DNA of 64,000 nucleotides from the NCBI GenBank assembly GCA_037042185.1, contig JAXQJY010000030.1, forward strand, positions 1,302,001-1,366,000. The letters are read 5' to 3'. This stretch comes from Sordariomycetes sp. S80-01Y (Eukaryota > Ascomycota > Sordariomycetes). Shown one piece after another: positions 1 to 64,000 of the stretch. The position numbers and the translations under genes were made by a program. A model generated the notes under the pieces. The model ran no database searches and was not told the DNA's origin. It saw nothing but the letters and a program-made list of their open reading frames with translations. How positions within the stretch are numbered: the first letter of the stretch is position 1; each line of letters opens with the position of its first letter.

Positions 1-34
1 TGCGATGCTAATACCACGCCGGAAAACAGGAAAT

Positions 35-2114
35 TCAAAGTCGTCGCCCAAACATGAATGAACCGTACATACCACCAACCTCAGCAACAGCAACAGGGAT
101 CTTCCGCATGCCCCAACTGTCAGCACCCATCTTCCAGGGCCTTGCACCGTTATCATATGTGGTACCATCGTCGTTCAGACGTACGAGCCAGTAGCGGCTG
201 CCAAACTCCTTTGCGGTCCAGCCAACGCGCTGAAGAGACTTCTTGTTCTTCGCGCAGCGCTCGTAGGCTCGCTCTTGAACTTCGATGACGTGCAGGGGAG
301 CAGATTCAATAGAGAGCAGCTCGCTGCCGCTGCCGAGCCGGACTTCGAGGTCGGAGATGTCGAGATACTTGAGGTTGTGGGGCTGCCATTGATTGTCGTG
401 GTAGAACAGCGACTGGATCTCGCCGAGGTCGAGACCGCGGCCGAGAGCGAGCTCCTCGAGATTCTGAGTGAGGGGTTGCAGGAGCGGGATGTGCGAAGGA
501 TCCATTCGGCTGCCCTTCAAACTCAACGAGCGCAGGGTTGAAGGAAGCTGAGGCAGGAGCTTGTCAACATCCTCCTTCCCAAGCAGCAAATGCGTGCTCG
601 CGTCAGTCGCCAAGCTGAGGTACACCAACGAGTCCTTCACAGCAGGGTGGGAAGTGATGAATCGGGTCACCGCCTCCGACGAGAGCTCCTTGCACTTGGC
701 CAGGTTCAAGTGGGTGATCCTCGCCGACGCGGGGATCGCCTCCAATGCCTCATCAGTGACCCTCGTGCCGGCAACATCGAGGTGGGTGACCTTTTGCAAA
801 CGCGGGAGAATCTTTTCGAAGACCGCGGACGGCAGGTTCAGGCATTTGTGGAACGACAAACGCGTGATGTTGAGCGTCTCAGGCCACTCTTCCTCCGTTA
901 CTATCTTGAACGCGTTACGGAACGCAGGCGAGGAGCAACCACAGAAATCAATCGCCCGCATCCTTGGAAGTTCAAAAAATAACTTTCTGAGCACCTCCGG
1001 ACCAAGGTCATCGTCGACATACTCCTGGGCCAAGAATTCCTTCAAGTAAGGCGTCAACTCCAGGCACCGGGCAAGGGTATCGGCCGTCAGGTTTCGGGTG
1101 TTGGCGCGCTCGCTGGCACTGGAAAAAATGGTGGAGGGATTGAAGTGGCTGAAGTCGAGGCGGCGGACGATGGAGGCCAGCGAGGGGTAGTTTGTGACGG
1201 TGGAAAGGAACTTGCGGAAGATTCGTGAGTGGGGGATGGTGATGTGGCGGTACAGGGTGTTGAGGGTGGCTTGGTGGAGGGCTCGTGAGGTCATGAGAAG
1301 GGCCATCAGGTCGGCGTTCCGCGTGGTGAGACCGTTTGGAGGAAGCTCGACGACTAGGAGGTCGATGATGTCGCCTGAGAACGTCAGCAGCCACTCAATT
1401 AGTATTTCAACTGCGGGTCAACTTACCTAGAATCTCGCTTGGGAGAAGTTCGAGAGGGGACTGTCCAGTAGCAAAGGTGGTCTTGGGCTTCTCAGGCTTA
1501 GGCGTCTGCGGGGGGCTCCAGCTCATTGCCAGATTCCTCAGGTTCTCATGGCTTCTGCTCGCCTTCTTCCCCTTCAGCGGAATCTCCCTCCATCCCTTGA
1601 AGGTGGGCGCCGGCGCCCAGAAGCCATGGAGCCTGCTGCCCGGCTGCGTCAAGGGCGCATGGAACGTAGGCTGAGGGATCTCGACCGAGGGCGACTCGTC
1701 AAAGACTGAATCGGCCTCATTGGTGTAGCTCGAGATCTTGGACCTGGTGAAGGTCTGGGCGAGGCCGTCGTCGTTCTCGCGAACTGAAGAGAAAGACGAA
1801 CGCGCCGTCTTGTCGGAGGGAGAAAGGGCACCAGTGCCCAATGCCATTGCAATGCTACGAGTCGTAGTCGTCGTGTCTTTGTTCTGGTTCAGGACAGCGT
1901 TGGTGTGGTCGAGGTCGAGCACCATGGGGTGGTGCTCGGCATCATGGTGACCGGCCATATATGGGATTTGTCCGAGGTAGGGCGTCTGGGGCAGATGACC
2001 TCGAATTCTGTTCTGCTGTGCACGGCCGAGTCGGTAAGTGATCCGGTCCGGCAGCCGCCAGGTATTGGCAGGGGCACTTTCTGGCTGCGAATGCACCGAC
2101 GTTGGGAAGGACAA
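35..2114 (-). CDS. F-box / leucine-rich-repeat protein
   Basis: Two exons, 2114..1427 and 1374..35 (donor GTAAGT, acceptor TCTCAG), give 675 aa. The splice joins SPLELLPSEILG to DIIDLLVVEL, which rebuilds an F-box-like helix near residues 217-260. After it come repeated leucine-rich stretches (about residues 330-540; for example LTHLNLAKCKELSS and LRSLSLKGSRMDP) typical of F-box/LRR adaptors of the AMN1 type. The first 200 residues are polar and probably disordered. The family's known role is substrate recognition for SCF (Skp1-cullin-F-box) ubiquitin ligases; the substrate here cannot be told. The start at 2114 is the first ATG of the open frame. The stop lies 35 bases from the window edge, so the gene is complete. 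Confidence 0.8.
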
Positions 2115-4359
2115 GGGGCGGTTGTCTTTCTATTAGTCAAGTGATGCTGGGTTTAGGTAACGAGAAGTATGAGGCGATGCGGGGAAGGAGTTAGACCATG
2201 AGTTGGCGTCTTGTCGTTTGGATGAGCACTGCAGGTGTAGCGTCCAGGAAGGGAAAGTAGCCAGCTGGTGAAGTAATAGATTGGTCAAGGGGGACGAGTG
2301 TGGTCGAAACGAGGGAGGGTGTCGTTGTTAAAGCATAGGTGAGGGTGGCTGAGGACGAGGAGCAGCTGCGACTCCGGAGCTCGAAGATGACGGCAACTCG
2401 TCGAACAGCAGTCGGAGTTAAAATGGGAATTAAAGTTGGCAGCCATCGCGCCCCAGCAGAGGCAATGACCGGCCCTGAGAAAATCCTCACATTGAGTAAT
2501 GGAATCCGTCAGGTGAGCAAGCAGAAAATTGAATCGAGTCTTGCGCGCCATCGCGATTGGACAGGCATTTGGTAATGAGAACTGCGCCTGGGAGGCTCCA
2601 GGGCCCTGACTGACAGCTGTGCAACCAGACCGTGCGCTGGAGGCTAGTTGCAAAACGTAATGGTTTAATAACACGGCCTGCATCCAGAACCGCCAGAAGG
2701 ACCCGTGACCAGTCCCAGAAAACCATGGAATGAGATTCTGGAGCTTCCCCAGATTGCTAATGCTGCTGGCGCTCTGGTGCGATGCAGGCAAATGCTACGT
2801 TTCTCTGCCATCAAATCTAAGAGCCTTGAGAGCCGTCCACCTGCTGAAAGTCGAAGGCAGACAGTTCATGCCGCCGACGCAGGTATTGCATGTCTGTCTC
2901 GCCCTATGACGCCACTCTGGGCTTCACAGCGCATCTCCAAATCCGTCTCGGCCTGTCCCTGCACTCGTTGCGTCAGATCGCCGTACGGGTTACGCAGGAA
3001 TTCGCAACTGGTTGCTGCCTCTCGCAGTCATTCACAAAGACAAAGCCCCAACACACTCCAGGCTGCTTGCCTCCTTGCCACCGTGACTTGGTGCGACATC
3101 GCTCAAGGGCCGGGCACTTCCCGTCTTCGGCGTGTCACGCTGGCTGAGGTACCTTAGGCTGGTTGGCCACTGCGCTAGCCACACCAGCATCAACTCCGTG
3201 TCCGAATCGCGAGGAGCTAAAAATTTCCCCCTGCTCCAACGCCGAGGCCAGCCGAGCTTTTCCATGACGGTTCAAAATGCCATGGTCATTGAGCGCCCCT
3301 TTCGCCCACTTGTATTTTCGCGTTCACAGCACTGTATTGTGTGCTCAGCCGGACTTTCAGCAACGATTGCACCACCCAGTCAGGCCGTGATGCAAGCAGC
3401 AATGTCCACGTGCTGGCTGGCCTGAGAGACCGCCCAACAGCCCTCCGTAGACACCGATGCGGCTCCGCCCACTAACGTCATGCGTGCCTGAATGCGTTGT
3501 CGCCCGCATCCCTGTATTTTGCGGGGAACGTGCTGGCACAAGGTCTTTAGCTGCGTGCGGCTTGCATATGCAACAGCTCTGCCGAGAGAGAAGTGAAAAT
3601 GATTTTTCACGTTAGAATCATGCCCGCAGTTTTATTGTCTCTCAATTGAAATTTTTGCTATTCGTGAGGGCGGTCAGAAGGAGCGTATAGACTTGCACGA
3701 AATTTTGGAGCTGTCATCACTTGTCGAACTGCCTGGTCAAGGTGAGAAGGAAAAGGGGAGACGACAGGAGTACGACGAGCTAAGGTTGTGATCTTGATGC
3801 GAATCTTGGACAAAAGAAGGTTTGAAATCGCGCCCATCGTGAGAGACAACGTAAAGATGCCTGTGCAGGTAGGCCTTGTGCTCGATAAACGACTGTTATA
3901 TCATGAGCAGAACCATGCATCAACGGGGCCGACGAGATGCTCAACACACGAGGCAGTCCATCTATGGAGCAAGCGAGTGATATCCGCCCGCAACCCCTTT
4001 TCTTGCTAGCCGACACCCCCCCAAGACGGCTTTGAGCTCGAAATTGGGCCCGAGGCCTTACATCACTGCAAATACCTTCTACTGTGCGTCCCTGCCTGGC
4101 TTCATATTCGTTCTTCTACTAGGCCTCGCAGATAGGAGTCTGTCTGCAACACGCTTCCTCATGATCATCTAGTTCAGGCGCAAGAAATGATGGTCAGATT
4201 GTAGTTTTTCAACGTATGCACTCATACTTGGCCTCGTCGGGGTGTGCTCGAAGGAATAAACGGGCTGCGGTATCTTGGGCGCAGTCGGCCGAGGACTCGT
4301 ATGTCCATATAAGTTGTGTATATCTACCGTACCTTATTGAGCAGCAGGTACTTCCTGAA
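2115..4359. other. intergenic region, 2.2 kb
   Basis: This holds the promoter of the F-box/LRR gene and the 3' flank of the ING gene. Open frames exist (the longest is 168 codons on the minus strand at 2285-2791), but none has a recognisable domain or convincing splice partners. I see no RNA gene or repeat. Confidence 0.5.
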
Positions 4360-6335
4360 CTACCTCCCATTTCCCTTCTTTGTCCCTTTCAATTTCGCCT
4401 TGCAGTCCTCACAAAACCACTGCCCCTCTGGCGCGACCCTCAACCCTACACACGCCAAATGGAACCACTCCCGACTACACTCGTCATGATCACAGCCTAC
4501 CATTTCCCCATAACTAACGCCGTTACAGTAACAGTATCTCAACTCATCTGCGTCGACATCACCGTCACCGCTGGTCATCCCGTCGTCGTCAAGAGGAGGC
4601 GGTGCAAGAGCTGCCTGTGAAGCCGTCTTCTTGTGCCCCTTTTTAACACCATTGTCCGTGTTTCTTGCCGACCGAGACCGCGCCGCTTCCTGGAAAGTTG
4701 CAAGAGCGGGTGTCGAGGGCTTGCTGGCTCTCCCACTCTTGGTTGTTACTGGTGCTGGCATTGGGCCAGGTGGCTGGGACTCGCTCTTCCGCCGTTGATG
4801 GCCTTGTGCCTTCGTATCCCTTGGCTCAGGTGCTGGCGCTGAGACTTCGGTTCGGTCTTCCTTCTTCGTCTCGCTCTTGGCGGGTATGCTGGACTCCTTG
4901 ATCGAACGCGCATCGCTGCCAGCGCGTGGCGCAGAGCTTGCAACTATATCATTTGGGATGGTTGGAGTGCCGTTGGTTTTGCCTGTCACTGATGGCGGTC
5001 GGCTCTTCCCGTTCTCGTTCAAAGATTGGATGGAGTTGCCGCGGGCCCGAGACGTCGCCGGTCGTGATGCGGCGTTTGGGGCAGGGGAGCCTCGAGAGAC
5101 TTTCGGTTCTGGGAGGGATGATATTATTGGAGAAGACGTGGTGGAGGAAGGTTTCGCGGTAGATCTGCCTTGTTAGCAAAGGTTTTCGCTGGACGGGTGG
5201 GTTGGACATACCGTTTCTTAGCCTGACTTGGTCCCCCAGGAAGGGCTCTCCTCTTCTTCGGCTCCGGGCCAGGGACATCGTTTGCACCGCTGCCCTTTGC
5301 TTTCGAAGCATTCACACCAGCACCGCTCGCTTCGCGGTCGTTCGCAGTCGAGCCACTAGCAACGTTCTCGGCCTTGCGCTTCTTCGGCGCCGGATTGCCA
5401 TTGGCGGTGATGCCCAGCCCGACAGTGTTATCAGCAGGCTTACGCACCTTGCCTGCTTTCTTCTCCCTGTTGGGTCTCGAATCGTGATCGTCGAAATCGG
5501 AGTCTTGGTGGTGGTTGTTCTTCAGGCTTTTCTTGGCTTGGACTGCTTGCTTCCTAGCGTCGCTGCGAGCGGATACTTCGTCTGCAATTGCTTGAGCCGC
5601 CGCAGTTATCGAAGCAGCTCCATCGCGCCGAACGCGCTCATGGTGTGTTGACTTCCCGGTACGGTTTGAGGGGTAAGCCCAGTGTGTCATACTTCCCAGC
5701 CTTGATTCCTCGCTGAATTCCTGCTCTAGGTAGGGCCAGACATCCTCGACTCTGGCTAACTGACGCTCGAGGGCATCATTGGCGGTGTTTATGACATGAT
5801 TCTTCTCCTCGAGAGACACGAGCATCTCTTGGATCTTGAACGATATTTGTCGAAAGAGCTGTCGTCGTCGGAGAATCAGCTGATCGCGGGCCTCTGCTTC
5901 CGTGCCCGACGTCGCGCTCCCATTAACTTCGTTCTCTGCCGACCCGTTCACTTTGTTCTGCGAATCAATTTGCATAGCTTCAGGAGCATCCCCATTCGCA
6001 GCGTTGCGGTCAATCTGTGACTCGGCAGCCGTCGTCTCCATGGCGCTCGACACCAGATCAAACAGCTGCTCCTCTGGCGCAAAAAGCTTTGCATCCACCT
6101 CCCTAAGCAATGTGAAATGCCGAACGAGTTCCTTAGGGAGCGCAGTGATCGTATCAGCGAAGAAGCTTATCGCCGGGAATATGTCCATCGGTTGGCCGCC
6201 CGTGACCTCGTCTCTTCCGTCATTGCCCCTAGCGGCGTTGAGCTGGGCGCGCGGCGGGTTCGTACGCGCCTGGCGGAGAGGCTGCGCTCTTCGGTTCGAG
6301 CCAGGCTCTGAGAGCGTCGGTTTGGCCGACTTCAT
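4360..6335 (-). CDS. ING-family PHD-finger protein, Pho23-like
   Basis: Two exons, 6335..5212 and 5164..4360, flank a 47-nt intron (GTATGT donor, GCTAAC branch, AAGGCAG acceptor) and give 642 aa. Unspliced reading also stays open for about 30 codons, so the intron is easy to miss. The N-terminus has the ING helix region (residues about 50-105, LPKELVRHFTLLREVDAKLF), close to yeast Pho23. A helical stretch follows (about 150-200), then a long basic, proline/serine-rich linker. The C-terminus is a complete PHD finger (about 582-629, CYCNGVSYGEMVGCD through HLACVGL to WFCEDC), the Cys4-His-Cys3 type that reads H3K4me3. Known family members sit in Rpd3L deacetylase or NuA4/NuA3 acetyltransferase complexes. 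The FTLLREVDAK helix favours Pho23/Rpd3L, but this is inference. Confidence 0.85.
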
Positions 6336-7470
6336 GGCTATTGTAGCGAGCGACGTGTTTCGATGAGGGCAGTTTGCGACGTCGTTGACGAGAACGGGGG
6401 TGCGGACGGGAGGACGTTCGGGTAGGCGGGCTCCAGAGCGATGAGGAGGATGCTTCGCAGGAAAAACTCAGTATTTTGTTGGAAGCTCTACTAGAGCATG
6501 GTGCGTAAAAATGCGAAGACGTCTTGCGAAAGGTTGCGCATAGGTTGGTGGATGGGGAGCAAGTCGTGGGAGTGAGCTGGGCTGGGGGACCAGAGCGAGC
6601 GCCCACCTTGGTACATTGTTCAGTACCACCAGATCTTATCCGAGTCCGCTATCGTCCATCCGATGACTTTTGGCGCGATTGGAGTGGAGCTTGAGCATGA
6701 CCGCATCGGCCAATTGCAAAGTCAGGAGGAGCGACAGCTGTGCTGCGGAGAAATTGACTGCCGCTCCGGATCCCGATTAAGGTATCGATAAGAGATGTGA
6801 TGCAATACTTGAGCTCGACATCGGAGGAAACAACAGGGGCAGTCACAGGTAAGTTGAAGCAGGTTTGATCGGAATTTGACTTTTACATTGATTTCCAAGA
6901 AACTATGGAGAGCTTTAGACTACTTTCTTCGATCTTCGAAACGGGTTGATCCGACACAGCTGCTTTATTCAGTGACGCGTCTCTATTCCTGCAACTACCC
7001 TGGAGCAGCGACTGGAAGGTGCCATTACGGCAGAGCCGCACGAAGATATTAACAGTGCGGATGGCGTGTCTTCGCTTCAATTATTGTGTAGGCTCACCGG
7101 AACTCTTAGTACCCAACGGGCTACGCAGACGCTGGAAGTCAAGGACACAGACAATGACGCGGGATGAATCAATTGAGTGGTCAAACCTACTCGGGGTGGA
7201 ACACACCCGGTTGAGGTGGATGTCCTGGTCTGACGAGTATTACCATCAAGAACTGAGTAGCAGTACCAGTAAGATACAATAATAGCACTTCATTTCATAG
7301 GATTTTGCAACATGAAGGGCAATATTAAGCAAAGGCTAGCTTTTCCATTCTCCGCTAATGCCTGGACTTAGGAAAATAAGACCCAAAAAATGCCAAGCTC
7401 GCACGCCTCCCAAGTTGACCAAAGCGATGAAGGGTATCAGTTCCGCTAATACAATCCCCCCGTACCTCAT
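6336..7470. other. intergenic region, 1.1 kb
   Basis: Promoter of the ING gene plus the 3' flank of the prenyltransferase gene. I see no coding or RNA feature in it. Confidence 0.5.
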
Positions 7471-8683
7471 CTACTCCACAAGTTTCCGCGGCTTACCGCC
7501 TGCGTGTCTCCGCCTCGGCGCCTCGTCCCTGTCCTTCTGCTTCAACCGCCACTGCCACTCCAACAACACCCAGACGAAATGATGCAGATCAAAGTCTGGC
7601 CACAAGCAATCCAAGAAGAAGATCTGGGTATCTTGATGACATTGCCAAAGCATGAAATCGCTCAAACGCTCGACACCGCTAGTGCGCACAAAGAGGTCGA
7701 GGGGCGGGTCTTCGGAAGTATACATGTGTCGTTCAAGGGTGTCAACGGTGATGGTCTCGGGGTTGGGGAGTTGCGAGGCGTCGGAGGGGTCGTCGAGATG
7801 ATGAGGTGGAGAATCGGGCGGGAGGGTGGTGGATGAAGAGGCGCCTTCGTCGCCATCACCTTGACCCTCTACCTCAACAGGCTCGGCTGCTTGAGGTTGC
7901 TTCTCTGGGGACGAGTCGCGAATCGTTGGAAGGGGGCCGTGACCGTTCAGTTGACGAGACAGAATATTCTGTCGTATCCTTGTTTGAGAAAAGGGTGTGT
8001 TCTTGGGAGGCGGAGGGGCGAGAAATTCAGCGACGGTCGACTGGATGGCGGTCGTAATTTCGGCTCTTGATGTGTAAGGGAAGCAGATGTTCAGCACGGC
8101 CCTGTTGTTGTTGTTGTTGTCAGCGGAGATCGCTCATGCAGAAGAGATGAATATCACTTTTTGTTGTTCCTCGTCCTTCCGACAGCCTTGTCGACGACTT
8201 CAAGAACATCCTGTCGGATCATCTCCCTCTGGCCGATGACCCGAACAGCAGCGCCATACCGGTCCAACACGTCGCCATACGTGGTAAGCTGCTCGAGTTT
8301 CACCTTGGCAAGCTGCATAAGCCCCTCAACTTCGTACTTCGGTCGGTTGAAGTTCTCGATGCTAAACGCGTAAACGGTAACGGTCTTTACGCCCGCCTTG
8401 TAGCAGATCTCCATAATCTAGGACCGTCAGCTTGTAGGTTGCTGTGGGCTTCTGAGCAACATACCCTTGCTAAAGCCTCGAAACCACGGTGGTGGCCTTC
8501 TACCGTTTCCATGCGATGACTTCGCGCGTACCGCCTGTTTCCATCCATCTCAAAGGCCACATGTTGCGGCACAGGCCCCTGTTGGAGAGCGCCGATGAGC
8601 AGCTCCCTCAGCTGTTTGATAGCCCATTCTCCGGGAGGCGATTCGAAGAGGAATTTCTTCACTAAAGCCCCAATGTCGTTCAT
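7471..8683 (-). CDS. RER2: cis-prenyltransferase (dehydrodolichyl diphosphate synthase)
   Basis: Three exons, 8683..8465, 8417..8158 and 8101..7471, give 369 aa. The enzyme condenses isopentenyl diphosphate onto farnesyl diphosphate to make the long polyprenyl diphosphate used for dolichol and N-glycosylation at the ER. Family signatures are all present: HVAFEMDGNRRYA (catalytic Asp47), the YAFSIENFNRP block, NICFPYTSRAEI rebuilt across the second splice, and RTSGVERLSDFMLWQ (about residue 299). There is an extra acidic/proline-rich stretch of about 60 residues between TSRAEI and ERHMYT that yeast Rer2 lacks. The acceptor of intron 2 lies inside a CAA microsatellite. Rer2 versus Srt1 orthology cannot be settled by eye. 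Confidence 0.92.
8103..8120. repeat. (TTG)n microsatellite at a 3' splice site
   Basis: Six TTG units (CAA on the coding strand) run right up to the acceptor of intron 2 of the cis-prenyltransferase gene, taking the place of the usual pyrimidine-rich tract. Confidence 0.9.
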
Positions 8684-10375
8684 GTTCTGCGAATTGGTGG
8701 TTTGGGGAGGTTCGTGGCTCGATTTTCGAGATTACGCGGCTGGCCAAGAGAATGCGCTAGGAAGGCAATTGTCGGGTAGTGTCTGTCAGGAATTATGTCG
8801 TAGTCTTCAACAAACGAATGTCTGGGGGAACGAGCGTTAAGAATATAGTTAACTTCGGTACATTCAGATGTGACGAATGACGGGTTCTGCCACGAATGTG
8901 TAGTGGCGGAGTGGGAGGCCAGCTGGACAGAGCGAGGCTGATGACGACGAGTTCGTTTCTGGATTTGGTGCTGAAAGTCCAGGTCAAGAGGTCAGTTTCC
9001 AACTGTTGGAGCTCCGATCTTACGGCGTGTGGACACAGCGCAGGGGTTCATGTGTGGCGCCAATCACTGCCTTTCCTCAGCCACGCCATGGTGATGCTGT
9101 AGTGGCGCTGGTAGGCACCCATAGCGCCACCAAGGGTCGCAAGCACTTGATCATAGAAAGCGTAAATTGATTGTATGCGGACTCATCTCGATTCGGGAAT
9201 TACTTGCGCCTGGATTCAAAGATACCTCCCACGAAGAGCGCGAGGGCTGAGGTAAGGTTGAGCCAAGGTACACAGTTTGGATGTGGCTAAGTGTGGCTTG
9301 ACTCGACATGTCTAAATTGGGAGATGAATCACGAAGCTGGGGCAGTGTCGATCCGACAGTCGCCTTGGATGGAAATCGAGCCTTGCATGTCTCAAACTCG
9401 CGATTTGCACGTCGCCAATACTGGCCAGAACAGGCCTCTCAGAGTAAGGAAGGAGCCTAGGAGCTCTACCCGGAACTGGGGAGACGTAAACAGGTTGTAG
9501 TTTGAAGAACAGCCAGGCCGCTCCGACCAGGTGCTGCTGAGAGAAGGGTCTACTCGGCTTTGCATGGATGGCCTGACAACCCAGAAGCCGTCCACCATCG
9601 GCCATACTCTGGACACTTAAATTGGATAGGTTCAACAACAAACGTGAGAGCATCTTCACCATGGCCACAACATATCGAAAAGTCGACGAGTTTGGTTGTG
9701 AAACCGACATCTTTCAGGCACGTCAGGTTTGGGATTGGTCCAGAACCTTATCGCGCAGGGGCCGACGTCATTACGCTGAATGGTCCAGGACGAACCGCTC
9801 CGGCTCGAGCCCGGCGGCGCTTCGGCCTTGGGCATGGTGCACTGCAAACGCTACTCGCAGTGGCCCATGAGTTGTGCTTCCAGTCTTTGTAGCGGTGTAT
9901 AATTCTCTCTCAGCGCTAAATGGGAAACATTCGACGTGTTTTTCGCCATGGAATGCTAAAAGCCCGGTGCCAGATGCCATACGAAAGGGCCGAGTGATAA
10001 AGATGGTGTAGTGGGGTTCCGGCCTGAGGTGAGGGTGAGGTTTTCGCGAGCGATGATCCCCCGCCTCCCTATCGATTTGAGCATCAGCAGCAAATACGGG
10101 CCTCGAAATGCCATGAATCGTCGATGGGCGGCAGCTCGAAAACCTTGCTCTGTTCCAGGCAACCAATCGGCCACCGCCTTCTCCTGATTGCGTGTGTGAT
10201 TGTGACCCTCCTTGTAGAGACATATCTTTAGGTTCTGTAGTAACGGCGGCACGAGCGTCAGAAGCTCCCGCCCCTCCATGTGATCGCGACTTCCCTCACT
10301 GCCAATCTTGTCCTCCTGCTTCCCACACCATCTGACCCTTTCCTTTCACGCTTCAAAGACGCATTTGAGATCGCC
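8684..10375. other. divergent intergenic region, 1.7 kb
   Basis: This lies between the divergent cis-prenyltransferase and GH63-like genes and should hold both promoters. Open frames of up to 150 codons occur on both strands but overlap one another and show no recognised domain. The frame of the GH63-like gene is open upstream to an ATG at 10280, but the ATG at 10376 (GCCATGG context) starts the conserved part. Confidence 0.5.
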
Positions 10376-13300
10376 ATGGTTGTCTTTGACGGACACGAGT
10401 ACCTCACCGAGGAGGAGAGACGCCTTAAGGAGGATCGCGATCGTGTCAAGTACTGGAAGAAATGGGGGCCCTACGTTGCTGAGCGCCAGTGGGCAACAGG
10501 CGAGTTCGGAGATCGATCATGGCTGAGGAGCTTATTTGCTAACAATATTTCAGTGCGAGAGGATTACAGCCCCGACGGTGATGCCTGGAGCCGTACGTAC
10601 TCTACGATTTTACTGACGCACGCCCATCTGACCATACCGCAGATTTCCCGCACGAGCATGCGCGCTCCCGAGCTTTTAGATGGGGTGAAGATGGTATCTC
10701 TGGTGTTTCCGACACTCATGGATACCAGAACGTGGCCTTCAGTTTTTGGAACGAAGAAGAGTACGATCCCCAACAGATTCGACCCCGTCATGGAAGCTGG
10801 CGGCAGACAGCTGATCTGGTGTAGTGCCTACCTTAAGGAGCGTCTATTTGGTCTCTCCAACCCCCAGGGAAATCATGGAGAGAGCGTGAAAGAAGCTCAT
10901 TTCCATGTTGACAACACTCCTGTAAGCTGAGCCTGACCGCCCATGGTGGCCTGATACTAACAGCCCTTCAGACCGTAAGCCAGCATCAGCCGAGCCTCGA
11001 GACGATCGACTGACCGAACACGCAGCACTCTTATATGAAATTTCTGTACAAGTACCCGCAAAAGAAGTTCCCGTACGAAGATCTCGTCAAAGAGAACGCA
11101 AGGCGATCAAGGGAAGAAAAGGAGTATCAAATCACCGACACAGACGCATTCGACGAGAACCGATATTGGGACATCTACATCGAGACGGCGAAGGAGTCCG
11201 ATGACCCCGAAGAGCTTCTCTTCCGGGTAACAGCGTGGAACAGGGGGCCTGATCCAGCACCGTTACACATTGTCCCCCATGTGTGGTTTCGCAACACCTG
11301 GAGCTGGGGTAGAGAGCCCGAGGACAAGAAGCCCTCTATTTCGAGGCACGATGAAGCCTCGGCCAAGTCGAAACATTGGTACCTGGGTGACCGGTATTTC
11401 CACTGCTCGCCATCTCCTGGTGTGGGATCGAGCGGAGACGACGTCATGCCAAAGATGATGTTCACCGAGAACGACACCAACTTCAAAGCCCTCTACGACC
11501 AGAAAAACAGCCAGCCTTACGTCAAGGATGCTTTCCACCGGCACATCGTGGACAATGAAAAGGGCGCTATCAACCCTGCCGAAACCGGCACCAAGTCTGC
11601 GGCTTGGTTCAATTTCAATGAAGATGGCGGCGTAAATCCCGGAGAATGCGCAGGTGAGTTAAAACGATACCCGAAGATGTTAATGTGAGACTTACGGGAA
11701 TAGTTGTGCGTTTCCGCTTCTCCAAGAAGGACCAGACATACGTCGATGAAGAGGTGTTTGACGAGATCATTGACAGACGCAAGGAAGAAGCCGATGAGTT
11801 CTACTATAGACTGAGCCCTCTGCCGATGTCAGATGATGTCCGAAATATTCAAAGACAAGCCTTCTCAGGTATGATGTGGACAAAACAGCATTACTACTTC
11901 ATCTGGGATCAGTGGGCCAATGGAGACCCCTCGATGCCTCCGCCCCCTGAGAGCCGCAAAGCTGTTCGGAATTCGCAGTGGAAGCATCTTCACTGCGATG
12001 ATATCTTGTCAATGCCGGACTCGTGGGAGTACCCCTTCTTTGCAGCATGGGACAGCGCGTTCCACTGTATCCCATTGGCGATGATGGATCCTGACTTCGC
12101 GAAGAAGCAGCTCGACTTGTTCACTCGAGAGTGGTACCTACATCCAAACGGGCAGCTCCCGGCGTACGAATGGAACTACGGAGATGTCAACCCCCCGGTC
12201 CATGCCTGGGCTACTTTCAGGACGTTCAAGATCGAGAGAAAAATGTACGGGCGTCAAGATATCGACTTCTTAGAGCGCGTCTTTCAAAAGCTCCTGTTGA
12301 ACTTCACTTGGTGGGTGAACCGCAAAGATGCGGATGGAAAAAACGTGTTTGAGGGTGGTTTCCTAGGCTTGGACAACATTGGTCTGTTCAACCGCTCGGA
12401 ACCTCTGCCTACTGGTGGTGTACTCGAGCAAGCCGACAGCACAGGCTGGATGGCTTTCTACTGTCTGTCGATGTTGAATATTGCGCTCGAATTGGCGAAG
12501 CACCGGAGAACATACGAGGACATTGCATCCAAGTTCTTCGAGCACTTCATTTTCATCAGCGATGCCATGACCTTCCGCATGGGTTCCAAGGACGAGGCGT
12601 CTCTGTGGAATGAGGACGATGGCTTCTACTACGATGCCATTTCTTGGGGCGGTCCCTGGATTCAGCAGCTGCCTGTAAGGTCACTGGTTGGTCTGATTCC
12701 TCTCTACGCCACGGCTACGCTCGAGCCTGAGCTCATTAACAAATTGCCTTCCTTCAAGAAGCGGGTTGAATGGTTTGTTCAGAACCGTTGCGACCTGGCT
12801 GAGCGCAACATGGCCAGTATCAGAAAACGAGGCAAAGGCGACCGTATCTTGCTTTCCATTGTCAGCAAGGACAGGCTGGAGAAGATCCTCAAGAGAATGT
12901 TGGACGAAGATGAATTCTTCAGCGACCATGGTATCCGATCTCTATCCAAGTATCACAAGGAGAATCCCTTCTCAATGGAGGTCAACGGGCAGAAGTTCGA
13001 AGTCGGATACGTTCCCGGAGACTCCAACAGCGGCCTCTTCGGTGGCAACAGCAATTGGCGTGGACCTATCTGGCTTTGCGTCAACTTCCTTCTGATTGAG
13101 TCTCTGCAACGATTCTTCTTGTTTTATGGACCCGACTTCCAGGTCGAATGTCCCACTGGCAGCGGCGACTATATGCATCTGGGCAAGGTTTCAGAGATGA
13201 TCCAGCATCGCCTCCAGCACCTGTTTGTGAGAAATGAGGAGGGTCGCCGAAGTATCAATAACGGCGACGACATGCTGGACTTTGATGAACACTGGAAGGA

Positions 13301-13817
13301 CAATCTTTGGTTCCACGAGTTTTTCGATGGTGACACTGGCCGGGGCCTCGGCTCTACTCACCAATGCGGCTGGACTGGTCTCATTGCTCGTCTCATTCAC
13401 GACACTGGGTAAGTTTTCTGATCACAATAAGGGATTCCTGTAAGCTAACTCTGTAGGTTCACCTGTCGTCTTCCCCAGACGCCACGAACCCCGTCAGTGG
13501 CCATGTCCCACTACTTCGACGACGTCCTGCATCGCAACACCAAAGAAGGCGCCAGGCGCCACATTCGTCGCTCCTCCACTGCTCGATCCATTGGAGCACG
13601 TAGCGACTTTGACAATTCCTTGAACGGAGATGACGACGCTCGCTCTACTCACACTGGCTACATCTTCCCAGCGGATGACCCCGAGCGACTTAAGCAGAAG
13701 GAGGAGGCAGACTCACACATGCACCGTTATATCTCTGACCAGCTCAACCGCTACCAGGGCCAGGATGGAAACAATGGATATGACAGGGACGCAGAAGAGT
13801 ATGAGACTAAGGCGTGA
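10376..13817 (+). CDS. GH63-like glycoside hydrolase (YMR196W family)
   Basis: Eight exons: 10376..10499, 10554..10592, 10643..10760, 10825..10921, 10972..10974, 11026..11653, 11704..13408 and 13457..13817. Together they give 1024 aa, close to yeast YMR196W (about 1,090). No signal peptide is visible, so it is probably cytosolic. Conserved blocks include ERQWATVREDYS, HARSRAFRWGEDG, KERLFGLSNPQGNHGE and TPTHSYMKFLYKYP. Also present are AAWDSAFHCIPLAM (Asp likely the general acid), PAYEWNYGDVNPPVHAWA and FFDGDTGRGLGSTHQCGW. Relatives in bacteria include mannosylglycerate/glucosylglycerate hydrolases; the natural substrate in fungi is not established. Intron 1 is GC-AG, and exon 5 is only the codon ACC (Thr). 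The start was chosen at 10376 for its Kozak context; 10280 is an in-frame alternative. The last 110 residues are polar and poorly conserved. Confidence 0.9.
10500..10553 (+). other. GC-AG intron, 54 nt and stop-free
   Basis: Intron 1 of the GH63-like gene begins GCGAGT after an ACAG exon end, has a GCTAAC branch point and ends TTTCAG. Removing it gives the family block QWATVREDYS. Its length is a multiple of three with no stop, so retention would insert 18 residues without breaking the frame. Confidence 0.85.
10972..10974 (+). other. 3-nt microexon (ACC, Thr)
   Basis: A 50-nt intron ends CCCTTCAG at 10971 (perfect TACTAAC branch at 10954-10960). A 51-nt intron with a GTAAGC donor starts at 10975 and ends ACGCAG at 11025. 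The three bases between them supply the Thr of the conserved PTHSY block. Confidence 0.75.
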
Positions 13818-14278
13818 GTAGCCTCACATGGGTTGACACCAATACTACATCCTAGCAGCGCGCGCATGCCTGGCGTTTGAGAAATTGAGGCGGAACCAGT
13901 ACATGAGGGTTTCGGGTCCGTTTAACAGAAAATCATACATCCTCAGATAGATCTTTAGCGAGGCAAAGGCAATAGATTTACCCAGCTTTGACCATAGGCT
14001 TAATCACTGTGATTAACCGTACCTCAAATTCTTATACATCGCGTTTCGCCCTCTCAGCACCAGGCGGTCCAAGTTAGTCACAGGTGCTGCGCAATGTTCA
14101 GAAGGTATGATTTCTATTCCCACAACAACCTATCGATAGGTCCTCCGCGCACCCATCGCCTTCGAGTCGACGCGCCCGTAGAGTTGAAGAGTTGTAACAA
14201 AAGAAAGGTTATTCGATAGTTCCTCCTCATCCATCTAGAAGAGTGATTATATCATTGGTGTATCGTGCTATTGGTAGT
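13818..14278. other. convergent 3' region, 461 bp
   Basis: The 3' flanks of the GH63-like gene and ATP5 meet here. Moderately AT-rich; nothing else seen. Confidence 0.5.
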
Positions 14279-15229
14279 TTACAGGCTGTCGTTCAGGAGC
14301 TTGTTCATCTTTGCGATGCGGGAGGAGACGGAGAGATCGATGGTACGGTCACCGACCTCGACGATGAGTCCACCGACAATGTCGGGGTTGACCTGAAGAC
14401 ATGTAAGAATATGTCACTCGGAAACCAGAGAGGGAGCAGGGGACGTACCTCGTTGGTGACCTTGAGCTTCTTGCCGGCACCGACGTAGGAGGACTTGGAG
14501 ACGGCGGCCTCCAGCCTCGACAGGGTCTTGCTGTCCAAGTTCTGCTTCCGTTAGCTTCCACTGCCCAAACTGCTCGCGCTCCCCTCGCCCAGGGCGTTCG
14601 TCACCCCCGGACGAATCGACGCGGATCTCAGACGCACCTGAGCACTCGTGACAGTCATCTCAACCTCGCCCCTGGCAGCACTGTGGATGGTCTCAAACTT
14701 CTCGCACACGCCACCCAGCAGGCCCAGGCGGTTGTTCTCGGCGAGGGCGTCGAGGAAGTTCTTGATCGTGGGGTCCTGCGCGCCAGACTGCTTGGCCAGC
14801 TCGGCGACGATGGCGGACTTGTCCTCGGCGGACAGAGTAGGGGCGGAGAGGATGGCAGAGAGCTTGGTGTCCTTGGCGATGAGGGCAGACAGCTTGGAGA
14901 GGGCGCTGGCGGTGGGATCGAGGGTGGAGGACTTCTGGGCCGCGGTGTACTGGAATTGACGCATTAGCTACTGGCATCGCATGGTTTCTCAACCCGAGCC
15001 AATTGGCATCCATCTGCCAATTGGCCTAGCCGCCAAAACCCAGAGGAGCGAGTAGGGAAATCCGTACCAGGGCCGTGGCGTAGGTGCCGTCGAGACCGAA
15101 GACAGCAACCGGCGGCTGAGCATCAGCGTTGGCAGCCGCAGCGAAGGACCTCGCGGGCATGGCACGCATGGCGGGGATGCGCATGGGGGCAGCAGCCCGG
15201 ACGGAGCGGAGGGCCTGACGCGAGAACAT
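14279..15229 (-). CDS. ATP5: ATP synthase subunit 5 (OSCP), mitochondrial
   Basis: Four exons, 15229..15068, 14949..14638, 14541..14449 and 14392..14279, give 226 aa. OSCP joins the peripheral stalk to the F1 head of mitochondrial F1Fo ATP synthase. The N-terminus (MFSRQALRSVRAAAP, Arg/Ala-rich, no acids) is a mitochondrial presequence. The block VFGLDGTYATALYTAA is rebuilt over the first splice. The C-terminus, VNPDIVGGLIVEVGDRTIDL followed by SSRIAKMNKLL, is the OSCP signature. The start at 15229 has a GCCGCCATG context; the frame stays open upstream to 15493, but that stretch does not resemble OSCP. Introns are 118, 96 and 56 nt. Confidence 0.96.
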
Positions 15230-15705
15230 GGCGGCGGTCGAAGAGGAGGGAATTCGGAGGGGGAGGTTCGGTGGCTGTAAGACGGTGACGGTTGAGGGTC
15301 GTGGTGGTGATGGCTTCGGGTGCGGTCGTCGAGGTTCGTCGGCAATTTTGGATGTGGATGCCTTACGGGCGGAGCCGGGGTGAGGCACCAACTTCATGAT
15401 TACATAATGCATCACCGGTAACCTCACATCCACCACTTGTGACCTGCCCTGCGATTGCTGTTGTTTTCGCAATGGATTGAATATTCCATTCAAATTTTCA
15501 GTTGACTTTACTTGGAAATCTCATTGCAATGAAGACAAGAAACCATTTGGGTGTATAATGTCTACGTGTATTACACAAGCCTACACTGCGGCGCCACGTT
15601 GCCAACCTAGTGAACCATGCCATCATGTTATCCGCTCTGACCTACCAAACGCCTAGCTCCCGAAAAGACAAAACATTGTTCTACCAAGGCAAACCCTTGC
15701 AAAGC
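15230..15705. other. ATP5 promoter / MOB1 3' flank
   Basis: 476 bp between two minus-strand genes. The half nearest ATP5 is pyrimidine-rich on the coding strand, as expected for a fungal promoter and leader. No gene seen. Confidence 0.5.
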
Positions 15706-16650
15706 CTAGTCGCTCTTCAACATACTGTCGACGAGGTCACCAAGCGGGCCCCAGTAGTCTCGCCCGCTGGCCAAGCTGTGCTCGTCGATGAAGAGCACGT
15801 ACTGCTTGAAACTGGTGTTGAGGTGAGGTTCCAGGCCTAGCTCGCGGATGACTGGATAGTGGTGGCAGTAGATGTGGGCGTAAACGCGGTACATGCGCTT
15901 GAAGATCTGGCGGACTAGTGCCGGGAAGGATTTGGGGAACGGCACGCCTGCTTCGTCAGAAGTCGCTCAAATAATGTGAGAGGTTGAAACGTACCGATTT
16001 TGCTGGGCAGAACCGACTCGTTATCGATGTTGGCCTGAACCCACGCCATCAGCTGCTCAATGTAGGCAGGGGCAGGCATCTTGGTCGGCCGCTTGTAGTT
16101 CTCGTTGTCTTGCCAGAGGTACTCGAACTCATCCGTGGCCTTCATCTCGGGGCAGCTCTGCGGGGAGCAGAACTCCGTGATGGCGCCGTACAGCAAGTTG
16201 ATCTGGTTGTAAAAATCGACCACTGTTACCATTATCAGCACCCACAGCCCTCACACCCCCATCGGATGGCCACATACTGTTCACGGCCAACCACTCATTC
16301 TCGTCCTCACCCTCGGGCAGCTTGACGACCTTCCTCAGACTGCCACCACCCAGCGTGACCTCGGCGTACTGTCTGAGCTGATAGCTCGTAGCACCGCCCT
16401 TGCCCAGCCGCGGCCGGAACTGGTTCTTGGTCCGCTGGTTACTGTCCGATACGGTGCGAAGGTTAGCAACCATTCCCTTGGGCAGCGTTCGACTTGGAGG
16501 GGGCTCCGGGCAAGCGGGCGGGGGAGAGGGAGGATCGGTGTAGATCAAGGGATCGGGGGCCTCATTGCAGACGGGGATGATGGTGTTGTCGATGCTGGAC
16601 ATCATGGCGAGGGACTGGGGGGAGAGGTAGCGGAAGATGGAGGTCGCCAT
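15706..16650 (-). CDS. MOB1: Mob1 kinase activator
   Basis: Three exons, 16650..16278, 16222..15995 and 15947..15706, give 280 aa. Mob1 binds and activates NDR/LATS kinases (Dbf2, Sid2) in the mitotic exit / septation initiation network at spindle poles and the division site. The Mob core is complete: [20 protein letters not shown] (across splice 1), the zinc-site cysteines in [20 protein letters not shown], and the second metal half-site with [11 protein letters not shown]. About 75 polar residues precede the core, longer than in animal MOB1. All intron sites are canonical (GTATGT, GTACGT). Confidence 0.96.
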
Positions 16651-17280
16651 TTTGAAGGTGAATAGAGAGGTACGAACACGGTTGTGAGGAACTGATGTGC
16701 CATGACGGCGACGAGCGGGAGGTCTTATCGGTTTCGTAGGCGGTCAGGATGGGTGTTGCTGGAATGCTGATGGTTAGCGGGGTGATGGAGGGGGAATGCC
16801 TGGGAGATTCTTACGGGTGGACGTCCAGCAACGCTGGTGAGATCGACGCGAAGCTGTGTACCGACGAGAAGATAAGATGCGATACCTGTGCGGAGGGGTG
16901 GTGATCGTCGGAGTGGACGGTGATGGAGCGACGTCGTGGGGTTGGAGTACGAGTCGGAAGATGGAAGTCGCAGCTGGTCGCTGTTTACAATACTTCCTGT
17001 TTGGGCTCGTTGCTGGGGGGGCTGTTAGTGCTTGCAGCTCCTCTGACGCGCCACGAGTGGCTTGAGCTCTATTCTTGAACACCAGATGTCAGACCTCACA
17101 TTGCATCAGCGAATCTATGCGTAATTAATTGCTCTCGCCCAAGAGATTAGCTCGCACAGGGCAAACGCTTACGAGATCTTTGCTGACTCTTCAAAACATC
17201 GGCTTGTTCTGCCGGCCGACACCTTCACTTCAGTCCCATCATATCATGTTTCCCTCATCACGGTTGACGTAGAATTTTGC
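16651..17280. other. MOB1 promoter / DBR1 3' flank
   Basis: 630 bp. On the minus strand a GTAAGA donor-like site (about 16814) and later AG sites leave room for an intron in the MOB1 5' leader. No coding feature seen. Confidence 0.45.
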
Positions 17281-19025
17281 CTACCACCTCCCTCCTCGTC
17301 CACGACCTCTGCCGCCACCTCTTCCGCGCCCATCCCGTCCACCCCGACCTCTGCCACCGCCTCTGCCCCCTCCACGTCCGCCACGGAAATCCGACTCAGC
17401 GGGACCCTTTGCTCTCCTCTGGCCCCGCTCCTCAGCACTGGCGTCCCAGATGTTCTTTATTCCCAGAAGCTCACAATATATCGCCGTCTGCGGGTTGGTG
17501 TACTCTTCCGGCTGATCTCTAGTTGTCTCTGGTGCTCCTGGTTCGTGAATGGGTGCGGTGATCTCAAAGTTATAAGGGACATCTAGCTTTCCCTTTGCCA
17601 CAATGTTCTCTTCCACCCACATTCTCTCAGCCTCGATCAGAGGCAGATAGTGCTCTTCGCCCTTGTCGGGCGATAGTGTGGCTCCCTCACCGACTTGGAC
17701 TTCTGGGTGGAAGACGCGGTTGATAGCGAGCCACTCTGGGTCGTACTGCAATTTGAAGCGTGGGCCGGCGGCATCAGGGGGGTGTTTCTTGAGCTCTTCG
17801 GGGTCGTAAGGCAGAATGTCGCAGAGCTGGAGGAAGTGACGCCCTGGCTGGCACTTGTCCAAGGCCAGGAAACGAACCTCCTTGTTGATGATCGTTTCGG
17901 GAATCGGTTGGCCTGGTGTGCCCTTCGGCTTAGGCTGAGGTCGAGCAAAGGCGGCTGGCAGCTGTGCACGAAGGGCTTCCGACACCTCATTGGTCGCCTC
18001 TTGAGCTTTATTAGCCACGGAATCACCATTGCTTGTTTCCTTAACCGGGTCTGCTGGTGGCTCGTCGTCGTCGTCCATATCTAGGTCGATCTCGTCCGGG
18101 TTGGCCTCCTTAACGGCTGGCTGGTCGGATGGTGTTGCTTCGGCAACATCCTCGACGTTCTTTGGCGCCTTTCCATCTTCATGCCCGTACTTCCTCAGCG
18201 CTGGGAATTTGACGTGCATGTGCGCCGAGAACCAATACGGCGGCCTCAACCTGTCCATCACGTACGTGGCTGCCACATTACCCAGTGTGCCCTCGTCACT
18301 CTCTCGCCTTAAAAATCCCTTCTTGCTCAGTAGTTGCTCCCTGTTTCCGTGGAACTCGATTTCCCTCGGCCAGTCATGGCTCAAGCCGACATCGACTTGG
18401 CTCCTGACCTGTAGCAACTTCCTCACGTCAAACTCCCTCACGTGATAGAAACTCCTCTTGTCACCCTGGCTGAATGGCAAACGCTCGTGATGAGGCGTTT
18501 GGTAGTCTGCGCCCTTCCATATGCCACTGAGACCCGCAATGCGGATTGGCCCCATGCGAAGGACGTTGGCGGCGCCCATGTAGTAGATGTTTGGGGCCAC
18601 CCAGCCGCCATAGTAGAGCTCCCAGAGGTGAGATGATGCCTCGTGATTGCCGCCAATGAAGATGGTCAAGTAAGGGGCGACGGCGCCACCCGAGTAGTAT
18701 TTATGGAAGTCACCTATCTTACGATACTTGTCTGGGACAGCCATGACAGATAGGTCTGCCGCATTGCGGACAGCCTACCCCGTTAGCCCCTTCACCTAAT
18801 CCAGCGCATGTTTATAACTTACCTGAAAGTCACCGCCAATAATGAGGAGGTCTACACCGTCCCAGCCTCGGACTTCAGCTGATTTGGCGACGGACGCGTA
18901 GATGGCGTCAAGCGTTCCATGACCCTCCTATCATCAGCGCAATTACCGAAACAGGGGAACTAGGAACCTACACAGCCTTCTACAGCGACCCTGACACCCT
19001 CGTTTTCGAAGGTGTTGGTCGTCAT
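17281..19025 (-). CDS. DBR1: Lariat debranching enzyme
   Basis: Three exons, 19025..18972, 18924..18823 and 18774..17281, give 549 aa. Dbr1 hydrolyses the 2',5' branch of excised intron lariats in the nucleus. It is a metallophosphoesterase and its metal ligands are all visible: VEGCGHGTLDAIYAS, IGGDFQAVRNAADL, FIGGNHEASSHLWELY, GLSHDWP and SAHMHVKFP. The DBR1 C-terminal domain follows (FLALDKCQPGRHFLQL and KLQYDPEWLAI). An acidic insert (about 200-250) and a final 35-residue Arg/Gly-rich tail are present; yeast Dbr1 (405 aa) lacks that tail. Exon 2 has two possible acceptors 3 nt apart (18928 and 18925); the distal one was chosen because it restores GC-x-HG. The first exon codes for only 18 residues. 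Confidence 0.95.
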
Positions 19026-19892
19026 TTGTGTTGGTGGATATGCGGGCGTTTGTGCGATGTGAGGTCGAACCTGCCGAGATGTAGAGGTCTTCGGACCTGC
19101 CAGTGCTAAGGTACCTGTAGTCACGGCTCATAAGCAACCTGATTTGAAGGCAAGATCATACGCGAATCACGCTGCACAGCATGGGCGAGCACACTCAGTG
19201 AGACCTTTCGAATATGGCAAGCTTTTATGATTACCGTATTAAGTTTCTTTTTGTTTGGTTCTCTGATTTATCTTTCTAACGCACACACAAATAGTATCTA
19301 GTCCCGGTTGTACGGAGGTATGAGTGACACCAAGGTAGTCACTACTTAGCAGCAATGATTGGCCAATTGCTGACCTGCACCGTCGTCACGAGTGACTCGT
19401 ACTGCAATAATTTCATCACGATTACAACATGGCTATTGCTAATGAATACAAGCAGACTCACAAGCGAGCTGGTGAGCCATGTCATGGCTATGATTCAACG
19501 AAGGATGTGCCCCTAGCATAAAAAACGAGAGCTCAATGCACAAATGAGCTACGCAGAGTGAGAGGGTGCCGTACAAAGTACGTCCATCTTCCATCTCTAA
19601 TAGACGTTCGGCCCACGGAGGAGTGAAGAGCAGAACGTATATGCTGAAATGGTGTCGATCGTCACAGCTAGCGCCAGTTTCTGGTCTCGGAACCTCGATG
19701 TTGCCGTTTCAAGGACTGAAACAGGTTCTTGTTCATGGCTGCCCAAGCAGCCTACAAAGACCCCAGCTGCGTCGCGTCCTGTTGACCCCAAAACGCCATG
19801 CGCCTTCGCATAAGCCGCAACGTCGTTCGTGAGTCATCTACTTCGTGTTTGGATTCGCTCTGAAAAAGTCAGGTTAGCATGGCTCGTCTCAC
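19026..19892. other. DBR1 promoter / ELC1 3' flank
   Basis: 867 bp with locally AT-rich stretches near 19210-19290. No convincing gene. Confidence 0.45.
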
Positions 19893-20410
19893 TTAAGAAG
19901 AGCCGAGGCCAACTAACGCATCTAGTCCGAGGTAATCGGCGGCCGCGAGGAGCTCGAGGCAGATTTCGACCGGTACCTCCATGTCCGGGACATCGTCGCT
20001 GTTGCGGTAGCGGTACCAATACTGCATATACTCGACGACTTTGTCAAGCACAACCGCGCTGTTCTGAGGTCAGTGAAGGCCACAAGAACGTTCCAAACAA
20101 GAGTGACATATGGATAGGGATTCAGGTCAAGTGTAGTGTGTAATCAGTGGAAACGCACGGAAAAAGTCACCGGGTTTCCTCAGGAAGAACACAGCAAATT
20201 TTTGTCATCAGGCGCAGGGGGGGTGGTGCGAGCTGGATGGACTTACCTCATTTCTTGGAACTGGCACCGGGCGTCCTTGGCCTCAGCAAAGGAACTTCGT
20301 GGGTCCAGGGTTGCTCTGATGAAGGGGCTGACCATGGCAGCCTCGCGAAGAACATTGAACTCGAAGCCGTCGGCGGAGACGAGCGTGATGTACTTGCTGG
20401 CGCCGTCCAT
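19893..20410 (-). CDS. ELC1: Elongin C
   Basis: Two exons, 20410..20247 and 20058..19893, give 109 aa (human 112, yeast 99). Elongin C is a Skp1-fold adaptor that links elongin A or BC-box proteins to a cullin. Diagnostic blocks are YITLVSADGFEFNVLREAA, SPFIRATL, CQFQEMSAVVLDKVVEYMQY (rebuilt by splicing) and EVPVEICLELLAAADYLGLD. The acceptor must be the second AG (20060-20059) of CTCAGAACAG; the first AG shifts the frame. The ORF runs 8 codons past the usual end of the family (YLGLD) to a TAA at 19893, and I cannot exclude an alternative last splice. It was recognised from the translated pieces; neither exon stands out by length. Confidence 0.85.
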
Positions 20411-21151
20411 GGTGTCCGCGATTCGATTGAGCCGGGTCTAGAGCCGGGTTTTGCACGCTGCGAGCGAAAACAAGCGCTTGCTTGAGGAGCTGCAAGTCCA
20501 GCTAGATCCGCCTATTAAGTTAATGGAAGGTCCCTTGATACATCGAAGAAAATTCGCTCGCGTGGCTATTGGAGGAGCGCCTGGGTTGTCAGGGTGCAAG
20601 CTCGCAGTTCCGTTGGTAGAGGTCGGCAAGTTTAAAACTGCCAACAAAATTTCCAACAAAGAAGATAGCTCTTGCTGCTGCTGGTTTGTGGGTCTGTGGC
20701 TTGAAGGCGATTTGAAATGTGGCTGCTGCAGGGCCAATGGTTGCTGCGCCAACGGGATCATTATTTACGGCGACTCAAGTTTCATGCGCCGTCAGCGCCT
20801 GCGACTTGTGACTTTCAACTGAAGCGACCGACAGCTCGTTCTTGCCTTCTGCACATCCATCATTCCTTCCATTCCAGACGATTCCACTCCCACGCCGTCT
20901 CGTCTTTCACCTCGAACACCGGAGGAATCCAAGTTGCTTCATCATAGCATTAGATTCCCCAGTCGTCTTCGATACTTTTGCGCATAGGATATCTTCTCGT
21001 CGCAGCAGCGTTTGCAACTCTTGCTCATCAGCCGCCACCAAATCGACCCGTCGCGGCCTTCGATTTATCTCCCCGCAACTCTGGGAATCGCCCACATTCT
21101 TGGAGGAGATTCGCACCCGAGACAGACCCTTCGAGCGCTGCCCGCCTCATT
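20411..21151. promoter_or_regulatory. divergent promoter, ELC1 / RHO4
   Basis: 741 bp between two start codons. It holds a CCAAT box (20734-20738) and a CT-rich leader-like tract (about 20830-20915) on the RHO4 side. The RHO4 frame is open back to an ATG at 20978. No further gene seen. Confidence 0.5.
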
Positions 21152-22094
21152 ATGGCGTCTTACCAGTATCGCAACTCTTACTACAACAGCCACAGCAGTC
21201 ACGACCAGTCCCGTCGGCAACAAGGCACGAGGGATAGCGAGGGAACAGTCAGCACCGTCAACAGTGCGCACAGCGGGCGCGAATCCGCGGCTACACAAAA
21301 CACGGAGCCACCGACCTACTCCAAGAAGATCGTCGTCGTGGGCGACGGCGGTTGTGGCAAGACTTGTTTGCTCATCAGCTACAGTCAGGGCTACTTCCCC
21401 GAGGTATGTTATTCACGTACCCCTCTCTAGACAAACATTGTACTGATATTCCCAGAAATATGTCCCGACCGTCTTCGAAAACTACATCACCTACCCAGTC
21501 CATCCCCCTACAAATAAGACTGTAGAGCTGGCACTATGGGACACGGCTGGTCAGGAGGAGTATGATCGCTTGCGACCCCTCTCCTACCCCGAGACCGATC
21601 TCATCTTTGTCTGCTTCGCCATTGACTGCCCGAACTCATTAGACAACGTCATTGACAAGGTGAGTTCAGAAGCCCCCGTGCCCCGTGCTCTGCGCTCCGA
21701 GATTCAATTAACTAACCCTTCCCAGTGGTACCCCGAAGTCCTCCACTTCTGCCCATACACGCCCCTTATTCTCGTCGGTCTCAAGTCAGATCTCCGCTAC
21801 AAGCGTACCTGCATCGACATGCTCAAGACCCAGGGTCTCACCCCTGTCACTACCGAGCAGGGTATGAATGTGGCCAAAAAGATGAACGCCCAATACATGG
21901 AATGCAGCAGCAAAGAGATGACGGGAGTCGACGAGATCTTTGAGCGCGCCATCCTCACGGTCGTTGCTAACGACCGCAAGACCCTGGAGGTCTCTTCGGC
22001 CGGTCCATCCTCGCAGAGCGCCGCTGCTGGCAGGACGTCGATGCCTGGCGTGGGGGTGCCTAAGAGGAAGAAGAGAAAGTGTCAATTTCTTTGA
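21152..22094 (+). CDS. RHO4: Rho GTPase Rho4
   Basis: Three exons, 21152..21403, 21456..21659 and 21726..22094, give 274 aa. Rho4 directs septum formation and formin/actin-ring assembly in filamentous fungi. G motifs are complete: P-loop GDGGCGKT, switch [10 protein letters not shown], switch [20 protein letters not shown] for guanine recognition, and ECSSKEM. The extra N-terminal extension of about 65 residues and the Gly-Gly P-loop are typical of Rho4 rather than Rho1-3 or Cdc42. The tail has a polybasic run KRKKRK followed by the CAAX box CQFL, whose final Leu suggests geranylgeranylation. The start at 21152 was chosen by family resemblance ([11 protein letters not shown]); an in-frame ATG at 20978 would add 58 residues. 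Confidence 0.95.
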
Positions 22095-22559
22095 GAGGCC
22101 CCTCTGGTATCATGTCCCAGCCAGTTCAGGGGATTCCGCAATACATGTTGTAATGACGACCGCATGATGTCTTTTTGTTCGGCTCTTCTTTTTATTTTTC
22201 CGTCATTGCCTTTCGACGCGACATCAGCAGCGAGCGCAGGGGAGTGGTTCGTAGGGCGCATATCAGGACTCGGTTAGGAAGGGTATATACGGACGGTGGA
22301 AATGTGCTTGTGCTGGGTCGTCCTGGCTTCGAAGCTGGCGATGCTGCTTCGGGCTTCTCCAGTGTTGTTGGCTGGATGAATGACCATATGTCCTCAACAT
22401 TTTCTTTTGTAGTAGCACGGTTGCGTCGATTGGGATGGATTTGGCATAGGAACAAAGTACAGTGATTTCATTCCATGGAAGAGTCGTAAATCGTTGTGAT
22501 TTCGTGTGGCTAAAACGTCTCGTGCGGTGTCGCATGCTTGTCAAGGCTCCGTTCGGGTA
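22095..22559. other. convergent 3' region, 465 bp
   Basis: The 3' flanks of RHO4 and DAD1 meet here. Nothing else seen. Confidence 0.5.
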
Positions 22560-22879
22560 TCATTGCTCGCCCTTCTTCTCGCTGTCCCGCTGCTCGTCCT
22601 GTCCGTGCGCCTCGTCTCTCTTGGCCTCGTCATCCTTGGCCATCACGTTCTCAAACTGCGACCACAGCGCCTCCACGGAAGAGAACTCGTTGCCGACGGC
22701 GATGACTGACTCGAGGGAGCGGTTCAGCTTGTTGATGTTGGCGAGGACTTGCTCAAAGCTCTGGGCGGCGAGGTCAGTTGCGGTCGAGGAATGGGGAGGA
22801 GTTCCGGTCAGGGGCTCACCATGGCTATCTCGCCGACGAGGGCTTCGCGCTGGGTCTCGAAGTACGACTTCTCCTCCAT
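22560..22879 (-). CDS. DAD1: DASH complex subunit Dad1
   Basis: Two small exons, 22879..22820 and 22760..22560, give 86 aa. Dad1 is part of the DASH/Dam1 ring that couples kinetochores to microtubule plus ends. The helix [17 protein letters not shown], then [17 protein letters not shown], matches the Dad1 core (yeast LNALNRSLE, then VGKEFESV). The N-terminal [15 protein letters not shown] is also family-like. The C-terminus is a charged tail ([16 protein letters not shown]). The intron is 59 nt with a GTGAGC donor and GCCCAG acceptor. Confidence 0.9.
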
Positions 22880-23428
22880 ATTAGCGGCGTGTGCTGGGGA
22901 GAAGTTGGGTTCGCAGGTTGGGTTCAAGTTGAGACGGGTGGCGCGTTCGCGACGCGGAATTGGGAGCTGGAGACGGCCGGGAATGGTGGGGTCTGTTGAC
23001 TTGGGGTGGGGTCACGCGCTCAGACTTCCATCCCTTCCACGATCCCCAGATTATAGTGGTTATTCGAAAGGATACAGAGGCTCTGGTTGATGCACTGTAT
23101 CCGCATTGGTTGGAAACCCTATTCATCGTATGGCAACACACAAGAGCTCGCTACGGTATCGCACGAGGAGAGCTTGAACTCAATCGTCCACGAGGATGGC
23201 GGCCCTGACTGGTTTTTGATACAAGAAACACAGACCGGAATTCTAGAACCTGATGCAAGTTTTTCTTGAACAGATGTAGTATATACTATGAAAGACGTGA
23301 TGATACATTTATGCTGCTAACTCCAAGTATACCGTCCAGCGTTCATGCGCCGTCCAAACTCCTGCGTTCGTAGACATAGCGCGAATTCATGATAACCCGT
23401 TTCCTGAATCTGTGTGGCCAAACCACCT
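22880..23428. other. DAD1 promoter region
   Basis: 549 bp upstream of DAD1. Overlapping open frames on both strands, none with recognisable content. Confidence 0.4.
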
Positions 23429-23692
23429 TCACAGCCAGTCTGGAGGCTCGTCCTCAACAAAACGCTGAAGAGCAAGCCCGAATAGGATGATTGCAGCTTC
23501 AATTACTTCGGGAGAGTCGTAAGTCTGTTCATCTTCGGCCTCGGTCTGGACCTCGTGTTGGACCTCATTTTGAATGTCCCTTTGGATCACGCTTTCAATC
23601 GTGCTTTGAAATACGCTATGCATCTCGTCTTGAACTTCGCCGTGAATCTCGCTTTCGTCCTGCGGTGTTTGTTGCTCTCTCGCCAGATGCAA
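23429..23692 (-). CDS. possible small ORF with tetrapeptide repeat
   Basis: An 87-codon frame starting 57 nt past the SNT1 stop and in the same reading frame as SNT1. Its middle reads as about ten tetrads, EIHG EVQD EMHS VFQS, then TIES VIQR DIQN EVQH EVQT EAED, each with a hydrophobic second residue and usually an acid first. I recognise no family. It could be a separate small gene, part of the SNT1 3' UTR, or a C-terminal extension reached by alternative splicing. The underlying DNA is a 12-bp periodic repeat, so openness alone is weak evidence of coding. Confidence 0.25.
   Translation of the reverse strand: MHLAREQQTPQDESEIHGEVQDEMHSVFQSTIESVIQRDIQNEVQHEVQTEAEDEQTYDSPEVIEAAIILFGLALQRFVEDEPPDWL
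23532..23663. repeat. degenerate 12-bp tandem repeat, 11 units
   Basis: Eleven consecutive 12-nt units with no indel, consensus near CTTTGAATCTCG on the plus strand. Units start at 23532, 23544, 23556 and so on to 23652. Most keep T-TGAA/TGGA in the first half and CG or TG at the end. The strict 12-nt spacing and lack of stops suggest either a degraded minisatellite or a coding repeat of four residues. Confidence 0.8.
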
Positions 23693-23749
23693 CTGGGGCG
23701 TCTGCTAGTGCGTCTGCTGCTCCCCCATCCCCTGCCCATTGCTTCGATC

Positions 23750-26700
23750 CTATCTATTATACGGGTCGCCCGACCTGCCGAACTCGGGTGGCCGAAGGCC
23801 TCTGGCAATCATCTCCCGCTCAGTCATCTGTTGCTCCCTGGGATCCCGAGACTCGCGAAGCTGCATATCCCTCGGGTCAGCACCGGGATACCCAGGTCCG
23901 GGGGGTGCCGCATGAGGGCCGCGATTGTCGTAGCTTGCCGGAGTGTAGCTCCGCGGAGGCAGCTCTCTTGGATCTCTGGATGCTACAGGACCAGGCGTGG
24001 CGTATCTAGGATAAGCCTGAGCTGGAGGAGGGACGGAGTCTGGGCCGCGCGAGCTGGGTGGTGGCTGAGCGTAGCGGCCTTGGATTTGATGATGAGGAGG
24101 GGGCTGCTGCTGTTGCTGTTGAGAGCCGTACATGGGCGGCCCACGCTCATCCCTCATGCCGCCATGTGGTTGTTGGGATGGAGGGGCAGATGGCCACTGT
24201 CCTGTTGGTGTACCTGCTTTGGGAGTGCCTGCGCCGTGGGGACCTCCCCATTGATGCTGAGGAGGTGGAGGCTCCCTACCCCAGCTCCCCGAAGGCCGGC
24301 TCTGGTGATGGCCCGCAGGTGGCCACGAGTCTCTGCTCCCGCGGGGAGGCTCGCCGGGCCGTGATTGAGCTTGGAGGCCGAACTGAGGAGGCGGGGACGA
24401 TGCAGGTGGTGGTTGGTTTCCGGTGTAGGCAGTGGGATATCCTGTCTGAGGAGGTCCCTGGCCTCTGCTAGAGTGGGCAGGATACTGATGCGTGGCTTGT
24501 GGAGAGTTGGTTTGACTCTGATGACCAGTCTGGTACTGTGGACGACCATACATGTCCCTCTCGCCGGGAGAGTCCACCGGCGCATAGGCTGAGCGGGAAG
24601 GCTGAGATGGAGACGAGTAGGTAGGCTTCAGTGATGGCATTCCGACTGGCGCAGCCGAGGGCGGTCTAGTCCCATATGGCGAGTAGTGTTGTTCCGATTC
24701 GCGTCGCAAATGTGAAGGAGGCTGGTGAGCAGGAGGTGCTCTTCCAAGGCCCTGAGGTGGAGGGGTAGCCGACGATGAACCAGGTTGGGCCGTGACGTCG
24801 TTGACGCGTTTCGGCGGCGGCGGAGGATCATCGTTGAGAAGGCTCATGATATTAGACTTCCTAGGCGGCTCCGATGGTCTTGCTGCGGCGGCCGGAGGCG
24901 CAGGAGTCGAAGATTGTGGCGGCGCACCGAATTCCGGCGCAGAGCCAGAGGACTGTCTGTGCTGCATGGATGACAACGGGCGTGATGTGGGAGGACCCAA
25001 AGGCGGCGGAGACTGGGCTGGAGGAGGATCACTCAGCAGTCCTCTCATCGGCTGGCTTGAAGTGTGTGGAGGCGCATATTGGGGTGCTCCATGACGAGGT
25101 GGCTCCTGAGGATGCCTTCCCAGAGCCAGAGGGTCGCCCCTCGGAGTCTCACGAGCGTCGTACAGTGGCCGCCCGAAAGCATCGTACTGGCGTCTGGGTC
25201 TTTCGTGCCCGGGTTGAAGCTCCATCGCGCGACGTTCAGCCTGACGTGCCATGTCTCGCTCCCTTTCCCTCTCTTTGAGTTCAATCTCTCGTTGCCTCTC
25301 GACTTCACGATCACGCAGACGGTGATGTTGTTCAAGTATCTCCCTCTTCTGCCGCTCTAGAGATGTTTCCGCTTGGGGACCATACATCGGGGGTCTGGCA
25401 GCATCAGGGTGAGGTTGCCCTGCTGCTTGCTGTGGCAATGGAACGCGCTGCTGATCATTTTCTCGTTCACGCTCGCGCTCGAAGCCAAATGGTTGAGGCG
25501 GTGCTCGTGGTGCTCCTAGAGAGGGCGCTGCAGGTGACATGGCCTGCGAAACTGAAGGATGTTGTTGCTGCTGTGGTTGAGGCTGAGGCTGAGGCTGAGT
25601 CTGCTGTTGTTGCTGTTGCTGTGGCATAGGAATAGGCTTCTGACCTCTTTCGCCCATTGCTGGCTGCGTAGGGGCTTGCGCGATGGGCACGCCGTAAGCC
25701 GGATACCCCTGAGGACCAGGAGGTGGGCCGGCCTCCGTCTTTGGTCTTGCGGGTTCGGGTGCGAGCTCCATCCCACCTGGAGCGGCAGCGAGAGGCCTCG
25801 AAGCTCCTTGCGCTGCATTGTCGTACCTCCTACCCCTTCCGGTAGTTGTGGGTTGAGGCGGATCCGGCCTTTTCTCTCCGCGTGCTTTCTTCGCATCCGC
25901 TTCCTGGATCATGGCCTCCCATTCGACGCGGCCCGCCTCCTTCTGGCGAACATAGTAGTTCTTGACCTGGTAAAAATTAGTACATCTAATTTTCTACAAA
26001 GCACAGGGGATAGCATACCATGACCGGTGTCTTCGAACCCATCCATGCTGCGATCTTGTTCCAGTCGGAACCGAAGGCCCGCAACAAGCCTGGGAAGTCG
26101 TTCGACTCAGAGACGCTCCAATAGCTACTAGCCTGTGTTGGAGCCTTACGCTCAGGTTGCGGTTGCGAGAGATTGAACGTCGTCATGGCTGGTTGAGGTG
26201 GTGCCGGGGGTTCAGGGCGGAGGGACGGTGCTGCCATCACGTCTGCGATCGATCCTGGTCCTAGCGGTTGAGAGCGATCGAGTCCTTGCATCCCTTGCTG
26301 ATGAAGTTGTCCGATGGGGAAAGGAGCTTGCATGCCGGGGGGCTGCTGCTCGAAGTGAGTAGGCAAACGATGGACATCCCCCGATATTTGCGCCTGGAAC
26401 TCTAGGTTCTGTCCCTTAACGTCGGAGCGTGAGCGCCCTCTACCAGGTCCTGGAGCAGCCGCAAGCATTTGGTTTGGCTTGGGAAGCTTGCTGTCTTTGT
26501 CCTTCTTGCGTCTGTTCTTGCGGCCGTCCACCTTTTCTGGCTGATCGCCCTTGTTTGCGCCGGCTCGGCGGCCTGGCGTCCCGACAGGCGTCCCGCTTTC
26601 GCTTTCCGTTGGGGCCTGTTCGAAGCCAAAGGTAGGCGCAGCAGCACGTCGTAAACGGCGGCGACTGTCACCATTCTCACCGTTGTCGTTGTTGTCATCA

Positions 26701-29700
26701 CCTTCGGCATCTCCATTGCCCAGTTCGGACACCAAAGCGCTGGATCGCTGCTTGCCGCGGCCGCCCTTCTTCCTCTTCTTGGGCTGTCGCTTCAGTTTGT
26801 CCTTCAGGTTCAGTTCCTTCTTCATAAGGTAGTAATACTGTATGCAAGCACCAAAGTCACGATTAGGGATGGCCTCCGCGACTTTGCCCCACTGCTTGGG
26901 AAGCTGCAGATACGTCTTTTCGAAGGCCTCATGCTCCTCTGCCGTGAAGTTGTTGACGGGCGGAAGAACCTCCCATGCGGACACGAGCCTCTCAGGAGGG
27001 ACGAAACCGCTCCGATCGTAGAACTGTTCTGTTTGCTTTTCCTCCTCAGTCCAATACATCTCGGGAATTGTGGCCTCTTTATCACTGCGGTACTTTTCCT
27101 TCTGCATTCGCTGCTCTCGTTCCTTACGCTCGTCTTCTTCCCGCATCGATGCTTGCAGGACGCGTTCAAGGTCGCGCTCCGAAGCAAACCGTCGGCTGCC
27201 CCTCCCCTCTCGGCCACTGGTGGGCTCAGGAGTAGGAGGACCGGCTGCTTCGACCGGGACAGCTGGGACGGCAGACTTGTCGCGACTCCTTATGGCGATA
27301 GGGTCATCAGACTGAGTGTAATCGAGGTAATATCTGTAATTCTCGACGTATGCCTGTTGCACCTGCCTTTGCTCTGTTTCTCTGGCAAGACGCACCTTGT
27401 TGAGATGCTCAATTATGTACCCGTCCAATGGTAGATCGTTGTCCAACGACTTGAAGTCGAGCTCTCGGTCCCATGGGTCCACGTCGAAATGAGGCAGCTC
27501 ATCCAGTGGTGGAGTACTCATGTGTTTGCGAACAATTTCAGGGTCGACAATTTCAAGTTCTTCCTCCTCTTCGGATTCCGTTTCTTCATCGTCTCCTTCA
27601 TCTGCAACTTGCGATGGGGTACTGGGAGGCTTCGATCCTGTCTCCGTGGTTGGCAACAGCGTTTGGTCGGGGTGCGCTGGTGGGAGAATATGCTCGGCAC
27701 GGGGCAGTTCGCCGGTCCTTTGTTCAGTTGACCTGAACGTGGGACTAGATGCATCCTCTGCCATCTTGACGTCTGACGCTTCTGGTTCTGCAGCTGCAGG
27801 CGCGCCGCCTGGACTATTGCTCTCGTCCGCTTCTCTGGACTCCGGTTTGAGCTCAAGATTGGCCAGCCTGGACTCTGCTTCCGCCTCATCCTGGACCTGT
27901 CTTTCGGTGCTCTCTTGCTTTGCTGGTGCGGAGATATCAGGAGCTGACGTGCTCTCGAGAGCCGCATCTTTCGTGACTATAGGCGAAGGGGTCTTCTCTT
28001 TCGCTTCTGGAACTGCGACACCTTCTGGTACTTCGCCTACCATCTCTTGCAAGCCGTCATTCTCTTCGAGAATTTTGACCATCGCGCCGTGCGACATTGA
28101 AGCAAAGTGAGCGACAACTTGTGTAGGTCGGTCAGGCGGCTGGAGCCTACTCATGTCTGCTTCCGTCTTTTCGATCTCAAGGTTGAAGAAGTCCAGCATA
28201 TCGTCCTCGTCGTCAGACTCAGAGTCTTGATCCAAGATCGACGGTGGTTGAGGGTGCGCCGGAAGTGTAATCTTTGCGGCGGACGCTGTGCGTGGTTTCG
28301 GGTGCTTTGGAGGAGCTGTTTGTGGAGGCAGTGGCGCCCTGGAAGCTGGCTCGTCATGGCCCTTGACGCTTCGCGGACCATCTGACGGCATCCTGCGTCT
28401 GTCGTCCGGGTCTGGTTTAACCTGTGCGTCCTCGTCCGACTTGCTCATAATCTCACCAGGCTCCGCGCTGTAGGTACTTCCTCTCCGCTTATCCATGTCC
28501 ATGGCATCCTGGCCGCTCTTCGAATCGCTACTTTGGGGACGTTTGTCGTATAGCTGATCCACGTGCCCGCTGTCGCTCAGAGGGGGGCCAGGCCTCGACT
28601 GGTTGACGCTCGACGCCCGCATTAATTTCGGTGAGTCCGGAGCTCTCTTGAGATTGGGATTTATCCACTGCTTGCTGGACGGCCGTTGAGCTTTCTGTTG
28701 TTGGGCTCGTGGACCCACGGGGATAGGAGGGCTGTCTGGCATTACCCCTTTAGGTGGTCCAGATGACGAACTTGCTGGATCCTGGCTATGTCGCTCGCTG
28801 AAGGCTCTGGGGCCAGTGGGTGGGAGCTTCCCAGCTTGGCTGTCTCCGCGGTTTGGTGCAGTCCCGAAAGCAGGGGCAGATGGAGCGATTGGGGGTGGCG
28901 AGACATCCCGATTTACTGCTTGAGGCTCCTGTGAGCCGACACCCCGAGCTCCGAGTTTGTTCTCGAACAAGTCTCCACGGTCCCGATCAACCCTCGGATC
29001 ACGCCTGGGTTCCGCATCTTGATATCGATCGCTCCTTTCTCGATCATCGCGGTCGCGAGTCGGTGGGCCCCAGCGCCCTTCCTGAGAGCGACTTCGAGGG
29101 TACCGATCGCCTCGGTCGTCGAATGGTGGCCGTCCTCGATCTCTGTCAGGCTCCCACCCTCCCCGTCCGCGACCGCGGCCGCGGAAACCCCCTCTGCCTC
29201 TCAGCGGCCCAAAGGGCGGCTCGGACAGAGGCGATCCTATGGTTGACCCATCTCGGGAGTTGCGTCTAGGTCTATCGCCATCTGGCCCCGGAGGACCGTC
29301 GCGGTCTCGATCACGAAAGTCTCGGGGCGGCGAACGTCTTCCTCTGATGGGTGGAGAGCGTCTTGATCTATACGAGTCCCTCCGGTCCCAGTCCCTTTCG
29401 CGTTCGCGGTCGCTGTCGCGATCGCGTTCCCTGCTCCTTTCCTCCCGGAATCGATCGCCAGCTCTGAAGTCGTCTCGGTCGCGTCCTCGGTCTCTGTCAT
29501 CGTCGCGCCAGCCGCCTCGACCACGACCTCGTCCGCGCCCACCTCGAAAAACGTCGGAAAAGCCACCACGAGGCCCGCTGGGGGGTTCGAAGTGCGCTCT
29601 AGGTCCTTTAGGCGGTTCCCTTCGCATGGAGTCTCCGAAGCTGTCGCGGTTCGGTTGAAAGGAATGGCTGCCTCTGCCCTCTAATCGACGACGGTCCCCG

Positions 29701-29789
29701 TCGAAGCGATCCTGAGAACGCCCCCGCGGTGACCGCGACCGACGATCTGAGTCGTAACGACCGTAGCCTGGCGCCCTGTAGCGTTGCAT
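23750..29789 (-). CDS. SNT1: SANT-domain co-repressor, Snt1/NCoR-like
   Basis: Two exons, 29789..26019 and 25966..23750 (52-nt intron, GTATGC donor, TTACCAG acceptor), give 1,995 aa. Snt1 is the NCoR/SMRT-like scaffold of the Set3 histone deacetylase complex. The first SANT domain (about residues 945-995, NNFTAEEHEAFEKTYLQLP then QWGKVAEAIPNRDFGACIQYYY) is followed by a basic KRQPKKRKKGGRGK run. The second SANT domain (about 1225-1300, YWSVSESNDFPGLLRAFG then WNKIAAWMGSKTPVMVKNYY) is rebuilt across the intron, which confirms the splice. The N-terminus is rich in RD/RG/RS dipeptides. The last 700 residues are Pro/Gln/Arg-rich and probably disordered, with a polyQ tract coded at 25561-25625. 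The start at 29789 (MQRYRAPGYGRYDSD) was preferred over 29819. Confidence 0.9.
25561..25625 (-). repeat. CAG/CAA-rich tract coding polyglutamine
   Basis: Within SNT1 exon 2. It encodes runs of Gln broken by Thr and alternating Pro-Gln. Length variation between strains is likely at such tracts. Confidence 0.85.
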
Positions 29790-30668
29790 GATTAGTATGT
29801 GGTACCGATGTCGAAGCATTCACCGGGGCGGCGAAATTGTTCGCGGAGTCGACATCCCAAAGTATGGTCAAGCCACGCGACAATCTTGCTACGATTAAGG
29901 TTCACGTACATTTCGGATGGCTGGCCAAGGGCCGCACAATCTCTAAGAATACAGTACGGGTGTCATGCACCGTACAAAGATTCCTTAATGATGGCGCACG
30001 CGCGTTTCACGCTTCGATGGCAAGCATCTGGCGCTGAGGTTCCGTCGATGATGGCAGCCTTTGGAGACCAGGGTGATTCAGGTTGGATGTGCCAGAACGC
30101 GGAGTCTCACTCAACACTTGTCCCGTGCGTATTTAGTCTGTCGTCGCCGGTCAAAGTGAAAAAGATCGTCTGACGCTGGATGAAATTCGCGTCTGCCGTC
30201 GCCGGCGCCTGTCGCAAGAATGCGCGCCCGCGGATTGAATGCGTTGAAGGTGCGTGGGTGAGGTGGATGAAAGGATCTAAGATCGCGGACAGAGCCCATG
30301 GAACCCAACTCCAATCCCAATCCGTGCACTTCGCTGGCGAATCAGACTACGCTGTGGCGCTGAATTCAAGGTGTGGCTGGTGAGCAACAGCCGCCCGGGA
30401 ACGTGCGTTTGCTTGAGCGCTAAGCCCAATAGGGTTGCCGATTTTACATGGACCCCGAAAATCTCCACGACGACCTCATGTGGGGGGGTTCGACTATTCA
30501 CGAAATTTTGAGGAAGTACTATTAAGAAGAGCGCGAGCGCAACAAACGATTCCAGACAGCCGAGGAGTCCCCGACATATACTCACCCCAAACAGATATCA
30601 GCCAGTGTAATTTTAACGACTGCTCGAGCCCACGATTATATCACTACCACGGCTCTCACGCGAACAAG
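29790..30668. promoter_or_regulatory. divergent promoter, SNT1 / DYS1
   Basis: 879 bp between two start codons on opposite strands. No conserved element that I can name with confidence and no further gene. Confidence 0.5.
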
Positions 30669-31854
30669 ATGAGCCAGCAAAATGGCAATGAGGCTCCCTC
30701 GGGCGCCAAGGATGCTGTCCTTGTCAAATCCGATCAAATGCCAGAGGGCGCCCAGCAAGTCGAGGATTTCGACTTCGATAAATTCAAGGCCCCTGTCACA
30801 GCTGAAGATCTTTTAGAGGGAATGCGCCACATGGGGTTCCAAGCATCTTCGATAGGAGAGGCTGTCAGAATCATCAATGGAATGGTATGACATACATGTC
30901 AATTGTTTGCATGCAAGAAGCTCACTAATTCTCTGCAGCGAGAATGGCGAGATCCAGAGACAGGAGACGGGACCACAATCTTTCTAGGCTACACGTCCAA
31001 CATGATTTCTTCAGGACTTCGCGGCATCTTTCGCTACCTCGTACAACACAAGCACATTTCCGCTATTGTCACCACTGCCGGGGGCATAGAGGAAGATTTT
31101 ATCAAGTGTCTTGGCGACACATACCTCGCCTCCTTCAGCGCCATCGGATCCGAACTCCGGAAGAAGGGTCTCAATCGGATAGGCAACCTAGTCGTGCCAA
31201 ACGATAACTACTGTGCTTTCGAGGACTGGGTTGTACCCATTCTGGACAAGATGCTAGAAGAGCAAGAAGCTAGCAAGGGGACCGACGAGGAGATAAATTG
31301 GACACCGTCAAAAGTCATTCACCGGTTGGGAAAGGAGATCAATGACGAACGCTCCGTGTACTACTGGGCTTACAAGAATGACATTCCTGTGTTCTGCCCT
31401 GCACTAACAGACGGTAGTCTCGGCGATATGCTGTACTTTCACACCTTCAAGACCTCGCCGCAGCAGCTCAAGGTCGACATCGTGGAGGATATTCGACGCA
31501 TCAACACGATGTCTGTGCGCGCCAAAAGGGCTGGTATGATCATCCTAGGGGGTGGCGTCGTAAAACATCACATCGCAAATGCCTGCTTGATGCGAAACGG
31601 CGCAGAGTCGGCAGTCTATATCAACACTGGGCAAGAGTTCGACGGCAGCGATGCGGGAGCGCGTCCGGACGAGGCTGTGTCATGGGGCAAGATCAAGATT
31701 GGCGCGGATAATGTGAAGGCAAGTTTTCTCGTTCACTTTCTTTTGATGAACTATCTATCTGACAATTACGATTCAGGTCCATGTTGAAGCCACAACATGC
31801 TTCCCACTGATTGTAGCAAATACTTTTGCCAAGGACCAAAACAGAGAACAATAA
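30669..31854 (+). CDS. DYS1: Deoxyhypusine synthase
   Basis: Three exons, 30669..30884, 30939..31718 and 31777..31854, give 357 aa. The enzyme moves the aminobutyl group of spermidine to one lysine of eIF5A using NAD, the first step of hypusine formation. Family blocks: [70 protein letters not shown] and [19 protein letters not shown]. The catalytic Lys is in SWGKIK. The end, [19 protein letters not shown], is complete only if the second intron is removed. That intron is GC-AG (GCAAGT donor, ATTCAG acceptor, 58 nt). Length matches the family (yeast 387, human 369). Expected in the cytosol as a homotetramer. Confidence 0.97.
31719..31776 (+). other. GC-AG intron of DYS1
   Basis: Starts GCAAGT after AATGTGAAG and ends GATTCAG. 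It joins DNVK to [13 protein letters not shown], the invariant C-terminal end of the family. Confidence 0.92.
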
Positions 31855-32422
31855 TTCCAAGCACGCCTTTATGGCCTTGTTACAGGACCGCCCACGCATC
31901 AACACATCTTTTCAAGTGAGTGTGAGCCATATACAATACAAAGAACGCAGCGCACTGCACCCAGAGGGCACGCCTCCCCACCAGCGCGCCGAGCATGAGA
32001 CCCTATTAACACCGTTCTCGTCCGTAACGGCACGACTTTGTACAATTGAGGAAATCGTCCTCGGAAAATCCCTACTCTGAATCGCATCATTGAGCCTCTC
32101 TGTCATTCCCAACCAAGTCGACCAGCCAGGGGATTCAAAGGCACCACGCTGTCAACCACATACTTCATATAAAGTAGTGCCTGCGCGTATAATTTACCCA
32201 TCTCAGCACCTTCTGAAGTTGGTTCTCGTTGTCTCAGAGCACTTCCAAAGCTGAACCGAAGCCTGGAGTGTTTTCAGCTCAGCGTCTTGACAAAATCTCT
32301 AAGCCACGTAGAAATCAAGAGAAATACAGTAAAGCTCGATGGGCTTCTCCACCAAGATGCCACTCTTCCGAAGGGCATGAAAACTGGGTCTGACCAGATC
32401 TGAGAGCTGAACTGCGTGAGAC
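31855..32422. other. convergent 3' region, 568 bp
   Basis: Between DYS1 and the unrecognised minus-strand gene. Nothing else seen. Confidence 0.5.
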
Positions 32423-34234
32423 TTAAGCATTACTGAGAGGGCCATCCTTGATGAGCGAAACCCGGAGGTGGTGAGATCGCTTCTCAGCGCGGGCACGAGC
32501 TTGTTCCTCCAGGAATGCAGCTCTGCTAAGATTTACCAAGCCAAGGGCGGCTTCTGACTCTTGGCGTGATTCCGGGGAGGATGCGGACCCTCGGTGCAAG
32601 TCCAGCAGGGCATGGGCAGCTTCCATCTCGCTCTCACTTCGCGTGGGAAACTCAGCTTGGGAGTTTTCCTGCTGTTGACTGAGCTGACACAAGGTCGCCG
32701 CGGCGCGATTCTCCTCCACATATGCGAAGTACTCGTACATGACCTGGCCCTTGACAACACCCTTGAGTTCCCAGTACTTGTCCGCCAGATCGAATCTCCT
32801 CAAAGCGACTGCGTCTTGTTCAAGTGTGGTCACTCCGCTATTCTGAAGTCTTTCGTATTGGTCCCTAGCGCCTGATAGGTCTGCTCTCTCGCAGAGGACT
32901 TCACCGACATGAGGTATGAAGACATAGGCCATGTGATACTCATAGGTATCAGGGGAAGGCTTGGAAGTCTCTCCAAGCGAGCCGAAGTAGAACTCGCCAA
33001 CGCTGACAGCATCGAACAATGGTTCTGCGTAAAACCTCGGGAACTTCAACAACTCACCTGTCTCGTGATAATGGTTGATGACCTTCTCCGCTCCGTCAGG
33101 ATGATTCCGTAGCCAGTCGCAGGTAGGAAAGTATTCGAAGCCGTAGCGTTCTGTGGCTTTACACACATCCCATTTCCGTTCCATAGCTTTCGCTTCTTCC
33201 CATATCTTTAGGGCCGCGGTGTCTTGCTCCCCAAGAAGCCTGGCTCTGCGGGCTTCGTCGGTCTCGGGTTTCTTGGTCCCATTCCGGGATCTGGGGGAGA
33301 CCCTAGTGGCTGTCCGGGCCAGCTCGCTCGGGGTGAACTTGGAAGCAGGTTCAGACGCAGATTTAGAAGCAGGCTTCTCGGCCTTTACTTTGCTTGCAGA
33401 AGCTTTTTTCTCTCTCCACTGCTTCTTTGGGTCCCTTGCGGCGTTTACTTCAGCGATAGGAACGTTTGGCTTGGCATCCTCAGCCGTTGTGGTGTCAGAA
33501 GCATAGCCTCCAGAGGAGCAGGGCTTGATATCAGAGTATTGGGTTAAATCAGCTCCTGAAGTGGGTATGATGGTGTCAACGATCTCAGAGTGAGTAGTTC
33601 CCGAGCTGGGGTGGGTGGAAGCAATGGGCAAGCTTTCTGACTTGATGCGAGCTTTGAAGCTAATTTTGGTAATCGGCTTCTTCCCTGGTGCAACCCCTAT
33701 AGAAGCAGCAGAGGGACCTTGAAATGGCGAATCCGGAGGTTTCAACTCATAGATTTCCCAGCCTGTCTTTTTCCGAGCGAATACCATGGTTAGACTATTT
33801 CTCGAGGCAGGCTTCATGGCAGAAACTTGTTCTCCCTCTTGTGGCTTAATAATGCTGGTCGTAGTAGATCCGGAACTAATCGTTTGGGGAGTAGACTCCC
33901 AAGCAAGCGCAGCCTGGGCAGCTTCGGCAGCCTTGGCAGTGGGCTTACGGTCACGGCAGCTGCGGCGGCCGGCGGACTGTCTCTCACCCATAGCGTCTTT
34001 GAGATGATCAGGGAGCGATAAAGGCTCGAGACCTGCACAATTTGTTAGTACTGTGGACACTTGCGGTTGCTGCGAGAAATCGCTTGGCTCCGTAGCATCT
34101 CTCACACTCATGAGTTGATCATATGAACGTGATGCATTGGAAGAAGCACTGCAAGTGCTTTACTTACTTGTATTGACTGAGCCTGTCACAGAGTTGTTGC
34201 TTTTGGCGTTGCCAGTCTCGTCTTCGCAGTACAT
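32423..34234 (-). CDS. unrecognised protein, 558 aa
   Basis: Preferred model: two exons, 34234..34168 and 34032..32423, with a 135-nt intron (GTAAGT donor, ACTAAC branch, TGTGCAG acceptor) joining SVNT to SLEPLSLPDHL. An unspliced start at 34111 is in the same frame and would give 562 aa. I recognise no family. The first 290 residues are polar, with Lys/Ser/Ala-rich repeats around PASKSASEPASKF, and look disordered. From about 310 to 480 the sequence is denser in aromatic residues (YGFEYFPTCDWLRNHPDG, LLKFPRFYAEPLFD, YHMAYVFIPHVGEVLCERA) and is likely a folded domain. Helical Ala/Glu-rich segments follow to the end. No signal peptide or membrane segment. It may be a lineage-restricted protein. 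Confidence 0.65.
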
Positions 34235-35323
34235 GTTAAGCTGTGCTGGATAGCAAAACAGTCTGTGAATAGGAAACCGGCGATCACAGCCTGAAAGGGG
34301 TATGAAGAAGAGCAAAGAGGGCGATATGATGCTTTAGAGTGAAGAGATAAAAGACCTCTGGAGGTATTGTGCGGCTGTGGGCAAGTATTGTAACTCTCGG
34401 AAGGGAGTGATGCTGATGTGGAAAGGATGGAAGAGATGTAAGAGGAGAACCATACCAGTAAAGCGGTGTTGCCTTGATATACCCCCTCGGAAACTGAGTT
34501 CTCGAAATACTATAGTTCTAAGTTCATGCACAGTGACCTAAGTTTGCGAGAATAGGCGTTTTCAAGAAGTTTAACCTGGAGTTTGGGAGAAGCATCCGCA
34601 CGGGTGCACAGCGACGAAGTCAGATGAAGCAATACACACATGGATCTGGGGTAATAGTTCGCCCAGACGCTAGAAAATCCACCGTTAGAGAGTTTTGGCA
34701 TCGGAGCGTATAGAGTCTTCGGTGGCGTATAAAGCTAAGTCACGTCGACGGGCCAAGTCGCCTATTGTCAAAGGCAGACTGGCGAAACTCCCTTGACATA
34801 CCGTGCGGTGGGAGAGATTGACTTTGATCACCAACGCCCAAAAACGACAGGTCTTTAGGGCTTCCAAACTCCATGCCAAAGATTTACTGTTTTTTGTAGT
34901 CCGTTTTTACGGGATATTGAGAGGGCAGGGCAGTGAACTGGTTCATGGTTCACCGTGGTTACGATTCCAAGTGCAAAAAAAAGGGGGGGTTGGCTCAGAA
35001 AAAAGGTTTCTCGATGCTACTGCAGGTGACCACCATCGGCGAAGTACCACGTGGAAAGATAAGGTTCGATGCAGCATTAAATGAAGCTTCTTCTAGTCGG
35101 AATTGGCCACATCGATGCACTATCACCACTATCACATTGGTGCTCTCTTGAATTGACTGCCGATTGTCGGATTTCTAAGACGTATGAAACTTAGACAGCG
35201 ATCACAGGCACTTGAGTTGATCATTGACATCTTGACCCAGGCAATGCATTGACCTTTCGGGTGTTCAGTTTACTCGGTAAGCTTCAATGAGAAGGTCTCG
35301 CAAACGCCTGATGTCCAGTGGAC
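34235..35323. other. intergenic region, 1.1 kb
   Basis: Promoter of the unrecognised gene and 3' flank of the AKR gene. It holds an A-run followed by a G-run at about 34975-34990. No gene seen. Confidence 0.45.
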
Positions 35324-36320
35324 TCAAGGTTCCCCAATCATTCCTTTGAATTCAAGGAGAGCCTGTCCCCACTCATCCTTGCCCTCTCCTTCGGCCCAGA
35401 CTCCAACCTTTTCTATGCCTTCCAGATCCTCCGTCATATGATCCGCATCGCTCGTCCCATCGAGTACCGTCACACCCTCGAGTCCCAAAACCAAGCAATA
35501 ATAAGCAGAAACAGGCTGAACACCCGCCCCTCGGGCCACCCCCGCAACGGCCTGACTCCTCGCAAGCCTCGGGTTGGCAGTCAGGGTCCAGAAGCTCTGG
35601 AAGATAATCCCGTTCTCCTTGCAAAACGCACGAAGATCGGTTTCGTAGCCTGTTTCGGCGTGGAAACGGTTTTGGACGAATGTTGGCTTGACGCCAGCGT
35701 TTCGGCACAGTTCCTTGAGGATGGGCAGGGTGACGTTGGAGATTCCCAGGTTGCGGACGGCGTCAGGGTGGTATGAGCTCATGACGCTCCATGCCTCGAG
35801 GGTTTCCTGCATGGTACGAAGAGGCGAGTGCATGACTAGGCTGTCTATGTACTGTCCCTTCGAAGCAGCTGGAAGCAAGTTTGTGAAAGAGGATTCGACC
35901 GACATGTGTACCTTGTCTTTGAGAGGAGCGGCAAGGGTGTAGGGCATGTTATCATTTTGACCTGCTGGCGAAGTGAACTTGGTCTGGATCTGAATTTTTG
36001 GCGTCAACACTGATTCTGCCACCGCAGCATGGTAGGTGAGAGCTTACGAAGAGATCTTCTCTGCTGATGATACCCTCGGTGAGAGCTCGTCTGATGCCAT
36101 TTCCTACGCCGCGCTCATCATAGTGCTTGGGCTGGGCGGCCGTGTCAATGCCCCTGAACCCTTTCTTGATGGCCGTGTAGACGAGTTCATCGGTCTTCTC
36201 CTTCTTCCACGCTGTACCGTAGATCAGTTTTGGGATGGTGGTCTTAGCGCCCGTGGAGGAGGTGACGGTGATATCGCGAGCGAGACGAGATGCCTGTGCT
36301 CCGATGGTCGGCTGGGCCAT
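35324..36320 (-). CDS. aldo-keto reductase
   Basis: Two exons, 36320..36048 and 35989..35324 (58-nt intron, GTAAGC donor, AATTCAG acceptor), give 312 aa. The protein is an NADPH-type (alpha/beta)8-barrel reductase. The catalytic tetrad is recognisable: Asp in FRGIDTAAQPKHYDERGVG, Tyr shortly after it, Lys in IQTKF at the exon junction, and His in LVMHSPL. The motifs NLGISNVTLPIL and FVQNRFHAETGYE are also typical. The substrate cannot be read from sequence. The start MAQPTIGAQ was chosen because in-frame sequence upstream does not resemble the family. It is divergent from XYD1 and shares its promoter, which suggests co-regulation in sugar metabolism. Confidence 0.88.
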
Positions 36321-36814
36321 GCTTGATGATTGAAAAGATGGGTGCCCTGATTGCCCGGAGTGTGGCTCCGTGGGCGACCTCTTAGCGAACCTATGACGAT
36401 CGATTACCACATGGAAAGGTGCCTCGAGCAGCTAAGCTACCACGTTACCCGCGACTCCGCGCAATGCGGGGAACCACCGCCGCGGGCTGCCACAAGAGGA
36501 GATGTCAACTATCAAGCCAGTCGACGCGTTTCGCTCAGCCATAAGCCACCTGCATTAGTATTGACTCATCCGGCTAAGAACCAGGAGATCTGGGCCGATT
36601 GAGCCGATGCAGGTAGCTACGATCGAAATGTGGTACTAATGAGCTGTCGGAGCTCTCGCCCTAGCATTTGATAAATACCCCTCTAACCCCTCCATTGACG
36701 ACATACATAACTGCCACTGGCACCCCCTGACGACTCCTACACGTCGACGCTCAACCAGCGCAACCTCTCCCTTACTACTTCAATTGCGACGGAAACTGCG
36801 CAGACGACACAAAA
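36321..36814. promoter_or_regulatory. divergent promoter, AKR / XYD1
   Basis: 494 bp between two start codons. It contains an inverted CGG pair, CCG-N7-CGG (36457-36469), of the kind bound by Zn2Cys6 regulators, overlapped by a CreA-type GCGGGG (36466-36471). It also holds GGCTAAG (36572-36578), similar to XlnR/Xyr1 sites, and a TATA-like ATAAATA (36671-36677) 138 bp before the XYD1 ATG. The motif matches are read directly; their function is inference. Confidence 0.5.
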
Positions 36815-38056
36815 ATGGCATCAGACACTCCTTACACCCTGAAATGGGGCATCATGGCCACAGGCGGCATTGCGGAGAGTACGTCTTCCCACCCACCCCC
36901 GCCATCGTCAACCCCAAACTAACAACCCCAAGCTTTCTGCAAGGACCTCCTTACCAATCCCTCCATCCGCGACGTGACCGATGTCGCCCACTCCATTGTC
37001 GCCGTCGCATCCTCCACGTCCGCCTCCCGCGCTGCCGACTTCATCACCAAGATCGATGGCCCCTCCGCCGCCGCCACCTACGGCTCCTACGCTGAGCTGG
37101 TCGCCGACCCAAACGTGGACATCATCTACGTAGCCACCCCGCACAGCCATCACTTCCAGAACACGATGCTGTGTCTGGAGGCGGGCAAGAACGTGCTGTG
37201 CGAGAAGGCGTTTACGGTGAATGCGAGCCAGGCCAAGAAGTTGGTTGACAAGGCGAGGGAGAAGAACCTGTTCTTGATGGAAGCGGTCTGGACGAGGTAC
37301 TTCCCGTTGAGCATCAAAGTCAGAGAGTTGGTCACATCGGGCGCGATTGGCACTGTCTACCGGACCTTGTCGGATTTGAGCTTCAACAACAGCGCGGACG
37401 ATGGGGGTTTGACCTTCCCCAACACGAACCGCATGGTCAACCTTGACCTCGCTGGCGGTGCTCTCCTCGATCTCGGCATCTACGCCCTTACCTGGGTGTT
37501 CCAATCGCTCTACCACACGCAACCCGAGAGCACCAAGGAGGCGCCCAAGGTCACCGCCGCGATCAACAAGTACGCTGCCACCGGCGCCGACGAGCAGACT
37601 AGCATGATCCTCCAGTTCCCTCAGCACAAGTCCATGGGCATCGCAACGACCGGCCTCCGCGTGGGCACCGACCCCGACGGCCACAAGTCTGGCGGCCCAG
37701 CAATCCGCATCCAGGGCTCCAAGGGCGAGATCCAGGTCGCATCCCCCGCCTTCCGGCCGCTGCAGTACAAGGTTGTAAAGCACGACGGCGGAGGCAAGGT
37801 TGAGGTGGTGGACTGCCCCATCCCCACTGATCCAAAGAGGAACAACTGGGGACACGGCATGTTCTGGGAGGCGGATGAGTGCGCGAGATGTCTCCGCGAC
37901 GGCAAGAAGGAGAGCAAATCCATGCCTTGGTCCGAAAGTATCGTGATTATGGAGACGATGGAGGAGGTGCTCAAACAGGGTGGGGTTGTGTATCCGGACG
38001 TAATCACTACGGATGTGTATGATCCCAAGAGTCCGCTCAACACGGGGAACAAGTAG
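36815..38056 (+). CDS. xyd1: NADP-dependent D-xylose dehydrogenase (Gfo/Idh/MocA family)
   Basis: Two exons, 36815..36878 and 36933..38056, give 395 aa, the same length as Trichoderma reesei XYD1 as I recall it. The intron splits the Rossmann block LKWGIMATGGIAETFCKDLL. Further blocks are YVATPHSHHFQNTMLCLEAG, the CEKAFTVNASQAKKL motif with its catalytic Lys, EAVWTRYFPL, LDLGIYALTWVFQ, and the ending VYDPKSPLNTGNK, almost identical to XYD1. The family includes mammalian dimeric dihydrodiol dehydrogenase. The expected reaction is oxidation of D-xylose to xylonolactone with NADP+. No targeting signal is seen, so it is probably cytosolic. It is divergent from an aldo-keto reductase. Confidence 0.93.
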
Positions 38057-39249
38057 ATGGGGTGAAACCGGTGTTCCAAGCCCCAGAAACAGAAAAGCCG
38101 AGAAATGATGTACGAAGCGCGTCAGTTGGCAGATCATCAACCTACAAGGATAATAAGATTGAAAATGCTCCGGCGAGGTCTAATTAGCGCCCAACGGCCG
38201 TCGTGACTCGCATGCACACGCCCTCTAGTCCCGAAGCCCCCCCTGTTCAGACCACGCGCGCCGGCAGCACGAACAGCTCTCCCAAAGCGCCATAGCGAGG
38301 TGTTCGCATGAATCGACGGCAGGATCCCCGTCAATGCGAACGACAGCACGCCGCCGCGTCCCCGTCGAGAATAGCAAGGCCCCCAAGCCCAAGCCGAGAC
38401 TAAGGGCCCCTCGAAGCAAGAGTTCCAAACGGTAGTGCGCCCGGCTAGCCCGACGCTGCGCCAAGCCAGGAGTTCACGTCAGGCACAGACCGAAGCCCTG
38501 ACCGGGGGGCCCTGCTCGCCGTGCACCTCTCTCGTGCGCGCGTCGCGGAGAGGAGCTCGGAAAACGTCATGACCGCCCACCGGGACGGCTCCCGGAGTCC
38601 GGCTCTGGGGGATGGGTGGATGGATGGATGGATAGACGAAGATGGAAGTGTTCGTTCGTTTCGGTGCGGCCGTGCGGCAGACGAGGCCCCCCTCGCTCCC
38701 CCTGACGGACTGGGCTCGACGTGATGCGCGGCACTTGGGATCGAGTCATGGGGTAGCACTGCCAAATCTCGCGTGGTGTTTCGTACCACGTGAAACGAGT
38801 TTTGACGCGAATCAGGTCCACGATGTCAATACTCGAATGGATGCTAGTGAGCTTGGAAGCAGTGAATAGTGAGGATCTAACTACGGTACGGTACGTCTAA
38901 CTACGGTGGTGACTTTCTAGGCCAGCGTCCCGAGCCCCACCCACCCGGACGCGGCGCGGGCTCCGGGTTTGATCTCACCTTCACCTCGTTCACCGGGTCA
39001 GGCCCGGCGCTCAATCTCAACTCACTTCAACGCCCAACATCCGGCAAACCACCCCCTCCCCTCCCATTCCCTTCACTTCCCTTCCCGCAGAGCTCCGCCT
39101 GGCAATCTCAAAACGCCCGGCACTGACTCGCCTCCCACGAACCGGCATCTATCACCACGCCCCCCCCCCTCTTCCCCCTCTCATCTTCGATTTCCTGCGC
39201 GTGGCCATCGTTCGAATCCCGCCGGCGCGCCGGACGCATCCCCCAAAAC
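38057..39249. other. intergenic region, 1.2 kb, GC-rich
   Basis: Between XYD1 and TRM9, both plus. It contains a GGAT tetranucleotide repeat, a duplicated CTAACTACGGT motif (about 38878-38911), and a long pyrimidine tract ending CCCGCAG at about 39040-39090. That tract could be the 3' end of a leader intron of TRM9. A run of C (about 39161-39170) follows. No gene seen. Confidence 0.45.
38611..38634. repeat. GGAT tetranucleotide repeat
   Basis: Five or so GGAT/GGTG units in the spacer between XYD1 and TRM9. Confidence 0.8.
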
Positions 39250-39990
39250 ATGGCGGATCTTGCAGACGTCGCGAGCCTCTCGACCGAAGACGCGGCCGCG
39301 CGCTACGAGTCCCAGCACGTGCACGACGTCTACAACACCATCGCGCCGCACTTCTCGGCCACGCGCCACAAGCCCTGGCCCCGCATCGCCAACTTCCTCT
39401 CCTCGCTGCCCGCCGGCTCGGTAGGGCTGGACGTGGGCTGCGGCAACGGCAAGTACCTCGACGTCAACCCGGACATCCACGTCCTCGGGTCGGATCGGTC
39501 TGAGGAGCTCGTCAAGCTCGCCGCCCAGCGGAGGACGCCGCGGTCGGGCCCCGCCGAGGTCGCCGTTGCGGATGGCTTCGACCTCCCGTATCGCGCGGGA
39601 GCCTTTGACTTTGTCATCTCCGTCGCCGTCCTCCACCACATGTCCACGGCCGCCCGTCGCCGCCACGCCCTGCGCCTGCTCCTCTCGCACGTCAGCCCCG
39701 GTGGCCAGGTTATGGTCTACGTCTGGGCCCTCGAGCAGGCGACCTCGCGTCGAGGCTGGGACGAGAGCTCGGAGCAGGACCGCATGGTGAGCTGGGTGAT
39801 GAAGGGAAAGAAGGACGATGCCAACCCAAACGTCGGGAAGACCTTCCAGAGGTATTATCACCTGTACAGGGAGGGGGAGCTGGAGGCGGACGTGAGGAGC
39901 GTCGGAGGCGTCCTGGTCGACAGCGGGTACGAGAGGGACAACTGGTGGGTTATCTGCAAAAGGGACCCGGACAGCAATACAAACACATGA
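39250..39990 (+). CDS. TRM9: tRNA wobble-uridine methyltransferase Trm9
   Basis: Single exon, 246 aa (yeast 279). Trm9 with its small partner Trm112 completes mcm5U/mcm5s2U at U34 of tRNA-Arg and tRNA-Glu by methylating the carboxymethyl group. It has the class I SAM-dependent fold: QHVHDVYNTIAPHFSATRHK at the N-terminus, motif I GLDVGCGNGKYLDV, motif II VLGSDRSEELV, motif IV region ADGFDLPYRAGAFDFVISVA, then VLHHMST and RLLLSHVSPGGQVMVYVWA. The C-terminus, RYYHLYREGELEADV then YERDNWWVICKR, is the Trm9/ALKBH8 signature. Codon usage is strongly GC-biased at third positions, more so than in neighbouring genes. Confidence 0.95.
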   Translation: MADLADVASLSTEDAAARYESQHVHDVYNTIAPHFSATRHKPWPRIANFLSSLPAGSVGLDVGCGNGKYLDVNPDIHVLGSDRSEELVKLAAQRRTPRSGPAEVAVADGFDLPYRAGAFDFVISVAVLHHMSTAARRRHALRLLLSHVSPGGQVMVYVWALEQATSRRGWDESSEQDRMVSWVMKGKKDDANPNVGKTFQRYYHLYREGELEADVRSVGGVLVDSGYERDNWWVICKRDPDSNTNT

Positions 39991-40778
39991 AAAATTACCA
40001 GTCCAGAAGTCAAGCTGCTGCATTGGCGTAGCGGGGAGACATACCCAAGAAACGAAAGGACCACGTGACGCCCGACGACGTGCCCATGCAAACGCTGCGA
40101 GGCTCGTCGTCGCACGCCTCACCAACGGGATAGGCACCCTCGCCGCGCAACCGTCGGCAGATGTCTCCGAGCTGGGGGCCGAGGACACAGGACTCGCACA
40201 AAGATGCGTCGCACCCGACCAAGCCTGCCAAGCCCCGCCGTGACCGCCAGGGGGGACATGAACCATTGGAGGAGCAAACATCGTTGAGCAAACACCGTCT
40301 TGTCACCCTAGTAGCTTCCGTGACTTCGCGAAGGAGCGCAGAGATTGTACGACCGAAACGCCGCTGTGATGACCTGGGTAGTTCTGTTGGTCTCTGTCTC
40401 TCTTCTAATTCGTAAAAAGCTGCTGGTGGTGGTTTTTGTCTTCCGCTCCCATGCTCCGTCCGTGTAGCTGTACAGACAATGCAACGAAGAGTATTTCCCC
40501 GTGCGGAAAGGATTCTATCAAAGGTTCCCGGTCCCGTTCTAACCCATAAATGCCATTACATGCCCAATCATATACATCCACGCCAAACCATATCATCATG
40601 CCACTCGTCTTTGTAAGATGTCGCTCGCTAATCCTCGCTCCTGGCTTATGAAACTAAAATGCAGGTACTCCAACTGAACGCTAACGCTCCGCTACACACG
40701 GTCAACGTGATGTGTCGGTCTGGAACTGGCCAAGGTAGTAAAGTCGTATTCCCTCCTCTGTGTTCAGCCTCGAGCCGC
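39991..40778. other. convergent 3' region, 788 bp
   Basis: The 3' flanks of TRM9 and the Myb gene meet here. A minus-strand open frame of 98 codons (40010-40306) shows nothing recognisable. Confidence 0.45.
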
Positions 40779-42037
40779 CTATTCCCTGCGTCGCCTAGAG
40801 CTGGACTCGTGGTATAGCTCCTCACTCGACGAACGCTTTACCCCTGCGGGCTCAGAAAAGGAAGGACCAGGCGTGGCGTACGCGTACTCGGGTCCACGGT
40901 AAGCTTGTTGGGTCGGCGGCGGAGGCCCGGCGTAAGGGGCTCGGTACGGCTCGATGCCCGTCGTCAACTCGGCGATGCTGGGAAGCTGCTGTCCGGGCCT
41001 GTTCTCGGCTTGTTGCGAGTACTGTAGCGGTGCAATGGTCGGTCCCGAGGGGTATGGCATATCGGCATGTTCCGCGGGTCGAGGAGGAGGTGCTGTGTCA
41101 CGTCGAGGCGCCATCATCTGAGGCTCTGGTCTTCCCGAAGGAGGAAGATGGCTTCGGGCGTACATGGTGCGGGGAGCTGGTGCGCCCATCTCTCGGGGGA
41201 GGCTGCTGTGACGCTGCATCTGCAGATGTTGATGCGAATGCGGCTGCTGGAGGTCGAGCTGGCTGCGGGCTGGTGACGCTCTGCGGTTTGCTGCCGTCAC
41301 CTCCGCATTGACAGCCGCGAGGGTGAATGGTGTTGTGCCTGCTCTCTTCGCCATCTCGTGCTCCCCGAGCTGCCAGTGCATAGCTTCAGCTGCTCTCCAG
41401 GGGACTTGGAGCTCCTCGGCGAGCTCTGCCCACATCTTGTTCTTGAATCTAGGTCCTGTTAGCAATGCTCCCCGTACGTCCGCACGATGCTTGTCGCAGG
41501 TGCCCGCACCGCCCACTGGCAGCTAAGGACTTACCGCTCGTAAAGCTGGGCTAGTTTATCCTTTTTCTGGTCATCCCATTCGCTTCGGCGCTCCAGATAG
41601 TTCTGGTAGTGCAGGCGACAGCTGATGGCGCTTCTCCCCGGGAGATTCCTCGAAATGTCCTCCCATTTCATGCCTTTGCCACGAAGCTCGATGATGATGG
41701 CATCTTCCTCTGCAGACCACTTGCTTTGTCTCCTGGCTGGCTGGTCAGATCCCGGCGTCAAAGTCGCCATGTTGCGTCGGGCGCTGGGGCGAGACGCTGG
41801 TGCAATCGGCCTCGAACCATGGGCCTGCTGCTGACGACCCGGGGAGGCCGGCGTGATGGTGGTCTGTGGCACCGGTGCGTATTGAGTCTGCCGGGATGGG
41901 GGAGATGTCCCCTCATCCGAGTTAAAGGCAGACACTAGTGCGCTTATGTCCACGCTGGGGTGGTTGCCGTTCGAGGTCTTCTCAGAAACTGGCTCGGTGT
42001 GGGATCGGGGGATGCGTTGGATATCCAAGTGGCTCAT
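40779..42037 (-). CDS. Myb-like DNA-binding protein, two repeats
   Basis: Two exons, 42037..41535 and 41448..40779, give 390 aa. After a polar N-terminus come two Myb/SANT-type repeats. The first is about residues 103-150 (SKWSAEEDAIIIELRGKGMK then WEDISRNLPGRSAISCRLHY). The second is about 152-205 (EWDDQKKDKLAQLYERFKNK then MWAELAEELQVPWRAAEAMH); the 86-nt intron lies inside it. The rest is Pro/Gln-rich and ends in a Ser/Arg-rich tail. It is likely a nuclear transcription regulator; fungal Myb proteins of this build control conidiation or sexual development, but orthology is not settled. A 6.3-kb gene-free stretch lies upstream, with a CT-rich tract on the coding strand about 800-940 bp before the ATG, which points to a long leader. 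Confidence 0.88.
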
Positions 42038-43096
42038 GCCTTGGTGGCTTGACGAGGAACGCTCTGCCTGAAAGAGGCAGAGCGGGAGCTCGGTCTTTAG
42101 TTGAGCCAGATCCGCGGCCGTATGAAGAGGCTACGACCTTGTGTCTGCCTCTTCACAGGGGAAATATCTTGCAGGGCCTTCTGGAGGGCCGTTGGGTGCT
42201 GTAGCTCAAGTCTCGCGTGGCAGGCCACCAGGACGGCTATTCTGTGAGGCAGCGTCTGCGGGACCTTACGACGGCGGCAGACCCAAAGGTGACCCTGTGT
42301 AAGTCTATCTCCAACGGGACCGGCAGTCGTGCCGCGTTAGATGAGAATGAGGGTGCGTCGCGGTGGTCGAGCTGGCTGGCCGGGCCTTTCTGTGACGGCA
42401 ATATCCTTAGTCTTTGTAAACAAACAGAAGAGCGATGGTCAAGAGTATCTCCAGAGGCCACACTGGCTTCCTGGTGCATCAGGCGTAAGGAGTCTTGTTT
42501 GTAGAGGCAGTGCGGTTGTGATTGGTGCCTCAGTGTGCCGGATGAGCCAATAAGGGGTTATGAGAAGGGGTGGAACGGACAGAGCAGCGGACGGCGGCAA
42601 TAATAAAGGGATTCGTTTTATCAGCGGACAAGGTTGATGCGACGAGATCGGGTAGCAGAAGAAAGAAGACTCAGGTTTGCGCGTAGAGCTCGAGGCTCAT
42701 GGACGAGTAGTGACGGCGGTAGGGTACAAAGTAGGGTAGGGGTGAGTCCCGGGGTAGGTTGAGATCCACGTCTAGGGGCAAGGCAAGGCATCGACACACG
42801 TCGGCAAGCTTGTGCGTCGCAGTGCGTTCTGCAGGTGTGGGAAGGCCAGGGAGTGACAGCAGAAGGGGAAGAAGCAATGGGGAGGGCCCAGGGCGGTGGT
42901 TACAGCAGCATTCATCAAGCAGAAGCAGAGGCAGAGGCAGACGAGGGAAACGGGGAGGGCACAGCAGTGGGGGACCAGGTTCGGGGTCCGGTTAGCGACT
43001 TTAACCTTGACAGCAAAGGGCACGGCGGCGTGTGCAGCCTATCGTCGTCCGAATATATTTGGGCTGTCAGACTGGTTGGAAATTGCGGCCCAGATG

Positions 43097-43128
43097 CACA
43101 CAGCACAGCACAGCACAGCGCAGCACGG
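43097..43128. repeat. CACAG pentanucleotide repeat
   Basis: About six CACAG/CGCAG units in the 6.3-kb gap. Confidence 0.8.
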
Positions 43129-43252
43129 TCGAGGAGATGGACGGGTAGCCCGTGGCCGTGGCTCCAGGAGAAGAACGGTCAAGACGGGTGGCGTGGCCCT
43201 ATCCGGTGGTTAGGGGGGCGTGTTAGTTCTGCGGCCGGGGTGGCAGTGGCCG

Positions 43253-43276
43253 CGCAGAACGCAGAACGCAGAACAG
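43253..43276. repeat. GCAGAAC heptanucleotide repeat
   Basis: Three perfect units followed by a decayed one. Confidence 0.8.
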
Positions 43277-44093
43277 AGAACCGGAGACGATTCGAGGAAC
43301 GCTACGACAGGGTAACCTGCAGACGATCCAACAGTCATTCGCAGCTCTAGATCTGGCTGTTGGTAGGGCGAGGTCCCTTTTCAGGGCTGTGGCTGAGGGG
43401 CGGTGCCTGGGGACCCGGGGATCCAGTCGTGGGTGTCCGTGATGATGAGGCAGCATGAACATGATGCAACAACCTCAACGCTTGGGCGGTCCTCGGTCCC
43501 ATGACAGCTCCGTGTCTACTGCTTTGCTTGTCATAGGCAGGCAGCCCGTACTACCAAGTACAGCACTAGGCACTGGCGGAGACGGGGGCTCGAAGACTAC
43601 CTCAGCTGGAAACACGCTGAGAGTGCGCCAGCAGCATCCAGGGCGCAACCAGCCGTTGCAAACACTCACCCATGATGAAAACATGAAGTCGGTGGCCGTC
43701 AACTCCTCGCCTCTGCAGAGGGTGTCCGAGATGTTTGGGCGGCAGCCTGGGTAGTCCGGGATGGGGCGCCGCAAAATGCTCGCGAGTCGCCAGCGCATGC
43801 CACGAAATCATGCATGAGGATGGATGCACTCGTCCAGGCGGTGTTGCCAGCATTGGGCCTCTTGGTGCGGTGCCTTGCTGCCAGTGCCTCCGAGTCGCCT
43901 TGGCCTGCCCGTGGAGTCCTCGACGGCGGCGAGCGAGTGCCACCAGCCACGTATGGCGCGGCCCGGCCTGAACTCTGGTCCCAGGTGCTATACTTGGTGA
44001 GGATGCGCAACTCTCCGGGGGGGTCAACACGTCATGGTTCAATCCGATACGGCCAGCATCGCAAAGGCGGATCCGTGGCGCGTGGATCAAGGC

Positions 44094-44148
44094 TGGCAAA
44101 GGCAAGGCAGGGCAAGGCAGGGCAAGGCATGGCCTGGCATGGCAAGGT
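44094..44148. repeat. GGCAAGGCAG tandem repeat
   Basis: Three near-perfect 10-bp units and decayed copies with GGCATGGC. Confidence 0.85.
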
Positions 44149-44321
44149 ATAGCGGCTCGGCATTAATGGCAGGAGAGTGGCCGCGAAATCGAGTCGAGCG
44201 GGAAAGCCGGGGCGCAAACGCTGGATGAGTCGTGCAGAGTTTTGGGTTAAGATTGGGATGGAGAACCTTGGACGAGGAACAGGATGATGGAAGAAGAAAA
44301 GTGTTCAGGCTGATGGCTGGA

Positions 44322-44355
44322 GACAGGCTTGACAGGCTTGACAGGCTTTGACAGG
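44322..44355. repeat. GACAGGCTT tandem repeat
   Basis: Three 9-10-bp units and a partial fourth. Confidence 0.85.
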
Positions 44356-44540
44356 GTCGCTGGCAATGGAAAATGTCGCGAACGCCTCTTACATCCCTGC
44401 GAGTCATCGACATCCAGGGCACCGACGGCCCAAAACGATGGGAGAGTCCCTCAAGTTGTTTCCTGTTGTGGTGGATCGAAGTCTCAAGTTGGAAGTGAAC
44501 TCAGGCACCCCTGACCGGCTCCAGCTGCTGGGCAATGGAA

Positions 44541-44565
44541 GCTGGGCTGCTGGGCTGCTGGGCCC
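44541..44565. repeat. GCTGGGCT tandem repeat
   Basis: About three 8-bp units. Confidence 0.75.
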
Positions 44566-47500
44566 TCCAGCCTCAGGCTCCCGGCCATTCGGTCATTCAG
44601 GCTCGTTCATCCTGCCGTGGCTCACTGACAGTGGCTCTGACTCGGAGGCCCGGGCTGGCTCAGGCCGCGACCAAACTCGCAGCAAGAGGCAATCAAACTC
44701 TCCCCCTTCCACGCTTCCTTTTCCCTCCTCTCACATTCCTCACTCACATCTCATCTCATCAACCTCCGGTCGTCCCGTTGCTTCTTCCCACCGTCTCAAT
44801 TGTCATGCATTGCTACCCGTGTGCCCCTGCCGGTTTCGCATCCGATGCCATTCGCAAACTCAGCAAAGAAAAGGCGCGGCGCGGCGCGACATGACACGAC
44901 ACGACGGCCGATTCAGGGTCCGGGATGGCCCTGGCAGGAGCTTCTTCATGCGGCGGTAAGCGTCGAGCCTTAGGACGACGGAAACATCCCTCCGCATCCG
45001 CGAAACAATGACGCCGTATGCCAGAATCCTCGTGCGGCCTGTGATAGGCACATGTGAGCGGTCAGTCCCTGGGCAGAGGTTGACGACTGGCCGCACCAGA
45101 TGCGCCGTCAGTAGCCTCGACGCCAATCGGCTGGCGATGGAAACACGCGCGTGCGACATGCCTCGAATCCACCTGGCGCTGTCACCTAGGAATCAGGACC
45201 GCAGCACGACGTGCAGAAGACGTCTACACCGCCGCACATGTGCCTTCGTATGTGTGTCACAGGTCTCCAAGGCACACGACAGGCGCGTCTAATTGATGAC
45301 CAGCCCCCCCGCGCGCCATCACAGCGGATTCGACGTCGTGAAACAACGGCAGACAACCGACATCGCCCTACGACTGCAACTTCGGGGGCAGACATGGCCG
45401 CAATGCTGGCTTCCGGACCACTTGGGGACAGCTAACCCGCGGCATCAGCGACTTCCATTTCGGACGACAAGGGCTGGCCTAGCTGGGGCGATCCTTTGTG
45501 GCGGCGCATGAACTGGCGGTCAACAGCTGCCGAGAAAAGCAGGACCCAAAATTCGAGGTCCCAACATCACGACAGCCAAACGCCATTGTCACATCGACAG
45601 GCAAGGCGAGCGACGTTGGTGGTGTGAAGTGCGCTGTCGCTCTGCGCTAGGACCAGGGGCTCGTCGTTCGTCCGCCACAGCTCACCACGAACCATGATCT
45701 GCTTGTCTGCCCACCATCTCTTGTCATCCCCCCTCGCACCTCGACTCACTCCTCGTTGCCACGTTGTCAACCAGCAACCTTCAGCAAGTCATCGTCTCTT
45801 TTCCCTTCCCTTCATTCACAGCCACCATTGCCTGATTGAAAGTACCACCTGTCAACTCATTCAGGGCGGTCGCTCTACGTAGGTCTCTACCACCTTTCTG
45901 AGTCACCTTACCCGTCACCGCCGTCACGATCGACGTCAGGGCTCCAGCCTTGCCGCACCTCCCCACGACTTGGCCCTCTCACACCAGCCTGAGATATCGG
46001 TCAAGATCATATCAGATCTTTTCCTCGCAGCCCGATCTTCGAGGGTCGTAGTCCCTAGCGCACAATGACGACGCACATGAGGCGGCGGTCAACGACTGGG
46101 CAGACAGCGCACACTCCTTGGGACGACTTCTGCAAGCAGCCACGCCACTAGTCTCGAGTGAGGCTGGCTTTAGCTGCGGCGAGAGGCGACCGCCGCTAGC
46201 TTGCGTGGGATGATTGACCTGAAGACTAGTTTGTCTGTTGCTGCCCGAACAAAGCAAGCAGGCAGCCCTGGAGCCCGACGAAACGTTTGCCTTCGGCCTG
46301 CATGTTTCTTCTCCCACGGACTTCTGCCACGATAAGGCTCGCCAAGCAAGGCTCAACGTCTTCATCCGCGTAGAGGGTCATCCACCAACCCGTTGGACCA
46401 CTGATAGCACTTGGCTGTCCTCCATGAGGAACATTTACCACAAGTGGATCAGATCTCGTGAGCAACATCATATGTATGTGGCCCTTCTGGTCCACCCGTA
46501 GGCGACCTATGACCAGGCGTAGCAGCATGTCAATCTATTTAGGTCTGGATTGGAGGAGGCTGAGTGCGGTACTCTGTCCGCACGCTTGGCAGCATTGCTG
46601 CGTTGGTCAGCAACCCTCCAAACGCAGCAAGTAGACCTGACTTCCAAGATGTATTGCGATTCCCGAGCCCCCAGCCCGACGTCCATACATGATTGGCATC
46701 ATCGTGCTGAGCGGGAACTATGCGTGTGGAGAGAGGAATAACCGGTGAAGGGTTTTGGGTACTGCTACAGACACCCCACCTGCGACTGCGGTCACTTAGG
46801 CTCTGCCATCTGCTCAAAATGTCAAAGAAATCATCGCGCATCAAGGAAAATTTTTGCCTTTGCGCTGTTGAAGAGTCATACTGCCCAGGATGGGAGGTGG
46901 CGGTGAGGATGTCTGGGAACAGGTCTTGGGGCTTGCATGATGATGGATGGGCCCGTGGATACGAATCGGGCAGCAATATCGTTCGGATGGAATCGGTCAC
47001 CGCCAGCTGCCATCCTAGATCCTCGAATTCGTTCTGAACCCGGGGCTCTCGGTGGAGGCGAGACTGGCGTAGAGAGCGCAGCCGTGCCAGCTTTGACAAG
47101 GCTTACAAGGCTGGCGCGAAGACGGGGCCAGCAAATGTTGATTACCATGTCTCAGGATTCGACTTTCGTGGCGAGGGGAAAAGCAACAAGTTCAAGGAGT
47201 TCGCAGCTAGCAATGCAAAGGAAATCTCAGCTCACTAAATTTGTTCAGGGACCCTCTTTTCGCAAAAGTAAAGACATCAGCCTCACACATCGATGGGCGT
47301 GGCGCACACTCCGGTTCCTGACCTGTCAGTCTCGTGGGTATGGATATAGGCTGGCAAATGATCTTCGGCGAGGCGCAAACTCGAGGGCACTACGTCGGCG
47401 GAGATGGCCGCATTTCAGATCCAAGCGTCTCTATGATAATGCCCAACATGGGCGGATCACGCGGCGAGAGAACTCGGCGTCGATGAAGCTGAGTATCGAG

Positions 47501-48375
47501 GTAACAGCTGGAGCCCAATGCCTGACTGCCGGTGAGGTCGACGACCGGTCGGGAGGCGGGCGGTCGCGGCCAGGCCTCCATGCACGCCATACGTTGTCGT
47601 CAACATGCGTCTGCCTTGCGCACGCCCTGTCCGCTGGCGTTCTCTCCCCAGACATTTCCAAGCAGCCGGATCCAGTCAGTCTCGTACATTATCGTCCAGC
47701 CCTGAGAACCCTCAAACGCCAATCAAGCTCAGACCGCATCGCCTCGCCCCGTGGCAACATGACGACTCAGCCGCCAAACGGCGCGGCTTGTTCGCGGCCA
47801 GGGAGCAAACCTCCTCCCGATCCTGCGAGAGGGCGCAGAGCGTCATCAGGTACGTCCACCAACGGAGGTCGATGATCGTGTTTGACGTTCTCTGGACGAA
47901 CGTTGACACGGGGGGGATGCGGGACGGGGAGCTGCACAAGTGCCGAGACGTGGACCTGTGCTGTGGCTGGCGCGTGGCGTGGCGTGTCCGGTGCCGACGC
48001 GGATCCGGAGTTGTGTGGCGTTCAGGGACAGCCCCACGATAGCGGGCACTGGTGCACTTCACTGCACTCACTTCGGGGCCATTGTGCGCGAAGCTTCCAC
48101 CTAGGCTGCCAGAATTGCGACTCCTGAGAGCACATCCTGTCCCTGACTACCTCTCTCACTTCGTCCCTCGCTCTCTACCAAGGGTATCCCAGAGCCATCC
48201 CCTATAGCTTTGAGGCTTATAGGCATTTCTCCTCAGCTGCGAATCCACTCGGTCATCACCAACTCACCTTGCAGGCTTTGAAACGCATCTTTGGGTTCGA
48301 AAGCTGCGCTTCGGAATATATCGCACCATCTTCCGCTTCACCAGGCGTGCCTGACCCTCACTTGCATCACTCACA

Positions 48376-49292
48376 ATGGCCGATGTTCCTCTGCAAGTCA
48401 TATCCGAAAATGCCGCTTCAGAGCGTCGCATCACCCCCTCCTGGACCATTGGCCAGCTCAAGGCCAGACTGGAGCCCATAACGGGCGTGCCTCCGCTTAG
48501 CCAGAAGTTGACCTTGAAGCTCAAGGGCCGGGAGACGGTTGCGATTGAGGCAAATGATGAGGAGAACACCAGGTTGACGAGCTTCCCTCTGGCTCCGTAC
48601 GCTGAGCTTCATGTAAGTCACCCGCTCTCTCCTTCAAGTGGTATTGCATGCGAGATCGTTGCTGTCCGGCATGTCTATAGACAAGGAGCATCTGTCCTTG
48701 GTGGATTATCTGTCACTTTGAACATGTCTGCGTCTCCAAGCGTGCCAATGCCTTTTGGTTCCGTCACGGACCCTGAAGGACAATGAATTAACCCGCCAAC
48801 TAGGTGACCGACACGCGCCCCCCAGGCGTCCGTGAGAATTACACCGATACATCAGGCACAGAAAAATATATCATGCCTGAAGAGGAATACGCCAAAAAGA
48901 CGGATTCAGTTCTAGCCTGGAAGAAGGCCCAAAAGCTGGGCCGCTTCGATCCCAACGCCCCCGACCACGAGCAGGCCAAGATCCAGGCCATGCAGAACGA
49001 GGTTGAGTCTAGAGGCATCACCGTGGGGAGGAGGTGCAGGGTTGGAGGTGATGATGATCGGAGGGGTGAAGTTAAGTACGTGGGCGAGGTGGAGGAGATT
49101 CCGAATGGGAAGGGTCCGTGGGTGGGGGTTCAACTCGACGAGCCAGTTGGGAAGAATGATGGCAGCATCTCCGGGAAGCGATACTGGGGCGAGAAGTCCA
49201 GTCTCAAGCACGGAGTATTCGTCAGGCCAGAGCGGGTTGAGGTAGGGGACTGGCCGGTCAAGGACGATCTCGAGGACATGGAGGAGATCTGA
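48376..49292 (+). CDS. alp11: Tubulin-folding cofactor B (Alp11-like)
   Basis: Two exons, 48376..48612 and 48804..49292, give 241 aa. Cofactor B binds alpha-tubulin and works with cofactor E in tubulin heterodimer assembly. The N-terminus is an ubiquitin-like domain (about 1-85, ITPSWTIGQLKARLEPITGV). A short linker follows (PEEEYAKKTDSVLAWKKAQK). The CAP-Gly domain is about 160-235 (GEVKYVGEVEEIPNGKGPWV, GVQLDEPVGKNDGSISGKRY, SSLKHGVFVRPERV) and includes the GKNDG motif. The acidic C-terminus DLEDMEEI is typical of the family. The intron is 191 nt, long for this window; reading into it stops at 48786. A CT-rich leader tract lies at 48126-48250. Confidence 0.94.
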
Positions 49293-50859
49293 GTGGGACG
49301 TGGGGGTTTAGATGGATTCGCGCCTAGTCAGGGCGCTTACTCAAAGGCACTCGGGGAAGATAGCCCATACGTGTACCACACTGGCATTGGGACGCTTACA
49401 CACACCAAGATAAAGTGACAAAGGAATGGGCTTCGAGACGTAAGTGAGGCGGCGGAGTATAAGCGACACCACCCTGGTCTGCATTGTCGAGGCGGCGACT
49501 TTGCGTTGTTAAAGCAGGCTATTTGTCAACATCCCATATTGTTCCTTGCAAAGACCGAGGATATGACGAAGTCACCTTGACGGATGCCATGTGCTGGATG
49601 GATCTCCTCGTCAGCCCAATTTCGTGTGTTGTTTGTGCCGATCCATACGAAGATCGTGGTCTACAATTGTCGGTAGTCTCACCAAGACGATTGATTCCAC
49701 GGGTGAGGAGCCCGCAACCGAGACTGTTGCTCCCTGGAAAAGCGCAGCATGAATATACAATACCTCATTGGGCTTTCTTCCTTGCTTCTCGGAGTCCAAG
49801 TTCAAATATCCTGACTTTGTTGGCGATACAGGGTAGGCATGCGACCACAGGAAGCGAAGCATCCAAGGATCCCCCTAGTCAGCACGAAACTCGCTCAGCC
49901 TCTTCCTCAAGGTTTCACATGGGCCCGTATGTCCCGTATGTCCCGGCAGCCTCAGCGCCGCTCGCCCCGACATCACCTTGGCACATGCCATTCGGCCCAG
50001 AGTCAAAAGGCGAATGGAACTCTGCTGTTGAGTTCTGAGGATCGGCAGTCACAGCCAAAGGGAACGAAGCGGGGAGTTTGTCTCGCCAAGAGGCCTCCTC
50101 ATCCATTGGATGGCCGAGCCAATGCCCAGAGGACGCCGAGAGTTGGCTCAGCCCAGACTATCCAAGCCTTCTGCCCGACAATATCACAATTGCCAGCAGA
50201 ACCAGACGAGAAGAAGCCCAGAACTGACGGTGGCTTGACAAGCCACAGCTTTGGCGTTTGAGCCCTGATATCACTGTGATTTATAAACTACAGGACATGT
50301 AGGGCCGCCAATATATCGACTTAAGCGCAGCGCCGTAGCGGCCGTTCTAGTGGCTGACGACAGGGCTTGGAGGGTCTTGGAGTGCTTGGGTGCAGCCCCA
50401 AAGGGGAAAGGGGCCACTGGGCGGAGCCTGGTGCTCGCAGCGGCTTCCCCACGCCCGCCGCCTGCCAGCAGAACCGTGGATCTGTTCGACCTCTGTCTGG
50501 CCTCAAACCTCCAACCTGCAACTTTTCGACTCATTCCCCCTTCTGTCCTTACTACAACCTCGAATCTACCTCGATCTCCCACCTTCGTCACCTCTCTGCT
50601 CGTTCCTTTCGACTTGCATCACTGTCGTCACGCTCTCTGCCAAGTCTTGGACTCCCAGCGCGCATCCGCCGCGGCGCTTTGGGTCCATGCCTCCTATTGC
50701 GACTTGAAATGTGAGACTCTGGGGGGCCGGCCCAGACTCCACTGCTTCTCAAACTACGATAGCCTCGTGCTGCGATTTTGCGCCTCGCGACAATTGCTCT
50801 CGAACCTCACCATACGCCGATCTGTGCTCCTCGGCCGCCAGGGGAGCGTGGCCATCAAA
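49293..50859. other. intergenic region, 1.6 kb
   Basis: Between two plus-strand genes. A 184-codon plus frame (49484-50038) has no recognisable domain. From 50350 the frame of the downstream RING gene is open for 510 nt before its preferred start. A CT-rich tract near 50520-50640 fits a leader. Confidence 0.45.
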
Positions 50860-52435
50860 ATGCCCTTCATTGCCCGGCTTCTTTGGCTGGGCGTGCTTTT
50901 ACTTTGCCTTATTGAACTCGTGGCTGCGGACGACGGATCTTTGACGGAGGCAGGTGACGAGCTGCCCCCGTGGGCATCGGACAATACACTGCAGTTGCAG
51001 CTTTCGGCTGACTCGACGGAGTATGCTGTCATCCCATTGACGGAGAAGTTGGCTCTGGGTAACACCAGAAAGAAGACAGGCGTAAGTCAGGTCTGCAGGG
51101 CAAGCGGCGGCTGAGCTAACACGGCACGCAGTCTGTCACAATAAACGGCAACCTCAAAGCTGCGCATGAGACAAACTACAACGACTTTACCGACCGCAAT
51201 GATGTAGCCTACATGACCTGTGACGAATCGGACGACGAAAACGATGACGACCCGAACAGGATGCTCAATGAGTTGATGGCGCAGTCTCCAAAGGCTATCA
51301 TACTCTTCTCAACGAGCAGCAACTGGTGTTCCTTTGACTCGTCAGGAAGCAGTCTCGCATACACTAGCATCCTCTCCATGGTCGACCCAGGAGAGGCGAC
51401 TACAGTTCTGAACCACTTGAATGATACGGACAAGGGGGACATCGTCAAGGTTCACATCTACGGCAATACAACATCACTCGAACCGGGCGACAGCGGCGGG
51501 CGTGGAAGCCACTCGGCTGTTGCGATGAGCGTACTATACAGCATTACAGGGGTGATCACTCTGCTCTTCGTCGTCATTATCGTTACGGGCGCAGTCAGAG
51601 CGCATCGAAACCCAGACAGGTATGGGCCGCGGCGCGGCACTGACGGACGACGTGGACAGAGCCGAGCAAAGGGGCTTGCGCGGGCGGTGCTAGAGACATT
51701 GCCCGTCGTCAAATTCGGGGATAGGAACCAGCCGAAACCAGACCCTGAGCTCGAGATGGACACCGCTACTACCGATGGGCAGTATCCTGCTCAGAACTCT
51801 GTGCCGACGAATATGGCCGACGCCCAATCGAACCAGACACCCAGAGTGTCAATGGCTTACTCCGAAGTCACATCGGTTGCAGAATCCCAGGCGGACAAGA
51901 ACCTGGGATGCTCTATCTGCACCGAGGATTTCAGAGTCGGAGAGGATGTGCGCGTGCTCCCTTGTAATCATCAATACCACCCGCAGTGTGTAGATCCCTG
52001 GCTGATCGACGTCTCGGGTACATGCCCACTATGGTATGCCTCTCAATGAACCCTTAGTTTCTTGGCTAACCTTTTATCAGCCGGCTAGACCTTCGCCCTG
52101 GCCACGGGCACAACCAATCGATTTCTACAACATCTGATGATCTCCCGCCTCCTTTATCTGCGGAGTTCCGGGGTCAAGACACGCCCGAACGTCCAGCCGG
52201 CAACCGCTTCTCCCGTCTGCTCGACGTCAACAGGCTGCGACAGGCATCGGTGGAGGAGCAAATGGAGGCACTTCGTCGGCTCCGTGAAGATAGGATCAGC
52301 CGGGAAACGCCGGATCGCCCTGCGGAGACCACCGATGGCGATGATCGGCATGCAGGAATTGCAGACAGACTGAGAGAGCGCTTCAGGATCTTGACGAGAT
52401 CGCAGTCGGCCAACAGGCGGTCTTCACGGTGCTAA
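50860..52435 (+). CDS. membrane RING-H2 E3 ubiquitin ligase
   Basis: Three exons, 50860..51081, 51132..52033 and 52081..52435, give 492 aa. Layout: signal peptide (MPFIARLLWLGVLLLCLIEL, cleavage likely near AADDG) and a lumenal domain of about 180 residues with several Asn-glycosylation sites (NDT, NTT). One membrane span follows (about 207-230, YSITGVITLLFVVIIVTGAV), then a cytosolic linker and a RING-H2 finger (about 335-377, CSICTEDF, LPCNHQYHPQCVDPWL, CPLC). The last Cys is made across splice 2 (TG|C). This is the PA-TM-RING architecture of endomembrane E3 ligases. A charged C-terminal tail (RLREDRISRETPDRPAE) follows. The signal peptide decides the start; an in-frame ATG at 50350 would bury it. 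Confidence 0.9.
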
Positions 52436-53883
52436 GTCTTGGGCAAGCAACAACTCAGCGCCCACCTTACTCGAATTCAATGTGGATAGGGATAGGCTCG
52501 GTTTATGAACTTTCTGGCGTTGCAGGTAGCGTATATCGATGATGGCTTGGAACTTGGAACTTGGGCAAAGCATAGGCAATGGCGTTTTTTTCTTTTTCTT
52601 TGGTAAACACAGCAAGGAACACATATGCACGCTCTCGATGCGCTGATTGATGGTCTTGGGAGTGCCTCTCCAGCCTCTGGAGGGGTTGGCCTGTGGATGA
52701 GCGCGGCAGATTGGCAGACGCAGCTGATACCCTGTTGAAGGCTTTTGTTTCCTACGGGCTTGTGAGGTCAATAAAGTCCCCTGGATTTTTTACTCCGGAT
52801 GTCTCTGCGCAGTTTCAAATCTTAACGGCCAGCCAGAACGGCGGCAACGCTGAGGAGTGACGCTAATCAGCCCCAGCAGCTCAGGTAGGCTGATCTATCG
52901 AAGCTTGGCGGGCACATTGTCCTTGTCTAGACCACTGGTTCCCTGCTTTGGGAGAACTTGAGCGTGGCGTCAACTACAGAAGCCACCAAAACCGAGACGG
53001 GAAAGGCCTGACGAGCGTCGGCACTCAAAGAGAGGATGACTGGATAGGTCAGTATGACAGGGCTGATGCGCGAGATGAGGTTGGGCTTTTGTGGCGTGGT
53101 GATCAGAGGGGCTTGTGCTGAGCCAAGCTGTCGGTCTACAGTCGACCTGGAGCTTCGCAGACACCGAGGGAGTCTTGGGGTGCGTAGACCGTGTTTTCTT
53201 GAAGGGCCGCTCGATCATTCTTCTCTGCTTATTTAAAGCAGAGCTCGCTCAGGCGCTGACCGCCAAACCTTCAAGACTATCAACACGCGTGTCTCACCAG
53301 CCCACCGGCGCGGGAGAAGCAACACGACTTAGCTATTGGCTCCCTCGGAACGTAGGGCACAGCATCCGGTATAAGATGGAAGTAGCACAGAGCGCTACCG
53401 TGGCTTGAACCAACCGTCTTACAGCAGCTGGAACGGCTCGCTCTTCAAACTAACACCTCGCAAAAGCAAAGTCGCAATGTCCCGCCCGTTCGCACACCTC
53501 GAAATGCCGGACTGCAGCTGGAAATCCTGGTTTCCCTAGAGTGCTTCCCGGGAGTCCATGAATGCAGGTTTGTGGCTATAGAAAGATCTGCTCGCCCCAG
53601 GCGAGACGAGGCTTCGGAGGTCTTGCCGTCTCTGGTGACTGATCGATCAGGATCGCTCCAACTAATACTACTTCTTCCCCCATGAATGTGGTTCATACTA
53701 CCGCGAGAAACTACATTTGCCAGGTCTCGTACACCCTATATTCGTCTGTGTCTTCCCGTTGTGCGATTTAATACCGTGGGCAGCGGGCCCTTTTCCCACC
53801 TCTTTGGGCAACCTAGAAGATTTCTTTGGCTGCAGCCTAACGTTGGACTTGAAATATAGTATACTTCAGGTTCTTAAATCATC
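52436..53883. other. intergenic region, 1.4 kb
   Basis: Between two plus-strand genes. Open frames are short and overlapping. Nothing recognised. Confidence 0.45.
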
Positions 53884-55680
53884 ATGGCGCCTCTGGACCA
53901 TTCGGATCTCTCAGACCGGGGAGTGGCAAACATAAATGTGCCCCTGGGCGGACAAGTGATGAGTGTGGTAATCTCCCTCGCTGCGGTCACGGTCTTGACA
54001 CTCTTTCTCAGTAGGCCCCCTCCGCTTTCATACAGCTCAGCTAGCAGAAACTGACATTTTGAAGCCCAGCGATATCTTGTCGTCTCGGCTTGGAGGCGCC
54101 TACCCTTTGTTGTCTGGCGTGAGTGGACCTATCCTATCCATCTGATGATATGCGAGGCTGGGGGCAGGCTGACGAGGACCAGTGGTCTTTGCAATTTACG
54201 TAGACTCGTACGCCTTCGTCTTCGCAACCAGCATTCTGCAGCATTCGCTGGGCGTCAACTCGAGCTTTCAGCTGTGCGAGAGCGCCATCCTGCTGTGTTT
54301 GGCCTTCTACGTTACGACCAAGGTGAGCCACCCCTGGCCTCAGACCGCTGCGAGTGTGCTAACCGTGGGACAGATTGTATGCGACCCTCCGCAGGCGAAG
54401 TCTTGTAAGAGGTGCTGACGGAGCTTAGTTTATATATCTCTTCCTCGTCGAGAAAGCCGTGAGTCCACCCAAGCCCTGTGAACACATGCCGACTTACGCT
54501 GTCCTAGTACATCATCCGCAGAACTACCAAGCGACGGATGCGTTCCCGCCTCTATCTTTTCAACACCTTTGGAATGCTGAGCATCTACATAGTGGTAGTC
54601 ATATTGAACTTCATGTCGTGCGTCTTTTCCCTATCGAACCCTAGTGTCTGCGGGACTAACATCACCAGGCGTATCACGAAACTGGAGAACGGCCAATGCA
54701 TCATCGGCATGAAGAGCGCTGCTATGATCCCCCTCATATCGTTCGATGCCGTGGTCAACGTCTATCTGACCATCATCTTCTTGATCCCCCTCAAGAGTGA
54801 GCCCAACCTATCACGCACCGCCCTCCTCTATTTCATCACAGGACCACTTCCAACTACATCCCAGCGCGACGCGCAGCAGGAGAAGTAACAGGAGCTGACT
54901 GGAATGCAGACCTGTACTCTTTCAAGAATATGCCTCGAACGCCAGCAAACCTCCGTCTCCGAACCGCGGCGTTTCGAACCTTCGTAGGTGCTGCCTGCAC
55001 CCTGATTAGCAGCGTCGCAAACCTATCCGTCTTGATGGCTCTCAATGGTGAGCCAGGATGGGTGTGTCTGATGTGCTGCAATTGCGACAGCAAGTTCCTC
55101 CATTACCCTCCGCCGGTTCCCTTTCACGGGTGGCGACCTCGTTAGGGACGCTCTGCTGACATGCGCAGTTCTCTTCTCCGCCCTAGTCATACAGTGGGTG
55201 ACATCAAAAGACACCGCCGGCACGTCCTCCATCTCCTCGAACCACCAGCTCGAGCCGCAAGCGCCGCATCAGGGATCCCTGCGAACCTCCGTGTGTCGGA
55301 TCTACTCCAACGACACGGGCCCGGGGTGCGCACCACCCTCGCCCGCCGCGCAGGCCCTCGTCCGACAGCACTGCTCTGATCGTCGAGCCTCGGCCGCCTC
55401 GTCCGACTCCCCACCGCAGCTCGACTCAGCGCTGGCAAAGCCGTTGGGGGGAGGGGTCGTCATCACCACGACCATCAGGCGCGAGAGCAGGCCGAACGAC
55501 GAGAACCTTTGCAGCGCTAGCGACGACGAGGGCTCCTCGGCATACAATGGCGGGGAGGCGGCGGCGGGGTCGATGCGGGGTGGATACAGAGGAAGTAGGA
55601 GGATGAGCGTTGGCCCGTTGGGAGAGGGTTTTATTTTGTCGAGGACGAGGATCACGGGGGGCGGAGGCCACCCTTCGTGA
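53884..55680 (+). CDS. multi-pass (seven-TM type) fungal protein of unknown function
   Basis: Eight exons: 53884..54010, 54065..54118, 54183..54322, 54429..54458, 54508..54617, 54669..54796, 54910..55089 and 55169..55680. They give 426 aa. Hydrophobic segments, as read from the spliced protein, include VVISLAAVTVLTLFL, VVWLVFAIYVDSYAFVFATS, LLCLAFYVTTKFIYLFLVEK, LSIYIVVVILNFM, IPLISFDAVVNVYLTIIFLI, FVGAACTLISSVANLSVLMA and CLMCCNCDILFSALVIQWV. The pattern fits seven spans, followed by a cytosolic tail of about 150 residues rich in Ser, Gly and Pro. I know this as a conserved family in filamentous ascomycetes without an assigned role; a receptor-like role is speculation. Intron 1 needs the AAG acceptor at 54064, and intron 7 is GC-AG. 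All phases agree, which supports the eight-exon model. Confidence 0.85.
55090..55168 (+). other. GC-AG intron of the seven-TM gene
   Basis: Starts GCAAGT after TGCGACA and ends TGCGCAG, joining NCD to ILFSALVIQWV in frame. 79 nt. Confidence 0.85.
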
Positions 55681-56428
55681 TCGCGGTGAAGAAGCCGGCC
55701 GACTGGAAGGGGGGTTGGGGCTAAAGAAGGCGAGTTGACGAAACAGACGCACTGTATAAGGTCTTTTTCTTTGTACGGGAGTTGACTATGGCCATCCATT
55801 AGAATAGACTGCTCTTTGTTTGGTGCGCATGGACCTTCGCCCCTTTATTCCGCTCCTAGGGGCAGTGTGAGCCGTAGCGTGAACTCTAAGGCCACTTGAG
55901 CCCCTTTACCAGGGCGCTTGGGGTAAAGGAGCAAGAAGCCAGATGCGGAGCACGAGCGATAAAGTCAAATATTGTCAAAGCCAAACACCGTTAATTGCCT
56001 TTCGTTGCACGTGAGATCTATGTAACCTGTCCTTGGCCTTTTTGTGTAAACCGACCCTCTAAATACATCCGGAGCTCCTAGCAGCAAATGATGGAAACGA
56101 CAGACATCTCGGGCTTTCTTGTCCGAGGGGAAAATGTGCCGGATTGACTCCAGGTAGGGTGAGATGAAAACAAAGTGCTTCCTTTAGGAGAGCACAAGAT
56201 GGCGGGGTTAAACTTTGAGTTTAGCCCAAGCATCCGAGCTACCCCGCAGGATGCGAGAAAAGAACCATGTACGGAGAAATGCCAAACCGCGCGGCGCCTT
56301 TGTCCTTCCCAAATTTTTGACCTGTATACCTCCAATGAAAAAGTTCCGATAAACGGTACGGGTATCCCCTAGCGAGTGTACAAGAAGTGAAGAGATGACC
56401 TGGCTGAGAGGCCTAGATTTGACGTCGC
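55681..56428. other. convergent 3' region, 748 bp
   Basis: 3' flanks of the seven-TM gene and the GH128 gene. Nothing else seen. Confidence 0.5.
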
Positions 56429-57685
56429 TTAGACGGAGGCGTAGAGCTCACCGAAGGTGGAGAGCGCGCTGGACGACGACATGAGGTTGTCGAGGGAGAC
56501 CATGAAGTATGAGTAAGCATCGAGGTACTCGATCTTCTCAAGCTCAGGAATGACGGTCTTCATGAACTCGTCCTTGGTGGCAGGGTCGGTGTCCAGAGGG
56601 GCGAACTCAGTCAGCCAGATGGGCTTTTCGTCGCAAATCTCGTGGGCCTTCTTGATGTGCTCGTAGAGGGTATCAACGTAGGCGGCCTCGGAGTACCAGT
56701 GAACCTGGCAGAAGTCGATAGCGCAGCCACCATCGAGGGACTTGCAGGCATCCATGAACGCTTGGAGGTACTCGAGGCCTTCGCCAGGGTTACCGGAGTT
56801 GGTGACGGAAGGGGAGCCGACAAGAACATCGCCAGAGTACTTGTTCATGTACTTGGCGTGAGCGGCGGCAGCATCCTGTGCAGTCATGGCAGCCTGAGAA
56901 GCGTGGTCGGGTTCGTTGAAGGACAGGATGGCCTTGGAGCCGGCGGCAATGGCAGACTCGCAATCAGAGTCCCAATGGTCAGTGTGCACGCTCAGATCAC
57001 CCCAGAGCATGGGGACGTAGTTGACGTTGTCGCTCAGGCCAGCGCTGGAGGATCCCCAGTTCCAGGCCCAGTCGCAAGCATCACATTCGGTACCGAAGAG
57101 GTTGGCGAGAAGGGCATCATTGTAGGCGATGCCACGCTTGCTGGAGAAGGGAGAGCCACCAGAGGAGCCACCAGAGGAGCCGCCAGAGGACGAACCCTTG
57201 GTAGGCTCGGGAGTGGATTCCTTAGTCGTAGAGGGCTTGACGGGGTTTACGACAACAGGGGCGTCAGCACTGTCATCCTGGGTCTCCTCCTTGGGCTGCT
57301 CGGCCACAGGCTCGGGGGAAGGCTCAGCCTGCTTGATCTGGGTGGCCAGGGTAGTGGGCTGGACCTTCTGCTCGGCAACGGGAGCAGGAGCCTGGGTGGG
57401 CTCGACCTCGACGATAGTGGTCGAGGTGGTGGGCTCAGGAGCGGGAGGAGGAGCAACCTTGTCCTCGGGCTTCTTCACCACAGGCTCGGGGACATCGGTG
57501 GGCTGGGGCTCCTGGCCAGCGGTGACATAGACAGTCTGCCACTGGGTGACCCAGTCCGTCTCGAGGGCGCGCTTGTCGAGCTGCTTCTCAACCTGGCGGT
57601 GGAGGTGGCGGTGGGAGTTGAAGGCAGCGGCCTGCCCGACGAGGGCAGTGACAACTGCGGAGGCGATGGCCTTGTTGGTCAACAT
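56429..57685 (-). CDS. secreted GH128-type beta-1,3-glucanase (Asl1-like)
   Basis: Single exon, 418 aa. The N-terminus has a signal peptide (MLTNKAIASAVVTALVGQAA, cut near AAF). Then come a possible Kex2 site (LDKR, about residue 38) and a Pro/Glu/Thr-rich linker with a GGSSGGSSGGS run (about 60-180). The catalytic core (about 185-418) opens with KRGIAYNDALLANLFG and holds the two expected glutamates, in LSFNEPDHASQAAM (acid/base) and KPIWLTEFAPLD (nucleophile). The family includes Schizosaccharomyces Asl1 and Lentinula GLU1 and acts on cell-wall beta-1,3-glucan. Third positions are strongly C-biased, a mark of high expression. That bias also opens a long antisense frame. A CT-rich tract on the coding strand about 300-380 bp upstream (57994-58070) marks a likely core promoter. 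Confidence 0.92.
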   Translation of the reverse strand: MLTNKAIASAVVTALVGQAAAFNSHRHLHRQVEKQLDKRALETDWVTQWQTVYVTAGQEPQPTDVPEPVVKKPEDKVAPPPAPEPTTSTTIVEVEPTQAPAPVAEQKVQPTTLATQIKQAEPSPEPVAEQPKEETQDDSADAPVVVNPVKPSTTKESTPEPTKGSSSGGSSGGSSGGSPFSSKRGIAYNDALLANLFGTECDACDWAWNWGSSSAGLSDNVNYVPMLWGDLSVHTDHWDSDCESAIAAGSKAILSFNEPDHASQAAMTAQDAAAAHAKYMNKYSGDVLVGSPSVTNSGNPGEGLEYLQAFMDACKSLDGGCAIDFCQVHWYSEAAYVDTLYEHIKKAHEICDEKPIWLTEFAPLDTDPATKDEFMKTVIPELEKIEYLDAYSYFMVSLDNLMSSSSALSTFGELYASV

Positions 57686-60600
57686 GGTGATGATTTGGTG
57701 GTTTTGTTTTGGGGTTGTCTCGGAGGTATAGAGAGCAGGCGAGCTTGTTATGGACTGCTGGTGCGTTCAGATCGATTCTATTTCCGGTGACAAGAGACTT
57801 GCGCTACGACCAGTCGAGGGCAAGGGAGTGGTTCTGGTAGAGAGTGTTTGAGCTTGGGGACGATGCTATTGTTGGTCGGCACGGCCGAAAGAGTGTGAGT
57901 GAGCAGCTGTCTGTCAAAGACGCGTGGTGGACAAGGAGTGCAAGCAGCGTGGCTGCGCGTGAAGAGAATGAATCGGGGTTGGTGATTGTTTTAAACGTGA
58001 GGTGAGAGGAAGCAAAAGGGGGAGGGAAACGAGAGCGGGAGCACAAGCAGAAAAGGGAAACGAAACGCACGCAGGCACTCAGGATCGGGGTCGCCCACCT
58101 CAAAGTGAGACGGAGGCAACCTGGAACGTGGTGAGGCCCAAGAGGCCCTAGAATTCTCGCACGTCCCTTCCACTGGCAGGTTCCGCCCACCTCACCGTCC
58201 GAAGGTGACAGGGGTCCTGCCCTGGCGGCGGCATCTGTGACAGGCACATTGTCCCGAAGCAGGAGCGACCCAGTTCTTCTCGACCCCTGCAGGAACTTTG
58301 CACCGCTTTCGCACCTTTGCACCCGGTCGTCGCCCTGTTTGTCCTCGTGGCTGCCATCCAAGCCATCCTGCCAGCGGGTGCAGTGTTCCTCGGGCTGGGC
58401 GTCGTCTCGTCTCACTGCCAGCTCACTCATCACGCTTGTCCTTCATCTCCGCTCCGTTGCGCTGGACAGCATCAATGCGATGCGGCGCCCAAGCCTGCGT
58501 GCCAGCGCAATTACCGCTCCGGCTTCTTGTCGACGAGCACTGCTGACCTCGACAGACGGGGCGCGCGCGTGCGAAGCGCTGAGGTCCACCTCTCGTGTCC
58601 TGCCGATGGACATCCAGCGATCAGCACGCCTGTCAGATCGGCTGGCATCGAGACCATGCCAGGACCACCACGATACGCGCTGCATACTCTCGCCCACCAA
58701 AACACTAACATGCTGGCGTGCGAGGTTCCGGCGGCAAGCCGCTGCCCTGAAACGCCCCAACTCTGGTCACCAACTTTAGCACGCTCCCTAACGCCTCCAT
58801 CTCGCCGGTTGGCCGCGGCCCTTGCATATGCGCCCCACATCACCACTGCAGGAACAACAGGCTCAATCCGAGCTTCGCTCTTTTGGTACCTGAAACGCAC
58901 TCGCAAACTCACCAATGAAGCCGGTAACCAGTACCAAAAACGGTCCCTCACGGTGCCCCAGAGGGTGCCAAAACTCTGCAGCACCGCCTCTGGACCGGCA
59001 CGGTCTCGATTTTTCTAAAGCCTGGAGGAATGGGGCTCCTTCAGGTACGAGGGACTCGTCACCTCGTAAACCACCGAAGCCCTTTGCCGATCGCTCCCAA
59101 GGGAAGCTGGTTTGCGTGCGCGGCCTCGTGGCTTGTTGCCAATGCAAGTCGCATACTTGTGATTGATTCCTTTTCTCTCGCGAAAACCGGCACCAGAATG
59201 GCAGGCAAGACAGCTTGACAGGGTAGAAGGTAGGGCATGTCACTGTGGTTCCGGTACGTGTGCCTCCTCGAAATCCTGCTGCCAGCGAATCCATCACGCG
59301 CTCTTTCGAGCTGTGCTGGGCAAATCCGCTGTCTACTCCGTACGTACGACGTACTGTAATGGTGCCGAGTTGGTGCCCAATTCGCGGTTGTTCTATGACT
59401 CGTACTGGGGAACGGGGGTTTCCGCCACGCCAACTGAACACTCTATCTCCCCGCCAGGCACTGCGAGTCAGCTAGTCAGGAACACCCGCTCGTGCCGCAA
59501 CACCGCCCCGAAGTCTCTTGAAAATATCCATTCTTTTGACGAGTTCGTGTCCATTATTCGTGCCCAGCCAGCAGTCAAGATGGAGGTTCAGGGCTCGAAG
59601 CTCAGAAAACTTGTGGGCTTCTCCATCCGCGGTCCATCCCGAGCAATCGGAGCCGTGCCTGGCCTGCCACGTTGATTACTGTTCCGCCCGCGGGCTAGCA
59701 CAGTATCGTGAGACGTTTGCCGAAATTGCACCCGCCGGCACCCGAAAGCTCTCGACGGCCCTCGACCAACCACTGCCTCTCGTCGAAGACTTCACGCCTG
59801 GGTGCCCTGTCCGACCCGCCGGCAGGGGAGCAAAAGCAAAAGCTTGTCGCCTCTAGTGCATCACAAGCCAGCACATCGGTGCCCCGGCTTCCGATCTTGA
59901 TTCCTTTGTGGTGATCACTGATTCATCAGGACGAGATTGTCGATTCCACCCTGGACAATGAAAGTTCCTTTCAACAGCAGTGATTGGGCTCACTGGGCAA
60001 ATTGACGGAGCAGTCCCGGTCCCTCGACCTCGCCAAACCACAACACTTACTCGTAACGGAGAGGAGGGAGCCTGCTCAGCGTCTAATGAAAGGTTTTCTG
60101 GTTTTCCTTTCTCGAGAAATTGCCCTCAATCGAAGCGCGTGGAAGAAGCAGCGTGCTTTGCGCGGTTTCTCGGTGAGGAGGACAACACCATTGGTCGCGA
60201 AAAACCACTCTTTGTCCACCAACTTTTCTTGCGCCGTTTCTCGAGATCCCCACCAACGTGTGAGGGCGGTATGACGTTGTAAAACGTCTGGTGCAGAGCT
60301 TTAGGTAGCGTTGAGAAGCCGTATATTGACTCTCCTCAGCCATTTTCAGGCGCAAACAAGAGGCCACGAACACCCTGGCCTCCACTCGGTAGCTTGAGTC
60401 TCTATCTAGCGTGCAACTAATACCTTTCCTACATGAGGCGTTCTCGAGTTCCATGGGCCTACAGTAACGATTCCTCTCCTCGGATGACCTTTGCTCCAGG
60501 ACTATTATTCATTGGAACGTCTAGCAACGTGCGAGTATGTGCACGTTGCGGAAAGCACTACCGAGCGTGAAAAGCCTGCTGTTGAGTAATGACTGCCAAG

Positions 60601-62033
60601 AACAAGATCATTCGGCCCGCTGTCGTGAACATTTTCTAGAAATCTGGAGCGCCAAGGTAAACAGCCCCAAGCTCCAGTTCTGACTATTAGGGCACTACAG
60701 ATGGGAGGACGATATTGCCCTGAACGGTCCTCCATCGCAACTTGAAATCTCGGGTTTCGACGTTCACAGATGCTGTTCTCCACAGCTGTAGTTCGGATCG
60801 AGATCACTGTCGCACTTCGACACGTGACTACCCTACGGCGTGAGCTTCGCTTGAACAGTGTTGTGTTATCATATTTGGGGCTCTTTCCGGGTTCCTCTTC
60901 AACTACCAAGTCCTGAGCTTACTCTCTAATGCCTACATGCTGATTCGTAGACTTAAATTGACCCTGCAAGGAGCTTACGGCATCGGGTTGTAAAGTGCGA
61001 TACTCGGACGTGTTGATGTTCAGAAAAATAATTTCACCGACAGGCAGCCGTTGGTCCGTCCCAGCTGAACGCACTGAGCGACAAGTCGCGGATCCGACAA
61101 CCTTAATGTTGCTTGAAGCTGAGGACGTCGTTGTGTGTCCACTGCTAACGTCAAGGGCTTTCGCGACGCCACTAAACATGAAGCCTCCACGACGTTGCAA
61201 TTGTTCTAGAAGCAGTCCCGCTTCTTCAGCCCTACGGCGTTGACGACGCCAGCCCGAAGCAAAGGGTGATCATTCGCAAAAGCTGCCTTGCCAGCCGCTC
61301 ACACTACTTGCCTTAGTACGGCATGGTACCTTAGCCAGGAGGGGTTGACCACTGGCAAGCCCCAGAAACTGTCGTAAGGCGGATTTTCCAGGGGTGCGGG
61401 GCTGACCGGGAAATGGGGGGTTACAGCCGCAGTAACGCTCACACCGCGGCCTCTCTTTCGCAAGAATGACGATTGTGGAAGGACTGCTAGGGTTTTCCCC
61501 ATGGAAAGCAAAGGAAATGAACCAGCTTTGATGCTGGGTTGGCGACCCGATGTTCCCAGAGTTTGCTGCGTGCTGGGCAACATCCCGAAGATCGACATCA
61601 CTATGCGTACATAAGTGGTGGGAGGGGGAACGCGCATTCCAGGCTGCTGCGTGTCGTGAAAGACGGTGGATTGATAGGCCGGTTCACTGCCACGATTACT
61701 TCTTTTGCTCGGTCACAGCCCCCGGCGCGCCAGATAGACTCTTGACCCAAGGCACAGGATCTCTCGCCTCCGAGTCTGCGGGGATCGACACCTCCTTGCT
61801 TGATCCTGGCCGGACCCCTACACGTGACAGCCGAGCCGTCTTAATTTCGCGTCACTAGCCAGGGCTGAACTTGAACTTGTCCAGCACCTGCACCTCTCGT
61901 CGACCTCATGTAGATAAGCATCCAGGACGCCAGAACGTTGGTTTAGTAACAATAGCCGCTCCGAATGTGACCAGCACCACCCACCAATTGACAACGCACG
62001 GCCTCGACGATATCAGACGTCCCCTCGCCTGCC
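57686..62033. other. 4.3-kb divergent region without recognised gene
   Basis: Between the GH128 gene (minus) and the Zn2Cys6 gene (plus). The GH128 side has a CT-rich tract on the minus strand (about 57994-58070). Open frames of up to 233 codons occur on both strands around 58.2-59.7 kb but overlap antisense and have no recognised domain. A near-palindromic GTACGTACGACGTAC lies at about 59340. No RNA gene or mobile element seen. Confidence 0.5.
57994..58070 (-). promoter_or_regulatory. CT-rich tract upstream of the GH128 gene
   Basis: Nearly pure purine on the plus strand, so pyrimidine on the coding strand, 309-385 bp before the ATG. Such tracts sit just upstream of transcription starts in highly expressed fungal genes. 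Confidence 0.45.
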
Positions 62034-63686
62034 ATGGACAACATGGACCATATTCACACCATGCAGAACTTTTCTCCGTCGATGCTCACCTATCCTGATC
62101 CAACCGACTTCGACTACAATGCCTTCTTACAGCAATCTGCCGATGACATGGGTTTTGGACACCCTCCTCCAGGACAGATGCCGCTGCCCTCGCCCATTCA
62201 GCCCTCACCAACCGGTGGGCACATGATCCAGGGATTCTCGGACTCGAGTGTTGGGAGAGCCACTCCGCCTGATTCTGACAATCGAAGCAACAGCAATGAT
62301 CTGGTCCGGGCAGGAAGCGCGGCACCGACAGCGGTCACTACTGCGTCTGCGAAGCACAAGCTTGAAAGACGCGGTCATACCAAGAGCAGACGAGGCTGCT
62401 ACAACTGCAAGAGGAGGCGGATCAAGGTATGTCACAGCGGCGGCACCCGTCCCAGGCTTGCTGACAGACCGGCCAGTGCCAAGAGACGCAGCCTGCTTGC
62501 GGTCACTGCGTCAAGACGGGCTTGAAGTGCGAGTACCCTTCGCTTCCCCAGATCACCCACCAGGTAGGCAGGCCGACACTTCTGGCAAGCTTAAGAGTTG
62601 CGCTGATAGTCGTAGCCCCATCACCAGATTCCTCTCTTCAGCCTGCAGGACATGCGCTTCTTCCAGCACTTCCTGACCCACTGCTACCCTCATCATCCTC
62701 TAAAGCAGGAAGAGGTGTGGACGCATGAGGTGCCTTGCATCGCTCATAATGTAAGCACATGCGCAGTGGCATATTCGGATATTTTCTAATATGTATAGCA
62801 CGAGTTCCTCATGCACGCTATACTAGGCTTTGCCGCCTCCGAGCTCATGGCAACCGACTACTCGCTCGTTACCGCCGCCATGAATCATCGTGTCAAAGCG
62901 ATCAAGGCTATCAAGAAACGCCTTGCTGAAGCCTCCAAGTCGGCGACCTCCCACGAGGAAGCGAACGCCCTAGTCGCCACCTGCTTTGCCCTGACGTTCC
63001 AGTCCGTCAGCCTCGATGATGGGCTGGCCGAGTACATGACCTTCATCCGTGGTATCGTCATAGTGGGGATGCAGATGATGTTCAAGGGGATTAAACCCAT
63101 CTTTAGCACCATGTTTGAGGAGCAACAGGATGAGATTCTGGCGCCGTACATGGAGGCTTTACCCCTGATTCGCAAGGGGTGGGCGGATTCGGCATTGGAG
63201 GCCATCACGAACCTGCGGCCGCTGTGTGTTGAGCCAGTCGAAATTGAATACCAAGAGAAGCTGGAAAACATTGTCCAGAAGCTCTACACGAACTCTTGGG
63301 CCGGTAAGACCCCCACTCCTCCGCCTGAAAAAATTCATCTGATAGCAATAGCCTACAAGGCGCATACGCAGCAGTACGCTTGGTGGATGATGCTCCCTCA
63401 CAACGTTTTCCAAGAGCTCATCTCCCCCAACAACCAAGTTGTCATGTTGCTGCACGCACACTGGATCTCCCTCGCCCAGATCATGGTCTTCATCACAGCG
63501 CAGGAGTACGAAGTCCGCGACAAGAAGCCGCCCGAGAACGGCAAGCACATAGACCCAGGCTTTGTGCGTTGGCTGAAGTATCTTAATGCCAGGGTTGACT
63601 ACGAGTATCAGATGTACAATCAGTGGCCGATGTGGGTTGAGCAGCAGTTGGATAGGGACATCAGCTTCTTCGGGAAGAGGCAATGA
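62034..63686 (+). CDS. Zn2Cys6 transcription factor, Upc2-like type
   Basis: Four exons, 62034..62426, 62477..62563, 62628..62750 and 62799..63686, give 496 aa. The binuclear zinc cluster is residues 122-149, Cys-X2-Cys-X6-Cys-X6-Cys-X2-Cys-X6-Cys (CYNCKRRRIK, then CQETQPACGHCVKTGLKCEY), and intron 1 falls just before the third Cys. A basic stretch (KHKLERRGHTKSRRG) precedes it. After DMRFFQHFLTHCYPHHP the protein continues as the helical regulatory domain seen in sterol-uptake-control-type regulators (MHAILGFAASELMATDYSLV, EANALVATCFALTFQSVSLD, MQMMFKGIKPIF). Target genes cannot be told. The start at 62034 is the first in-frame ATG; a second Met follows two codons later. All four exons keep frame. 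Confidence 0.9.
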
Positions 63687-64000
63687 GCGGCAAGGAAGCC
63701 GCAGAGTGCCCTGGCTTGGGCAAGATCTAGACAAACATGGCTGCGATGTTTGATTCTACGGACGTACACGATCGAGACCCGCCCCGCGGAGAGTCCTCGT
63801 TGGATTCACAGCGTGGCGTTTGATACCACTGAGGGTTTGGTTTGGGAGGATACCCGGAGGGATTACTTGCTTGTTTGTTTGTTGGTGTTTCTGCTTTACG
63901 ACGCTACTCTGTCTAGCTGTATTTAATCGCACATTCTCAACTCATGACTGCCACATGATTGAACTTTGACCGCCTCTCTCATGGGACGCACCGCTTACCC
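63687..64000. other. 3' flank of the Zn2Cys6 gene
   Basis: 314 bp to the window edge. Nothing recognised. Confidence 0.5.

Follow-up and report, generated by a model that had tools for sequence, protein, structure and literature searches.

The question raised by this locus is whether a single codon lying between two closely spaced introns, in a gene on the forward strand of the window (the whole stretch of 64,000 nt that was analysed), is an exon in its own right or part of one longer intron. On the codon grid, ACC (Thr) is a single whole codon between two phase 0 introns of a gene for which we modelled seven exons, six introns of 48-64 nt and a protein of 1042 residues (Table 1). Judging from the splice signals, the reading frame and the retention of the encoded residue in bacterial relatives, we consider it very probable that ACC is a genuine, normally included one-codon exon and that two ordinary short U2-type introns are spliced out sequentially around it, each across the intron.

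Table 1. Coordinates (positions in the window) of the predicted GH63/MGH1-like gene and of the introns flanking a second candidate 3-nt exon
Feature	Coordinates	Strand	Signals and remarks
Exon 1	10376-10592	+	From joined translation; start codon provisional, the long bacterial matches, 16 in all, start within query residues 2-25
Intron 1 (50 nt)	10593-10642	+	GTACGT..CTGAC..GCAG
Exon 2	10643-10760	+	From joined translation
Intron 2 (64 nt)	10761-10824	+	GTACGA..CTGAT..GTAG; frame joins to ..YLKERLFGL..
Exon 3	10825-10921	+	Ends ..DNTP, phase 0
Intron 3 (50 nt), upstream of microexon	10922-10971	+	Donor GTAAGC, branch TACTAAC, 3' end CCTTCAG
Exon 4, candidate 3-nt microexon ACC (Thr)	10972-10974	+	Sole gapless solution of 24; column filled in 68/68
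Intron 4 (51 nt), downstream of microexon	10975-11025	+	Donor GTAAGC, branch CTGAC, 3' end ACGCAG
Exon 5	11026-11653	+	Starts HSYMKFLYKYPQ
Intron 5 (50 nt)	11654-11703	+	GTGAGT..CTTAC..ATAG
Exon 6	11704-13408	+	Carries PF22422 and PF03200 matches
Intron 6 (48 nt)	13409-13456	+	GTAAGT..CTAAC..GTAG
Exon 7 to stop, tentative	13457-13817	+	At or beyond end of bacterial matches
Intron before ATT (51 nt)	54323-54373	+	GTGAGC, CTAAC, ACAG
Intron after ATT (52 nt)	54377-54428	+	GTATGC, CTGAC, TTAG

A first-pass annotation had described the two introns with only ACC between them, and the coordinates, lengths and motifs that it gave were reproduced exactly when the sequence was read again. What lies here is a very short exon candidate between two U2-type introns, each of which possesses a donor, a branch site and an acceptor of its own; the 3 nt are coding and preserve the reading frame of the enzyme family, and retention of either intron leads to an in-frame stop. 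The branch A is located 11 nt from the last intron base in intron 3 and 12 nt in intron 4; in the four other introns of the gene this distance is 8-11 nt when the branch candidate nearest the acceptor is used in each, a range that intron 4 exceeds by 1 nt. The consensus for the exonic bases -3 to -1 of donors is CAG, and the bases CCT (intron 3) and ACC (intron 4) found at the two donors are unlike it, which, as far as sequence consensus can indicate, counts against the 3-nt exon. An origin of introns 3 and 4 as sister copies from a duplication found no support: beyond the splice motifs, their alignment score of 6.5 hardly differs from the 6.2 (sd 3.0) obtained in 2000 shuffles that kept the motifs in place (p 0.48).

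The gene product is predicted to be a GH63/MGH1-like glycoside hydrolase: family profile searches of the predicted protein matched PF22422 (MGH1-like; 79.9 bits, cut-off 27) and PF03200 (GH63; 36.1 bits, cut-off 22.4). A phmmer search against PDB found no family member of solved structure with a close sequence match and returned three weak rows (best E 0.063), among them the GH63 glucosidase 4j5t (E 0.08). The structural setting was approached through an AlphaFold2 model of a bacterial relative, L004, and not of the fungal protein itself (mean pLDDT 73.7, pTM 0.80), whose best PDB match was a Chaetomium glucosidase (E 3e-17, TM 0.49/0.57), with murine glucosidase I and E. coli YgjK also among the best rows and cellobiose phosphorylases and GH116 enzymes of the same broad fold among the weaker ones. 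We take the Chaetomium and murine glucosidases to be GH63 enzymes; the GH63-like fold belongs to the model of this one bacterial relative. No relative came up in a scan of viral contigs.

Conservation of the residue was assessed among bacterial relatives. A scan of prokaryote genomes yielded 17 loci; in 16 the match covers the greater part of the protein, with 44-51% identity in its best segment, and in one (L017) it is only partial. All 16 of these relatives covering the site have the residue (Thr in 13, Ser in 3). It is also present in 16 of 16 members of a longer alignment of relatives, where the 120 columns surrounding the site are interrupted by just one gap in a single row. Two scans contributed to the comparison, one with 19 positive among 398 genomes and all 22 places read, the other with 92 positive among 396 genomes and 30 loci read, 55 plasmid places being left outside the count. 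Altogether 73 loci were compared, 72 of them with a match (the partial relative L017 being the one without), and these were merged to 68 distinct stretches. The column is filled in 68/68 (Thr 47, Ser 19, Val 1, Asp 1), and across these stretches there is no gap in the seven-residue motif, neither in the query nor in any relative, at about 47% to 63% identity to the fungal protein in this region. The earlier statement that Thr is invariant thus has to be amended for the bacterial relatives: Thr itself occurs in 47 of 68 stretches and Thr or Ser in 66, while the residue as such is missing in none. The relatives compared are bacterial and the sample leans to the best matches, which leaves some room for a loss of this one residue in fungi.

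Every GT-AG solution with one or two introns of 40-160 nt was enumerated, its splice sites being confined to 10880-11070. Twenty-four of them are stop-free and in frame, and only the combination of introns 3 and 4 yields the gapless motif NTP-T-HSYMKFLYKYPQ, so that the 3-nt exon proposed at first pass is the sole enumerated solution keeping the conserved, gap-free motif; the solution that comes nearest to it, a single intron of 104 nt, reads NTP-HSY. Another possible acceptor, at 10963, would leave an 11-nt gap to the next donor; it was discarded, as it takes part in none of the 24 solutions. The expectation by chance was estimated with first-order Markov random strands of 64 kb each, which score motifs and spacing alone, without the demand that the codon fit the enzyme family. 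With strict motifs, 60 such strands contained 0 intron pairs separated by 1-12 nt, and the window contained the microexon pair and its variant with acceptor 10963; motif-defined introns numbered 13 on the forward and 5 on the reverse strand of the window (random mean 3.1 per strand). With loose motifs, seven pairs with a gap of 1-15 nt, two of them with a gap of 3 nt, occurred in 100 random strands; the window gave three rows on the forward strand (the microexon pair, the 10963 variant and 54323-54428) and none on the reverse strand, from 36 and 22 motif-defined introns, respectively (random mean 23.3).

The most obvious competing explanation is a single 104-nt intron (10922-11025), in which ACC would be intronic, the inner signals would be unused and the fungal enzyme would lack the residue. 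Such an intron uses the same outer sites and is in frame and stop-free, consistent with the earlier remark that omission of ACC keeps the frame and costs one residue, and automatic gene predictors would probably pick it; the first-pass expectation that such programs omit the exon is in line with what is reported for microexons of plants and Trichoderma. It would be the longest intron of the gene, the others measuring 48-64 nt, but the window may contain other introns above 100 nt (one of about 113 nt at 54797), and length alone is not decisive. What argues against the 104-nt intron is that it deletes a column missing from none of the 68 relatives, and that it leaves unexplained why two complete inner sites lie exactly 3 nt apart, an arrangement that the random strands produced never with strict motifs and only twice per hundred with loose ones; we therefore regard it as highly improbable. 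Still a little less probable, in our estimation, is a regulated cassette, with mRNAs of either kind produced and enzyme activity switched by including the one codon. The frame is kept with and without ACC, and a microexon acting as a switch is reported from a fungus, Trichoderma Xlr2 (PMC11121469, available passages), but the sequence analysis revealed no sign of regulation, and the residue is part of a conserved turn, so that the skipped form would seem broken rather than altered.

This assessment of the skipped form draws on the L004 model, in which T127, at the position of the microexon Thr, is found in a six-residue turn, residues 124-129, that links strands 118-123 and 130-138. The model is moderately confident only: the block 121-130 has a pLDDT of 81, while the two blocks before it (101-120) reach 49 and 54. 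Loss of one residue would probably shift the turn, and given this location in a short inter-strand turn, in-frame skipping, presumably a minor event, would probably harm the enzyme. The same loss would follow if the pair were a stwintron (spliceosomal twin intron), in which one intron is nested in a splice signal of another, removal takes two steps and nothing is kept between them. Two consecutive short fungal introns do resemble the setting in which stwintrons are described (PMC6616335, PMC12403724); here, however, neither intron splits the donor, branch or acceptor of the other and both have complete, separate signals of their own. We thus did not assign the pair to this class, and consider a stwintron exceedingly improbable.

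If ACC is, as we believe, a one-codon exon, the manner of its splicing is constrained by size. An exon of 3 nt is too small for exon recognition, and with 3 nt between acceptor and donor the factors for both sites cannot bind together. Because 3 nt do not offer room both for U1 on the second donor and for the 3'-site factors of intron 3, one intron would have to leave first, and from what is generally known of the size of the spliceosome, each would be removed in turn by intron definition. Intron 3 is most likely the first to leave, as it is transcribed first and has a perfect TACTAAC branch. After its removal, the ligated ..CCT-ACC exon would keep an intact GTAAGC donor for the second step; whichever order is followed, the intron left over would retain complete signals. 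In the mature product the family's NTP-T-HSY turn would be unbroken.

The ACC exon adds to a kind of exon already reported, as 3-nt exons are rare, easily missed and known from fungal lipS genes. In the duplicated lipS genes of Dactylellina haptotyla, likewise a filamentous ascomycete, 3-nt exons occur in a different gene and are mentioned in one sentence, in a passage that includes no RNA test (PMC5639578). According to the passages available, the microexon of Trichoderma Xlr2, also in a filamentous fungus and absent from the gene model, differs from ours in its 20 nt (not a multiple of three), its conditional inclusion and its RNA support (PMC11121469). The P450 genes of Phanerochaete, in the portion of the source at hand, have microexons (2-10 aa) and frequent introns of 45-55 bp, but their shortest exon is 6 bp and the organism is a white rot basidiomycete (PMC1184071). 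Outside fungi, the excerpts describe 1-nt exons in plant APC11 and VPS55, similarly extreme in size and absent from annotations, yet supported by RT-PCR and RNA-seq (PMC4674806, PMC8831610); an animal microexon of exactly 3 nt is, unlike the ACC exon as we see it, alternatively spliced in the passage describing it. A literature search by title found no paper on a 3-nt exon in a GH63-like gene among the matches listed, subscription papers being mostly outside its reach.

The looser motif scan of the window pointed to a second candidate 3-nt exon, ATT (Ile) at 54374-54376 on the forward strand and in phase 0 (flanking introns in Table 1), in a gene at about 53884-55680 on the same strand that is unrelated to the GH63-like gene. 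The join reads CLAFYVTTK-I-FIYLFLVEKA, and hydrophobic segments, as judged by eye, suggest that the product is a multi-pass membrane protein; a 140-residue piece of this protein matched no Pfam family, and a literature search on the membrane-protein motif gave no match. Related fungal proteins presumably have a residue at the ATT position. The first intron, 54323-54373, is a multiple of three and stop-free in frame, and it may be retained instead, or one 106-nt intron may be removed; the ATT candidate is weaker than the ACC exon. In the same gene, an intron of about 113 nt, roughly twice the length of the others seen, seems to be needed at about 54797-54909 (+), and no inner exon was found in it by eye.

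That motif scans alone mislead is shown by a candidate 15-nt microexon at 21389-21403 (+), which proved false on reading: its upstream 'intron' is coding and, by eye, reads the GDGGCGKT loop of a Ras-family GTPase. This gene extends over about 21152-22094 on the forward strand, is identified by the Ras profile and is, we assume, Rho-like. The loosest scan gave 36 rows on the forward strand and nine on the reverse strand; with gaps of up to 15 nt, further rows lay near 11632-11790 (overlapping intron 5), 35182-35328, 35939-36123 and 63304-63438, and one reverse-strand row near 36107-35984. As for other genes in the window, the C-terminal domain of the lariat debranching enzyme DBR1 (PF05011) is encoded at 17284-18774 on the reverse strand, some 3.5 kb past the GH63-like gene, by coincidence a splicing-related neighbour. 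A Fungal_trans_2 domain was matched elsewhere (22.3 bits, cut-off 21) and, together with the short introns, points to a filamentous fungus. A gene at about 7471-8731 on the reverse strand is, from motifs in ORF translations, presumably a cis-prenyltransferase split by introns.

The ACC and ATT candidates lie in unrelated genes, and both comprise 3 nt, are in phase 0 and are flanked by introns of 50-52 nt, a combination to be set against the two 3-nt-gap pairs that arose by chance in 100 random strands. We suggest tentatively that single-codon exons keep recurring in this fungal lineage as a class that annotations miss systematically, although we would rather bet against this than for it. If true, splicing across a single codon would be routine for the spliceosome there, with intron definition proceeding strictly one intron at a time; if the ATT candidate is real, 3-nt exons may be common in the lineage and could be counted genome-wide. 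The ACC exon would in itself mark a class of annotation error, in which predicted proteins silently miss one conserved residue, and, because an exon of this size escapes exon recognition, it would let intron definition and the order of splicing in fungi be tested cleanly in a natural case.
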